Positions 1-51,272 of a DNA stretch of 51,272 bases are shown here, one piece after another. Position 1 is the stretch's first letter, and every line of letters starts with the position of its first letter. The notes under the pieces were generated by a model. The model was not told the origin of the DNA and ran no database searches. It saw only the letters and a program-made list of their open reading frames with translations. Both the position numbers and the translations under genes were made by a program. Source of the DNA: an uncultured Ignavibacteriota bacterium (GTDB lineage: Bacteria; Bacteroidota; Ignavibacteria; Palsa-1295); assembly GCA_903900335.1 (NCBI GenBank), contig CAIUMP010000052.1:1-51272 (forward strand), read 5' to 3'.

Positions 1-17
1 GCAGGCGGTGAAGTTGG

Positions 18-34
18 CCCCCCCCCCCCCCCCC
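18..34. repeat. Poly-C tract of 17 bases
   Basis: Seventeen consecutive C residues lie near the left window edge. Two forward frames are open through the tract and would give a short proline run near the end of an upstream protein, with stops at 44-46 or 82-84, so it may sit in the 3' end of a gene that begins outside the window. A tract this long is either highly slippable or an assembly error. Confidence 0.8.
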
Positions 35-147
35 ACGGAAACGTAGTTCGCAGAACAAGAAACCGAATGAAATTCACACGGTAAACGAAGCCTAAAGGTT
101 TTTCAGTTAGGGGTAGGAAATTTTTGGGTGGATGTGGCTCTTAATTT

Positions 148-177
148 TGACCGCAGTCGCTCAACCGAACCTATTTT
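148..177 (+). promoter_or_regulatory. Possible Bacteroidota-type promoter upstream of the first gene
   Basis: A TTTG-like element near 148 is followed about 22 bases later by TATTTTC, about 27 bases before the ATG at 204. This loosely resembles the Bacteroidota pattern of TTTG and TAnnTTTG. Spacing and sequence are both imperfect, so this is only a suggestion. Confidence 0.2.
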
Positions 178-203
178 CATAACTTCTCCAGCGTGAGGTA
201 GCC

Positions 204-1235
204 ATGATGAAACGTGCCGCATTCCTTCTGTTCGCATACCTTCTACTCCTTCCCTCCGCCCGAGGACAGAACGGTGATACGACACAAAGCCGAGAGCTGT
301 TTTCTCAATTTAGCAATGGGACGATTCTCCGCTATATTATGGGGCCCATCCTACATAGTGATTCCGGCCATAGGACATTTATTGCCTTTTCGAATGATAC
401 GCTCGACGCGTTTCCCAACCACTTTCTTAAATCCATACCGTTCCGAATTGATGCAGAGGACACGATCTGGCTGATGCGCTGGCTGTGCTTTGATGAATCA
501 TCCCTCCAAGGTTCAACGGCTGCAGCTGCGCAAGCGATGTCAACGATGGATTCAGCACTAAGTTATTGGCGAGCAGCATACGCCGGGAAAGAGTTCACAT
601 TGGATACTTCTCTTTTCAGTGCGACATCGACCGTGAGCTATATACTCGAAATTAGGCGGGCTAGCGACAACGCAGTGTTATGGTCTGCCGACACTGTCCG
701 GTGCTACAAGAACTCTGCCGGTAATTTGAGATACGCAAACTTCCCCTCGTCATTTGAGCGGAAGTTTATTGTGCCACCAATCACTTGTGCAGGAGGCACT
801 TGTTACCTTGCTGTACGTACGGTGCTTGGCCTGCCAGCAGGAGTAAGCCTCTCCTACTCAGGTGTAACAGGTTTTCAGAATAGCTCCGAAATTAACCTCA
901 AGAGGGAGTCGTACTCCGATTATTTGGAAGGTTATCCAGCGCTCAAACGCGCCGTTGGGGTTTCGGAGCCAGTTCAGGTCAAGTTAATACTCGGTACTAT
1001 CAATGTAAGGGAAGTGTCCGACAACGGTATTGAGATCTCCACGAACTCGACTAGTACAGGAGATCTCACGATTGAAATTGTGGATCTGGTTGGGAAGAAG
1101 GTCTTTTCATCCCAGGAAGGTGTGACTCCGGGAACGAACAAGTTCTACATCTCAACTGCGAACATATTGCATGGCAGCTATATTATTCGGATTTTTTCGA
1201 CCACATCCACCGTCAGTGCAAAATTCCAATTCTGA
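204..1235 (+). CDS. Secreted protein with T9SS-type C-terminal sorting domain
   Basis: A 343-residue exported protein of unknown function. Residues 1-22 form a signal peptide (basic MMKR, a leucine-rich core, cleavage after ARG/Q). The body is beta-rich with no catalytic motif I recognise. The last 70 or so residues look like a Por-secretion C-terminal domain: alternating strands, IEIVDLVGKKVFSS, a glycine turn, then GSYIIRIFSTTSTVSAKFQF, the usual order for T9SS cargo that is translocated and anchored at the cell surface. The ATG at 204 follows a GAGGTAG-like site and places the signal peptide at the N terminus. A second small secreted protein follows closely at 1274. The surface location is inferred from the tail. 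Confidence 0.8.
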   Translation: MMKRAAFLLFAYLLLLPSARGQNGDTTQSRELFSQFSNGTILRYIMGPILHSDSGHRTFIAFSNDTLDAFPNHFLKSIPFRIDAEDTIWLMRWLCFDESSLQGSTAAAAQAMSTMDSALSYWRAAYAGKEFTLDTSLFSATSTVSYILEIRRASDNAVLWSADTVRCYKNSAGNLRYANFPSSFERKFIVPPITCAGGTCYLAVRTVLGLPAGVSLSYSGVTGFQNSSEINLKRESYSDYLEGYPALKRAVGVSEPVQVKLILGTINVREVSDNGIEISTNSTSTGDLTIEIVDLVGKKVFSSQEGVTPGTNKFYISTANILHGSYIIRIFSTTSTVSAKFQF

Positions 1236-1273
1236 GTTTGAAGTTACTGACTTCCCATCAAATTTTAACAATT

Positions 1274-1594
1274 ATGAATACTAACGGCAGACTCGCTCAA
1301 CTATTTATCGTTGCTACCATTGTTGTCAATAGCATTTGGATTCCAAACCTGGCGTCGGCGGACCCTGACTTCAAGCATTTTACGACGTACAAGGGGGATC
1401 ATTATTTTCCCAACGTAGATGCGCCAGCGTTTAAGGACAAGTTTAGTGTTTGGAATGATGACCAGGGCAACATCTGGTATAATAACTGTGATAATAACGA
1501 CTGGTCGAAAAATCATGTGCAAGTTATCCGCCACCGGCGTCACAAGCACCACTTTGCAACGAGTAACCGTTGTGCAAAGGCTCCATTGGCGTGA
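1274..1594 (+). CDS. Small secreted hypothetical protein with basic His-rich tail
   Basis: A 106-residue protein I do not recognise. The reading frame extends back to a TTG at 1238, but the ATG at 1274 puts the signal peptide first (basic start, hydrophobic core LFIVATIVVNSIWI, then ASA/D), so I prefer it. The mature part is rich in Asp, Asn, Trp and Tyr (HYFPNVDAP, WNDDQGNIWYNNCDNNDW) and ends in a basic stretch RHRRHKHHFATSNRC. Two cysteines could form a disulphide. The stop of the preceding gene is 38 bases upstream, so the two are probably cotranscribed. The histidine cluster might bind metal or a polyanion, but nothing in the sequence proves it. Confidence 0.6.
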   Translation: MNTNGRLAQLFIVATIVVNSIWIPNLASADPDFKHFTTYKGDHYFPNVDAPAFKDKFSVWNDDQGNIWYNNCDNNDWSKNHVQVIRHRRHKHHFATSNRCAKAPLA

Positions 1595-1623
1595 TTTTCT
1601 AAAGGAGAATATTTGGTCGACTG

Positions 1624-1664
1624 AACGGCGTGTCTAGTACCATCAAGGTGCCTGGCTCGCCGTT
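1624..1664 (+). terminator. Hairpin after the small secreted gene
   Basis: Perfect 7-base arms AACGGCG (1624-1630) and CGCCGTT (1658-1664) enclose a 27-base interior that contains a minor ACC/GGT stem. It lies 30 bases after the stop at 1594. There is no strong T run, so termination is probable rather than certain. Confidence 0.4.
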
Positions 1665-1794
1665 TGCTATAATTAGGCCGTTGATCGCTTCGTAACTGAT
1701 AGCTTAAGAAGATTTTATTGCACTAAATCGTGTTCTATTCCCGAACTATGGAAGCCGCACTTTCGTAGTATCCTCCTGAAAAATAGAACATCCG

Positions 1795-3057
1795 ATGAAA
1801 CATACGACTGTTTTCTTTCGCATCCTATGTCTCCTGTGCGTCTTAATCTCCACGGCCTCGGCCCAAACCGCTGACCAACTTGCGGATGCCATCAAGAAAG
1901 ATGACGGCTCTGGCGTTGCAGCCTTGGTGAAGCAAGCACCTACACTCGCTACGAAAGCGAACGAGGACGGCTGGACGCCTCTGCATGTCGCTGCGTTCTG
2001 GGGTAAAGCAGGTGCTGTGTCGGCGCTAATAGATGGCCATGCACCTATTGATGCCAAGGATGGCGATGGCGAACGCCCGCTCAGTCTGGCGGCCTCGAAC
2101 GGCCATGCAGCGGTCGTGCGCTTACTGTTGAAGGCAAAATCGAATCCGAATACGACAAACGAGGGAGGGGAGACCCCGCTTTATGAAGCTTCCGCGAGTG
2201 GTAAACTGGATTGTGTCGCCGCACTGCTCGAAGCGAAGGCAAACGTGAACAAGGCCAGCGACGCTGGTCTTACCCCATTGGATGTGGCATCTTCGGGTGG
2301 ATACAACGATGTCGTTACCTTGCTTCTCAAGAACAAGGCAGCGATCAATGCGCAAGTACATGCCGAAGGATCTATCGTCAACGGCTACACACCGCTTCAC
2401 TTTGCCGCTGAGGGCGGGCATGTGGATGTCGTGCAGAATCTGCTCGATCATGGTGCCAAGATCACAATTCGCGGCGCGAATGGTAATCTGCCGATCCATC
2501 TCGCCGCCACGTATCACGGTAACGATTCCATTCTCAAGATCATGGTGGATCACGGTGCTTCTATCAATGCCCTTAACAAATTTCACCAGACTCCATTGAT
2601 CCTCGCAGTCTGGGAAGCGAAGGCGATGACGATCAACGCGCTCTTCAATCTTAATGCAGATGTGAATATCTCCGATAGCGCGCAGGACAGTCCGCTTCAT
2701 CTCACCTCCCATGCTGGCCGCGCGGAGCTAACGGGTCTGTTGCTCACACATGGCGCTAAGATCAATGCCCGCAACTCATCGGGTCAAACGCCGCTGATGC
2801 TGGCCGTGGGTGGCAACTACCTTCAAGTCATTAACGAGGAGCTTCACAACGGTGCAGACATCTCGATCAAAGACAAGGATGGACGCACTGCACTCTACTA
2901 CATCGCTCCTGGCGACTTCATGTTCGTTGCCAGCAAGCTACTTGAGTACAAGGCCGACATGAAGGTCACGGACAAGGATGGACTTACACCGGTTCAGTAC
3001 TACCGTAAGAAGGGGCAGGACGCCATTGCGGACTATCTATTAGAGCAAAGTCATTAA
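1795..3057 (+). CDS. Exported ankyrin-repeat protein
   Basis: A 420-residue protein with a signal peptide (MKHTTVFFRILCLLCVLIS, cleavage after ASA) followed almost entirely by ankyrin repeats. About eleven 33-residue units are visible, with hallmarks such as GWTPLHVAAFWG, GETPLYEASASG, GYTPLHFAAEGG, GQTPLMLAVGG and GLTPVQYY. Ankyrin solenoids bind proteins; the export signal places this one in the periplasm or outside. The stop TAA shares a base with the ATG of the MFS gene at 3057 (TAATG), so the two are translationally coupled and probably work together. Bacterial periplasmic ankyrin proteins are known in stress protection, but the partner here is unknown. Confidence 0.85.
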   Translation: MKHTTVFFRILCLLCVLISTASAQTADQLADAIKKDDGSGVAALVKQAPTLATKANEDGWTPLHVAAFWGKAGAVSALIDGHAPIDAKDGDGERPLSLAASNGHAAVVRLLLKAKSNPNTTNEGGETPLYEASASGKLDCVAALLEAKANVNKASDAGLTPLDVASSGGYNDVVTLLLKNKAAINAQVHAEGSIVNGYTPLHFAAEGGHVDVVQNLLDHGAKITIRGANGNLPIHLAATYHGNDSILKIMVDHGASINALNKFHQTPLILAVWEAKAMTINALFNLNADVNISDSAQDSPLHLTSHAGRAELTGLLLTHGAKINARNSSGQTPLMLAVGGNYLQVINEELHNGADISIKDKDGRTALYYIAPGDFMFVASKLLEYKADMKVTDKDGLTPVQYYRKKGQDAIADYLLEQSH

Positions 3058-4361
3058 TGCCAGATAGCAAGGTCTCGCACTCGGGGAGTCGCCCCCCTGA
3101 GGCGGATGATGCTTCATCCAAGCGCCACGATCCATACGCGGCCTTACGTGTTCGCGATTTTCGCATTCTCGTCCTGACGCGGCTCGCGATCACGATCGCG
3201 AGCCAGATGGAGGTCGTCGTCGTCCGATACCAGGTCTACGGTCTGACACATGACCCGCTGCCGATCGGTATTGCGGGTTTGGTCGAGGCAATCCCCGCGC
3301 TTATCATCGCTCTCTTCGCAGGTCATGTCGCTGACAGAATGGATCGCCGAAAGCTGGTGATCTTTTCCCGTGCCGTGCTCATCTTCTCAGCGGGCGGCCT
3401 CCTGGCACTGGCGAATGTGATGCCCACCCTTTATCCCACCACGGGTATTTGGCCGATCTATGCTATGATATTCATTGCGGGCGCGGCCTCAGGGTTACTT
3501 AGCCCGGCTTCATTTGCTTATAACTCAGAGGTGCTCCCGAAGGAGTTGTACGCCAACGGCGCAGCATGGAATAGCTCCACCTGGCAGACCGGCGCGATCC
3601 TTGGCCCGACCATCGGTGGACTTATCGCGGGATTCGCCGGTATCTCCACTGCATACACTGTTGATGTTGTGCTGACGGCAGTTGCCGCGTTCTCGGTGTT
3701 CCTTATACCTGCGCGGCCATTCGAGCGCAGGGTGAAAGAGGAGTCCGGTGTGCAGAGTATCATCGCGGGTTGGAAATTCGTCTTCAAGCATCAGCCTATT
3801 CTCGGTGCGATCTCCCTAGATCTTTTCGCGGTGCTCTTTGGCGGGGCAGTGGCGATGCTGCCCGTCTATGCGCAGGACATATTCCATGTTGGCCCGGAAG
3901 GACTCGGACTATTGCAAGCAGCACCGTCGGTTGGCGCTGTGATCGTCTCGGTTCTCTTCACGCATTACAGACTGCGCGGCAATGTTGGACGCCAGATACT
4001 TCTTACCGTTGCGGCATTTGGTATAACGATCGTGTTGTTTGCGATCTCTCGAAATATCTATGTTGCATTGGCACTGCTCGTTCTATACGGCGCAACGGAT
4101 AGCGTGAGCGTTATTATCCGCTCGACCGTTGTGCAAATGATGACGCCAGACGCGATGCGCGGCAGGGTGGCGGCCATCAACTCCATGTTTATAATCACCT
4201 CGAATGAGATCGGCGCATTCGAGTCCGGCGCGGCGGCAAAGCTGATGGGGCTGGTGCCCTCCGTGCTGTTTGGCGGCGCAATGACGCTATTGACGGTTGG
4301 ATTTGTAGCTCTCGCCGCACCAAAACTCCGGGCGCTCCGGGGCGAGCACATGGAGCAATAG
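3057..4361 (+). CDS. MFS transporter, EntS/MFS_3-like exporter
   Basis: A 434-residue major facilitator superfamily protein with about 12 hydrophobic segments after a 30-residue hydrophilic N terminus. The family motif A between helices 2 and 3 is clear at about residues 88-100 (GHVADRMDRRKLV). The segment NSEVLPKELYANGAAWNSSTWQTGAILGP (quoted as NSEVLPKEL and NGAAWNS...GAILGP) is typical of the EntS-like group that exports siderophores or small amphiphilic compounds. It overlaps the ankyrin gene by one base and ends with a TAG stop. The substrate cannot be read from sequence; drug or metabolite efflux is the default inference. Confidence 0.85.
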   Translation: MPDSKVSHSGSRPPEADDASSKRHDPYAALRVRDFRILVLTRLAITIASQMEVVVVRYQVYGLTHDPLPIGIAGLVEAIPALIIALFAGHVADRMDRRKLVIFSRAVLIFSAGGLLALANVMPTLYPTTGIWPIYAMIFIAGAASGLLSPASFAYNSEVLPKELYANGAAWNSSTWQTGAILGPTIGGLIAGFAGISTAYTVDVVLTAVAAFSVFLIPARPFERRVKEESGVQSIIAGWKFVFKHQPILGAISLDLFAVLFGGAVAMLPVYAQDIFHVGPEGLGLLQAAPSVGAVIVSVLFTHYRLRGNVGRQILLTVAAFGITIVLFAISRNIYVALALLVLYGATDSVSVIIRSTVVQMMTPDAMRGRVAAINSMFIITSNEIGAFESGAAAKLMGLVPSVLFGGAMTLLTVGFVALAAPKLRALRGEHMEQ

Positions 4362-4381
4362 AAAAAATATTTTGGATTTTC

Positions 4382-4410
4382 TTGCTTTTCGGATTTTGAT
4401 GTAGTATATT
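4382..4410 (+). promoter_or_regulatory. Near-consensus sigma-70-type promoter
   Basis: TTGCTT at 4382-4387 and TATATT at 4405-4410 are separated by exactly 17 bases, 57 bases before the ATG at 4467. This would drive the small anchored-protein cluster. The TAGTATATTC form of the -10 region recurs upstream of the pyrophosphatase gene at 18801-18810. Confidence 0.55.
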
Positions 4411-4466
4411 CGTACTCGCTACTTTGTGTCAGTGTTCCGTTGTGTTCACGATTTTGCAACACCCCA

Positions 4467-5126
4467 ATGACTTCGAGGAATAGACTCGTTACCTATGTTG
4501 CAGCCGGGATGATTGTCGCGGCAGCGGCAACATACATCGCAGTTAAAGGACCAGGCACGCTTCCTCCCCCAGGGCCGCCGCCACATCCCCCTGTGCCGAA
4601 GAGGATGGTAACCACCATCAAATTCGATAAATATTGTAAGCCTTCCGGATTTTCGAAATACTCCATTCATGTAGATAGCGGCCAAAAGCTGATCTCTTGG
4701 TGGATGGACTCGGTAGGAGCTGGCTGGATGACCATTGACCCACCGCCGGGGTGCCAGGATATTGCGATCCTGCAATTCACGCCCGTGGGGCAACACGCGT
4801 ACCCTTCAATTACGGTTAGTGCGTGTCTGCCGCGAACAAGCATTAAGTGGAGTACTTCCGCTCCTGGTGTGATGCTGAATGCGTATGATGCCAGCAGGTC
4901 TTATGAAAATTTGGCTCCACTCGGGACCGCTGGCTCGACGACACCGTTCACCGCAATTCTTTCCGGCCCCAACATTAACGACGATGTCTCGCTCGTCCCC
5001 ATGCTACCCGGCAATTTGCCGTTCGACACTATCAACTGGGATGAGGCCACGCAAAGCTGGATCTGCAAGACAAGCCCGACCCCGGCGAATCCGAGTGGGA
5101 TTTCAATTACGGTTCAAGTACAATAA
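4467..5126 (+). CDS. Membrane-anchored protein with C-terminal GISITVQVQ motif (member 1)
   Basis: A 219-residue protein of unknown function. The frame opens at a TTG (4440), but the ATG at 4467 gives a classical anchor or signal: MTSRNRLVTYVAAGMIVAA, then a proline-rich linker (PGTLPPPGPPPHPP), then a beta-rich domain with a few cysteines. The last nine residues GISITVQVQ are identical to the end of the next protein, and related ends occur in the two downstream frames. No domain is recognised. There is no clear Shine-Dalgarno site. A promoter lies 57 bases upstream. The protein probably sits on the outer face of the inner membrane or is exported, with a conserved terminal beta strand. Confidence 0.65.
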   Translation: MTSRNRLVTYVAAGMIVAAAATYIAVKGPGTLPPPGPPPHPPVPKRMVTTIKFDKYCKPSGFSKYSIHVDSGQKLISWWMDSVGAGWMTIDPPPGCQDIAILQFTPVGQHAYPSITVSACLPRTSIKWSTSAPGVMLNAYDASRSYENLAPLGTAGSTTPFTAILSGPNINDDVSLVPMLPGNLPFDTINWDEATQSWICKTSPTPANPSGISITVQVQ

Positions 5127-5153
5127 TCTAATAAAACAAGGAGATAAGCTGAA

Positions 5154-5591
5154 ATGGAACTCATAAAGCGGCATGGGATTTCAATCATCGCTTTGGTGGC
5201 GGCAATCATCGCTATTGTTATGGGAGGTAAGAGCAGTAATCACCCGTATGGTTTTGTAGACGGGCAGTCATCCTCAGTAAATCCTTCCATCGTTAATTTC
5301 CAAGCACCAGCGGGGGTGAGGTGTCGAATTCATGTTGTTGATCAATCAACTGGTGCTGCAGTAGGTGGTGTAGGGACTCAAACCCCGGGTATTGTGCAGT
5401 CGGGAGTCGCGTATACGATTCCAAAAGCTAGCCAATATCGAATGTTTCCTCAGTTTCTCGATCCAGAATCGAACACGTGGAGATACTTTGAATTGAAAGA
5501 CCCTGCTCCTGGAAATTCAGTTTTTGTTGGTTCTTATTCGGATGGGAATGGTGCTCCCCATGGAATTTCGATTACTGTTCAAGTTCAGTGA
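5154..5591 (+). CDS. Membrane-anchored protein with C-terminal GISITVQVQ motif (member 2)
   Basis: A 145-residue paralogue of the preceding protein by architecture: a short basic start, one hydrophobic segment (ISIIALVAAIIAIVMGG, residues 9-25), a small beta-rich domain, and the identical nine-residue C terminus GISITVQVQ. Apart from the ends, the two proteins are not obviously similar. A strong AAGGAG site about 9 bases before the ATG supports the start at 5154 and contrasts with the weak sites of neighbours. It follows member 1 by 27 bases, so an operon is likely. I do not recognise a family and assign no function. Confidence 0.65.
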   Translation: MELIKRHGISIIALVAAIIAIVMGGKSSNHPYGFVDGQSSSVNPSIVNFQAPAGVRCRIHVVDQSTGAAVGGVGTQTPGIVQSGVAYTIPKASQYRMFPQFLDPESNTWRYFELKDPAPGNSVFVGSYSDGNGAPHGISITVQVQ

Positions 5592-5649
5592 AAACTGATT
5601 TATTGTTTTTTTTGTGTCGGCTCGCATCTACACCCTACTAATCAAATCC

Positions 5650-5832
5650 ATGAAGAACTCAAGAACAAAACTCTGGGGGGGGGGGGCAGTTGTCCTCCTA
5701 ATCATCGCTACATTCGTACTGAAGGCTTACGCTGATCAGCAAAACTTCACTGGCCAAAATCAGTCCGGTATAATGATCACTGTCTCCGTAAATTGTGCGG
5801 ACGGAGTGCATCAAATGAGCATACCGGCGTAG
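5650..5832 (+). CDS. Short membrane-anchored protein carrying a 12-G tract (member 3)
   Basis: A 60-residue frame from the ATG at 5650 with a single hydrophobic segment (AVVLLIIATFVLKAYA) and the sequence SGIMITVSVN, close to the GISITVQVQ end of members 1 and 2. Codons 9-12 lie in a run of 12 G (Trp-Gly-Gly-Gly). Only the present tract length keeps the frame open: one shift meets TAA at 5699-5701 and the other meets TGA near 5733. The frame stops at TAG (5830-5832), but the same frame stays open from there to 6001. It is therefore either a short protein or the front part of a broken, longer one. Confidence 0.45.
   Translation: MKNSRTKLWGGGAVVLLIIATFVLKAYADQQNFTGQNQSGIMITVSVNCADGVHQMSIPA
5675..5686 (+). 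repeat. 12-G homopolymer inside a start-proximal coding region
   Basis: Twelve consecutive G bases fall just before the membrane segment of the small gene at 5650. Tracts of this kind are classical sites of slipped-strand phase variation, and here a gain or loss of one base would truncate the protein at once. Confidence 0.75.
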
Positions 5833-5844
5833 AGTTCAGCGCAA

Positions 5845-6003
5845 ATGAGCGTTGCCACCGTGAACTCAATCACAATCAATAATCAGACACTAAATGCCTG
5901 GCAAAATGGCCCGGTGACGCTTTCAGATAACAGTACTGCAAATGTTATTTGGAGTGGTGACGGCCTGGGTGGAATCCAGATACAAGTGATGATACAGCCG
6001 TGA
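5845..6003 (+). pseudogene. In-frame continuation of member 3 ending in a GIQIQVMIQ motif
   Basis: A 52-codon frame (ATG 5845, TGA 6001-6003) lies in the same reading frame as the gene at 5650, separated only by the TAG at 5830-5832 and four codons. It encodes a beta-rich segment with no membrane anchor and ends GGIQIQVMIQP, the same kind of terminus as members 1 and 2. Its length and lack of an anchor suggest it is the C-terminal half of a fourth-type member split by a nonsense change. TAG is used as an ordinary stop elsewhere in the window (for example 4361, 15833, 17735), so readthrough is unlikely. Confidence 0.4.
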
Positions 6004-6028
6004 CCGTACGGAAATTTAACTTCTTGTG

Positions 6029-6054
6029 ATTCAGGGAGCATTTGCTCCCTGAAT
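6029..6054. terminator. Strong bidirectional hairpin between convergent genes
   Basis: Perfect 11-base arms ATTCAGGGAGC and GCTCCCTGAAT flank the loop ATTT. The hairpin lies 25 bases after the small-protein cluster and 14 bases past the end of the STAND ATPase gene on the other strand, so it can serve both. Confidence 0.7.
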
Positions 6055-6067
6055 ACTTTCCCTATGA

Positions 6068-9000
6068 TTATTCCTTAGCAGAAATGATTCGCTTCGGCAT
6101 GACATCCAAAAGACTTTCGTAATCCTCTCTTGATCTCTGGAAAGAGTAATGGCCTTCGCCTACAACACTGGAGTACTTTGGCAAATAGTGTTCGAATAGT
6201 TGCTTCGAGGTTGCGTAATTTCCAGCGAGAGCATAATGCTTCGCAAGCGTTAAATAGCAAAGCAGGGTTTCCGCATGATCTTCGCCGCTTGTTCGTTGAT
6301 GGAAAGTGAGCACCTCCTTCAAAAGAATTTCTGCCTCCTCAAAGCGGTGTTGACCGCTAAGAGCGATGCCGATGTTAATCTTAAGCTTAAGTGTATTTGA
6401 ATTCGTTTCGCCTTGTTGGGCGGAGATCTGCGGCAAAAGTTCTCGCCAAGTCTTTTCAGCCTGAACGAAGTCTTGCTTTGCATACGCCGCCGCACCGAGA
6501 TTCATCACAGCCGAAAGCGTATTGGCATGATTCGGGCCAAGCATCCTGCGATTTATTGCAACTGCTCCCTCAATAAGAGGAATCGCTTCATCAGGCCGCT
6601 TACGTGTAATCAAAATCGCACCAAGGCTGTACATGATTTCAGCAACTTCAGGGTGTTGATCTCCATTGACACGTTTGCATCCCGCGAGAGCTTCTTCTAA
6701 CGTCTTCTGTGCCTTCTCGAGATCTCCCTTCTGATACGAAACAGCCGCCATGCTTCGTAGAATTTCAATCTGCTTTGAATTGATAAGACCTTCGGTCTTC
6801 TGGCAATTGGCCAGTGCACGTTCGAAGAGTGATTCTGCTTGATCCAAGTTTCGGAGTGCGTAACGGAGAGAGGCTAGGTTGATTAGATTATCTACTATCT
6901 TTGGGCTGTGAGCACCGAAGCATGTTTCGCCCAGCGCCAGTGCCTCATTAAGGAGCTTCGCGCTCTCGATATACTCGCCACGGTCAGTGCTGATTTGTCC
7001 AAGCGCGTTCAAGGCCTTCAATCGAGTTTCCTCTCTACCAGGGATAGTTCTGACGCGCGTGAGAAGTTCTTCGAAAAGCGGTCGAGCACGATTGAAACGT
7101 CCAGCAGTTTGATAGAAGTCTGCCACGGCGAGAAGACCAGAAAGATACTCTTCCGTTTCTGGACGCGACATCTTCAATTTCTCCAACTCAGAATCGTAGG
7201 CATTGTCGAACTCAATCTTCGTGGCAACCCACTCTTGTAGCAGTTGGTATTCGGCGTCACGTTTGGAAAACGCACGCAGCACGTCGAGCCGACTCAGGAA
7301 TTTCACTAATGCCTGCTCTTCCCCCGCCTCCTTCCAATGCCACGGCTCCTCGTCAATTCTCCTCGCTGAGACAGGCTGGGTGGAGAAGTACTGGGCAAGT
7401 GCGCGGTGGCGGGCACGGGCGATAGCGGGGTTTCCGAGGTAGCGCTTTTCCACGGCGCGGCGGAGATAGTCGTGGAAGAAGGTGAACCGACCGTTGGGCT
7501 TCATCAGGTGGTAGTCGAGCGCGAGGAGGAGGATCGACAGATGCACGCGGTTTCCTTCTGAGTCCCCCTTCGATGGCGGCGGAATTAGCTCCATCAGTTC
7601 GGACTCCGACAGTCCGTGCCTCGACTGTGCGATGTACGAAAGCACGTTGACGACAAGGTCGCGACCGTAGTCGTTCTCCATGCGTTCAAGTACAAGCTGG
7701 AACAGCTCGGCGAGGTCGTTCGAGCGGAGATAGTGATTGATCAGTTCGTCGAGGAGACCGTAGTCTGCAGTGAGCCGCAGTTCTTCCAGCAGTGTGCGCA
7801 AAAAGAGTGGAGAGGCGGCTTTCGGATCGCGGGCGATCTTGCGGAGTTGCTCAGAACTCAGCCCCTTGTGATACTCGCCTAAAAACCGGACAATAAGCGC
7901 CTCGCGCTCCATGTTGTCGAGCGGTTTGAGCGCAAGTTGTTGCCAGCCGCTCTTTTGCAGATTGTCGAGTGAGTTGCCGGGAGTAGTTGTGACGATCAGT
8001 CGGATATTCGGCGGCACATACTCCGGGAGCCATCCGAGAAGATTATCTGGCTCCGGAAGTTGATTCACCGCATCAATGACCAGGAGCAGATTCTCATCCT
8101 GCACGCGCGCCAGCCAGGTGGGGAGAAGCTGCTCGAGTTGCTCCTTGGTGTCCGGAATGTCCTCGGCAATTGCGTAGCGTTCTTTGATCTCCCCAAGCAC
8201 ATGGCGCAATATCGTCTGTGCGTCGCTGCCAGATGGCGACGCCCCCACAAAGTGTGCGATAGTGAAGGCCTTAGGATGTGTGCGCTGATGGTAGGAGGAG
8301 AAGTAGGCCATCAGCGCGCTCTTTCCCGCGCCCGATACTCCGTGCACCACAAGTGGCCCGCTGTCACTCGCTATGAACTGTTGCAGCGCTTGATAATTTG
8401 TCTGATTGGCAATGTACGCTTTGCGTCGAGTTGAGGCGAAGACCTCATGCAACCGACGCTCGATGGCAAGCGGGGAATCCGTCCCGAGACTCGGGAAGTC
8501 GCGGTCAAGGACGCTCAGGAGATCCTGAAAGACCATCTCACCGAATTCGTCCAGCGAAGTAAATGTGCGGAGCGGACGCCCGCTAGCGATGATCCTCTCT
8601 TGTAAGGTGTCGAGTTTTTTGCGGTCTTCAGAAGTCCCCTCCGATGGACGCGAATAGACAAATGCGCCGGTGGCCGTACTCGGATCGAGGAGGAAGCCCG
8701 ACATAAATTCCAATTCCACCAAACTCGCGCCGCCAATGACCGCATCTTCGATCCAGGGATAGCGATTGAGGAGTTGATAATCCTTTTGTACCTCAGCGAG
8801 AGGCGGCATCCAGCCGTACCGGTCGCCAAGAAGCCCGAGAAAGTAGGGGCGGCAATGGTCTATCTCTTCGAGGCACGTGCGAATGACGCGTCCCAGCGAG
8901 GTATCTTCATCCGTGAGGCCCCAGCGAAGATCGATCTCTGTAAACTCTATCCCACGCTCACGGCAGGCAGCGCGAACCTTAGGGAAGATCTGCTTCATGA

Positions 9001-9070
9001 GATGGCTTCGCTCCGCGTGAAGATCACGAAAGGTGGAGGAGACGAATACTCGGATATCGCGGCGGTCCAT
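6068..9070 (-). CDS. DUF4062-NACHT-TPR STAND ATPase
   Basis: A 1,000-residue protein when started at the ATG at 9068-9070, which begins directly with the DUF4062 fold (RDIRVFVSSTFRDLHAER, then EIDLRWG, FLGLLGDRYGW). The frame runs 36 codons further upstream, but that stretch lacks family similarity. A NACHT-type NTPase follows: Walker A GVSGAGKSAL at about residues 244-253 and Walker B LLLVIDAVNQL at about 325. Residues from about 700 onward are tetratricopeptide repeats of the kinesin-light-chain type (for example ALNALGQISTDRGEY, NLINLASLRYALRNLDQAESLF). STAND proteins of this layout are sensors: TPRs recognise a trigger, NACHT oligomerises, and the N-terminal domain signals or acts. Antiphage roles are known for bacterial NACHT proteins, but this one has no accessory gene on its strand. 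Confidence 0.85.
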   Translation of the reverse strand: MDRRDIRVFVSSTFRDLHAERSHLMKQIFPKVRAACRERGIEFTEIDLRWGLTDEDTSLGRVIRTCLEEIDHCRPYFLGLLGDRYGWMPPLAEVQKDYQLLNRYPWIEDAVIGGASLVELEFMSGFLLDPSTATGAFVYSRPSEGTSEDRKKLDTLQERIIASGRPLRTFTSLDEFGEMVFQDLLSVLDRDFPSLGTDSPLAIERRLHEVFASTRRKAYIANQTNYQALQQFIASDSGPLVVHGVSGAGKSALMAYFSSYHQRTHPKAFTIAHFVGASPSGSDAQTILRHVLGEIKERYAIAEDIPDTKEQLEQLLPTWLARVQDENLLLVIDAVNQLPEPDNLLGWLPEYVPPNIRLIVTTTPGNSLDNLQKSGWQQLALKPLDNMEREALIVRFLGEYHKGLSSEQLRKIARDPKAASPLFLRTLLEELRLTADYGLLDELINHYLRSNDLAELFQLVLERMENDYGRDLVVNVLSYIAQSRHGLSESELMELIPPPSKGDSEGNRVHLSILLLALDYHLMKPNGRFTFFHDYLRRAVEKRYLGNPAIARARHRALAQYFSTQPVSARRIDEEPWHWKEAGEEQALVKFLSRLDVLRAFSKRDAEYQLLQEWVATKIEFDNAYDSELEKLKMSRPETEEYLSGLLAVADFYQTAGRFNRARPLFEELLTRVRTIPGREETRLKALNALGQISTDRGEYIESAKLLNEALALGETCFGAHSPKIVDNLINLASLRYALRNLDQAESLFERALANCQKTEGLINSKQIEILRSMAAVSYQKGDLEKAQKTLEEALAGCKRVNGDQHPEVAEIMYSLGAILITRKRPDEAIPLIEGAVAINRRMLGPNHANTLSAVMNLGAAAYAKQDFVQAEKTWRELLPQISAQQGETNSNTLKLKINIGIALSGQHRFEEAEILLKEVLTFHQRTSGEDHAETLLCYLTLAKHYALAGNYATSKQLFEHYLPKYSSVVGEGHYSFQRSREDYESLLDVMPKRIISAKE

Positions 9071-9240
9071 TATTTGTTGGTAACTAGAATGTGGACGATG
9101 GATGACGCTACATCCATGGAGACAGATTCTTCGGTGAAGATTCACACAAGATTTGCACCAATAGGAATGCCACTCCAAGATTCTCGGTTCCTTTAATAAC
9201 CAGTCGAATCCCGGATTCCAAACATCTACGTAAAGATACC

Positions 9241-10659
9241 ATGCTTTCGCTACAATTCCTCGGTGCAGCCGGTCAGGTGACAGGCTCCAAGTATTTTCTT
9301 CGGACCGCTACCCATCGTGGTGTAATGGTTGATTGCGGTCTCTTTCAGGGTGGGCGAGAATTGCGCGAGATGAATTGGAATCCACTGCCGATCCAGATCT
9401 CGGACGTCGCGAATGTCGTCCTGACCCACGCCCACTTGGATCACACGGGTTACCTGCCGCGCCTGATGAAGAGCGGGTTCAAGGGTCAGATATGGTGCAC
9501 GTCATCGACATACGATGTCGCACAGTTCATTCTTCGCGACTCCGCGCATCTTCAACAGGAGGATGCGTTGCACGCGAATCACCATCATTTCTCTCGTCAC
9601 AAGCCCGCGCTGCCACTCTATACTCCAGAGGATACGGAAGCGGTGCTCGGGCTTTTTCACGTTCAGGATCGTCACAAGAAGAAAATTCTACCAGATGACC
9701 TGAGCTTTGAGTATTCTAATGCCGGTCATATTCTTGGCTCTTGCTCCATATTAATGGAAAAACGATTCGCGGAGTCCGAAGGTGGCCACGCCCCGATTAG
9801 AGTGTTGTTCTCCGGCGACCTTGGCCGCGAGAAGCCGATCTATCTCGTTCATCGCGAAGCACCACCAGCGGCCGATATTGTCATCTGCGAATCCACGTAC
9901 GGAGATAAGCTCCACCACCCGGTTGCACCATCGGACGAACTGCTCGGCATCATGAAGGAGGCGATCGCAAGTAAGTCCGTACTCGTAATTCCGGCGTTTG
10001 CGGTTGATCGCGCCCAGGAGTTGATCTTTTGCTTACATGAGCTCTTTCGTGATAATCAAATTCCATCCGTTCCTGTCTTCGTAGATAGCCCAATGGCAAC
10101 AGGCGTAACCGCATTGTATGAGAAGTATCCGGACGAGCACTGCATTCCCTGTGATCTTATGCAACAGCCAGGTGAGAATCCTCTTTCATTTCCATCGCTC
10201 AAGTTTACGCAGACGCCAGAGGACTCGAAACATTTGAATGAACTTAAGGGCCCCGCCGTCATCATCAGCGCTAGCGGTATGGCCACTGGTGGGCGCATCA
10301 TGCACCATCTCATCAATCGGTTGCCTGATCCAAACACCATCGTGCTCTTCACGGGGTATCAAGCGGAAGAGACGCTTGGCAGACTACTCATGGAAGGCGC
10401 ACATTCGGTGAGTATTTTTGGAGAAAATATTAAAGTGGCGGCCCGAATTCAAACCCTCACTAATTTCAGCGCACATTCCGATCAGCGGGAGATCATGGAT
10501 TGGTTGAAACAGATTCCCGCACCACCAAAGCGCCTGTTCCTAACCCATGGTGAAGACGGACCGCGAAAGGTGCTGAAGGAATTGGTGGAGAAAGAACTCG
10601 GATGGAACGTCGCCATGCCGAAGCTTAATGAGATCGTAGATCTGACAACAATTTCGTAA
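9241..10659 (+). CDS. Beta-CASP metallo-beta-lactamase-fold RNase
   Basis: A 472-residue zinc-dependent nuclease of the CPSF73/YSH1-like beta-CASP group, which cleaves RNA. The metal motif HAHLDH is at residues 63-68. Further ligands appear in GHILGSC and FSGDLGR. The beta-CASP insertion carries IPAFAVDRAQEL and VDSPMATGVTALY, and the RMMBL-type end contains NFSAHSD followed by a late THGE. The length is normal for the family. The ATG at 9241 begins the core fold at once (MLSLQFLGAAGQVTGSKYFL). It runs divergently from the STAND ATPase. The stop TAA is two bases before the ATG of the next gene, so they are cotranscribed. Confidence 0.92.
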   Translation: MLSLQFLGAAGQVTGSKYFLRTATHRGVMVDCGLFQGGRELREMNWNPLPIQISDVANVVLTHAHLDHTGYLPRLMKSGFKGQIWCTSSTYDVAQFILRDSAHLQQEDALHANHHHFSRHKPALPLYTPEDTEAVLGLFHVQDRHKKKILPDDLSFEYSNAGHILGSCSILMEKRFAESEGGHAPIRVLFSGDLGREKPIYLVHREAPPAADIVICESTYGDKLHHPVAPSDELLGIMKEAIASKSVLVIPAFAVDRAQELIFCLHELFRDNQIPSVPVFVDSPMATGVTALYEKYPDEHCIPCDLMQQPGENPLSFPSLKFTQTPEDSKHLNELKGPAVIISASGMATGGRIMHHLINRLPDPNTIVLFTGYQAEETLGRLLMEGAHSVSIFGENIKVAARIQTLTNFSAHSDQREIMDWLKQIPAPPKRLFLTHGEDGPRKVLKELVEKELGWNVAMPKLNEIVDLTTIS

Positions 10660-10661
10660 GA

Positions 10662-13646
10662 ATGGTATATCACAACGGAGAGACCGTGGACTTTGGGTTA
10701 CGGTCTCTCAGACGCGCGTCGACTGGGACAACGCTAGCCAATTGGCGCCGCACACGTATAGCAGTGGCAGTGCTGCTGGCGTTGATCCTATCGAGTCAGT
10801 CGCATGCCCAGCTACTTGGCGTAACTGGCGCAAACCACCCTGAGCTGGATTGGAATCAGATAGAGACGCGACATTTCACACTGGTCTATCATCAGGGGTT
10901 GGACTCCATCGCTCGCGTCGCAGCACCAATTGCCGAGGAAGTGTATCGTGTGGTGACAACAAATCTGGAGACGCCACTCAATAAGAAGATCCGCATATAC
11001 TTCTCCGATAACGATGAGGAGCGCAACGCATTCGCATTCTCCGATAACTATATCTTCATCTGGATGCGCGGAATCCTCGATGATAATCTCTTCTCCCTGC
11101 GAGCAAGCGGGACATCAAAGTGGCTGCGCTCAGTGCTGACACATGAGTTTACCCATATCGTCATTGCCCATGCAACGCATACTTGGTTTGACGACATCCT
11201 GCCGCTGGGTGGGGTACCGCGTTGGTTCAACGAGGGGATGGCGCGTTATATGGAGCCCGATGGTTGGACAAATGATCTGGACATTCCACTGCGCGTTGGT
11301 GCCGTTTCCAGCAAGCTGAATCTGGGTGGGGAAGACCTGCTTGCTGGGACATTCATGTACGAGGGCGGACAATCATTGGTCAGGTATATTGCCTCGAAGT
11401 ATGGGGACAGCACGCTGGTAAAGATCATCAAGCATCGCGAAGGAGGGATCAGCGCCTACAATTTTGAAGAAGCCATAAAGGAAACCACGAAGCATCCGTT
11501 TCGAGAACTGTACGATGATTGGCACAAGACACTCAACGTGTATTACAACACCGAGTACGGACAGAAGGAAGATGTTGAGGACATTGCTCGGAAGATACCG
11601 ACCGGACTCGCTGTCGTTGGCGCAGCACGCCTTTCGCCGGACGAAAAAGATATTGCGTTACTTGGGAAGAAGACCATCGAGGAGGGATCGAAATTATTTA
11701 TTGTCGCCAATGACACCGGCTCTCACATTGAACTTGTAATCGACGAACCGGGTATTGAACCCTATCTTTCTTGGTCGCCGGATGGGAAGTACCTACTATT
11801 CTCGAAAGTGCGATTTGGCAGCAGCGCGAGTCTTGTATATGACCTGTATAAGTGCGACGTGTCAACCGGGGAATTGACGAGGTTATCCACTGATGCGCGG
11901 CTGGAGTATCCCGATTGGTCACCGGATGGCAAGCAGATCGTTGCGGCACAATTTAGCCAGTCCGGATCTGACCTCGTCGTGCTCGACGCGGAAGGTTTGC
12001 ATTTAAGTCGGTTGACCAACTTCAACGAAGGCAACGTCGAGGTGTATGCTCCTCGCTGGTCCCCGGATGGGAAGCAGGTAGCCTTCAGCATCTTTCGCAA
12101 GAATGGAATGCGCGATGTTGCGACCGTCGATGTCGCTTCGGGTGCTGTTCGTTATTTCACAAACGACTCGATCAATGATCGCTATCCCGTCTGGTCTCCG
12201 CGAGGTGATTCTGTCTTGTTTCTGTCATTTCAGGATGGCCTGCCAAATCTGTATGCTATGCCCGCCGTTGCCGATGGCACACCAGACAAGCGACGTGCGC
12301 TGACGAACGTCGCCTCGAATATTCTCGCGTGGGATTGGTCGAAACACACAGACTCGATCCTAGTCACTTCATTTGAATCGAGAAATTCCGTCCAGATGTA
12401 CTGGCTGCCTGCGACGCGCAACGCCACTTCAACGCCAATGCCAGCACTTGCGCCTAAGTACACAGAATGGCGCAACATACACTGGCCCCTTGTCACCCGC
12501 ACGCAGGATTCCATTCCTGCAACAGAAATCACTGGTCCGCTTAGCTACAACTCGCTTGCTCATATTCATTCGTTAGCGATTCTGCCGCTTGTCGGCACAG
12601 ACTTGACGCGCTCGGGAGATCCGGGCGTCCAGTGGGGCGCAGTAAGTATCTTTTCAGATGAAATGCAAAAGCATCTCATTGAGGCGTTCGGGTTCTATGG
12701 TGACGTGAGCCATTCTTTCACCTACGGGGTGCAATACCAGAATAACCAGCTTCGTCCGACTATCAGCGCAGGGGCCTCGCACATTATTGGATTCAAGGAT
12801 GTCCTTGATGACGTGGCATACTATGAGCACTCGCACTCCTATAATCTGGGAGTAAGCTACATCTTCCATACACCTAACTCTCTGACCAACATTCATAGCC
12901 TTAGCATAGGTGGAGAATACACGGATCGAGAGCCATGGAATCTCTCAGCATTTGACTCTATCCAAGTCAGTCACCGTCCCATCGCCGCAAAGTTAGCTAC
13001 ATTGAGTATTACCTATGCGTACCTTTCAAAGCTCTTACAGAGCGGCATCGGCGTGACACACTTTGACCATAAGCTTGGCAGCGATCTCACGCGAACCCGT
13101 TTTCGAGCGTTCGTTCACTGGGAGCTGCCGATGGGTGAGGATGATCATGATCAACTTGCATTCATCGCTCACGGCGCGGCGGATTTTGGCGACGAGCTTC
13201 CGCAGGATCATCTTGGCTTCTACAATTATGATGTGTTTGAAGGTGGCTTCGACTTTACCACCGTTCACCCACGTGACCGACTGCGCGGCATTCGGCGGGC
13301 CTCGTATGGAAATAGACTTGTGCTTGGCTCGGTTGAGCTACGTCAGCGCGATCAATTCTTCAGCAATCTTGTGCCTATCATCAAGGCATTTGAACCACAA
13401 CTTGTTGAGTTTTTCGATATGGGTTCGGCCTGGTATGCAAACGCTCCGGGGAATAATCAAGCTGTACCTGTTATTTCAACGGGCAGCACCGAATGGCTCA
13501 AGAGTATTGGCATCGAACTCCGTTCTGAAGTAGGATTTGATCTATCACTTGGGGCAGGCGTCGGGTGGGAGATGCTCCATGCTGGTTTCCATAGCAGCGA
13601 TTATGGGCCGCCTGATTGGTTTCTTCGCTTGAACGCAGAACTCTGA
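10662..13646 (+). CDS. Exported gluzincin-like peptidase with WD40-like propeller and C-terminal barrel
   Basis: A 994-residue envelope protein. A signal segment (VAVLLALILSSQSHA) ends near residue 47. A peptidase MA-like zinc site follows: HEFTH near residue 163, with the downstream glutamate in WFNEGMARYME. The middle holds several TolB/PD40-type blades (LSWSPDGKYLLFS, PDWSPDGKQIVAA, PRWSPDGKQVAFS, PVWSPRGDSVLFL). The last third, rich in aromatic-ended strands (SLSIGGEYTDREPW, HWELPMGEDDHDQLAF), looks like an outer-membrane beta barrel of the surface-antigen type and ends FLRLNAEL. The combination suggests a surface or periplasm-facing protease tethered in the outer membrane. It starts two bases after the beta-CASP gene. 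Substrate unknown. Confidence 0.8.
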   Translation: MVYHNGETVDFGLRSLRRASTGTTLANWRRTRIAVAVLLALILSSQSHAQLLGVTGANHPELDWNQIETRHFTLVYHQGLDSIARVAAPIAEEVYRVVTTNLETPLNKKIRIYFSDNDEERNAFAFSDNYIFIWMRGILDDNLFSLRASGTSKWLRSVLTHEFTHIVIAHATHTWFDDILPLGGVPRWFNEGMARYMEPDGWTNDLDIPLRVGAVSSKLNLGGEDLLAGTFMYEGGQSLVRYIASKYGDSTLVKIIKHREGGISAYNFEEAIKETTKHPFRELYDDWHKTLNVYYNTEYGQKEDVEDIARKIPTGLAVVGAARLSPDEKDIALLGKKTIEEGSKLFIVANDTGSHIELVIDEPGIEPYLSWSPDGKYLLFSKVRFGSSASLVYDLYKCDVSTGELTRLSTDARLEYPDWSPDGKQIVAAQFSQSGSDLVVLDAEGLHLSRLTNFNEGNVEVYAPRWSPDGKQVAFSIFRKNGMRDVATVDVASGAVRYFTNDSINDRYPVWSPRGDSVLFLSFQDGLPNLYAMPAVADGTPDKRRALTNVASNILAWDWSKHTDSILVTSFESRNSVQMYWLPATRNATSTPMPALAPKYTEWRNIHWPLVTRTQDSIPATEITGPLSYNSLAHIHSLAILPLVGTDLTRSGDPGVQWGAVSIFSDEMQKHLIEAFGFYGDVSHSFTYGVQYQNNQLRPTISAGASHIIGFKDVLDDVAYYEHSHSYNLGVSYIFHTPNSLTNIHSLSIGGEYTDREPWNLSAFDSIQVSHRPIAAKLATLSITYAYLSKLLQSGIGVTHFDHKLGSDLTRTRFRAFVHWELPMGEDDHDQLAFIAHGAADFGDELPQDHLGFYNYDVFEGGFDFTTVHPRDRLRGIRRASYGNRLVLGSVELRQRDQFFSNLVPIIKAFEPQLVEFFDMGSAWYANAPGNNQAVPVISTGSTEWLKSIGIELRSEVGFDLSLGAGVGWEMLHAGFHSSDYGPPDWFLRLNAEL

Positions 13647-13766
13647 CGCAGCTGCCCACGAGGGGACTCACTTGTCGATGGTAGCCACACAATAAAGTTC
13701 GAAACCGGGAAGTAACAGGCCAGTTCTTTGGTTGTTTGGACTGTACGACCAATTTCTTTATCCAGT

Positions 13767-15833
13767 ATGATTCGAATACTTGTCGCCCTACTGACTATCC
13801 TCACATTCCATGAGTCGGTTTGGGCTCAGCATCGGCCACTTTCACTGCCGCTTGATACTTCGACAGCGATTAAGAGGCCGTATGATGTGATTGGCTACAA
13901 GATCTTGCTCGATTGGAGACCTGTCTTCAAAAACAAGACGAGTGTATACCAGGGCGTAAGTGAGATCACCGTCACAAGCAGCAGTGACAGCATTACAGAG
14001 ATCGTGCTGGATGCTATCGATCTGCGCGTTGATACGCTGTATCTCAATGGTGTCGTGACCGCCCTGCCGGTACAAATGGCGGGTGACAGCATTTTGCATA
14101 TTCCACTTCCTGCACATCTTCGGCCTAAGGGTACGAACATCGTGATGCGAATCTGCTACACTCATACAAATCCGGTCAATCCAAGCGGTTTGACAGCGGG
14201 CTTTCTCTATTATCCAAAAGGCACGGTGGGTGCGCTTCGTAACCGGTGGGATTCCGTAGGCAATTTCCATCGGGACACTGAGTTTGTGCAGGAGGATCTT
14301 GCGTACACCATGAGTGAATCTCTGGACGCTCGCCGATGGATGCCGTGCAATGACGAGCCATACGACAAAGCGAATTCCGAGATCGCGATAATCGTCCCGA
14401 GCCCATACAGTGCTCAGTCGAATGGGACGCTGCAATCAGTGGACAGCAATAGCGATGGTTCACGCACCTACCATTGGAAGAGCGACCGTCCGATCTCGAC
14501 GTATCTAATGTGCGCCAGCGCAAGCAAGTGGACAGAGTGGAAGGACTACTACCATCGGGTGAGTGTACCAAATGACAGTGTTCCTTTGGTTTTCTTCGCA
14601 TGGCCGCAAGATTACGATGGAACCGGAGGAACGGGCTACAATGGCAAGAAAGCGTATCAGAACACCTGGAAGATGATGGACGCAGATTCCCGCGCCTTCG
14701 GTGAATATCCATTCAAGCAATACGGTCAGATTCAGCTTGAGCCGTTTGCCTGGGGCGGAATGGAGCACCAGTCCATGACAGCGAATTCCCGCTCGGTGAT
14801 GGACAGCATGTATCCGGATCAATTCACCATAGCGCACGAGTTGTTCCACCAATGGTTTGGTGATAAGACCACTTGCGAAACCTGGGCGGACGTGTGGCTA
14901 AACGAGAGTTTTGCAACCTTCGGTGAGATGTTCTGGGCGGAGCATAGCTTTGGACATAGCGGATACCTTTCCTATCTGAGAATGCTCGCGGACCGTTACA
15001 TGAATAGCTCACCGACGTTCATGTTTGCACCGATCTACGGGCCGCCGACGTATCAGGATGCCTGGGCGACGGACTACGTCGCGAACACCTACTACAAGGG
15101 CGGCTGTGTGCTCGCCATGCTGAGGCGTGTACTCGACGACGATACGTTGTTCTATAATACGCTTCGGGATTATTCTGCTGCGTATGCCTACACCTCAGCG
15201 AACACCTTCCAATTTCGAAATTACCTTCAGGAGCGAGCAGGGACGCGCTCACCTATTGATCTCTTCGATTACGTAGATCAATGGATCATCGGGCCGGCCT
15301 TTCCGATCTATTCGATCACGTGGTCGCAGGATAATTTGAATAAGCTCTATGTGCATGTGCAGCAAACGCAAGAAAAAGCGGACCACTTCACCATGCCGCT
15401 GCGATTCCTGGCACTCACGGGAAGCGATACAACCAACCTCACCTTCATCAATAATATCAGAACTCAGAGCTTTACCGCGCAACTGGACCACCCGATCGAA
15501 TCGCTCGTCTTCGATACGACCGCGATCCCAATAGCGAAATTCTCTGTGGTCAGAAACGATGCGCTCTCCGTTGCGGTCAACCCAAATGTCAACGAGCAGA
15601 TCCGAGTATCTTCCGACGGCAGTACCGTGCGAGTAAACTTTGTGCCGATCCAAAACAGTAATGCAGTGCTTCGAATAGTTGATCTGCTTGGAAGGACAGT
15701 CTTGGAGAGCGGTGGCTCATCTGGCTTGTCACAGGTCACTTTCGGCGAGCGCTCGATGCCTAACGGAGAGTACTTGGTAATCTTAATAGACGGTTCACGT
15801 CGAGCTGTCACGCGATTTCAGTTGGCGAGATAG
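13767..15833 (+). CDS. M1 family aminopeptidase with T9SS tail
   Basis: A 688-residue exported zinc aminopeptidase. The frame extends upstream to 13728, but the ATG at 13767 gives a clean signal peptide (MIRILVALLTILTFHESVWA). The exopeptidase motif is WGGMEHQSM near residue 330, and the zinc site HELFHQW near residue 357 is followed 18 residues later by WLNESFATF, the full M1 signature. The GAMEN asparagine is His here, a common variant in Bacteroidota enzymes. Residues from about 610 form a Por-type C-terminal domain (LRIVDLLGRTVLES, then NGEYLVILIDGSRRAVTRFQL), marking T9SS export. It probably degrades peptides at the cell surface for nutrition. The gene sits 120 bases after another envelope protease. 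Confidence 0.92.
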   Translation: MIRILVALLTILTFHESVWAQHRPLSLPLDTSTAIKRPYDVIGYKILLDWRPVFKNKTSVYQGVSEITVTSSSDSITEIVLDAIDLRVDTLYLNGVVTALPVQMAGDSILHIPLPAHLRPKGTNIVMRICYTHTNPVNPSGLTAGFLYYPKGTVGALRNRWDSVGNFHRDTEFVQEDLAYTMSESLDARRWMPCNDEPYDKANSEIAIIVPSPYSAQSNGTLQSVDSNSDGSRTYHWKSDRPISTYLMCASASKWTEWKDYYHRVSVPNDSVPLVFFAWPQDYDGTGGTGYNGKKAYQNTWKMMDADSRAFGEYPFKQYGQIQLEPFAWGGMEHQSMTANSRSVMDSMYPDQFTIAHELFHQWFGDKTTCETWADVWLNESFATFGEMFWAEHSFGHSGYLSYLRMLADRYMNSSPTFMFAPIYGPPTYQDAWATDYVANTYYKGGCVLAMLRRVLDDDTLFYNTLRDYSAAYAYTSANTFQFRNYLQERAGTRSPIDLFDYVDQWIIGPAFPIYSITWSQDNLNKLYVHVQQTQEKADHFTMPLRFLALTGSDTTNLTFINNIRTQSFTAQLDHPIESLVFDTTAIPIAKFSVVRNDALSVAVNPNVNEQIRVSSDGSTVRVNFVPIQNSNAVLRIVDLLGRTVLESGGSSGLSQVTFGERSMPNGEYLVILIDGSRRAVTRFQLAR

Positions 15834-15967
15834 CGCAATCAGTGATGTGCGAAGCACGAGGGCGCGATGAGAAAGTGAACTCACTCGCTGGAAATTTTGT
15901 ACTTTGACCAAGCAGCAGATGGTGACGCCCATTTCCATCTGTAGCGTGTGCAGCATTTGCGGCCGGC

Positions 15968-16342
15968 ATGGCCTACGAGTTGACCCGCCCCAGGTTTACT
16001 CCGCGAACGAGATATCTTTCTGTCATGGCTCGATCTTCTATCAAGAAGCGTGCGAAGCGTCTATTGCGCTCTCCACGCAATTTACTCATCACGGGGATCC
16101 TATTTGTTCTTACTACCACCTTGCTCTTTGCGAACAAGGGTATTTGGCGTCATGCAACGCTCAAGCACGAGATCGGGCAGCGCGAGGCAGTGCTGGTTAA
16201 GCTTGAGTCAGAGCAAGCCAGTATTGAACGGCAGGTTGGGTTGTTGCGGCTTGAGGATGTTAGCACGATCGAGCGCATTGCTCGCGAGCGCTATAACATG
16301 AAACGCCCCGGAGAGACTATCTATCGCATCGAGGCAAACTAG
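15968..16342 (+). CDS. FtsB/DivIC-like septum formation initiator
   Basis: A 124-residue bitopic protein: a basic cytoplasmic head (SSIKKRAKRLLRSPRN), one membrane segment (LLITGILFVLTTTLLF), then a periplasmic coiled coil (EIGQREAVLVKLESEQASIERQ) and the conserved ending in which IARERYNMKRPGE stands out. FtsB/DivIC links FtsL and FtsQ/DivIB in the division complex. A second ATG at 16025 would give 105 residues, nearer the usual length; neither start has a clear Shine-Dalgarno site. The gene stands between the M1 peptidase and a sugar kinase, away from other division genes. Confidence 0.85.
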   Translation: MAYELTRPRFTPRTRYLSVMARSSIKKRAKRLLRSPRNLLITGILFVLTTTLLFANKGIWRHATLKHEIGQREAVLVKLESEQASIERQVGLLRLEDVSTIERIARERYNMKRPGETIYRIEAN

Positions 16343-16417
16343 CTTCTGGCAAGAGCGTGCTTGAGTAGTCACGAATCACTTTCTCCCTTGCCATAATTTT
16401 ACTTCTGGATCAACGCA

Positions 16418-17365
16418 ATGTTCGTCCTCGGAATTGACATCGGCGGCACCACGATCAAACTTGGAGTTGTGGACACCTCTACAGGCTCTGTAGTCGCAGA
16501 ATCTTCTTTTCCAACGCCGCAATCGGGCGCTCGAAATGTTGCCATGGAAACAGCGCAGCGCGTTCACGATATCCGGAGTGCATACCCGGAGATTGGGCGT
16601 ATCGGCGTGGGAGTACCCGGAGCGATGAATGCGGATCGTTCGCTTGTTCGCTACCCCCCAAATCTATTCGGTTGGAAGGAAGAGCCACTTCAACAATATT
16701 TCAAAGAGGCGCTGCCTGACTTCCAACAAATTGAGGTAGATAATGACGCGAAAGTTGCCACCCTCGCTGAAGCAAGACTCGGTGCGGGAAAAGGCGCATC
16801 GCATTTCTTGCTGGTTACCTTGGGCACTGGCGTTGGAGGCGGTATCTATTCAACCGAGGGAGCTTTCGCCGGCATCTATCGTGGTTCATCCGGCGGGGCA
16901 GGGGAGTTTGGGCATGTTTCCATTGATCTGAACGGTCCGCAATGCAAGTGCGGCTCGCGCGGTTGCATCGAAGCATATCTCGGGCAGCACTACCTTTCGG
17001 AGCGGACACGCGAAAAACTAATCGCTGACAATACGATCGATTCGCCACTTCGCGCAGAAGAAAATGAGCTAACACCAAAGCTGATTGCCTCTGCGATGAA
17101 TGGTGGAGATGCGTTCGCGCGCGGTGTCTTTGAAGAGGCAGGAATGTTTCTTGGCGTAGCACTCGCCAACGTCGCAAAGCTGTTGGATATGCATCTTTTC
17201 ATTATTGGGGGTGGGGTAGCGGAGGCTGGTACTGTTCTGTTCGATGCTGCAGCGGCATCGCTCCATGCAAATGTTTTCGAAAATCTCAAGCCGGTCGTCG
17301 AGATACGTCCGGCGGTCTTTGGGAATCGCGCAGGGATTATTGGTGCAGCGATGCTGGTCTCGTAA
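16418..17365 (+). CDS. ROK family sugar kinase, probably glucokinase
   Basis: A 315-residue cytoplasmic kinase that phosphorylates glucose or a related hexose with ATP. The phosphate motif GIDIGGTTIKLGV is at the N terminus, the catalytic aspartate lies in VDNDAKVATLAEA, the second phosphate loop is LVTLGTGVGGGI, and the ROK zinc motif GPQCKCGSRGCIEAYLG is near residue 175. A C-terminal adenosine loop is LFIIGGGVAEAG. The length is normal for the family. It is preceded by the FtsB-like gene with a 75-base gap. The substrate cannot be fixed from sequence; N-acetyl-hexosamines are an alternative. Confidence 0.9.
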   Translation: MFVLGIDIGGTTIKLGVVDTSTGSVVAESSFPTPQSGARNVAMETAQRVHDIRSAYPEIGRIGVGVPGAMNADRSLVRYPPNLFGWKEEPLQQYFKEALPDFQQIEVDNDAKVATLAEARLGAGKGASHFLLVTLGTGVGGGIYSTEGAFAGIYRGSSGGAGEFGHVSIDLNGPQCKCGSRGCIEAYLGQHYLSERTREKLIADNTIDSPLRAEENELTPKLIASAMNGGDAFARGVFEEAGMFLGVALANVAKLLDMHLFIIGGGVAEAGTVLFDAAAASLHANVFENLKPVVEIRPAVFGNRAGIIGAAMLVS

Positions 17366-17498
17366 CTAGAGTTTCAGGGACACCCTAAAGTTATTTCACT
17401 TTGCGCCCTGATGAGATTGACGGACGGACTGAACCGAAACCTCGCAAAAGCTCTTTACCTCACGCCAATTGCATTAAGCTCTCAACAAAAATCGAATC

Positions 17499-17735
17499 AT
17501 GCCAACAGTTATTAAAGTCAATCGCAACGGATCGTATCGCGTCGAAGGGGATTTTACTATCGTCGATGCCGAGGGCGTCGAATACGGATTAGCCGGACGC
17601 ACCGCCGTTACGCTATGTCGATGTGGTCACTCCCAAAACAAGCCTTTCTGCGATGCAAGCCATAAACATCATGGCTTCGAGCACACCCCAACAGCATTCA
17701 ATCTTCCCGCGCCGGCTCCGAAACCAGCGGCGTAG
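17499..17735 (+). CDS. CDGSH iron-sulfur domain protein
   Basis: A 78-residue protein with the complete 2Fe-2S motif CRCGHSQNKPFCDASH at residues 45-60, giving three Cys and one His ligand. The N-terminal half (VIKVNRNGSYRVEGDFTIVD, then GRTAVTLCRCG) is usual for bacterial single-CDGSH proteins. Such proteins bind a redox-active cluster and are linked to redox or iron handling; the partner is unknown. The C terminus is a short Pro/Ala tail (LPAPAPKPAA). Stop codon is TAG. Confidence 0.9.
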   Translation: MPTVIKVNRNGSYRVEGDFTIVDAEGVEYGLAGRTAVTLCRCGHSQNKPFCDASHKHHGFEHTPTAFNLPAPAPKPAA

Positions 17736-17807
17736 TTATTTCCTCTGCTAAGCAGTATATCATTCCCGCGGAACCGAGCATCCAGACCGCTTCTATTGCA
17801 TCATACC

Positions 17808-17846
17808 GAACCTGGATTCCCGCATTAGCTGGAATGACAAAGAAGA
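17808..17846. repeat. Degenerate dispersed repeat (GGATTCCCGC...GGAATGACA type)
   Basis: The sequence around 17812-17836 reads GGATTCCCGC, ATTA, then GCTGGAATGACA. It resembles the small inverted repeat, GGATTCCCGC followed by GCGGGAATGACA, that is scattered through many bacterial intergenic regions, with one decayed position. It lies between convergent genes. Confidence 0.35.
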
Positions 17847-17861
17847 AAACGAGCAAATCCG

Positions 17862-18479
17862 CTACGCCGTCTTTTGTGCCAACTTCTGAATATCATCCCG
17901 AATCTTAGCGGCGCGCTCGTATTCTTCTTTTCGAATCGCCTCGTCTAGCTGCTGATTGAGTTGATCGAGATAGGTGAGGGGCTTGCTTGGCTTGGCGGTC
18001 TTCTCTTCGGGAGGGGATAACTTGGCATCAAGGCCAAGGTTATCGTCCTCGTCATCGCCTTCCATGTCGTCTTCGCCTTCCTCTGGAAGGAAACCGGCTT
18101 CGGTCATGATGGATTCGGAGACAAAAATACTTACGCCAAACCGGATAGCTAACGCGATAGCGTCACTTGGACGTGCGTCGATGTCCTGATCATCCGAGAG
18201 TCGGACGCTGGCGAAGAATGTGCCGTCACGCAATTCGTTGATAGAGACCTCTGTGATGGTCCCGCCGAGCGCCTCGACGGCAGTTTTCAGCAGATCGTGA
18301 GTGAGTGGACGCGGCGGCTTGATGCCTTCCATTTCAAGAGCAATTGCCTGAGCCTCAAAACCACCAATAATGATGGGTATTCGCCGCAAACCCGCCGTCT
18401 CACGGAGGATAAGCGCATACGCGCCGCTCGTCGAAGGGCTTGTGGAGATTCCGAGAATTTCTACCTGAACTCTGTCCAT
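17862..18479 (-). CDS. Bifunctional nuclease family protein (DUF151) with UVR motif
   Basis: A 205-residue cytoplasmic protein. Residues 1-135 match the DUF151/BFN fold (VEILGISTSPST, ALILRE, RRIPIIIGGFEAQAIAL, PRPLTHDLL, DARPSDAIALAIR), a family with RNase and DNase activity reported in some members. An acidic linker (EEGEDDMEGDDEDD) follows, and residues 165-200 form a UVR motif of the UvrB/UvrC kind (LNQQLDEAIRKEEYERAAKI), normally a protein-protein contact helix pair. The DUF151-UVR arrangement is common in this group of bacteria. It converges on the CDGSH gene and diverges from the pyrophosphatase gene. Confidence 0.88.
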   Translation of the reverse strand: MDRVQVEILGISTSPSTSGAYALILRETAGLRRIPIIIGGFEAQAIALEMEGIKPPRPLTHDLLKTAVEALGGTITEVSINELRDGTFFASVRLSDDQDIDARPSDAIALAIRFGVSIFVSESIMTEAGFLPEEGEDDMEGDDEDDNLGLDAKLSPPEEKTAKPSKPLTYLDQLNQQLDEAIRKEEYERAAKIRDDIQKLAQKTA

Positions 18480-18604
18480 TCTGTCGTTAGTAACGAGTAC
18501 TGTGTAACGGGTAACGGGTCTTGCCTAACAGGCTTTGGAGCCAACTGGCTGGCACGAACTGCTCTCGAAACATCAATACTTTCTCATAGCAATCAAACGT
18601 TATG

Positions 18605-18622
18605 CCGTACCTGTTTGTACGG
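18605..18622. promoter_or_regulatory. Perfect inverted repeat, possible operator
   Basis: CCGTAC and GTACGG are separated by six bases in the divergent intergenic region upstream of the pyrophosphatase gene. The position suits a transcription factor site, but a short repeat can arise by chance. Confidence 0.25.
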
Positions 18623-18790
18623 ATAACTCCAGAAAAGGAAACAACGTTAATGGAAAGGCATTCCCGACGCGCAAGTGAGAGGCAGTATGCTTGATTTCTC
18701 CTTCCCAGGAATTCTAGGGTACTTCACACAAATAATGTACAAATTCCTGCCAAAACCGTGGTTTCAAAATCTTGCTCTGATATTTCCGTA

Positions 18791-18810
18791 TTTTTGCAGA
18801 TAGTATATTC
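18791..18810 (+). promoter_or_regulatory. Probable promoter -10 region for the pyrophosphatase gene
   Basis: TTTTTG followed after four bases by TAGTATATTC, 49 bases before the ATG at 18859. The same ten-base string occurs at 4402-4411, 56 bases before the first small anchored gene, also just after TTTTG. No good -35 box stands 17 bases upstream. Confidence 0.4.
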
Positions 18811-18858
18811 TTCCAGGTTGGAAAACGCCTAACACGACACACAGTCAAAAACGACCGC

Positions 18859-21480
18859 ATGAAACTACGATCGAAACCAACGTTCCTAACGACAATTGCC
18901 AAAACCGTGGCCTCTTTCGCCCTTTTGGCGTGGATGTTCGCCGGTTCTGCTCCGATATTGGCGCAGAATACTACGGTCCAAAGCGTGGCCGTTCCGGCAG
19001 GCTCGGATACAGCTCATCCTGCTGTGGCGACACCAATTCCGCCGCCACCAGCTCCGGTGATGACAGCGCCTGCTCCAGCAGCGGCCCCGGCCACAGAAGC
19101 TGGTGGTGAAGCCAGCCTCATTCTTCCCGATCTCTCCAATGATACGGTGAAGATCCAGTTCTTAGGGATGAGCGGCCATGCCCTTTTGCTTATCGGCCTG
19201 CTCTTCTGCGCTGCGGGTCTTGCCTTTGGACTGATGATCTTCATGCACTTGAAGAATCTGCCGGTCCATCGCTCAATGAAGGAGATCTCCGAACTCATTT
19301 ACGAGACGTGCAAGACCTATCTCACGACACAGGGCAAGTTTATTGCCGTGCTCTGGGTCTTCATCGCGATCATCATCGGCCTCTATTTCGGCGTACTTGC
19401 GCCGACTCCGGGACACCCCGTTGTGCTTTCGGTGTCGATCATCCTCGCTTTCAGCGTCATCGGTATTTTGGGAAGCTACGGCGTTGCGTGGTTTGGTATC
19501 CGCGTCAACACGTTCGCGAATTCGCGCACGGCATTCGCTGGTCTTGCTGGCAAGCCCTATCCGGTATGTGCCATTCCGCTGGAGGCAGGTATGTCCATCG
19601 GCATGTTGCTCATCTCCGTTGAGCTGCTCATCATGCTCTGCATCTTACTCTTCGTGCCGTCTTATTATGCGGGTTCATGCTTCATCGGATTCGCGATCGG
19701 CGAGTCACTCGGTGCTGCGGCGCTTCGTATTGCCGGCGGTATCTTCACGAAGATCGCCGACATCGGTGCTGACCTTATGAAGATCGTCTTCAAGATCAAG
19801 GAAGACGATGCGCGTAACCCCGGCGTTATCGCCGATTGCGTCGGTGACAATGCGGGCGATTCCGTCGGACCATCTGCCGATGGTTTCGAGACGTATGGTG
19901 TGACGGGCGTTGCGCTCATCACCTTCATCCTGCTCGCGGTGAAAGACCCGACGGTTCAGGTACAGCTTCTCGTATGGATCTTCGTCATGCGTATCATGAT
20001 GCTCGTTTCCAGTGCCGGTGCGTACTTCATCAATGGCTTGTGGGCCAAGGCCAAGTACGGCAACGCGAAGGAAATGAACTTCGAGACGCCGCTTACCTCG
20101 CTCGTGTGGATCACGTCAATCATCTCAATCGGACTTACGTACCTCGTGTCGTACCTGATGATCCCAGTGCTTGGTGGCAACTCCACACTCTGGTGGAAAC
20201 TGGCGAGTATCATCTCCTGCGGTACGCTTGCTGGTGCGGTCATTCCTGAAATGGTAAAGATTTTCACTTCTGTGAACTCGACGCACGTCAAGGAAGTCGT
20301 AACGTCCTCACGTGAGGGTGGGCCGTCGCTCAACATTCTTTCGGGACTTGTTGCTGGTAACTTCTCCGCCTACTGGCTGGGACTTACGATGGTCGCTCTC
20401 ATGGCGGTCGGTTACATGATCAGCTTGCACGGACTTGGTTCGATGCTGCCGAACACGATGACCCCGCTGATGCTTGCACCAGCGGTGTTCGCATTTGGTC
20501 TCGTCGCGTTCGGGTTCCTCGGAATGGGACCTGTCACCATCGCTGTCGATTCGTACGGACCCGTAACCGACAATGCGCAGTCCGTTTATGAGCTGTCGCT
20601 GATCGAGGATGTTCCGAACATCGCAGCAGAGCTGAAGAAGGATTTCAACATCGACGTGAAGTTCGAAGAGGCAAAGCACTTGCTTGAAGAGAACGACGGC
20701 GCTGGTAATACCTTCAAGGCGAGTGCGAAACCGGTGCTCATCGGTACGGCGGTCGTTGGCGCAACAACGATGATCTTCTCGATCATCATGGCGCTGACGA
20801 ATGGCCTGACGACAAACACGGCAAATCTCTCGCTGCTGCACGCTCCGTTCGTGCTCGGTCTCATCACCGGCGGCGCGATGATCTATTGGTTCACGGGCGC
20901 CTCGATGCAAGCTGTGACCACTGGCGCTTACCGCGCTGTGCAGTTCATCAAGGAGAACATCAAGCTTGACGGTAACACGAAGGCATCGGTATCGGACAGC
21001 AAGAAGGTCGTGGAGATCTGTACGAAGTACGCGCAGAAGGGTATGTTCAATATCTTCCTTGCGGTGTTCTTCGCGACTCTCGCCTTCGCCTTCGTCGAGC
21101 CATACTTCTTTATTGGCTACTTGATCTCGATCGCTATCTTCGGTCTCTATCAGGCAATCTTCATGGCGAACGCCGGTGGTGCCTGGGACAATGCGAAGAA
21201 GATCGTCGAAGTGAACCTGAAGATGAAGGGCACACCGCTGCACGATGCAACGGTCGTTGGCGACACCGTTGGCGATCCATTCAAGGATACGTCGTCGGTT
21301 GCGCTCAACCCGGTCATCAAGTTCACCACGCTCTTCGGACTTCTCGCAGTCGAACTTGCAGTCAAGCTCACGGCGGATGCCGGTTCAAATGTCAGCATGA
21401 TCCTTGCCGCAGTGTTCTTCGTCATCTCGGCGACGTTCGTGTGGCGTTCCTTCTATCGTATGCGTATTGGAACGGAGTGA
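18859..21480 (+). CDS. hppA: Membrane-bound proton-pumping pyrophosphatase
   Basis: An 873-residue ion pump that couples pyrophosphate hydrolysis to cation export. Core motifs are intact: IADIGADLMKIVFKIKEDD near residue 300, ADCVGDNAGDSVG, and VVGDTVGDPFKDTSS near 800. In the K+-site motif GNTFKASAKP near residue 616, Lys occupies the place that is Ala in K+-dependent enzymes, which predicts K+ independence; the neighbouring Thr of that class is Ala here. Family members are usually 660-800 residues; the excess is N-terminal: a hydrophobic signal-like segment (residues 14-36) and a Pro/Ala-rich linker (for example APAPAAAPATEAG). Proton rather than sodium transport is inferred. The gene is monocistronic, with a strong hairpin after the stop. 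Confidence 0.93.
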   Translation: MKLRSKPTFLTTIAKTVASFALLAWMFAGSAPILAQNTTVQSVAVPAGSDTAHPAVATPIPPPPAPVMTAPAPAAAPATEAGGEASLILPDLSNDTVKIQFLGMSGHALLLIGLLFCAAGLAFGLMIFMHLKNLPVHRSMKEISELIYETCKTYLTTQGKFIAVLWVFIAIIIGLYFGVLAPTPGHPVVLSVSIILAFSVIGILGSYGVAWFGIRVNTFANSRTAFAGLAGKPYPVCAIPLEAGMSIGMLLISVELLIMLCILLFVPSYYAGSCFIGFAIGESLGAAALRIAGGIFTKIADIGADLMKIVFKIKEDDARNPGVIADCVGDNAGDSVGPSADGFETYGVTGVALITFILLAVKDPTVQVQLLVWIFVMRIMMLVSSAGAYFINGLWAKAKYGNAKEMNFETPLTSLVWITSIISIGLTYLVSYLMIPVLGGNSTLWWKLASIISCGTLAGAVIPEMVKIFTSVNSTHVKEVVTSSREGGPSLNILSGLVAGNFSAYWLGLTMVALMAVGYMISLHGLGSMLPNTMTPLMLAPAVFAFGLVAFGFLGMGPVTIAVDSYGPVTDNAQSVYELSLIEDVPNIAAELKKDFNIDVKFEEAKHLLEENDGAGNTFKASAKPVLIGTAVVGATTMIFSIIMALTNGLTTNTANLSLLHAPFVLGLITGGAMIYWFTGASMQAVTTGAYRAVQFIKENIKLDGNTKASVSDSKKVVEICTKYAQKGMFNIFLAVFFATLAFAFVEPYFFIGYLISIAIFGLYQAIFMANAGGAWDNAKKIVEVNLKMKGTPLHDATVVGDTVGDPFKDTSSVALNPVIKFTTLFGLLAVELAVKLTADAGSNVSMILAAVFFVISATFVWRSFYRMRIGTE

Positions 21481-21504
21481 CCTAGGGATAGAGAATAGCT
21501 GTAT

Positions 21505-21539
21505 TTTCGAGAGAGTGGACTGCAAAGTTCACTCTCTCG
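21505..21539 (+). terminator. Hairpin terminator of the pyrophosphatase gene
   Basis: Arms CGAGAGAGTGGAC (21508-21520) and GTTCACTCTCTCG (21527-21539) pair over 13 bases with one G-U wobble and a TGCAAA loop. There is no downstream T run. It lies 27 bases after the stop. Confidence 0.65.
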
Positions 21540-21716
21540 TGCGTTCCGGGTAGGGAAAGAGTCAGCTTAGACTCCAGCACGGGTTGGGCTAGTGCCCTGA
21601 GAAACGTGAAACCTCTTCCCCCAAATATTGTTTAGCGTCCCCTAACCCGGAGACTTTCTCTGGGCTTCCTGCTCCATGCGGGCCAAAATGGCTTATTGGG
21701 CGTGGGGCTACCAAGT

Positions 21717-21736
21717 CTTTCCGTTTCGACGGAAGG
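21717..21736 (+). promoter_or_regulatory. UUCG-capped leader hairpin before rpsF
   Basis: In the 220-base leader of rpsF an eight-base stem CTTTCCGT/ACGGAAGG (one wobble) is capped by TTCG, ending 26 bases before the ATG. The stem contains CCG, the trinucleotide used by S6:S18 autoregulatory leaders in other bacteria, so feedback control is possible; I cannot show that the full structure is present. Confidence 0.4.
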
Positions 21737-21762
21737 AGTATCCATAGGAAAAACGACAGTTA

Positions 21763-22170
21763 ATGGCAGACAATAGATACGAATCAACAATTATCATCAA
21801 GGGCACCCTACAGGATCCCGAGATTGATGCGGTCATCACCAAAACGCAGGATTTCATCACGAAGAATGGCGGGAACGTCATCGAGATGGAGCGTTGGGGA
21901 CGCCGCAAGCTTGCGTACGACATAGTCCGCGAGACGCAGGGCTTCTATGTAAGCGCGCATTTCACGGCACCCGGTGCGGTCATCCAGAAGCTGGAGCGCA
22001 TGTACCACCTCGATGATAACATCATACGCTGGCTGACATTGTCGCATCCAGAGGCGAACGTTGTTGCCCGCGCGGCGATGAAGAAGCGCACCGAGGAAGT
22101 GACTCCGAAGCGCGAAGCGGCCTTTGCGTTGAATGCCGCGAACAATGCCATTCCTGGGCTGACTGACTAA
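21763..22170 (+). CDS. rpsF: 30S ribosomal protein bS6
   Basis: A 135-residue bS6, recognisable from RYESTIIIKGTLQDPEIDA, MERWGRRKLAYDIVRETQGFY and HLDDNIIRWLTLSHPE. The protein binds bS18 on the platform of the small subunit. A C-terminal extension beyond residue 105 is basic then Ala/Asn-rich, longer than in Escherichia coli processing forms but normal in range. It opens the rpsF-ssb-rplI cluster; the usual rpsR between ssb and rplI is absent here and is found at 48006-48365. Confidence 0.95.
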   Translation: MADNRYESTIIIKGTLQDPEIDAVITKTQDFITKNGGNVIEMERWGRRKLAYDIVRETQGFYVSAHFTAPGAVIQKLERMYHLDDNIIRWLTLSHPEANVVARAAMKKRTEEVTPKREAAFALNAANNAIPGLTD

Positions 22171-22194
22171 GAGTTTCAATTTGTAGGAGAAGTT

Positions 22195-22752
22195 ATGGCT
22201 TGCCTCAAGATGCCGGAAGTCAATCACGTATTGATTGCCGGCAATTTGACAAAAGACCCCGTTGTCCGAAAGACCGCGAACGGGATTTCGGTGATTAACT
22301 TCTGCCTCGCCTCAAACCACAAGTATCGCGACGCCAGCAACCAATGGGCGGAAGATGTCTGCTATGTTGGCGTGGTCGCGTGGAGTAAGCTCGCAGATAG
22401 CTGCATGGCAAAGCTCCGAAAGGGGAGCGCCGTGCTAGTCGATGGCGAACTGCAATCGCGGACGTGGCATGCCGAGGATACATCGGCACGAACCGTCGTC
22501 GAGATCAAAGCGCACCGTATTCAATTTCTGAACAAGCAAGAATATCAGGAATTGAGTGGCTATGAGAACGGAATGACAGAGCCAATAGCGGAGTGTCAGG
22601 GAATCGTTGAAGACTATCAGTTCTCCGAGGCTCACTACTCCGTGGGATTTGAAGACGCCGGTGCCAAGGATATGCTCTTTGGTGAAAGGGTGGAGGTTCT
22701 GACTTCGGGAATCGAGCTAAAGCTTAAGCCGAGGAATGGGCAGTGCGAATAG
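22195..22752 (+). CDS. ssb: Single-stranded DNA-binding protein lacking the acidic tip
   Basis: A 185-residue SSB. The OB fold spans residues 6-115 (NHVLIAGNLTKDPVVRKTANGISVINFCLASNH quoted in part as NHVLIAGNLTKDPVVR; WAEDVCYVGVVAWSKLAD; GSAVLVDGELQSRTW). TAGGAGAAG eight bases before the ATG at 22195 supports this start. The C-terminal 70 residues are not the usual Gly/Gln-rich linker, and the protein ends KLKPRNGQCE rather than the acidic DDDIPF-type tip that recruits repair and replication partners. It lies 24 bases after rpsF. Either it is a specialised SSB or partner binding works differently here. Confidence 0.9.
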   Translation: MACLKMPEVNHVLIAGNLTKDPVVRKTANGISVINFCLASNHKYRDASNQWAEDVCYVGVVAWSKLADSCMAKLRKGSAVLVDGELQSRTWHAEDTSARTVVEIKAHRIQFLNKQEYQELSGYENGMTEPIAECQGIVEDYQFSEAHYSVGFEDAGAKDMLFGERVEVLTSGIELKLKPRNGQCE

Positions 22753-22795
22753 CGGCAACACAAAGTGTTTTTGATATTAATTTAGGAATCAACCA

Positions 22796-23239
22796 ATGAA
22801 AGTAATACTCCGCGAGGATGTTGCAAAGCTCGGAAACGCTGGCGAGGCCGTGACGGTCCGCGACGGTTTCGGCCGCAATTTCCTTGTGCCGCGTGGGCTT
22901 GCCTACGTGGCTACCGAAGGTGCGCTCCGAAAGATCGAGCACGAGATGAAGAAGCGCGCCAAAATCATCGAGCGTGAGAGACTCTCCGCCGAAGAATACG
23001 CGAAACGCCTTGAGAATGTCACGGTTACCGTCCCGATGAAGGTCGGCGAAGAGAACCGTTTGTACGGCTCTGTCACAGCACAGATGCTCTCCGACGGCCT
23101 CGGCAATCAGGGCTTTGAGATCGACCGCCGTACGATCGTGCTCGACGAGCCGATCCGCACGTTGGGCGCTCACGATGTGACGGTGCATTTCAAGCACGGC
23201 GTCACGGGCAAGTTCCGGGTCAATGTGATCTCGGAGTAA
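22796..23239 (+). CDS. rplI: 50S ribosomal protein bL9
   Basis: A 147-residue bL9 of standard length. The N-terminal rRNA-binding domain is MKVILREDVAKLGNAGEAVT with VRDGFGRNFLVPRGLA, followed by the long connecting helix (LRKIEHEMKKRAKIIERE) and the C-terminal domain (RLYGSVTAQMLSDGL, GAHDVTVHFKHGVTGKFRV). It is 43 bases after ssb and is followed by an intrinsic terminator. Confidence 0.97.
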   Translation: MKVILREDVAKLGNAGEAVTVRDGFGRNFLVPRGLAYVATEGALRKIEHEMKKRAKIIERERLSAEEYAKRLENVTVTVPMKVGEENRLYGSVTAQMLSDGLGNQGFEIDRRTIVLDEPIRTLGAHDVTVHFKHGVTGKFRVNVISE

Positions 23240-23263
23240 GCCTACATAAGGATCTTTTCTCCT

Positions 23264-23298
23264 GGGGGCGGGCGCGAAAGTGTCCGCTCTCTTTTTTT
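23264..23298 (+). terminator. Intrinsic terminator after rplI
   Basis: GCGGGCGC (23268-23275) and GTGTCCGC (23280-23287) form an eight-base stem with two wobbles and a GAAA loop, followed by TCTC and seven T. This is the most canonical Rho-independent terminator in the window and ends 15 bases before the engB start. Confidence 0.8.
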
Positions 23299-23313
23299 AC
23301 CAGATCGGCATAC

Positions 23314-23910
23314 ATGAAATTCGACGCAAGTTTTGTAGCAAGCCATGCCTCTGTTGATACACTGCCGACGGCGGGGCTGCCCGAGATCGCTCTTATCGGT
23401 CGCTCGAATGTGGGGAAATCCTCGCTGATCAATGCGCTAACAGAGCGAAAGCAATTGGCGAAGACTAGTTCTACACCTGGGAAGACGCAGCTTCTCAATT
23501 ACTTCCTCGTCAACAAGGCGTTCCATCTTGTTGATATGCCCGGCTACGGTTATGCGAAGAACTCGAAATCCAAACGGATCGACTGGGCGAAAATAGCAGA
23601 GCGCTACTTCCTGGAGCGGCACGAGTTAGTTGCGACAGGGGTGTTGATCGATTCGCGTCATCCACTTCTGGAAAGTGACGGGTTGGTGCTCCATTGGTTC
23701 GAGGAGAATAATCTTCCATTTTTCGTCGTCCTCACGAAAACGGATAAGTGCCGGCAATCGGAAGTGGCGCTTCATGAAAAGATTCTGGCTACCGAAATCC
23801 CGACCGCCATGAAGATATGCACAACTTCGAGTGAAAAGGGTAAGGGAATCCGTGAATTGCGAGATTTTATTTCAAATCTTGCATTTTCGAGCAACCAGAG
23901 TGTTCTCTAA
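23314..23910 (+). CDS. engB: Ribosome biogenesis GTPase YsxC/EngB
   Basis: A 198-residue TrmE-Era-like GTPase that acts in late large-subunit assembly and binds in the cytoplasm to pre-ribosomes. The G1 loop is GRSNVGKSSLINAL (residues 29-42), G2 threonine lies in STPGKTQLLNYF, G3 is DMPGYGYA, G4 TKTDKC and G5 TSSEKGKG. The length is typical. Its start lies directly after the rplI terminator, so expression may depend on readthrough or a promoter within that region. A 165-base gap follows. Confidence 0.95.
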   Translation: MKFDASFVASHASVDTLPTAGLPEIALIGRSNVGKSSLINALTERKQLAKTSSTPGKTQLLNYFLVNKAFHLVDMPGYGYAKNSKSKRIDWAKIAERYFLERHELVATGVLIDSRHPLLESDGLVLHWFEENNLPFFVVLTKTDKCRQSEVALHEKILATEIPTAMKICTTSSEKGKGIRELRDFISNLAFSSNQSVL

Positions 23911-23990
23911 GTGTTTTGGGGTCATGAAGGGGGTGTGAAATCGAATCTCGACTTTCCGCCCCGGTTTGAAATTCAAGCCTTGTTCAAAAA

Positions 23991-24036
23991 AAAGCCGTAA
24001 ATTGCGTAGTAAGGTTGTATTCGCAGGGGCGGCTTT
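23991..24036. repeat. Inverted repeat AAAGCCG/CGGCTTT upstream of the Asp-box gene
   Basis: Seven-base arms at 23991-23997 and 24030-24036 are separated by 32 bases, next to a run of A. This lies 40 bases before the ATG at 24076. It could be a leader hairpin or chance. Confidence 0.2.
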
Positions 24037-24075
24037 CCCGACGACTGGAAAATTAGTTTACTTTTGAGACTTGAT

Positions 24076-26094
24076 ATGAAGAAGTTTGTATTACTGCTTG
24101 CGTGCTTTTCACTCTTTAGTATCGGCTCGGGTCATGCGCAGTCTCTGCGTAATGCTCAGGCCCAATACCCAGTGAAACAGCTGCGTTCTTTGAACACCGA
24201 GCTGCTACGAGGTGCCGGCGCTGGTACTGCCGACAAAGTGTATTCGTTCGAGCACGGTGTGCAATTGCCAGCATCGATCACATTGCCTACCGGCAATCTC
24301 CTTCCGACAAAAGGCACGTTTCCACAACAGGGCAACGGTCGTCCGCTCCACAACATCCAGGTGGATCCCTCGAACCCGATGAATGTTCACGCGGTCGTGA
24401 CCGGCAATCTGGATCTTACCAAGGCAGACACCGTCACTTCTGGCGGTCGTGTGATTTGGGGTTCGCGCAGAGTGTTTTACACCTTCAGCAGCGATGGTGG
24501 CGTGACCTGGAAGGCTCCAGTAACACTCGGTACTGTGAAGTCCGGCTATGCGGATCTCCAACTGCTGAATCGCAATGGTACGTATGTGCCGGTAATTGCG
24601 GCGCACGAGCTGTTGGCAGCGAATTCTGCAAATCTCTCGTGCCTTATCTGGCTTGAGAAGGGCGCTCCTGGCGACGGAAAATTTGCCGAATGCAAAGCAG
24701 GACGTCATCCGGCCTACGACCAGAATCCAAAGGATCCGACAATTGACCTGCTTTGGCCGGTCATCGCGATCTCATCTGACAACAAGAAGGTCTACATGGT
24801 AGCCTCGATACAGTCAGATACCGGACAATTGGAGTTCGGAAGTTTCTCGTTTTCAACCGCATACGACACCGCAACTTGGAACGGGTGGACTGCGCTCCCG
24901 GGAGCCGGCGATCCGAACAACGCGAATGCCGGTTGGGCGACTGGTGGCGATTATCGCATTCGAGTAGCCGCGAATGGCAACGTCGGTATTCTCTGGAAGA
25001 ACACGGACATTGGTGGAGCAAGCGGTACTGGTGTTGCTGATGAAGGTCTATATTTCGCCGAATCAACGGATGGCGGAAAGACATGGCCAACAACGCTTCA
25101 AGCGATCGTTCCGCTCGGCACACCGCAAACGATCGGTACAACGCAAGCCACGTTAGCACCGACCACCTGTGCCGACTTCTGGTATGATGGAAGCAGTCCG
25201 AAATTCTATTGGATGGCGTATTTCGAGGATTACTCAAGCAATGATCCTAAGTCGGTTACGTACTTCCCATCTACCTCGACTTTCTTCTTCTGGAACCCAA
25301 GTGTCAGCGCAAACGCGCTTGACATCGCCTCTACTGGCCTGACGGGAACGTTGGACTCCATGAAGTATGTGGTGCATGCACTTAACGAGACTCCATATAT
25401 TGATCAACAGGGTCCACCTCTGAACCAGGCGACCATCGGTCGCACCTCTGATTCGAATCATTTCGCACTCTTCTTTCAGACTTTCGCGAATGACGATAGC
25501 GTTATGGTCAAGACCGACACACAGTACATGTTCGGAAGCATCTACAAAATGGAGACGAACGATGCCGGTCTGAGTTGGAGCCTTTCTTCGCCATTCTTGT
25601 CGAATGCAGGGGTTGCGCTGAAGAACAAGATCGACTACCGTTATCCACAGATCTCGGACTGGAATCCGATCACGGGCAACAAGCCGGTCTATCATGTGCT
25701 CTTCTCTGCCGATTCCGCCCCAGGTCAACTTGGGACAACAGGCGCAGGGGGCGATCCTACTTTCTCCGTCATTTCCTATGGTCACGCAACCTATGCACCA
25801 GGCGCTGGTGCTGTGCGTGGTGGCGCTGCTACTTCGTCGCTAAGCATTCAGAATTACCCGAATCCGAGTGCCTCCTCAACCACGATCACGTATTCTGTCG
25901 CCAGCGAGTCGAATGCTCTCCTGACGATTGAGGATATGCTTGGTCGTCCGGTTGCCACACTCGTCAACGGCCGTGTTGGTGCCGGTGAGCATCAGGTGGT
26001 ATTCAACGCCTCCGAATTGTCCGCAGGTATCTACCGCTACACGTTGCGTGTTGGGACGGAGAGCGTGACAAAGAGTATGTCCATTCTCAAGTAA
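24076..26094 (+). CDS. Secreted Asp-box (BNR/sialidase-like propeller) protein with T9SS tail
   Basis: A 672-residue exported protein. The frame opens at TTG 24064, but the ATG at 24076 starts the signal peptide (MKKFVLLLACFSLFSIG, cleavage after GHA). Three Asp-box motifs mark a beta propeller: SSDGGVTWKAP, ESTDGGKTWPTT and TNDAGLSWSLSS. I do not see the arginine triad of true sialidases, so enzymatic activity is uncertain. The last 85 residues are a typical Por C-terminal domain (QNYPNPSASSTTITY, LLTIEDMLGRPVATLV, GIYRYTLRVG, SMSILK). T9SS would place it on the surface. It opens the envelope block and is followed by a stable hairpin. Confidence 0.88.
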   Translation: MKKFVLLLACFSLFSIGSGHAQSLRNAQAQYPVKQLRSLNTELLRGAGAGTADKVYSFEHGVQLPASITLPTGNLLPTKGTFPQQGNGRPLHNIQVDPSNPMNVHAVVTGNLDLTKADTVTSGGRVIWGSRRVFYTFSSDGGVTWKAPVTLGTVKSGYADLQLLNRNGTYVPVIAAHELLAANSANLSCLIWLEKGAPGDGKFAECKAGRHPAYDQNPKDPTIDLLWPVIAISSDNKKVYMVASIQSDTGQLEFGSFSFSTAYDTATWNGWTALPGAGDPNNANAGWATGGDYRIRVAANGNVGILWKNTDIGGASGTGVADEGLYFAESTDGGKTWPTTLQAIVPLGTPQTIGTTQATLAPTTCADFWYDGSSPKFYWMAYFEDYSSNDPKSVTYFPSTSTFFFWNPSVSANALDIASTGLTGTLDSMKYVVHALNETPYIDQQGPPLNQATIGRTSDSNHFALFFQTFANDDSVMVKTDTQYMFGSIYKMETNDAGLSWSLSSPFLSNAGVALKNKIDYRYPQISDWNPITGNKPVYHVLFSADSAPGQLGTTGAGGDPTFSVISYGHATYAPGAGAVRGGAATSSLSIQNYPNPSASSTTITYSVASESNALLTIEDMLGRPVATLVNGRVGAGEHQVVFNASELSAGIYRYTLRVGTESVTKSMSILK

Positions 26095-26110
26095 TCAGAT
26101 TTATCGCGGC

Positions 26111-26137
26111 CGGACGGGCATGACAACTGCCTGTCCG
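26111..26137 (+). terminator. Hairpin after the Asp-box gene
   Basis: CGGACGGGCA and TGCCTGTCCG pair over ten bases with one wobble around a TGACAAC loop, 17 bases after the stop. No T run follows. Confidence 0.5.
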
Positions 26138-26302
26138 TCCGCGTTAGCGAGCTTCGAGCCAACATACCGGATCAAAGCCTGCGACTCTTCCATGCTTCGT
26201 GTGTTCCTGCACCGGAATTGAATGGGGTGCGTCCAAGTGTAAGCCGAAGAGAGCGCGTTCATCAGGAGTTATCAGAATAGAGTGTATCTTTCAGTGTTAA
26301 CG

Positions 26303-29300
26303 ATGGAATTTTCCCGATCGACCATGAGACGTAATCGAAACGAATGGTATGCCTCCCCATTGCGATCCCTGCTCATCGTGAGTGGCCTGCTCGCGCTTTC
26401 CACCATCATATTCACACCTCAGGCTCAAGCGCAATCTGGTAAGATCAGCGCGAAGGTTATAGATGCGAAGACCGGTGAGCCGATCCTGAAAGCAGCGGTC
26501 CAAATCGTTGAGACGCGCCAGGGTGCGTACACGAAGGAGAACGGTGTGGCGACGATCATTAACGTTGCCCCGAGTGAGAATTACACCGTGATCGCAAAGT
26601 ACGCTGAATACGTGCCGGATACGATCCGCCATGTCAAGGTCGAATCTGATGTTACCACTTCGCTCAAGTACAAACTCGGCGCGAAGAATGTGCAGATCGT
26701 CATTACCGCAGATGCTGAGCCGTTGGTCCAAAAGTCGAAGACGGAGCTTAGTACGAAATTCGCTCCTTCGAGCATTGCGTCGATGCCGGGACGTCAGCGT
26801 ATTGATGAGATCATCCGCCTGACCCCAGGCGCCGTTCAAGATAACGCAAACGGTGGTATCAGCTTCCACGGCAGCCGTGGAACAGACAACTCTACAAAGG
26901 TCAACGGAATTGAAATTACGAACCCCTTAACGGGACGCGCAGGCAGCCTTCAGAATGCCATGTCTCGTCTCTCGATCTCAGAGGTGGACGTTGTTACCGG
27001 TTCAGCCGACGCTTCAAAGGGCGGATTCACGGGTGGACAGATCAATACCCAGACTCGTCAGGGAGGTAGCACGCTTGATGTGACACTCCATTATCGCACG
27101 GAGATTCCTGCGCTATTTGGGTACTCCTCCAATGGGTACCAGCAGATGGGAGCAGGGGATAATATTTATGAATTGGCTGTAAGCGGTCCGCTCTTCGTTG
27201 ATGATATTAAGTACGCCATCACGGCGAAGCTCAACTCCTTTAAGTATTACAACACCTTCTCCGACCCTGGTTTCTCTAATCAGGGACTAGGTGTTCTTGA
27301 CCCACTTGGTAATAATCTCGGACAGATCGCGAACACAGGTCGCTGGCGCCGTGCGGCTTCGGCTAAGCTAACCTTCAACGCGCTTGGATTCAACATTTCT
27401 GCGGACGCTAACCTCTCGAGTGAAACGGATCAGGCCGGCCAATTGGGATTGATGTACATGGATCCCTACTACCTACCAGCAACGGAGCAGACCAACAATG
27501 CGTATTCACTTGCGGCGCGCGGTCAGATCGGCGAAGGTATTCTCCAGTTGACGGCTGGCTATAGCGTCTACAACGTGCAATCTGGCAAGTACGATAACAG
27601 CAAGCCGATCGACGCGACACATCTGCCAAATTTCCTTTCTGTGGCTGATAATTACACCTACAACGAGGACGATCACAGCGTCACTGCAAAAGCCGACGGC
27701 ATCATCGACATTTACACTCCAGTCACGAAGCAGATCCCCGATCCTGCTGACCCTACCCGACCGTACGGAACGGCGCTTCAGGCTCCCAATCCGTTCACTG
27801 GTCATATCGAAGGTCCGCCAAGCGCCGTTTCAACCAACAATGCGTACGGCCTGAATCATGCATTCATTGCTGCGGGTAATCCCAGTGGTTTTGAGCAACA
27901 GAATTCCGGTAATAAGCAGATCGACGCGAATTACTCTATTCAGATCGGCTCCCATTTCCTGAACGGAGGTGTTAGTGGAAGCTTCATGACGGTGTATGAG
28001 TATAACAACGGGCTGCCGTGGGATGCGAATCCGTTTAAGGATTCCTTCCAAGTGCATCCGTACACAGCAGCCGTCTTCCTCACCGACAAGATGGAGTTCA
28101 GCGACATCACGTTCGCGCCGGGTCTCCGTTTTGACATGTTCCAATCCGACGCCTCAAAGATCGACAACATCTATCAGCCAGTTACGGTCGATCCAAAGAC
28201 GGGCAAGGGCGTCGGTGGTGTCTCTGCGAGTGCGCTTCAGACGCAGGTCTCGCCAAGACTTTCTATCACCTACGCCGTGACGGATCAGACAACGTTTGAC
28301 TTTGGGTACAACTGGTACTTTAAGCAACCCAGCTTGCTCGATGTTCTGACGAACACTGCCGGTGGCAATCCCGAATCGATCAGATTGTCGCTCATCAGAG
28401 GTAATGTCTCGATCGGTAATGGTGGCTTACTCGCTTCTCGCACTCGAGAAGTTGGCGTGGGATTCCAGACACAGCTTTCGGATGTTTTCGCGGTCAGTGT
28501 TCATGGTGTCTACAAGGATCTGCGCAATCAGTCTGGCTTGCAGCTCGTCTCCAGTCCGTTGCTTCCGATCGGGTACACGATCTACTCGGATGACCAATAC
28601 GGCAACGATCGCTCCATCGAGGTTATCATGGAGAAACGTATGTCGGACAATTACTCAGCGAAATTTACCTATACCTATCAGGTAGCCAAGGGCACGTCGT
28701 CCTCGGCTACTGAGGCGTATGCGGCTCTTATCAACTCCGATCCGAACTCAGAGCAAGCTGTGCTTCCTCTGCAGCCGTTCTATCTGAGCTACGATAAGCC
28801 GCACGTGGCTGAGTTGCTCTTGAACTTGAACTACAACAGGGGAGAGGGCCCGACGCTCTTCGGCACGAAGCTCTTCCAATTGTTCTCACTTGCGACTTCC
28901 ACAGAGTACTCCAGTGGCGTTCCCTACACCCGCGTGGATCTCAAGGGCGGTCAGCTTGGCGCAACGAATGGTGATCGCGAGCCGGATTACTTCCAGACGG
29001 ATGCGACGCTCACCCGATCAATTCCATTTGAGGATTTCCTAGGTGAGAGCATGAAGAGTCTCTTCTTGGATCTCCAGTTGGAGGTCACCAACGTCTTCAA
29101 CAGGACGACACCGCTCTATGTGTATGCTACTACCGGTCAGGGCGATGACGACGGAGGCACCGGTACCTACGGTGCGACACAGGATTTCTACAACGATCCA
29201 ACCAACCTACACCAAGGACAAATCGACGATTTTGGCAGGTTACTCTACAACCCGCGTCTTGACCTCAACCACGATGGACGAGTCAGCGTAGCTGAGCAGC

Positions 29301-29398
29301 AGATTGCCTACACTCGTTTACGAAGCGATGGTTTTGCACGTCATACGCGGTATCAGATACCACGTCGCGTGTATATGAACTTTACCATTCGTTTCTAA
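26303..29398 (+). CDS. TonB-dependent receptor with carboxypeptidase-like N-terminal domain
   Basis: A 1,031-residue outer-membrane receptor. A GTG at 26282 is in frame, but the ATG at 26303 is preferred. After the signal peptide (LLIVSGLLALSTIIFTPQAQA) comes a carboxypeptidase-regulatory-like domain (GKISAKVIDAKTGEPILKAAV), then the plug (MPGRQRIDEIIRLTPGAV, GSRGTDNSTKVNGIEI, VVTGSADASKGGFTGGQI) and a barrel ending IPRRVYMNFTIRF. Near the end a perfect 12-residue EF-hand loop, DLNHDGRVSVAE (29261-29296), sits in the last extracellular loop region. SusC/CirA-like receptors import bulky ligands with TonB energy. The next gene starts 48 bases on and is its likely surface partner. Ligand unknown. 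Confidence 0.92.
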   Translation: MEFSRSTMRRNRNEWYASPLRSLLIVSGLLALSTIIFTPQAQAQSGKISAKVIDAKTGEPILKAAVQIVETRQGAYTKENGVATIINVAPSENYTVIAKYAEYVPDTIRHVKVESDVTTSLKYKLGAKNVQIVITADAEPLVQKSKTELSTKFAPSSIASMPGRQRIDEIIRLTPGAVQDNANGGISFHGSRGTDNSTKVNGIEITNPLTGRAGSLQNAMSRLSISEVDVVTGSADASKGGFTGGQINTQTRQGGSTLDVTLHYRTEIPALFGYSSNGYQQMGAGDNIYELAVSGPLFVDDIKYAITAKLNSFKYYNTFSDPGFSNQGLGVLDPLGNNLGQIANTGRWRRAASAKLTFNALGFNISADANLSSETDQAGQLGLMYMDPYYLPATEQTNNAYSLAARGQIGEGILQLTAGYSVYNVQSGKYDNSKPIDATHLPNFLSVADNYTYNEDDHSVTAKADGIIDIYTPVTKQIPDPADPTRPYGTALQAPNPFTGHIEGPPSAVSTNNAYGLNHAFIAAGNPSGFEQQNSGNKQIDANYSIQIGSHFLNGGVSGSFMTVYEYNNGLPWDANPFKDSFQVHPYTAAVFLTDKMEFSDITFAPGLRFDMFQSDASKIDNIYQPVTVDPKTGKGVGGVSASALQTQVSPRLSITYAVTDQTTFDFGYNWYFKQPSLLDVLTNTAGGNPESIRLSLIRGNVSIGNGGLLASRTREVGVGFQTQLSDVFAVSVHGVYKDLRNQSGLQLVSSPLLPIGYTIYSDDQYGNDRSIEVIMEKRMSDNYSAKFTYTYQVAKGTSSSATEAYAALINSDPNSEQAVLPLQPFYLSYDKPHVAELLLNLNYNRGEGPTLFGTKLFQLFSLATSTEYSSGVPYTRVDLKGGQLGATNGDREPDYFQTDATLTRSIPFEDFLGESMKSLFLDLQLEVTNVFNRTTPLYVYATTGQGDDDGGTGTYGATQDFYNDPTNLHQGQIDDFGRLLYNPRLDLNHDGRVSVAEQQIAYTRLRSDGFARHTRYQIPRRVYMNFTIRF

Positions 29399-29446
29399 TT
29401 GCTAGCACCACGAGATCGATTATCTACGATTTTAGAATCTGAATTA

Positions 29447-32400
29447 ATGCGTATGAAGTTTTTGAAATTGCGTCCATCTTCAGTGAGCGCGCCCACTCCG
29501 GCAAAGGCGGGAATGCTCTTCTTAGCGGTGCTGCTTTTTTCAGCGGCGATCGTCGGGAGCGTAAGTGCTCGTCCTGCGCCGAAAAACAAAAAGGGTTCGG
29601 AGAGTGTCCAGAACTTTCTCCGGCAGGTCAATACCTATAGCAACATCGAGTTCTACTTTACCAACCGCGGTGTACTCTTTAATAGCGGTTCTTCTGGTGA
29701 AGGTCTCTTCTGGCCGCGCGGTTCGAAGATCAGCTATATTTTTGGCGAAGGACCGTGGTTCGCTACAAAGAAGGAAGTAGGCGGACGCCGTCGCAAACTC
29801 TGCGAATTGGGTTACAACCCGAACTCTGGTGCTGGCTGGTACATGGAAGGGGATTCCAGCGAAGTCGGTATGGTAACGGGCCACGATGGGGCAAACCCAG
29901 CTGTTAAGTACATCAGTTACGTGAGCCCGCGCTATGATCGTACAACAGGAAAGTTCATTCCTGGAACGTCAACGGTGGTGCCATCACCGGCAGCTTCGTG
30001 GCCGCTATGGGACGCCGACACTGGCAATATGTCCAAGCCGGTGACGAAGTTCATGCATAACTTCTATTTTGGTGACTATATCTTCGACGTCAACAAGCGC
30101 AATGTGGCGAGCTTGAGCTCCGTAAGAAAGACTGCGAAACCAGCGATCATCTCGGAAGAGGATATCGTCAATATCTATACCGATGCGGATCATACGAATA
30201 ACCCAGAATTCAAAGAAGGGACAGGGTATCCGTTCGGACTGAATTTCCAGGAAGTCATCTACACGTGGAGCTTCGGCCGCTATCGTGACATGATGTTCCT
30301 CCGCCAGAAGGTGACGAATTCCACGAACGATTCCTTACTCGATTGCTGGTTCGCTCCTGCCTTCGACCCGGATCTCGAGAGCAGCAGCGGCGCATCGAAC
30401 GACGCAAATTCCTACGTCTCGGACAGCCTTGTCCATGCCGTTCTTAAGACGGATCCCGTTGTTGGATATCAGAAGTTGTATCCGCAGCTACACGTCGATA
30501 GCGTGTACAAGATGAACATGGGCTACCAATACCACAAGGCAGCGATGGCATCGAGTGGTCAGTATGGTAATGTGGGCTTCTCCTTCTTAGAAGGTACAGT
30601 TATCGATAATCATGGTAATATCATCCCGAATGATGATAGCGTAGGGCTCGGAGGATACGGCGGCAGCAAAAGCTCGTTTGCCAATCCGCAATACAACCAC
30701 GGCCTCGTAACTTTTAGAAAGTGGACGATCGACAACGATCCTTCAACACAGGATCTTCGATACGATTTCGCGTCGTCAGGTACACGTGATGGAGCAGGTA
30801 GCGGATATGCGGACGTTCGCCTCCTCATGGCGACCGGACCCTTTACGCTTCCCCCAGGGCGCTCGGTGGAAACCACCGTTGGTGTGACTTTTGCGCAAGG
30901 TAAGGATGCTCAGACAGCACTTTTTAATTTGCTGCTTCTGACGGATTTTGCGCACGAGGTTTTTGCCACAGCAGATACCGTGCCTAATTTCAAGCGCGAC
31001 ACACTTCAGGACGGCTCGATCGTTGAGGATACGGCGTACTCCTTTGATCACTTCCTATCCCCAGTACCTCCGAACATTCCATTGATGAAGACGCAGGCGC
31101 TCGATCATGCTGTCCTTGTTACATGGGATAGCTCTGCTGAGCGCAGCTTCGATTTCGTGAGCGGGCTGCACAACATCGGTGACACGACGTCGTACTTCGT
31201 GCCTGGGTTAGGCCACATTGTGAAGCGCAAGGATACCTGTCTCGCGTTCCTCGGTTATCAGTTGTGGCGCTCAACTCGTAGCGACCATGACAGCACCATT
31301 CGCCCGGATGGTAATAATCCGGATGTGATGCTAGGCCAGTGGCAGTTGTATGATTTCCGCAGCGATAGCGTTTTTGACGCCAAAGGTCACCTGAATCGTT
31401 TCATCCGCAGAAGGACAAATGACGGGCATCCCCATGCGATTCCACATTCATATTTGGATGTTGGCGATGACAACCACGACGGAATCCTTACGGGCTCAGA
31501 AGGGCTTTCGAACAACGTGAAGTACTACTACTACCTCGTTGCCTACGATGAGTACGATTCTGTTAACCAGGTAGGACCGCTCTTTACTGCTGTCGTTCCT
31601 CCAAAGAATTTCATGCAGGAGTCGCCAGCCAACCCGGTGATCCTGACACCGTTCACCGACAATTCCAGCACCGATCTTGGTACGAATTGCTCGGGTGGAT
31701 TGAAGAGCATTCGTTTGGATATCGTGGATACAGGTCGCTTCGCGCAGCTGTTTACCAATGATACCGTGTATGTTGGCTTCCAGCCAAAGTGGATAGAGTA
31801 CGGGCAGCAGTTCCATGATGGAAGCCCGCTTGTTGAAATGATTTCCGTGCGAGATTCTCGGAATGGGATCGCCCTGACCGGATCGTCTGCCTATCAATTC
31901 CCACTAACACTTCCGGGTACCATCGTGCGCCATGTCAAGGGTACTGTCACTCCGGACTCGACGTTTCTCACGCAGTTCACGACGGACAACGCAAACTACG
32001 CGCCGAATCAGACAGTCGATCAGACATTCCGTGTACTCGTGGATCTGAACCTTGAACAGTTGAGCACACCGTATGTACTGAACTCCGTAAATCTTCAGAG
32101 CTCAAAGAACACGGATCCGGCGATCTTGCGTCTTTCCCAGCGCACGGCGCGTCCGTTCGTCTATTCCGGCGCATTGAATGCCAACGGCTCAAGTGGTGCG
32201 GACACAACAAACCAAAGGACAAACAACATTTACCACTTGTGGGACACGATCACGCACGTGGCTACAATGACATACTATGATACGATCGTTGCAAGCGGTG
32301 GCAGCACGTCACACAAGCAAGTGCGTCCTTACACATTGATCCGCGGCAGCGGCGGGAGCACGGATCGTACACCAGAGGAGTATTACTCGGACTCCAACTT

Positions 32401-33721
32401 CTCACGTAAGTTGGCATACACGGATAACTCCAAGGCTTCGACGATCTCCTACGTGGATCGTTTGATCTCAACGAACACCACAGCGACAAGCGGCGACACG
32501 ACCTTCCAGACGAGCCTCGTTGAGCAACGCGACACCATCATTGCGAATGCAACACGTCCGACCTTCCAAGGAGGACTTGGTGAAGCCACCTACAACGTGA
32601 CCTTCGGAAATCCGACCCCGACCTCGATCACTCTTCCGGGGAAGGCCGGAACAATCACGCCGAATGTTCTGCCGATAACTGTAACAATGGCCGGTTGCGG
32701 TGGGGTACTTAAGCACGTTGCCGACAGCGTACAGAACTATACACGCGAGAACGAGCCACGATACTATAGTCACGTCGGGCCAAATGGCGCAACACCACCA
32801 GTGACAATTCCGAAATTTGAAGATCCAGACACCATGATGGTGCCGAATCCGGGCTGGTACGAAATGGATGCGTATCACTACACGGATCGGGTCGGATTTG
32901 ACCAGATTCACAGTGGTGCTTCAACCTCGCCGTTTGCGACGACGCGCGGATCGTACTATTGGCCGATCGGGCAGAATGATGGCGATCCGAATGTTGGGAC
33001 GGATTCAGCAAAGTTATATCATTTGGTGGTACACCGTCTGAAACTCGGTGGCGCGGAGTTCATCTTTAATGCTCCTGAGATCAATTCGCTGACCACTACG
33101 GGTGACACACTCGGCGGTATCTATCCTGGCGATCCAGCTCGCGGAATCCCTGGCAACCAGACACCTCACTTGCGTGACTTCCAGCCCGGCGATGTTATCA
33201 CTATTGGTTTTACCGGTATCGCGAAGAACCTTCCATTCCCGCAGCAGGAGTTCCGCGTCATCACGCGTGCAGGCTCCGGCGTGGACTTTGCGAATACCAG
33301 CCTGTACACGACGGGTTCCATCATGGATGAGATTCAGGTAGTCCCGAATCCGTATGTGGTCACCCATCAAGGACAGACGTCTACCGATAATGCCAAGCTG
33401 TATTTCACGCGCCTACCACCACGTGCAACGATCGAGATCTATGCACTGGATGGTACCCTGATCAATACGCTTGAACACGTTGGGTACGCCTACAGCACTG
33501 CGCAGAACCCGAGTAATCCGGCACAGTTGATCACAACGTATGATTATAGCCAATTGGGCGATCGCTCGTCGGTAGAGGAGTGGAACCTCCTTACCAGCGG
33601 CAAGCAGCGCGTTGGTAGCCAGGTGCTCATCGCACACATCATCTCGAAAGACCCGATCACGAATGCAACGATCGGCGAGACGACGAAAAAATTCGCGATC
33701 GTGGTCGGATTATCGAAGTAA
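29447..33721 (+). CDS. Giant secreted protein of the receptor cluster, T9SS-like end
   Basis: A 1,424-residue exported protein without a family I can name. The frame begins at TTG 29399; the ATG at 29447 gives the signal peptide (GMLFLAVLLFSAAIVGSVSA). The N-terminal part contains a Gly/Trp-rich motif (GEGLFWPRGSKISYIFG, GPWFATKK). A perfect EF-hand loop DDNHDGILTGSE lies at 31466-31501, in a region that alternates with fibronectin-like strands (AVLVTWDSSAERSF). Near the C terminus is a Por-like domain (VVPNPYVVTH, LPPRATIEIYALDGTLINTL), then an unusual extra stretch before the stop. It follows the TonB receptor with a 48-base gap and precedes a PorV-like gene, suggesting a surface-exposed substrate-binding or structural role. 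Function is not assigned. Confidence 0.8.
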   Translation: MRMKFLKLRPSSVSAPTPAKAGMLFLAVLLFSAAIVGSVSARPAPKNKKGSESVQNFLRQVNTYSNIEFYFTNRGVLFNSGSSGEGLFWPRGSKISYIFGEGPWFATKKEVGGRRRKLCELGYNPNSGAGWYMEGDSSEVGMVTGHDGANPAVKYISYVSPRYDRTTGKFIPGTSTVVPSPAASWPLWDADTGNMSKPVTKFMHNFYFGDYIFDVNKRNVASLSSVRKTAKPAIISEEDIVNIYTDADHTNNPEFKEGTGYPFGLNFQEVIYTWSFGRYRDMMFLRQKVTNSTNDSLLDCWFAPAFDPDLESSSGASNDANSYVSDSLVHAVLKTDPVVGYQKLYPQLHVDSVYKMNMGYQYHKAAMASSGQYGNVGFSFLEGTVIDNHGNIIPNDDSVGLGGYGGSKSSFANPQYNHGLVTFRKWTIDNDPSTQDLRYDFASSGTRDGAGSGYADVRLLMATGPFTLPPGRSVETTVGVTFAQGKDAQTALFNLLLLTDFAHEVFATADTVPNFKRDTLQDGSIVEDTAYSFDHFLSPVPPNIPLMKTQALDHAVLVTWDSSAERSFDFVSGLHNIGDTTSYFVPGLGHIVKRKDTCLAFLGYQLWRSTRSDHDSTIRPDGNNPDVMLGQWQLYDFRSDSVFDAKGHLNRFIRRRTNDGHPHAIPHSYLDVGDDNHDGILTGSEGLSNNVKYYYYLVAYDEYDSVNQVGPLFTAVVPPKNFMQESPANPVILTPFTDNSSTDLGTNCSGGLKSIRLDIVDTGRFAQLFTNDTVYVGFQPKWIEYGQQFHDGSPLVEMISVRDSRNGIALTGSSAYQFPLTLPGTIVRHVKGTVTPDSTFLTQFTTDNANYAPNQTVDQTFRVLVDLNLEQLSTPYVLNSVNLQSSKNTDPAILRLSQRTARPFVYSGALNANGSSGADTTNQRTNNIYHLWDTITHVATMTYYDTIVASGGSTSHKQVRPYTLIRGSGGSTDRTPEEYYSDSNFSRKLAYTDNSKASTISYVDRLISTNTTATSGDTTFQTSLVEQRDTIIANATRPTFQGGLGEATYNVTFGNPTPTSITLPGKAGTITPNVLPITVTMAGCGGVLKHVADSVQNYTRENEPRYYSHVGPNGATPPVTIPKFEDPDTMMVPNPGWYEMDAYHYTDRVGFDQIHSGASTSPFATTRGSYYWPIGQNDGDPNVGTDSAKLYHLVVHRLKLGGAEFIFNAPEINSLTTTGDTLGGIYPGDPARGIPGNQTPHLRDFQPGDVITIGFTGIAKNLPFPQQEFRVITRAGSGVDFANTSLYTTGSIMDEIQVVPNPYVVTHQGQTSTDNAKLYFTRLPPRATIEIYALDGTLINTLEHVGYAYSTAQNPSNPAQLITTYDYSQLGDRSSVEEWNLLTSGKQRVGSQVLIAHIISKDPITNATIGETTKKFAIVVGLSK

Positions 33722-33782
33722 GGTGGTCCTTTAAGAGGACGAGATAGAAAATCATCAAGTTTGAAATATTGAGCGAGATATT

Positions 33783-34871
33783 ATGGTGAATGTCACTCAC
33801 GGTCTTCGGGCCACCAAGAAGCGTTCGAAAGCCGTCATTGTGTCGGTAGCGTGCCTTCTGTTACTTTCCGGACGTCAGTCTGCCGTCGCACAGACGGGGG
33901 GATCGACGCTTGGTACAACTGGCGCAAACTTCACGAACACAGGCGCCTCCGGCTCTGTGTTTACGAAAATTTGGGTAGGTGCACGGTCGGCCGCCATGGG
34001 CGGCGGATACAGTGCATTGTCAGACGACGTCACGGCACTATATTGGAATCCGGCGGGCATCGCTCGGCTTCCAGGTGTAAATGTCGGGGCGAGCTATACG
34101 CGCTGGTTTGGTGGGATCGCGCATAACTTTATCGGTGCCACGCTTCCGATTAGCGATAAATATCGGCTCGGAGTAGCACTAACGATGGTCGATTATGGCG
34201 GTATTGAGGCCGCCTCGATCGCGAAAGATGCCAATGCCGGAACGTTCAATGCGAACGATCTGAGCTTTGGTGTCTCTATCGCTGGTGCCTTGACGGATCG
34301 CTTTTCCTACGGCGCGACGGTAAAGTACCTTCGCAGCTCGATCAGTGATATGAGTGCAGAAGGAATCGCCTTTGATGCGGGCTCTCTGTATCAGACGGAT
34401 TTCAACAATATTAAGATCTCGATGGATCTATCCAATCTCGGGTCGGATAGAAACTTCACGGGCAATTCGCTTTCGCTCTTAGCCACAAATCCTGGGACGA
34501 ACGCCGTTGGAAGCCCGCTTTCCACGATGCTTAACACGAGCAACTTCCCGCTTCCGCTTATCTTCCGAATTGGTTTGGGGGCGGACGTATTCCAGGGTAA
34601 AGTGGAAAACCAGAAGCTCAATCTTGACCTCGATTTTTCGACGCACTCTGATGGCCCAGAGCAGTTCAATCTTGGTGGTGAGTACGTTTGGAATGATATG
34701 GTGGCTATACGCGCCGGCTACGCATTCAACCAAGATCAACTCGGTCTTGGCACGGGTGCTGGATTCCACTACAAGACGGAAGACTTCACCGGCGTGGTTG
34801 ATTACGCGCTGAATCTTACAAAGAACTTTGGCGCGATCCATAGGATCTCGATCAGCGCCGCGTTCCAGTAA
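33783..34871 (+). CDS. PorV/PorQ-type outer-membrane protein (UPF0164)
   Basis: A 362-residue FadL-like barrel. The signal segment (AVIVSVACLLLLSGRQSAVA) is followed by the family landmark GARSAAMGGGYSALSDDVTALYWNPAGIAR (quoted as AAMGGGYSALSDDV and TALYWNPAGIAR), then regular amphipathic strands, ending SISAAFQ. PorV shuttles T9SS cargo from the translocon to the attachment complex; paralogues of unknown role are common. Its place directly after the giant secreted protein suggests a dedicated helper for that product. The gap upstream is 61 bases, and a 9-base-stem hairpin follows the stop. Confidence 0.87.
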   Translation: MVNVTHGLRATKKRSKAVIVSVACLLLLSGRQSAVAQTGGSTLGTTGANFTNTGASGSVFTKIWVGARSAAMGGGYSALSDDVTALYWNPAGIARLPGVNVGASYTRWFGGIAHNFIGATLPISDKYRLGVALTMVDYGGIEAASIAKDANAGTFNANDLSFGVSIAGALTDRFSYGATVKYLRSSISDMSAEGIAFDAGSLYQTDFNNIKISMDLSNLGSDRNFTGNSLSLLATNPGTNAVGSPLSTMLNTSNFPLPLIFRIGLGADVFQGKVENQKLNLDLDFSTHSDGPEQFNLGGEYVWNDMVAIRAGYAFNQDQLGLGTGAGFHYKTEDFTGVVDYALNLTKNFGAIHRISISAAFQ

Positions 34872-34899
34872 GCACGAATAGCTGTGCCCACTGGATTCG

Positions 34900-34930
34900 A
34901 GAGCGTCCGCCACACTTGGGGGGACGCTCT
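34900..34930 (+). terminator. Hairpin after the PorV-like gene
   Basis: Perfect nine-base arms AGAGCGTCC (34900-34908) and GGACGCTCT (34922-34930). The structure lies 28 bases after the stop and inside the long upstream extension of the next frame, which argues that the next gene really starts at 35028. Confidence 0.55.
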
Positions 34931-35027
34931 GTTCATTTACGGATGTGGGGTGAAGAGGCGGCGAGGTTGTGCGCCTGAAACCTATTGTGGGGCTCTCGTA
35001 CACCAAAGCATTGTCTACGAAGTTGTT

Positions 35028-36482
35028 ATGAAACACCTGAAAACATCTACGCTGCTCGCCTTGGCCGCACTGCTTTTTGTGTGCGGCTCCTTTCGTTCGT
35101 TGATGGCCCAAAGTGCATTGGAAGCGGACGCAGCGTGCTTCCGCTACGACAGCACACATGTCCAGTTAGAACTGTACTACGGCGTACTTGAGCGCGCGCT
35201 CGCGTTCGCGCCCGTTGGTGCTGGTGATTTCTCGGCCGTTGTTTCCGCACGCGCCGAGGTGTGGCAGGACCATGTGGCGATCGTTAAGGAAGACATTCGC
35301 GACACGATTCGTGTGCACGGTACACGAGAGCAGGTAGACGCCCTTGGTGCGAATAAATTGATGGGAATTGCCGCCGCCAGTGTTCCATATGGCAATAACA
35401 CCACTGCGGCGTTCATCTGGCAGCGAGGTGACAATGTCACAAAGGCCGACACGATCGTCATTCCAATGACGCTTCCGGATCGGACCTCTTCGCACCTGAC
35501 TCTCGGCGGGATAGAGTTGGCTTCCGCAATCGAGAAGTCCTCTGGACAACAAGGGTCGTTTGATAAAGCCGGCTACAAGATCTCACCGAATCCCTCTTCG
35601 ATCTTCGGTGAGAACTACTCCAAGCTGTACTACTACACAGAACTCTACGTCCCGCAAACTCTGATCGGTTCGGCGGAGCCTGCGGAAGTGGTGACTCGCG
35701 TTCTGGACCCCGCGGGAAAGGAAGTTCTATCAAGTACCCAAAAGGTGAAGTTGCTTGGAGCGACAATGCCGGTCATTGCTGCGCTCGATGTGGATGGACT
35801 TCCAGATGACTCCTATAAATTGGACATCATGGTGAAATTGGAAGATGCGCTTCAGGCGGAGTCGGTAAAGCCCTTCTTTTTTACTTCGGGGATGAAACTC
35901 TCGGAAGAAGAACATACCGCTGCACCCGACGTAAGCGAGGATGCGTTATTCGCAGCATCCGACTTTGGAAAACTCTCCGAGACAGAGGCAGATGAACGTC
36001 TTGCTCAATCATTGTACACTGCAGGCGAGGTCGACCGGAAGGCGGCGAAGAAACTGGGATCGCTCGCAGAAAAACAGCACTTCCTTTTCAACTATTGGCG
36101 TCGGAAGGATGCAGCAGTACCTAAATCTGCGCCGCTTGCTGCGTACCAAGAGTTTATGAAAAGGGTGGCCGAGGCGAATAAGATGTTTGTGTACCAGAAG
36201 ACTCCGGGTTGGAAGTCGGCTCGTGGTAGGATCCATATCATTTTTGGCCCCCCGCCACCACGCGGAATCACCAACAAGGAGTTCGTCTCGGAGTCGAAAC
36301 CGTACATTACGTGGGAATACGATCCAACGCAGTCCATTCGCACAACGGATGGCCAGAAGCCGCTGTTCGTCTTTTTGGATCGGCAGGGTGGAGGTAACTA
36401 TTTCCTGGTTCACTCCAACGTAGTTGGTGAAACCAGCGAGCCGGACTGGTACAATCGAGAGGCGCTACGGTTATCCCACTGA
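35028..36482 (+). CDS. GWxTD-domain exported protein with degenerate motif
   Basis: A 484-residue protein. The frame extends to 34884, but the ATG at 35028 starts the signal peptide (MKHLKTSTLLALAALLFVCG, cleavage after LMA). The C-terminal region has the GWxTD layout: LFNYWRRKDAAVP, a helix, then TPGWKSARGRIHIIFGPPP, and later YITWEYD, PLFVFLDRQGGGNYFLVHSN. The name-giving GWxTDRGR is GWKSARGR here, losing Thr and Asp while keeping the Arg-Gly-Arg and the following strand. GWxTD proteins are exported and poorly understood, often next to secretion or envelope genes as here. The stop is two bases before the acyltransferase ATG, linking it to the LPS genes. Confidence 0.82.
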   Translation: MKHLKTSTLLALAALLFVCGSFRSLMAQSALEADAACFRYDSTHVQLELYYGVLERALAFAPVGAGDFSAVVSARAEVWQDHVAIVKEDIRDTIRVHGTREQVDALGANKLMGIAAASVPYGNNTTAAFIWQRGDNVTKADTIVIPMTLPDRTSSHLTLGGIELASAIEKSSGQQGSFDKAGYKISPNPSSIFGENYSKLYYYTELYVPQTLIGSAEPAEVVTRVLDPAGKEVLSSTQKVKLLGATMPVIAALDVDGLPDDSYKLDIMVKLEDALQAESVKPFFFTSGMKLSEEEHTAAPDVSEDALFAASDFGKLSETEADERLAQSLYTAGEVDRKAAKKLGSLAEKQHFLFNYWRRKDAAVPKSAPLAAYQEFMKRVAEANKMFVYQKTPGWKSARGRIHIIFGPPPPRGITNKEFVSESKPYITWEYDPTQSIRTTDGQKPLFVFLDRQGGGNYFLVHSNVVGETSEPDWYNREALRLSH

Positions 36483-36484
36483 GT

Positions 36485-37291
36485 ATGCTGTTTCTCTTAC
36501 GGTCGGTCGGAGGATTCTTAGGCATTGTCGCCTATTATTTGGGAGTTCGGAGCGAAGTAACCCGACGGAATATTGCTCGTGCGCTTCCGGAATTCTCCAA
36601 GTCCGCCCAACGGAATCTTGTGCTTCGCACCTATGCGAACATCGGTCAGGTATTCCTCGAGTTTATCTATCTTCGATTCGCACCGCGCCACCTGATCGAA
36701 CGTGGCGTGGTCTTCGAGAATCTGGAGGAATGCAGAGCAGTTCTTTTGGACGGCACCGGCACCATCCTGCTTTCTGGCCATAATGCGGATTGGGAGTGGA
36801 TCGCGTTGAGCATCGGCGCCCAGGTTATCCCGATACGAGTGTTGAAAAAAACCCAGCGATCGAATATGATCGTTCGATTTCTGGAGGCAATGCGCTCGCG
36901 ATTTGGCAACAAGATGGTAGATGTGGCAGACATGCGCAAAGTCTTTCGCGCACTCTCCGATGGCGAGCCACTTGCAATCCTTGGTGATCAGGCGCCGTTT
37001 CCAGATAGCGTTAGAGTCCCTTTTTTCGGGGAGCTTGTCCCGACCTTTGAGGGTACCGCCCGGATCGCTCTTCGCACGAGGGCTCCGATCATCTTCTTCT
37101 ACCCACTCGAACGTACACGGAAGGGCTACCGGGTGCGCCTTGTTCCAATTCCGTATAATGATCTCGTTGGTCCGACGGATGAGAACATACGCATTCTGAC
37201 GGCCCGTCACGCAGCAATGTTGGAGGACGCTATTCGTCATTGTCCTTCGATGTGGCTTTGGCAGCATCGCCGTTGGAAACATGATGAGTGA
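36485..37291 (+). CDS. Lipid A biosynthesis-type lysophospholipid acyltransferase
   Basis: A 268-residue LpxL/HtrB-like enzyme that transfers acyl chains to lipid A precursors at the inner face of the inner membrane. The catalytic HX4E motif is HNADWE near residue 99 (LLSGHNADWEWIAL). Further family blocks are YYLGVRSEVTRRNI, GDQAPFPDSVRVPFFGELVP and the C-terminal PSMWLWQHRRWK. One N-terminal membrane segment is present. The length is slightly shorter than Escherichia coli LpxL. It begins two bases after the GWxTD stop and is followed 12 bases later by a heptosyltransferase, so an envelope operon is likely. Confidence 0.9.
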   Translation: MLFLLRSVGGFLGIVAYYLGVRSEVTRRNIARALPEFSKSAQRNLVLRTYANIGQVFLEFIYLRFAPRHLIERGVVFENLEECRAVLLDGTGTILLSGHNADWEWIALSIGAQVIPIRVLKKTQRSNMIVRFLEAMRSRFGNKMVDVADMRKVFRALSDGEPLAILGDQAPFPDSVRVPFFGELVPTFEGTARIALRTRAPIIFFYPLERTRKGYRVRLVPIPYNDLVGPTDENIRILTARHAAMLEDAIRHCPSMWLWQHRRWKHDE

Positions 37292-37303
37292 AGGGCCCTG
37301 TCA

Positions 37304-38308
37304 GTGAAGGCACTAATTGTCGAGACCGCATTCCTTGGAGACGCCATCGTTTCTCTCTCTCTGGCGCGTGAATTGAAACGTCTGGATCCGTTGTGTTCCA
37401 TTACCTACCTTGTTCGACCGGAAGCAGCGGAGTTGATGCGATGCTCTCCAGATGTGGACGAGGTGGTCCCATTCGATAAGCGTGGGGCGGAAAGTGGACT
37501 GAGTGGACTCCGGAAAAAGGCAGTCGAACTGAATCTCAAAAGCTTCGATTCGCTCTTCCTACTGCACAGTTCAGCTCGCAGCCAGCGGCTTGCTTCAATG
37601 CTCAATATTCAGATCAAGATCGGATTTGAATCTGCGTCTCGTTCGCTGACTCACCAGATAGCCGACTCAGGCTGGGTCAACCGCTACCAGCGAGCCGCGC
37701 TTCTCGCTCGGGCGATCTTCCCCTCGGCCGACATCGATTCATCTCCGAGAATTGAGGTTACCGTTAGGAGCGACGTGGACACATTTATTCAACGATTTGA
37801 CAGAACCGTAGCACTTGCACCGGGAAGTGTTTGGCACACGAAGGAATGGGGTAGCGATCGGTTCGTCCAGTTAGCATCGAAGCTGAGTGGTGAGGGTATG
37901 GGGATCGTCGTCATTGGCGATGCTAAATCCACGGAAGTGGGGAAGCAGATCGAAGATACTTGTGGCAAGCACACTGTCTTGGAACTCACCGGGCGTACTT
38001 CGCTCGCTGAGTCCGCCGGCGTTATCGCTGCCTCAACGATCCTGGTTGCCAACGATAGTGCTCCCACACACATTGCGGTCGCGGTCGGGACGCCGGTTCT
38101 AACCATCTTTGGGCCAACGCTGCCAGCATTCGGATTTGCGCCACCACCCGGAGCGGGTGAAGTGATCGAGGTGGAAGATACGTGGTGTCGGCCATGTGCA
38201 TCTCACGGGAGCGATACGTGCCCGATCTATACGCATGAGTGTATGGCACAAATTACAGTGGATATGGTTGTTAAGCGGGTAGATAAGATGATGAGTACGA
38301 TCCGATGA
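37304..38308 (+). CDS. GT9 family ADP-heptose:LPS heptosyltransferase
   Basis: A 334-residue GT-B glycosyltransferase that adds heptose to the LPS inner core in the cytoplasm. The N terminus MKALIVETAFLGDAIVSLSLA carries the acceptor-side GD, and the C-terminal donor site has LAPGSVWHTKEWGSDRFVQLA, LTGRTSLAESAGVI, and NDSAPTHIAVAVGTPVLTIFGPT (quoted as NDSAPTHIAVA and LTIFGPT). The start is GTG at 37304. Its stop overlaps the next start as ATGA. Closely follows the lipid A acyltransferase, consistent with LPS assembly. A second GT9 gene lies at 46592 on the other strand. Confidence 0.92.
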   Translation: MKALIVETAFLGDAIVSLSLARELKRLDPLCSITYLVRPEAAELMRCSPDVDEVVPFDKRGAESGLSGLRKKAVELNLKSFDSLFLLHSSARSQRLASMLNIQIKIGFESASRSLTHQIADSGWVNRYQRAALLARAIFPSADIDSSPRIEVTVRSDVDTFIQRFDRTVALAPGSVWHTKEWGSDRFVQLASKLSGEGMGIVVIGDAKSTEVGKQIEDTCGKHTVLELTGRTSLAESAGVIAASTILVANDSAPTHIAVAVGTPVLTIFGPTLPAFGFAPPPGAGEVIEVEDTWCRPCASHGSDTCPIYTHECMAQITVDMVVKRVDKMMSTIR

Positions 38309-38988
38309 TAACGAGCGAAAGAATTCTTTTGAGAGATGAGTCAAGAATGGAAGATCTGCTGCGCTGCTTGCGCAATGGCGGCGTCATTATTTACCCAACG
38401 GAGACTATCTATAGTTTGGGCGGAGCACTGAGTTCACGTAGAGCTACAGAGAGCGTATTCAACCTTAAGCGACGAGATTCGCATGATGCACTGAACTCCA
38501 TCGTGTATGATATTCGTCAGGTCGAGGCTTTCGCGAATATTCGCTTTGACTTGGAGGCCAGACTGCTCGCAGCATTTGGCCATCGAGGAGTTACTGTTGT
38601 GCTCGACGCGAACTCCTGGGTCGCTTCAGAGCCGCGGGGAGGTGGCCCAACACTTGGTGTGCGCCTGGCGACGACAGAACTGACCCGCTTCCTCACGCAA
38701 CGGGTGGCCGAGCCTCTTACAAACATCAGTGCGGGATATTCACTTGGGGAGGTGGGAGAGGGCAGCCTTGGCTCCCCATTTCCTTCCTCAGTGGAAGAAA
38801 TCTCCGAGCAGATACTGGAGAGGGTGGACTATGTGATCGAAGCAGAGCATCGTCCAAGCGGACTTCCTTCAACGATGGTGCGCGTTGAAAGCGAAGATCG
38901 GATTGTTCTGCTTCGAGAGGGCGTTCTGGGCTCACGTGAAATTGCCGAACTTGGAGTCATTGTTAAGACTGCGGAAGCGACTGGCTGA
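38305..38988 (+). CDS. Divergent YrdC/Sua5-domain protein
   Basis: A 227-residue protein of the threonylcarbamoyl-AMP synthase fold, whose classical members make the precursor of t6A37 in ANN-decoding tRNAs. The start (GGVIIYPTETIYSLGGALSS) is typical, and TLGVRLA and STMVRV blocks are present. The nucleotide-site motif KRPxxxPL reads KRRDSHDALN, and the SANxSG block reads SAGYSLG, so key positions differ. Either it is a divergent but active enzyme or it has another role and a standard TsaC lies elsewhere. ATGA overlap with the heptosyltransferase gene; its end overlaps the next small frame. Confidence 0.75.
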   Translation: MITSERILLRDESRMEDLLRCLRNGGVIIYPTETIYSLGGALSSRRATESVFNLKRRDSHDALNSIVYDIRQVEAFANIRFDLEARLLAAFGHRGVTVVLDANSWVASEPRGGGPTLGVRLATTELTRFLTQRVAEPLTNISAGYSLGEVGEGSLGSPFPSSVEEISEQILERVDYVIEAEHRPSGLPSTMVRVESEDRIVLLREGVLGSREIAELGVIVKTAEATG

Positions 38989-39175
38989 AGTCGCACTATT
39001 CCTGTTTCTGATGACTGCCCTCCCTGCCGTCTATGCCATGTCCCAGATCGAGCGGCGGGAGTTGAATCGAACGGCTATCGTGCAAGTCTATACGAGGCGC
39101 TCCCGCAATCGTGCACTCTATCGGCGTTATGGCATCGACCCTTTTTCAAGTTACTACCTACCGCTCTCATCGTGA
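38951..39175 (+). CDS. Small exported or membrane protein of unknown function
   Basis: About 74 residues from a TTG at 38951 (another TTG lies at 38960). It overlaps the end of the YrdC-domain gene in another frame. A basic start (LLRLRKRLAEV) is followed by a hydrophobic core (ALFLFLMTALPAVYA), as in a signal peptide, and by a basic, Arg/Tyr-rich mature part (VYTRRSRNRALYRRYGID) ending PLSS. The stop overlaps the next start as GTGA. Tight overlaps on both sides support a real gene even though I recognise no family and the start is a weak codon. Confidence 0.5.
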   Translation: MESLLRLRKRLAEVALFLFLMTALPAVYAMSQIERRELNRTAIVQVYTRRSRNRALYRRYGIDPFSSYYLPLSS

Positions 39176-39429
39176 TCATGGAAGAGTACCGTCAGTTATT
39201 AGAAGATGAGTCGTTTAAGAATGGCCCGGAGGCCGGGAGTCTGCGGACCGCTCTGACGGTGCTCACCGATATGCTCATCGAACTTAACGCCCTGGACATC
39301 TACTATCAGAAGCCGGGTACGAAGGCGGTCTCACCTAAGGAGATATCGACATTGCGCGATAAGGTTGAAACTGTCAAGAATCTGCTTCATACTTCCATGA
39401 GGATAGAGCGGGAGCATGGAAAGGAATAA
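39172..39429 (+). CDS. Small helical hypothetical protein
   Basis: An 85-residue cytoplasmic protein, starting at GTG 39172 (GTGA overlap) or the ATG two codons on at 39178. It is highly helical and charged (EEYRQLLEDESFKNG, LRTALTVLTDMLIELNAL, LRDKVETVKNLLHTSMR). Its last codons overlap the ATG of the NRAMP gene at 39416. No family recognised; the position between overlapping genes suggests a partner or regulator of a neighbour, without further evidence. Confidence 0.55.
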   Translation: MIMEEYRQLLEDESFKNGPEAGSLRTALTVLTDMLIELNALDIYYQKPGTKAVSPKEISTLRDKVETVKNLLHTSMRIEREHGKE

Positions 39430-41329
39430 GGAGTCGTACCGAAAGTCCGGGCGGGAACAGGTCTCCCTATCAGAAGTGCACCAGAGCGTACCAATCCCCG
39501 CGAAGGGAGGTAGTGTTTGGCGCAGGCTGTTTGCCTTTGGCGGTCCAGCGTACTTGATTAGTGTGGGGTATGTCGATCCGGGAAACTGGGCAACGGATCT
39601 CGCCGGGGGTTCACAGTTTGGCTATGATCTGCTATGGGTGCTGATGCTCGCCAATCTCATGGCCATCCTTCTGCAGACGCTCTCTGCTCGCCTTGGAATT
39701 GTTGGAGGAAAGGATCTTGCTCAAGCCTGTCGCGATCATTATTCAAGGCCCGTAACCGTTGCATTGTGGCTGCTTTGCGAGGTTGCAATTGCTGCCTGCG
39801 ATCTCGCCGAAGTACTTGGAACGGCGATCGCGCTGAATTTATTGTTCGGGTTGAAGATCATTTATGGCGTGATTCTGACAGCTCTGGATGTGCTGGTCTT
39901 GCTTGGGTTACAGCGACTCGGCATCCGCAAGTTGGAGGCCGTAGTTGTAAGTCTGGTGGTCGTGGTCGGAGGGGCTTTCCTGGTAGAGATGTTCCTCGTC
40001 CAACCAAACACCCAATCTATCGTAATGGGTTTTGTACCGCATTTGACAAACGCCAGCCTCTTCGTTGCGATCGGTATTATGGGTGCCACGGTGATGCCGC
40101 ATAATCTCTATTTGCATTCAGCTCTCGTTCAGACCCGCCATTTCGAAGCAACGGATGCCGGTAGAAGGGAAGCGTGTAAGTATAATTTGTGGGATTCTGC
40201 AATCGCGCTGAATGGCGCCTTCTTCATAAATGCTGCGATCCTCATTCTGGCGGCATCGGTGTTCTACGCCAGGGGTATCGTCGTCACCGGTATTGAGCAG
40301 GCGCACGAACTGTTATCACCGCTTGTGGGTACCTCTCTCGGGAGCCTGCTCTTCGCCATCGCACTTCTGGCAAGCGGCCAATCTTCCACGATGACAGGGA
40401 CGCTGGCGGGGCAGATCGTCATGGAAGGTTTTGTTAATCTTCGCATTCGGCCGGTGTTCCGCCGTCTGTTCACCCGGGGCCTCGCGATTGTTCCAGCAGT
40501 GTTAACCATCTGGTTCATGGGTGATTCCTCGACCTACACGCTCCTGCTGGTGAGCCAGGTGATATTGAGTATGCAACTGGCATTTGCCATTATTCCGCTC
40601 ATCCACTTCACGAGTGACAGAAGAATAATGGGGGACTTTGTAAACAAGCTTTGGGTGAAGGTCTTGGCGTGGGTCGCTGCGGCAATTGTTATTGGTCTGA
40701 ACTTTCAATATCTTATCACTACCGAACAGGAAGCACTTCAATCAAGCGGGGGGGGGCACTTGATCGGACTGATCGCATTGCCCGTAATGGTATCCCTCGG
40801 TCTTTTCCTCCTTTACATCAGCATAGCACCTCTGATACAACGTCGTGCAGAGCCCTCTAGGATAACGGACTTTGGTTCTTTTGATGGCAAAGCGTCACCG
40901 GAAGCGGTGAGCTTCAAACGAATTGGAATCGCTATCGAACGCTCGCTCTTTGACAGAGCCGCGGTTAAACGAGCGTTGACGTTGGCGCGTGAGTCGAACA
41001 GTCAAGTGGAGATAGTACTGATCCATATTGTTGTGAGTGTTGGTGCGCAAATCTACGGCGAGGAGGCATCAGACTCAAACACAAGGCTTGGGGAAGAATA
41101 CTTGAAGTCCATTGAGCGGGAGATTCAACCGCTTGCGAACATTCACATCCACGCGAGAATTGGCTTTGGCGATATTCCGCGGGAGTTAGTCCGCATAGCT
41201 CGCGAGTCAGATCTCGATGTGCTTATCATGAGTGCGCACGGCCATAGAGGTCTGAAAGATCTGCTATTCGGGGCGACGATCTCTCGCGTTCGGCACGATC
41301 TGGATATTCCGATCCTTGTTGTGAAATAA
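39416..41329 (+). CDS. NRAMP divalent metal transporter fused to a universal stress protein domain
   Basis: A 637-residue protein. Residues 35-480 are an NRAMP (MntH-type) transporter for Mn2+/Fe2+ with proton symport: helix 1 carries the metal motif VGYVDPGNWATDLAGG (DPGN near residue 54) and helix 6 carries GATVMPHNLYLHS (near 228). About 11 membrane segments. Residues 500-637 form a cytoplasmic universal stress protein domain (IGIAIERSLFDRAAVKRAL, DVLIMSAHGHRGLKDLLFGATISR quoted as LIMSAHGHRGLKDLLFG) with the ATP-binding type GX2GX9GS replaced by GHRGLKDLLFGATISR. USP fusions to NRAMP are known in some phyla and may sense ATP or stress. A 9-G run encodes SSGGGH in the loop at 40748. Confidence 0.92.
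   Translation: MERNKESYRKSGREQVSLSEVHQSVPIPAKGGSVWRRLFAFGGPAYLISVGYVDPGNWATDLAGGSQFGYDLLWVLMLANLMAILLQTLSARLGIVGGKDLAQACRDHYSRPVTVALWLLCEVAIAACDLAEVLGTAIALNLLFGLKIIYGVILTALDVLVLLGLQRLGIRKLEAVVVSLVVVVGGAFLVEMFLVQPNTQSIVMGFVPHLTNASLFVAIGIMGATVMPHNLYLHSALVQTRHFEATDAGRREACKYNLWDSAIALNGAFFINAAILILAASVFYARGIVVTGIEQAHELLSPLVGTSLGSLLFAIALLASGQSSTMTGTLAGQIVMEGFVNLRIRPVFRRLFTRGLAIVPAVLTIWFMGDSSTYTLLLVSQVILSMQLAFAIIPLIHFTSDRRIMGDFVNKLWVKVLAWVAAAIVIGLNFQYLITTEQEALQSSGGGHLIGLIALPVMVSLGLFLLYISIAPLIQRRAEPSRITDFGSFDGKASPEAVSFKRIGIAIERSLFDRAAVKRALTLARESNSQVEIVLIHIVVSVGAQIYGEEASDSNTRLGEEYLKSIEREIQPLANIHIHARIGFGDIPRELVRIARESDLDVLIMSAHGHRGLKDLLFGATISRVRHDLDIPILVVK
40748..40756 (+). repeat. 9-G homopolymer in the NRAMP-USP gene
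   Basis: Nine G bases encode three glycines in a loop of the transporter domain. The frame is intact at this length. A single-base slip would remove the last membrane segment and the stress domain. Confidence 0.6.
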
Positions 41330-41342
41330 TTATTGTGCTGGC

Positions 41343-41900
41343 ATGAAGATCTACACGAAGACAGGTGACGACGGGACGACAGGACTCTTTGGGGGTGGTA
41401 GAGTTGCGAAGGATTCATCGCGGATAGAGGCGTATGGTACTGTCGATGAGTTGAACAGTGTGATCGGCGTTGCTCGTGCAACGATCTCGGATACTGCGCT
41501 CACCAATCTTCTCGAACGCATCCAGCAAAACTTGTTCGTGCTTGGCGCCGATCTCGCAACCCCGCTTGATGCGCGTTCGAATTATGCAATTCCTCGCATT
41601 GATGAAAAAGATGTTCGCGAATTGGAAATCGCGATTGACGAGAACGAAGCACATCTCACACCACTAAAGCGATTCATCCTGCCCGGCGGCTCCCAAGCTG
41701 CTGCGAATTTGCATTTGGCTCGAACTGTCTGCCGACGCGCCGAGCGACTTATCGTTGCACTCTCGCGTGAACAGGAGATTGGCTCCTCCGATATTGTTTT
41801 CTTGAATCGCTTGTCAGATTTGCTATTTGTCTTGGCGCGCCGCGCCAATCAGCTCTCTGGCGTTGATGATGTGGAGTGGGATGGGAAGAAGCCCATATAG
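41343..41900 (+). CDS. Cob(I)yrinic acid a,c-diamide adenosyltransferase, PduO type
   Basis: A 185-residue ATP:cob(I)alamin adenosyltransferase that makes coenzyme B12. The ATP-binding start MKIYTKTGDDGTTGLFGGG is exact, followed by RIEAYGTVDELNSVIG and the C-terminal helices ARTVCRRAERLIVAL and FLNRLSDLLFVLARRAN. Length and motifs fit the trimeric PduO/MMAB class. It follows the NRAMP gene by 13 bases. No other cobalamin gene is in the window, so it probably serves a B12-dependent mutase elsewhere. Confidence 0.94.
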   Translation: MKIYTKTGDDGTTGLFGGGRVAKDSSRIEAYGTVDELNSVIGVARATISDTALTNLLERIQQNLFVLGADLATPLDARSNYAIPRIDEKDVRELEIAIDENEAHLTPLKRFILPGGSQAAANLHLARTVCRRAERLIVALSREQEIGSSDIVFLNRLSDLLFVLARRANQLSGVDDVEWDGKKPI

Positions 41901-41920
41901 AGGAAGCCCACACAGCATGC

Positions 41921-42027
41921 CATTGCGAGGAACCGCGAAGCGGTGACGAAGCAATCCTTGGTGGCGGAATGTACTCATCCTCAATAACGGATTGCTTCGT
42001 CGGCCTTCGGCCTTCTCGCAAAGACGT
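41921..42027. repeat. Inverted-repeat intergenic element (REP/MITE-like)
   Basis: A left arm from 41922 (ATTGCGAGGA...GACGAAGCAATCC) and a right arm from 41989 (GGATTGCTTCGTC...TTCTCGCAAAGACG) are reverse complements over most of 36 bases, with a perfect 13-base core, around a 31-base middle. Small inner hairpins occur in both arms (ACCGCGAAGCGGT and GGCCTTCGGCC). This matches the GCATTGCGAG/CGAAGCAATCC class of dispersed repeats known from many phyla. It lies between convergent genes and may also terminate both transcripts. Confidence 0.8.
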
Positions 42028-42045
42028 CGTACATCGATTGTTTCG

Positions 42046-44088
42046 TTATTTTAGCTTTTCTAATTCTTCACTGAATCCCGACCACTTGAAGAAGTGCTCT
42101 TCGAGAGCCGTCTTTATTGCCGCAAGTCGCTCACTGTCCTTCTTTACACGCTCCGCACTCGAGTAGTAGTCAGCTGCATACATCGCGTCCTCGATGGTGC
42201 CCTTCTCTTTTTCGAGAGTCTCGATCTTCTTCTCGATCTCGTTAATCTTATTTCGGATCGGCTTCTCTTTTTGATGGCGCGCGTTGCGGTCGGCCGCTTC
42301 GAGGCGCTTACGCTCTTTCTCGTCAACGGTAGGGGCGATAGGCTGCGCAGCGGCGATCTTCTCGGCTTGTGCTTTCTCGGCCTTGAGTTGTCGCGCGGCG
42401 CTCTTCTTGCTTTGGATGGTGGAAAGCTCCGCCGAGCGTAACTCGGTGAGGTATTCTTCCATCGGCTTCGTGTACTCCTTTACGATGCCGTCCTGGAAGG
42501 TGATGAGCTTGTCGGTCAGGTCTTCGAGGAAGTCGCGATCATGCGAGACGACAATCACGGTGCCGTCGAATTGTAGCAGCGCCTCCTTCACGACTTCCTT
42601 AGATTGCATGTCCAAGTGATTCGTTGGTTCGTCGAGGATGAGTGTGTTCGATGGTTCGAGCAGCATTTTCGCCATCGCGAGGCGGGACTTCTCTCCACCG
42701 GAGAGCACTCGAACCGGCTTATGAACATCATCGCCACGGAAAAGGAATGCTCCAAGCAGCGTGCGAATCTGCGCCATGGTCTTCGGCGTGCCACTTGTTG
42801 ATGTTTGATTGAAGAACTGTGCGCGGGAGATGCTCTCGACCGTTTCGAGCACGGTCATGTCTTGATCGAGTGCTTCTGCTTGATGCTGAGCGTAATAGCC
42901 GAGGAGCACGTTGTGTCCAAGCGTAAGTGTACCGCCAGTCAGCTTCTCCTGACCCGCAAGTATCTTACCCATCGTCGTTTTGCCCTGGCCATTCTTGCCA
43001 AGGAATGCGACGCGGTCGCCGCGCTCAATGCGAAGATCAACGCCGTTAAAAATATCGCGCACGCCATCGTAAGACTTGGCACCATTCTCGATCTCGAAAA
43101 CCATACGGCCTGACGGCTGAGCCGGAGGGAAGCTGAAGTGAACGCTTGGGCCGGTGCCGGAAAGCTCGATGCGCTCCATTCGCTCCAGCATCTTCACGCG
43201 GGATTGCGCTTGCTTCGCTTTCGTCGCTTTGTATCGGAATCGCTCGACGAAGCTCTCTAACTCTTTTCGATGTGCATCGAGATTTGCTGCGCGAGCCACG
43301 AGCTGTGCCTCGCGCTCGGCCTTTGTGCGTTCGTAGTATTCGTAGTTGCCGGGATAGACCTCGATCTTCGAGCGGTTGATCTCTGCTGTACGATTTGTGA
43401 TCGCGTTCAAGAAGGAGCGATCATGCGAGACCATGATAATGAGGCCTTCGTAGGCGCGAAGAAAGTCTTCGAGCCACAATAAGCTTTCGAGATCGAGATG
43501 GTTCGTTGGTTCATCGAGAAGCAGCGCGTCGGGGCTTGCGATGAGGAGCTTCGCAAGAAGCAAGCGCATTTGCCAACCACCAGAGAACTCCCAGATAGGG
43601 CGATTGAAGTCCTTGTCCTCAAATCCAAGGCCTACAAGGATCTTTTTCGCCGCGCTCTCTAATTCAAATCCACCGAGATCCTCGTATTGATGGTGCAGTG
43701 TCCCAAAGCGTTCGAGGATATTCATAAACTCGGGACCCATATGATCCTGATTTGGATCTTCCAGCTTGATCTGGATCTCCGCAAGCGCTTCTTCGATCTC
43801 GATCAAGTCCTCGCGCGCGCGAAGCGCTTCTGCGATGAGCGTGCGCTTTTGGGCTTCGCTATCAAGCGTTGGCTCCTGTGGCAGATAGCCGACTTTATAT
43901 CCGGTGGGTGTGTTGATGTTCCCATCTTCCGGTTGATACACTCCGGCAATGATGCGGAGGAGCGTCGTCTTTCCCGCGCCATTCGGGCCGACGAGTCCAA
44001 CGCGGTCGCCGGGGCGGACGGTAAAGGTTACATCGCGGAAGAGATAATCTCCTCCGAACTGCATATCAATATGTTCGAGTGCGATCAT
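42046..44088 (-). CDS. ABC-F family ATPase
   Basis: A 680-residue cytoplasmic protein with two ABC domains and no membrane segment. Domain 1: Walker A GPNGAGKTT near residue 34, signature FSGGWQMRLLLAKLL, Walker B DALLLDEPTNHLD. A linker helix pair rich in Arg/Lys (FVERFRYKATKAKQAQSR) follows, typical of ABC-F. Domain 2: Walker A GKNGQGKTT near 361, signature LSGGEKSRLAMAKML, LILDEPTNHLD. Residues from about 560 form a charged coiled coil of the Uup/YheS type. ABC-F proteins bind the ribosomal E site and relieve stalling or antibiotic inhibition. The gene is the last of a minus-strand run that begins with the GT9 gene. Confidence 0.93.
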   Translation of the reverse strand: MIALEHIDMQFGGDYLFRDVTFTVRPGDRVGLVGPNGAGKTTLLRIIAGVYQPEDGNINTPTGYKVGYLPQEPTLDSEAQKRTLIAEALRAREDLIEIEEALAEIQIKLEDPNQDHMGPEFMNILERFGTLHHQYEDLGGFELESAAKKILVGLGFEDKDFNRPIWEFSGGWQMRLLLAKLLIASPDALLLDEPTNHLDLESLLWLEDFLRAYEGLIIMVSHDRSFLNAITNRTAEINRSKIEVYPGNYEYYERTKAEREAQLVARAANLDAHRKELESFVERFRYKATKAKQAQSRVKMLERMERIELSGTGPSVHFSFPPAQPSGRMVFEIENGAKSYDGVRDIFNGVDLRIERGDRVAFLGKNGQGKTTMGKILAGQEKLTGGTLTLGHNVLLGYYAQHQAEALDQDMTVLETVESISRAQFFNQTSTSGTPKTMAQIRTLLGAFLFRGDDVHKPVRVLSGGEKSRLAMAKMLLEPSNTLILDEPTNHLDMQSKEVVKEALLQFDGTVIVVSHDRDFLEDLTDKLITFQDGIVKEYTKPMEEYLTELRSAELSTIQSKKSAARQLKAEKAQAEKIAAAQPIAPTVDEKERKRLEAADRNARHQKEKPIRNKINEIEKKIETLEKEKGTIEDAMYAADYYSSAERVKKDSERLAAIKTALEEHFFKWSGFSEELEKLK

Positions 44089-44094
44089 TAGTAA

Positions 44095-44113
44095 AACAGG
44101 ATTTCAGCCTGTT
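44095..44113. terminator. Small hairpin between DUF421 and ABC-F genes
   Basis: AACAGG and CCTGTT flank a seven-base loop in the short gap between two minus-strand genes. The stem is only six bases and may merely attenuate transcription. Confidence 0.2.
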
Positions 44114-44125
44114 GATGTGATTGTG

Positions 44126-44668
44126 TTATGGCTGAAGTCCTCGGCGCGAGCGATGACGCCGACGAACGAATGGCATGTGATGCTCGACATGCTGACCATC
44201 GGAGCTATACGGGATGACGGAAATGGAGCCGTCCATTTCAAGAATGGCGGTGCGTACATCGGCGATGCTGGCGAAGCCGTGTTCGCGTATCTGCTCCTCG
44301 ACCTCTTCGGGGCGAATCTCCTCGTGCATGAGATTCGTCATCACAAAGCGGCCGTTGCGAACGAGCAAGCGCGGTTCACCGCCGATGAGCCGAGCTAGCT
44401 TGTCATCCTTGAAGAAGACCTTCGTTAGGATAATGTTGATCAAAATGAGCGTCAGCGCAGCGGCGATACCGCCGGGAAGTGTTGAATCTGTCCCCACCAT
44501 CGCATTCTGCACGGCGTTTGATACGAGCAGAACGAGCGCGAAATCCAGCAGCGAAAGCTGCGAGATATGGCGCTTGCCGGCCAGCCGAAATCCGACGAGG
44601 ATGACGAGATAGACCACCGCGCTTCGCAGCACGATCTCAGTAATTGACGAAATGGAGGTAGCCCACAT
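44126..44668 (-). CDS. DUF421 (YetF/YcaP-like) membrane protein
   Basis: A 180-residue protein with three N-terminal membrane segments (VVYLVILVGFRLAGKR, LLDFALVLLVSNAVQNAM, GGIAAALTLILINIILTKV) and a cytoplasmic domain (KLARLIGGEPRLLVRNGRF, EEIRPEEVEEQIREHG, ILEMDGSISVIP), the standard DUF421 order. Members are shorter or longer than this; about 220 residues is common, so the C-terminal tail is short. Function in the family is poorly defined. It lies 51 bases after the ABC exporter in transcription order. Confidence 0.88.
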   Translation of the reverse strand: MWATSISSITEIVLRSAVVYLVILVGFRLAGKRHISQLSLLDFALVLLVSNAVQNAMVGTDSTLPGGIAAALTLILINIILTKVFFKDDKLARLIGGEPRLLVRNGRFVMTNLMHEEIRPEEVEEQIREHGFASIADVRTAILEMDGSISVIPYSSDGQHVEHHMPFVRRRHRSRRGLQP

Positions 44669-44719
44669 GATTGGCGAGGGTAACAGCGAAGAGGGGGGTT
44701 AGGCTTCCGAAAAATGCTG

Positions 44720-46582
44720 TTAATCCAGGGTGATCACGGCCTCTGTCCCCGCCCTGGACTGAATCGTATAGAGCCGATGATAGAGCCCATCCGTGTTCGA
44801 GAGAAGCGTAGTATGATTGCCGATCTCCACGATCTTCCCCTTATCCATAACGACGATGCGGTCTGCCTGCTGAATTGTCGATAGTCGGTGAGCGATGACA
44901 ACGGCCGTTCGATGATGGAGGAGATTCTGGATCGCTTCTTGAACGAGCATTTCGTTCTGCGTATCGAGCGCGCTGGTGGCTTCGTCGAAGATGAGGAGGG
45001 GAGGGTCTTTCAGAAGTGCTCGGGCGATGGCGATGCGTTGGCGCTGTCCACCGGAGAGACGAACGCCGCGGTCGCCGACCATCGTGTCGTAGCCATTCGG
45101 CATTTGGAGGATGAACTCGTGCGCATTCGCAGCTTTCGCGGCTTCGTAGAGCATCTCGGCGGAGGCTTCCCGGTTGCCGTAGGCGATGTTGTTGAAGATC
45201 GTGTCGTGGAAGAGGACGGTGTCCTGCGTTACAATGCCGAAGAGTTTGCGAAGACTTTCGAGATCATAATCTTTCAGCGAGTGACCGCCGAGCGAGATGC
45301 TACCAGACGTTGGATCGTAAAAGCGAACGAGCAAATCAACGAGCGTAGTTTTGCCTCCACCGCTTGGCCCAACCAATGCGAGAATCTCATTCGGGAAGAT
45401 TTCGAGATCGATGCCATCAATCGCATTCTCTGTCGCGGAGCCATAATTGAAGTGCACATCGTCGAAGACGATGGGCTGCTCGATCGTTCTCGGCGCGGCG
45501 GAGCGGCCGGGCAGTACGCTGGGCACGGCGTCGAGAATCGAGAAGAGGTTTTCCGCTGAGGCCGATCCTTCGTAAAGGCGTCCGTTCAGCTCTGTCAGCG
45601 ACTTGATCGGCTGCATCAGCATGATGAGCGAGGCAAGGAAGAAGAGCAGTTCACCACCGCGCATCGAATGTGCAAAAACCTCCTGTGCGCCAAAGTACAG
45701 GATGCCAATGAAGCCAAGCACTGCCAACATTTCGTTCAATGGGCTGGTGATGAGGCGCACTCGGGTCAAGCGGCGTGAGCCGGTGTAATGTTTCTCCGTC
45801 TCCGCTTTGAACCGACGCACTTCATAGGCTTCCATCCCGAAGGACTTTACTACCTTCACGCCAGAGATCATCTCTTGCGCAACCGATAGAATATCTCCTT
45901 GCAAGCTTTGGAGGCGGTGAGCCATGCGTTTGAATGTGGTGCCGAAGAGCTTGACGAGATAGACGCTGAGTCCCGCAATAGTCAAAGCGATAAGCGTCAT
46001 CTTTACGCTCGCGACTACCATTGCTGAGAGAATCACGGCCATCTGCACAGGCTGCCCAACGATGGTCATGATGCTCGACGTGAGTATTCCGTTGACCTGG
46101 TTGACATCGTTGGTCAAGCGGCTGAGGAGCTGCCCAGACTTACGGTCGTAGTAATAATCGAGCGAGAGCTTCGAGAGCTTCTCGAAGACGGTGTCTCGGA
46201 GATCGCGAACCATGCCATTCTCGACGAGCGACATGATGTAGCCGCCGAGATACTGCAGAATGTTCTTGAGGGCGTATGTGCCAAAGATGAATAGGCAGAT
46301 CCGTACGAGCGAGGCTTCGGTATCGAGCTCGCCAGGGCGACTCATAACAAGAAACAGGTCGCTAAATTTTTCGAGGATATTACGGTTGCTGGGTAGCGGT
46401 GCTCCGCCAGCGCCGACAATAGATTTCGACTCACCAAGCACAACACTCACGACAGGCAACAGCGCGAGCAAATTCACCGCCCCCACAAAGTTGCCGATGA
46501 TATTCAGAATGGAAGCCAGGACCATCTTCCCCCGGTAGGGACGCGCGAAAACGATGAGGCGTCGGTAGAGCTTAACTAGCAT
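44720..46582 (-). CDS. MsbA-like ABC exporter
   Basis: A 620-residue half-transporter with six membrane helices (residues 15-320) and a C-terminal ATPase domain: Walker A GPSGGGKTTLVDLL near residue 400, signature LSGGQRQRIAIARAL, Walker B LLIFDEATSALD and switch IAHRLST. The membrane part has the ABC_membrane pattern LDYYYDRKSGQLLSRLTNDVN (quoted as YYYDRKSGQLLSRLTNDV). An extra loop between helices 1 and 2 (about residues 45-85) is longer than in MsbA. It begins 9 bases after a GT9 gene, which supports a role in flipping lipid A or LPS core; multidrug export is the alternative. Confidence 0.9.
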   Translation of the reverse strand: MLVKLYRRLIVFARPYRGKMVLASILNIIGNFVGAVNLLALLPVVSVVLGESKSIVGAGGAPLPSNRNILEKFSDLFLVMSRPGELDTEASLVRICLFIFGTYALKNILQYLGGYIMSLVENGMVRDLRDTVFEKLSKLSLDYYYDRKSGQLLSRLTNDVNQVNGILTSSIMTIVGQPVQMAVILSAMVVASVKMTLIALTIAGLSVYLVKLFGTTFKRMAHRLQSLQGDILSVAQEMISGVKVVKSFGMEAYEVRRFKAETEKHYTGSRRLTRVRLITSPLNEMLAVLGFIGILYFGAQEVFAHSMRGGELLFFLASLIMLMQPIKSLTELNGRLYEGSASAENLFSILDAVPSVLPGRSAAPRTIEQPIVFDDVHFNYGSATENAIDGIDLEIFPNEILALVGPSGGGKTTLVDLLVRFYDPTSGSISLGGHSLKDYDLESLRKLFGIVTQDTVLFHDTIFNNIAYGNREASAEMLYEAAKAANAHEFILQMPNGYDTMVGDRGVRLSGGQRQRIAIARALLKDPPLLIFDEATSALDTQNEMLVQEAIQNLLHHRTAVVIAHRLSTIQQADRIVVMDKGKIVEIGNHTTLLSNTDGLYHRLYTIQSRAGTEAVITLD

Positions 46583-46591
46583 AGAATTGTA

Positions 46592-47650
46592 CTACGGTTG
46601 CGAGGCCGTAAGTTTCTTAAACAGGGCGAGTGCTGGTTGGGGTTCGAGGGCTGCAAGTTGAGGATGCTGCACATACTCCTCGAACGGCACGCCTTGCGGA
46701 GTCCAGAAATGCAAGCCGGGGGTCGGGTTGAAGAGCACGAGCGTTGGGATGCCGGCGGCGGCGGCGATTTGCACGACTGATGTGTCCGTAGTGATGAGGT
46801 ACTCGCAGGTTGCGATCTGCTCTGCGAATGCGGGGAAACCCGGTGCGTTGGGAGCGAGCGTAACGCGTGGGTTATTCACCGTGCGGACGATCTCCTCCCC
46901 GCGCGTGCGATCATCGGGGTCAGCGTAAATAACAACTTCCCGAATTCCGCTCTTCAACAGCCCTGCAACTATGGCCGCAGATGCACCGGCTGGTGCGCAT
47001 CGCTCCGGGACGCGCGCGGAAACGTTAAATCCGACGCGGCCAGCAACGCGGTTGATAGCAATCTTCGCTCGCGGTTGAAGATTTACAGTGTCGGGATCAA
47101 TGCCGAAAGGACGGAGCAATTCTGCTGTCCTCCGCGCGACATGCACAGTCTCCGTATTTAGACGTGGGACCGTGACATCATACACGACGCTGTTCTCCTT
47201 CTCCACGCCAATGGTGACGCGGGCACCGATCATCGTAAGCAAGATAGACGAGGTTACTGAGGCCTTGTCCGTCATATCAATCGCGATGTCGATCTTCTGC
47301 TTGCGCAGAGCGCGGAGCATCTTCCAATCCTCGGCGGGTTGTTTGCGATAGACGAAGACATCGCATGGAATCGGCAGCATGGGCGCGGCTGCGGCGTTTT
47401 TCTTGCCGAGGAGGATGGAGATTTTCGAGTTGGGGTAACGCTCGCGGAGTGTTGTCAGCATGAAGCTGCTCATGAGGACATCACCGAAGCGGTCCTGGCG
47501 GAGGAGAAGGATGGAAGGGGAGGGGCCGAGGGCTGCGATGGGGTCTTGGTCACCAGCGGGCTTGCTCGAACGCATCGAGCCAACGAGCTTGAGTCCGAGG
47601 AGAACCAAGCGGCGGAAGGCTAATTCGAGCGGTTTGAGGCGTGAAGCCAA
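46592..47650 (-). CDS. GT9 family glycosyltransferase (heptosyltransferase-like)
   Basis: A 352-residue GT-B enzyme of the LPS core class. The acceptor domain carries ILLLRQDRFGDVLMSSFMLTTL and the donor domain TCEYLITTDTSVVQIAAAAGIPTLVLFNPTP (quoted as CEYLITTDTSVVQIAAAAG). The DxxxxHxA motif is changed to DTSVVQIA, so the histidine is replaced by Gln. The frame starts at TTG 47650; internal ATGs would remove the hydrophobic start. It is followed 9 bases later by the MsbA-like gene and probably supplies its substrate pathway. It lies only about 30 bases past the rpmB terminator, so some readthrough may feed it. Confidence 0.87.
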   Translation of the reverse strand: MASRLKPLELAFRRLVLLGLKLVGSMRSSKPAGDQDPIAALGPSPSILLLRQDRFGDVLMSSFMLTTLRERYPNSKISILLGKKNAAAAPMLPIPCDVFVYRKQPAEDWKMLRALRKQKIDIAIDMTDKASVTSSILLTMIGARVTIGVEKENSVVYDVTVPRLNTETVHVARRTAELLRPFGIDPDTVNLQPRAKIAINRVAGRVGFNVSARVPERCAPAGASAAIVAGLLKSGIREVVIYADPDDRTRGEEIVRTVNNPRVTLAPNAPGFPAFAEQIATCEYLITTDTSVVQIAAAAGIPTLVLFNPTPGLHFWTPQGVPFEEYVQHPQLAALEPQPALALFKKLTASQP

Positions 47651-47679
47651 TAGGATGAAATTTAGTCCCAGAAATCAAC

Positions 47680-47706
47680 AAAGCCGCTCCAAGGTGGAGC
47701 GGCTTT
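47680..47706. terminator. Symmetric terminator hairpin after rpmB
   Basis: AAAGCCGCTCC (47680-47690) and GGAGCGGCTTT (47696-47706) form a perfect 11-base stem with an AAGGT loop. Read on the minus strand it follows the rpmB stop by 38 bases and has the AAA/TTT flanks of an intrinsic terminator. Confidence 0.8.
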
Positions 47707-47743
47707 CGTGTGATGCACGCGCCCAAGGGCGCATACGAACTCG

Positions 47744-47962
47744 TTACGCCATCGCCTTACGCATTGCGCGCAGACCCTTCTTATCGAGGGTGCGGAATGC
47801 ACGCGCGGTGGCCTTGATCGTGACGAAGGTATTCGTCTCGCCATCCCATACGCGCTTGGTCTGGAGGTTCGGCAGAAAGCGGCGCTTGTGGTGGTTGACC
47901 GCATGCGACACCGTGTTACCGGCGACTGGTCGCGCACCTGTTAATTCACAAACTCGTGCCAT
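47744..47962 (-). CDS. rpmB: 50S ribosomal protein bL28
   Basis: A 72-residue bL28: [20 protein letters not shown] with [16 protein letters not shown] and the end [17 protein letters not shown]. The zinc-binding cysteines of some bL28 forms are mostly absent (one Cys). Last gene of a three-gene minus-strand ribosomal operon with rpsR, and followed by a strong terminator. Confidence 0.96.
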
Positions 47963-48005
47963 AGTCTTAACGTAAAAAAATGATTGATGTATTGTGAATA
48001 GCAGC

Positions 48006-48365
48006 TTACTTCATGCCTTCGGCAACGAACGGAAGCAACGCGAGATGACGCGCATGCTTGACGGCCGTTTCCAGATTGCGCTGGGCCTTGGCCGTAACGC
48101 CTGTGATACGGTTCGGAAGCAGTTTGCCACGATCGTTCAGGAAACGCTCGAGGATACGGATGTCGCGGTAATCGAGATAGGTGATCTCGCGAACCTTGAG
48201 CGGATCCGGCTTCTTTTTCAGCGGATCGCGGCGATTCTGCTGCTGACCGCCACGGCCATATTGCATTCCGCCGCCTGCGCCGCCGCGACCATCGCGCGAC
48301 TGGTAGCCGCCGCTTCCACCTTGACCCGGACGTCCGCCCGGACCTGAACTTCTTGGTTGTGCCAT
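48006..48365 (-). CDS. rpsR: 30S ribosomal protein bS18 with Gly-rich N-terminal extension
   Basis: A 119-residue bS18; the family core is 70-80 residues. The core is residues 45-119 ([52 protein letters not shown]) and is well conserved. Residues 1-44 are an added Gly/Arg/Gln-rich low-complexity segment ([29 protein letters not shown]) resembling RGG boxes. bS18 binds bS6 on the platform. It is located here rather than in the rpsF cluster, between an unknown small gene and rpmB. Confidence 0.95.
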
Positions 48366-48388
48366 TGTAATGCTCTATTCTTTAAAAC

Positions 48389-48592
48389 TTAGATGATGAT
48401 CGCTTCTCCGCCGCCCTCTGGCTCGGCCAGACGTGCAATGCGATCCTCGTAGTGGTATCCATTGGCCACCTTGTTAATGCCGATGAGCCGCATGGGAGAC
48501 AGCTTCGCCGTCTTTCCAAGCTGCGGTACAAATTCGACCCGCTCGGCGGACTGCTTCTTCATCTTATCGCCGAAACTCTGTTGTTTAGCCAT
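48389..48592 (-). CDS. Small conserved-looking protein at the head of the rpsR-rpmB operon
   Basis: A 67-residue protein that I do not recognise. It has a basic start (MAKQQSFGDKMKKQSAERVE), a central part (GKTAKLSPMRLIGINKVANGYHYEDRIARL, of which LIGINKV and GYHYED stand out) and an acidic, glycine-rich end (EPEGGGEAIII). The codon use and size suit a ribosomal or ribosome-associated protein, and it is only 23 bases from rpsR in the same direction, so cotranscription is near certain. Bacteroidota ribosomal operons include small uncharacterised proteins such as DUF4295, but I cannot match this one. Confidence 0.7.
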   Translation of the reverse strand: MAKQQSFGDKMKKQSAERVEFVPQLGKTAKLSPMRLIGINKVANGYHYEDRIARLAEPEGGGEAIII

Positions 48593-48862
48593 GCTCTTTT
48601 ATAAAAATACACTTCTTGCCACACTGTCTCCAGTGCAGATAGCGGGCCTGAAACCCACAAAACAACGGTTGGGTTCTGCTTTTGACTGATATTCTACTCG
48701 TTTTCTTCGAATTTCAGTATCACTTGGCGAAAATTGTGAGACATGTCTTGCTCTGAGCAAACGTCAGAATGGTCCGGGGCCCAGATCACACTCGATGAAA
48801 AAAGTCGCCGCACAAAAGTCAGAAATCCAAACCATGAGCTACGCTCTCTCGTTTAGGGCGCA

Positions 48863-49531
48863 ATGGGAATACTATGGTTAACGGGCTCATCGGGAGAACT
48901 GGCCTCGGAGATCCGGGAAAAGTACATCAAGGAAGGCTGGACCGTCGTCGGATTTAGTCGGACAGGGGATTCATTTAGTAGTGCATTCTTCTATTCATAT
49001 CCAACGGATATGACGGAGGAAGGATTCGTAGAGCGGAGTTTCGCACGTGCAGCAGAAGAGATCGGCCCGCCGGATTCTGTGATCGCTACGGTGGGTGGGG
49101 TTCGTCCGTGGAAAATGCTCACTGATACTACCATGGAGGATTTTCGCTCCCTAATTGACCTAAATCTCCTCAGCTTCTTCCTAGCAGCCAAGCATGGAAT
49201 GCAGCAGATGACCATGGGTGGAGCGATAATTTCTATCGGAGCGGAGCCTGCATTGGAGCCATCCGCAAAAAAGGGTGGTTACGTGGCGGCTAAGGCGGGT
49301 GTCATCGCCCTTACACGCGTTGCAGCGGAAGAAGGCAAAGCGAACCGCATCACGGCAAACTGTATTGTGCCAACCATTATTCGGACCAAGTCGAACGAGG
49401 AATGGGGGAGCACGGAGGATATTTCGAAATGGACGAGCCCTTCGGATATCGCGTCGATGTGTTTCTTTCTGACGAGTGAAGCAGGGAAGGCTGTCAACGG
49501 GGCAGTGATCAGAATGCCAGGGAAAATGTGA
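48863..49531 (+). CDS. Short-chain dehydrogenase/reductase
   Basis: A 222-residue NAD(P)-dependent SDR. The cofactor loop TGSSGELA is at residues 7-14, the strand VIATVGGVRPW replaces NNAG, the catalytic serine is in IISIGAEPA and the Tyr-Lys pair is GGYVAAKAG (about Y139 and K143). The C-terminal part (ITANCIVPTIIRT, CFFLTSEAGKAVNG) is classical. It is shorter than the usual 250 residues. The substrate is unknown. A 14-base perfect palindrome lies in the gap before the next gene. Confidence 0.88.
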   Translation: MGILWLTGSSGELASEIREKYIKEGWTVVGFSRTGDSFSSAFFYSYPTDMTEEGFVERSFARAAEEIGPPDSVIATVGGVRPWKMLTDTTMEDFRSLIDLNLLSFFLAAKHGMQQMTMGGAIISIGAEPALEPSAKKGGYVAAKAGVIALTRVAAEEGKANRITANCIVPTIIRTKSNEEWGSTEDISKWTSPSDIASMCFFLTSEAGKAVNGAVIRMPGKM

Positions 49532-49532
49532 G

Positions 49533-49546
49533 AATACGATCGTATT
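49533..49546. promoter_or_regulatory. 14-base perfect palindrome between the SDR and YqeY genes
   Basis: AATACGATCGTATT is a gapless palindrome immediately after the SDR stop and 13 bases before the YqeY ATG. It could be a regulator site or chance. Confidence 0.25.
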
Positions 49547-49558
49547 ACTAAAATTATC

Positions 49559-50014
49559 ATGAGCTTAAAAGAAAGAATTAACGAAGATCTGAAGACCTCG
49601 ATGAAGGCTGGAGACAAGATTCGCACGGAATCTATCCGCAGCCTTAGAGCGGCAATCATCGAGTTCGAGAAGAGCGGTCTCGAGCGCGAAATGACCGCCG
49701 ACGATGAGATCAAGATCTTATCCAGCGCCGCAAAAAAACGTAAAGAGTCCATCGAACTCTATGACACGAACAACCGCCCAGAGCTTGCAGACAAAGAGCG
49801 CGCGGAGCTCGAGGTCATTCAAGGCTATTTGCCGCAGCAGATGACACGGGACGAGATTGCCGCTCGTGTAAAGGAAGTCATCGAAACGGTTGGGGCTGCG
49901 GGTCCGCAGGAAACGAACAAGGTGATTCCCGTCGTGATGAAGGAGATGAAAGGAAAGGCCGATGGAAAGCTGATTCAGGAAGTTGTCAAGGAATTACTCT
50001 CTGCTATCGCGTGA
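49559..50014 (+). CDS. GatB/YqeY domain-containing protein
   Basis: A 151-residue YqeY family protein, homologous to the tail domain of GatB/GatE that contacts tRNA. Hallmarks: SLKERINEDLKTSMKAGDK, RTESIRSLRAAI, EVIQGYLPQQMTRDEI and the end VMKEMKGKADGKLIQEVV. The free-standing form is common and its exact role is unsettled. Its stop overlaps the start of the CvpA gene (GTGA). Confidence 0.93.
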   Translation: MSLKERINEDLKTSMKAGDKIRTESIRSLRAAIIEFEKSGLEREMTADDEIKILSSAAKKRKESIELYDTNNRPELADKERAELEVIQGYLPQQMTRDEIAARVKEVIETVGAAGPQETNKVIPVVMKEMKGKADGKLIQEVVKELLSAIA

Positions 50015-50499
50015 TCTTAGACCTGATACTTTTAGTTATGCTCGGGCTGGCGGCCTTCAATGGTTGGCGATCAGGTGCGATCGCTATGGTGCTCGCTATC
50101 GTCGTTCTCATCGCTGCAGTGCTACTGGCAACCTCTTTTGCTGGGCAAGTGGGTAGCTTTCTGGGCGTCGGGCCGACGTGGGCGCGGCCCGTTGTCGGAT
50201 TCGCGTTCGGCTTTCTCGTACTCATGATCGCAGGAAGTTGGATCAAGCATTTCTTCTCACCCAAGACGGGGATTTTGCGTGGATTCGATGGCATAGCAGG
50301 TGCGGCCCTCGGGTTAATTCGTGGGTTCCTGGTACTTAGTTTCCTGATCGGGATATTCAACATCTTCCATCTCCCACCTGAACGTACAACGGAAAGATCC
50401 CACGTTTATCCGGTGCTGTTAAGAACCTCCACTATCCTTGTCGGCGTGCTGCGTCCTTACATCCATACGGATAAGCCAAACTCCTCCATCTCGATTTAA
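50011..50499 (+). CDS. CvpA family membrane protein
   Basis: A 162-residue protein with four hydrophobic helices, starting at GTG 50011 which overlaps the YqeY stop. The family pattern is clear: DLILLVMLGLAAFNGWRSG, then the helix VLAIVVLIAAVLLATSFAG, a third segment (VGFAFGFLVLMIAGSW) and the GFDGIAGAALGLIRGFLVLS block. CvpA proteins act in envelope or purine/colicin-related processes with unclear biochemistry. The MutS2 gene follows 9 bases after the stop in the same direction; this cvpA-mutS2 pairing is common in Firmicutes and Bacteroidota. Confidence 0.9.
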   Translation: MILDLILLVMLGLAAFNGWRSGAIAMVLAIVVLIAAVLLATSFAGQVGSFLGVGPTWARPVVGFAFGFLVLMIAGSWIKHFFSPKTGILRGFDGIAGAALGLIRGFLVLSFLIGIFNIFHLPPERTTERSHVYPVLLRTSTILVGVLRPYIHTDKPNSSISI

Positions 50500-50508
50500 T
50501 ACTGTACC

Positions 50509-51272
50509 TTGGTCGAATCCACAACAAACGAAGCCGAACAGCGCCGCCCACTAACCGAGGACGAGCGCTTTATTGAAGAGTCGAAACTCGCGAACGAACG
50601 CTTGGTCGAGCGATTCTTGCGCGAGATTCCGAAATCTTTCCGCTACGCCGCCCGCGAGCTTGAATACGAGAAAGTATTTCTTGCGCACTGCCGCACATGC
50701 TCGACACAACTTGGAAAACAGGCCCTCATTGAGGAGCTTCGTCCCAAGATGGACCCCCTGGCAATCGATCGCTCGCTCACGGAAGTTCGCGAATTGCGGC
50801 TGTATGTCGCATCCGGCGAAAGCCCGAGCTTTGGTGGTCTTGCCGATATTTCTGGGACGCTCAGAAAGCTGGAAATTTCCGGAAGCACGATGTACATTGA
50901 GGAGGGTGCGAAGGTTCTGCACACGCTAAAGGCGATGCGCTCCCTTCGCGAATACTTCTCCCGCCGCGCCAAGGATGCCCCCATGCTATGGAAATCCGCC
51001 GTTCAGCTTTACGACGACAGATTGCTCGAAATGCACTTCGATCAGGTCTTCGACGATAGCGGTAGCATAAAGGATACTGCCTCATCGGATCTCAGTCGCA
51101 TTCGCCGGGAGATCATGCAAACGGCGGATCAGCTTCGAGCGAAAATTAGCTCGATCCTTCGAAAGCTAACGCTTGACGAATATGCACAGGATGACATCAT
51201 AACTCAGCGGGATGGTCGCTTTGTCATCCCTATAAAAGTGGAGCACAAGCGCCGTGTGCCGGGCTTCATTCA
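50509..51272 (+). CDS. mutS2: Endonuclease MutS2, N-terminal part (runs off the window)
   Basis: The first 254 codons of a MutS2-type protein. The only start after the upstream stop is TTG at 50509 (LVESTTNEAE...). The N-terminal helical core region is typical of MutS2 rather than MutS: it lacks the mismatch-recognition domain and begins with the helix ending RCTCSTQLGKQAL-like (observed FLAHCRTCSTQLGKQALIEEL), then SFGGLADISGTLRKLEISG, and the conserved TQRDGRFVIPIKVEHKRRVPG. MutS2 acts on recombination intermediates and, in some bacteria, on collided ribosomes. The ATPase and Smr regions lie outside. Confidence 0.88.
   Translation, partial: MVESTTNEAEQRRPLTEDERFIEESKLANERLVERFLREIPKSFRYAARELEYEKVFLAHCRTCSTQLGKQALIEELRPKMDPLAIDRSLTEVRELRLYVASGESPSFGGLADISGTLRKLEISGSTMYIEEGAKVLHTLKAMRSLREYFSRRAKDAPMLWKSAVQLYDDRLLEMHFDQVFDDSGSIKDTASSDLSRIRREIMQTADQLRAKISSILRKLTLDEYAQDDIITQRDGRFVIPIKVEHKRRVPGFI

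Follow-up and report, generated by a model that had tools for sequence, protein, structure and literature searches.

NACHT-TPR proteins are NLR-like switches, and for NACHT and other NLR-like receptors of bacteria little is known about the signals that they detect. bNACHT and the other NLR-like STAND defence proteins combine a NACHT switch with C-terminal sensor repeats and an N-terminal effector domain, and after a limited literature search we know of no described NACHT case with an exchangeable small beta partner encoded tail-to-tail with the receptor. In the FxSxx-COOH systems, an AP-ATPase that bears TPRs is linked to small, fast-diverging proteins with a conserved C-terminal peptide (Kaur et al. 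2020, PMC7159879). DUF4062 has been reported in a preprint as a TIR-like NADase with anti-phage activity, and the Swarozyc proteins tested there act alone and sense the phage portal protein, with no small partner described in the sections of that source on which we draw (PMC13174449).

The window analysed here, a stretch of 51,272 nucleotides from an uncultured Ignavibacteriota bacterium, contains an intact gene for a STAND protein of the DUF4062-NACHT-TPR type on the reverse strand (6068-9178, likely start ATG 9070), tail-to-tail with three small forward-strand genes, ORF1, ORF2 and ORF3. This convergent gene, which the sequence-only reading of the locus had missed, is in our analysis the one most likely to explain the C-terminal sequence shared by ORF1 and ORF2. 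Its product matched the Pfam families TPR_12 (2.5e-48), DUF4062 (1.7e-12) and NACHT (7.9e-9), with Walker A and Walker B motifs reading GVSGAGKS and LLLVIDAVN, and no export signal was detected in the protein, which is presumably a cytosolic receptor. ORF3 lies 65 bp from the NACHT stop, and ORF1 and ORF2 stand directly upstream of it on the same strand, with successive gaps of 27 and 58 bp. The gene has the DUF4062 domain in common with Swarozyc (PMC13174449), and the SSTF and CLEEI regions of this domain are well conserved in a motif alignment. Here the domain is fused to NACHT-TPR and placed beside small variable proteins, and some relatives have lost it. What would set the locus apart from bNACHT and similar proteins is a small beta protein, encoded tail-to-tail, that serves the receptor as its own partner and is exchangeable but for a constant end.

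By analogy, the closest known counterpart of ORF1-3 and the NACHT-TPR gene is the FxSxx-COOH system. The likeness would consist in a small diverging protein, conserved only in its C-terminal stretch, that accompanies a STAND NTPase bearing C-terminal TPRs (here 6068-9178), and distant TPR matches on plasmids carry the annotation fxsT. Judged from their sequences, however, ORF1 and ORF2 would not be assigned to the FxSxx-COOH systems: the motif here is a hydrophobic beta strand, GIxIxVQ, rather than FxSxx, RxD or an acidic stretch, and there is neither a zincin peptidase nor a radical SAM/SPASM gene among the genes scanned (204-10656). In addition, the gene order here is convergent instead of operonic, and NACHT takes the place of the AP-ATPase.

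ORF1 (4467-5126, forward strand; start ATG 4467, stop TAA 5124-5126) encodes a candidate STAND partner of 219 residues, with an N-terminal anchor, a proline-rich linker, a beta-rich body and the C terminus GISITVQVQ. ORF2 (5154-5591, forward strand; start ATG 5154, stop TGA 5589-5591), which has an upstream Shine-Dalgarno-like site (AAGGAG), encodes 145 residues arranged as an N-terminal anchor, a beta-rich body and the same C terminus. The sequence-only reading had described two adjacent proteins with an identical nine-residue end, an N-terminal membrane segment and unrelated-looking bodies, and this description was confirmed: the final nine residues are identical, each protein has a hydrophobic N-terminal segment, and with the last 11 residues removed the similarity of the bodies falls to the level of shuffled sequences (p = 0.36). 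In the pairwise comparison, the matching stretch P-x-GISITVQVQ scored E = 0.002. The GISITVQVQ codons with their stops read ggg att tca att acg gtt caa gta caa TAA in ORF1 (motif at 5097-5123, forward strand) and gga att tcg att act gtt caa gtt cag TGA in ORF2 (motif at 5562-5588, forward strand), so that five of the nine codons differ, all five synonymously and with zero amino-acid changes, and the stops are TAA versus TGA. Because all of the codon differences are synonymous, the protein sequence of the end has been held in both genes, and on this comparison neither a recent DNA copy nor pure chance would account for the identity. In the 4.0-Mb genome, the pattern GI-x-I-x-V-x-[VI]-Q-stop occurred twice, in ORF1 and ORF2, and 0 times in the reversed control.

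No whole-protein relatives of ORF1 or ORF2 were found in 100 relative genomes, viral contigs and plasmids, nor of ORF2 in phages; a match in G072 at 1e-4 was discarded because it contained seven stops. Neither protein matched Pfam, PHROGs or PADLOC or had a significant NCBIfam match, weak Pfam matches to Enas and SprA (E 0.03-0.04) being taken as chance, and a sequence search of the PDB gave nothing usable. The trio of ORF1-3 downstream of the MFS gene (3057-4361) had no counterpart in the three congeners examined. Single-sequence structural models of ORF1 and ORF2, too poor for a fold search, were all-beta, with final strands at residues 212-218 and 135-141, respectively. A terminal strand lies over GISITV in these models, which at pLDDT 42-52 prove little.

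The functions first suggested for the shared end, sorting and pilus-type donor-strand pairing, were not borne out. The Por_Secre_tail of T9SS cargo and the donor strands of type V pilins resemble it as conserved C-terminal beta elements on otherwise unrelated proteins, but differ in that cytosolic relatives here bear the same end. ORF1 and ORF2 lack a match to Por_Secre_tail, which the neighbouring gene at 204-1235 does match, and have neither a Pfam or NCBIfam pilin match nor a Cys lipobox in their N termini; an export signal is also lacking from many of the proteins that share the end.

Sixty-one genomes proved to contain relatives of the 6068-9178 gene, and retrieval of the sequence 3' of these relatives gave 41 DUF4062/NACHT genes with a usable flank. 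Partners were called by eye from gene order and open frames, without an annotation pipeline; the L253 partner lies within a long open frame and has an uncertain start, and two candidates were counted for L254. A small beta-rich convergent gene was present beside 24 of the 41 genes, typically 40-330 bp away. In the family to which the window belongs, 13 of 14 genes of the class of about 940-1010 residues had a convergent small partner (two of the 14 being fragmentary), compared to none of the long (about 1100-residue) and short (about 590-residue) subtypes; in another family, two genes of about 1100 residues (L242, L243) did have one. The 17 DUF4062 genes without such a neighbour were mostly of the long or short subtypes. 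For DUF4062 genes on two plasmids (Chloroflexota and Rhodococcus), none of the features listed was a convergent gene of small size, and the association is therefore not universal for DUF4062. Since the convergent order of NACHT and small genes recurs, the location of ORF1 and ORF2 is not accidental. The partners comprised lipoproteins (L133, L177, L205, L249, L255), proteins with a signal peptide (L058, L203), an anchored protein (L256) and cytosolic proteins (L202, L204 twice, L208, L219, L220, L251, L252, L254, L257), and a search of 11,488 frames with phmmer and a profile of f4 partners revealed no homology between them and the bodies of ORF1 and ORF2.

Other genes recur in these neighbourhoods. 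An exported C39/C70-like papain-fold peptidase is encoded in some of the NACHT units (L133 7345-8094, L204 3750-4514, L206 2097-2864, L208 5180-5884), which also encode an anchored protein of about 230 residues with an IYDTALKxL-type stretch. TPR proteins with a C-terminal LuxR-type HTH were found beside small beta genes and NACHT units in L132 (3826-5415), L245 (4347-6053), L254 (4673-6418) and L251 (4257-5945).

The terminal strand also recurs in a second taxonomic family, whose partners end in ...DTIGITVVVQIGVPINVVP (L251), ...DTIGITIIVQVGIDPTTDG... (L257), ...AVGITIVVQVGSGPATGPGE (L253) and ...SSVGITIVVQADVV... (L245). All four carry GIT[IV][IV]VQ, which was found in 0 of 5262 control frames. 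The pattern GI.[IV].VQ, derived from the motif of the sequence-only reading, occurred within the last 45 residues of four of the 24 partners outside the window (L245, L251, L253, L257), compared to 0 of 1070 composition-matched frames rich in T/S/V/I/G/N and 0 of all 5262 length-matched frames taken from this DNA (p 2e-7). A less strict pattern for the strand, picked after the data had been seen, was present in 13 of the 24 partners versus 86 of the 1070 frames (p 1e-8); this signal may be partly due to the fold alone, alternating beta sequence being typical of a last strand. The expectation that the motif would be met in other genomes held for the strand free of the stop requirement and failed for the stop-anchored form: a scan of 293 further genomes of the class gave no match to it, true cases having been missed because the strand there precedes a short tail. 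A motif scan of viral contigs gave no match.

Comparisons between related units revealed how differently the body and the C-terminal end of these proteins behave. In the tandem units of L204, the NACHT proteins are 74% identical and the partners only 29%, with ends reading GSGIVIIVMGGGGGPE and DAGITIQITGGGGGPE; a differing body on an almost identical end is the picture also seen in ORF1 and ORF2, here in a different genus. Between L219 and L255 the NACHT protein is 71% identical and the partners are unrelated (28%), the partner having been replaced altogether. In L251 and L257, Pfam recognised NACHT and TPRs but no DUF4062, and a partner ending in GITIIVQV or GITVVVQI is still present, so that the terminal strand accompanies NACHT-TPR rather than the effector domain DUF4062. 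The DUF4062 region is degenerate or missing in one family (L251-L254, L257, L249), in which NACHT, TPR and small partner are retained. The proposal that the end is a selected element, and not merely what is left of shared bodies, thus stood: its conservation is at the protein level and confined to the end, and GIT[IV][IV]VQ and looser forms of it recur elsewhere on unrelated bodies.

We give an even chance to the reading that ORF1-3 are small, fast-diversifying, beta-rich partners of the adjoining DUF4062-NACHT-TPR protein, an NLR-like STAND receptor whose NACHT-TPR part reads the constant strand. According to this reading, the body of the partner and its export signal would be exchanged or would diverge quickly while the C-terminal strand stays constant. 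The strand could be bound by the TPR surface, as an added edge strand or as a peptide, or alternatively could be the part that becomes exposed once the variable body meets its target, and it would thereby control both the switching of NACHT and the effector, the TIR-like DUF4062. The body would decide which target is recognised, or what is delivered, and in ORF1 and ORF2 we would have two such partners, which differ in body but turn an identical end towards the receptor. Beyond this, we tentatively suggest, as a possibility with rather less than even prospects, that the locus is a two-part NLR-like conflict or recognition module in which a receptor composed of NACHT-TPR and a TIR-like DUF4062 is served by exchangeable small beta proteins, each with a C-terminal strand that is constant and faces the receptor, and with a hypervariable body that is bait, ligand or antigen-like, several bodies per genome being carried on one end as in ORF1 and ORF2. 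What we observe are two ends that stayed identical while silent sites changed, a conserved convergent gene order, a strand that recurs among the partners and bodies that diverge fast; physical contact, the direction of control and a role in immunity or conflict are what we infer from this. If the genes beside such receptors do encode dedicated, variable partners whose docking strand is constant, the partner that senses could be found in sequence data by its end and its tail-to-tail position, specificity could be tested through body swaps on one tail, and the logic of a variable precursor with a conserved C terminus, so far that of FxSxx-COOH, would extend to NACHT receptors.

The main difficulty for a partner read by NACHT-TPR is topology, since the bodies of ORF1 and ORF2 look to be outside and the receptor is presumably cytosolic. 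ORF1-3 look anchored or exported and some other partners are lipoproteins, whereas many others are cytosolic; for the former, direct contact is not obvious because the NACHT protein has no export signal. In addition, neither ORF1 nor ORF2 shows full-length homology to any of the partners. In another account, in our judgement unlikely, the end would be no more than the final strand of a small beta-sandwich fold common to ORF1 and ORF2; the two genes would be old duplicates, their bodies would have drifted while packing held a core strand, and no partner would be recognised. The all-beta models with their terminal strand, weak as they are, the frequency of the loose pattern in beta-rich control frames and a gene order that could mean a simple accessory role are all compatible with such packing. 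What packing alone does not readily accommodate is identity at nine of nine positions beside bodies at shuffled level, or a GI.[IV].VQ pattern lacking from every control frame yet present in the partners of another family; moreover, in L204 the identity extends into a flexible GGGGGPE tail, which cannot be a packing core.

The exported and lipidated state of many partners would also suit a reading, which we consider improbable, in which the role of effector, as toxin or surface-displayed weapon, falls to the small proteins, the NACHT-TPR protein only senses a trigger, and the common end serves export, processing or release. The papain-fold peptidase of four units (L133, L204, L206, L208) would be a candidate processing enzyme, and precursor cleavage is the mode of action proposed for FxSxx-COOH systems (PMC7159879), but the window cluster and most units have no peptidase, the same end is found on cytosolic partners, and ORF1 and ORF2 match no toxin family. 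We regard it as very improbable that two orphan surface proteins, ORF1 and ORF2, came to lie beside the NACHT gene by accident and had their ends matched through short gene conversion or recombination. This would agree with the lack of homologues in everything searched and with the GGGATTTCAAT 11-mer that is common to the end of ORF1 and the start of ORF2; however, five synonymous differences with no amino-acid change point to prolonged selection since the copying, if there was any.

The third and fourth frames, which had been counted in the same tandem family on the strength of SGIMITVSVN and GGIQIQVMIQP, proved to be one gene, ORF3 (5650-6003, forward strand), broken by an in-frame TAG (5830-5832, forward strand), so that the idea of a tandem family with a shared end stands for ORF1 and ORF2 but not for these frames. 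TAG is a normal stop in this genome, because the MFS gene ends in it, and ORF3 was read through for searching only. The 5' part of ORF3 contains a run of 12 G (5675-5686, forward strand) that is possibly phase-variable or assembly-prone; this run and one of 17 C at the start of the contig (18-34) are the longest homopolymers of the window, where phase variation or assembly error is possible. A single-sequence search with the read-through found relatives in its own genome and in most genomes of the family (best E 9e-8), and the profile of what we define here as the A1 family, which includes ORF3, matched the read-through over the whole domain of about 90 residues (111 bits, E 7e-32). A1 members are exported beta proteins of about 115 residues, with one to four copies in each of the 12 genomes, out of 13 in the family, that have them. 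They carry no conserved tag: SGIMITVSVN falls on an internal strand, and conservation does not extend to the end represented by GGIQIQVMIQP. ORF1 and ORF2 were ruled out as members (E 0.09-0.3 in a three-sequence search; -0.2 and -3.9 bits).

Twenty-two A1 genes (L078-L084, L087-L089, L124-L131, L138-L141) adjoin, mostly divergently, a gene for an alpha-helical protein of about 500 residues (profile A2) that has no Pfam or NCBIfam match, and the two form a conserved two-gene module. Three A1 members without this neighbour (the window, L132 and L133) lie beside other TPR proteins, of the NACHT-TPR or TPR-LuxR type. In several loci the small A1 gene is followed directly by a gene for a sigma-factor-like or HTH protein (L129 6920-7432, L130 5676-6068, L131 6690-7229).
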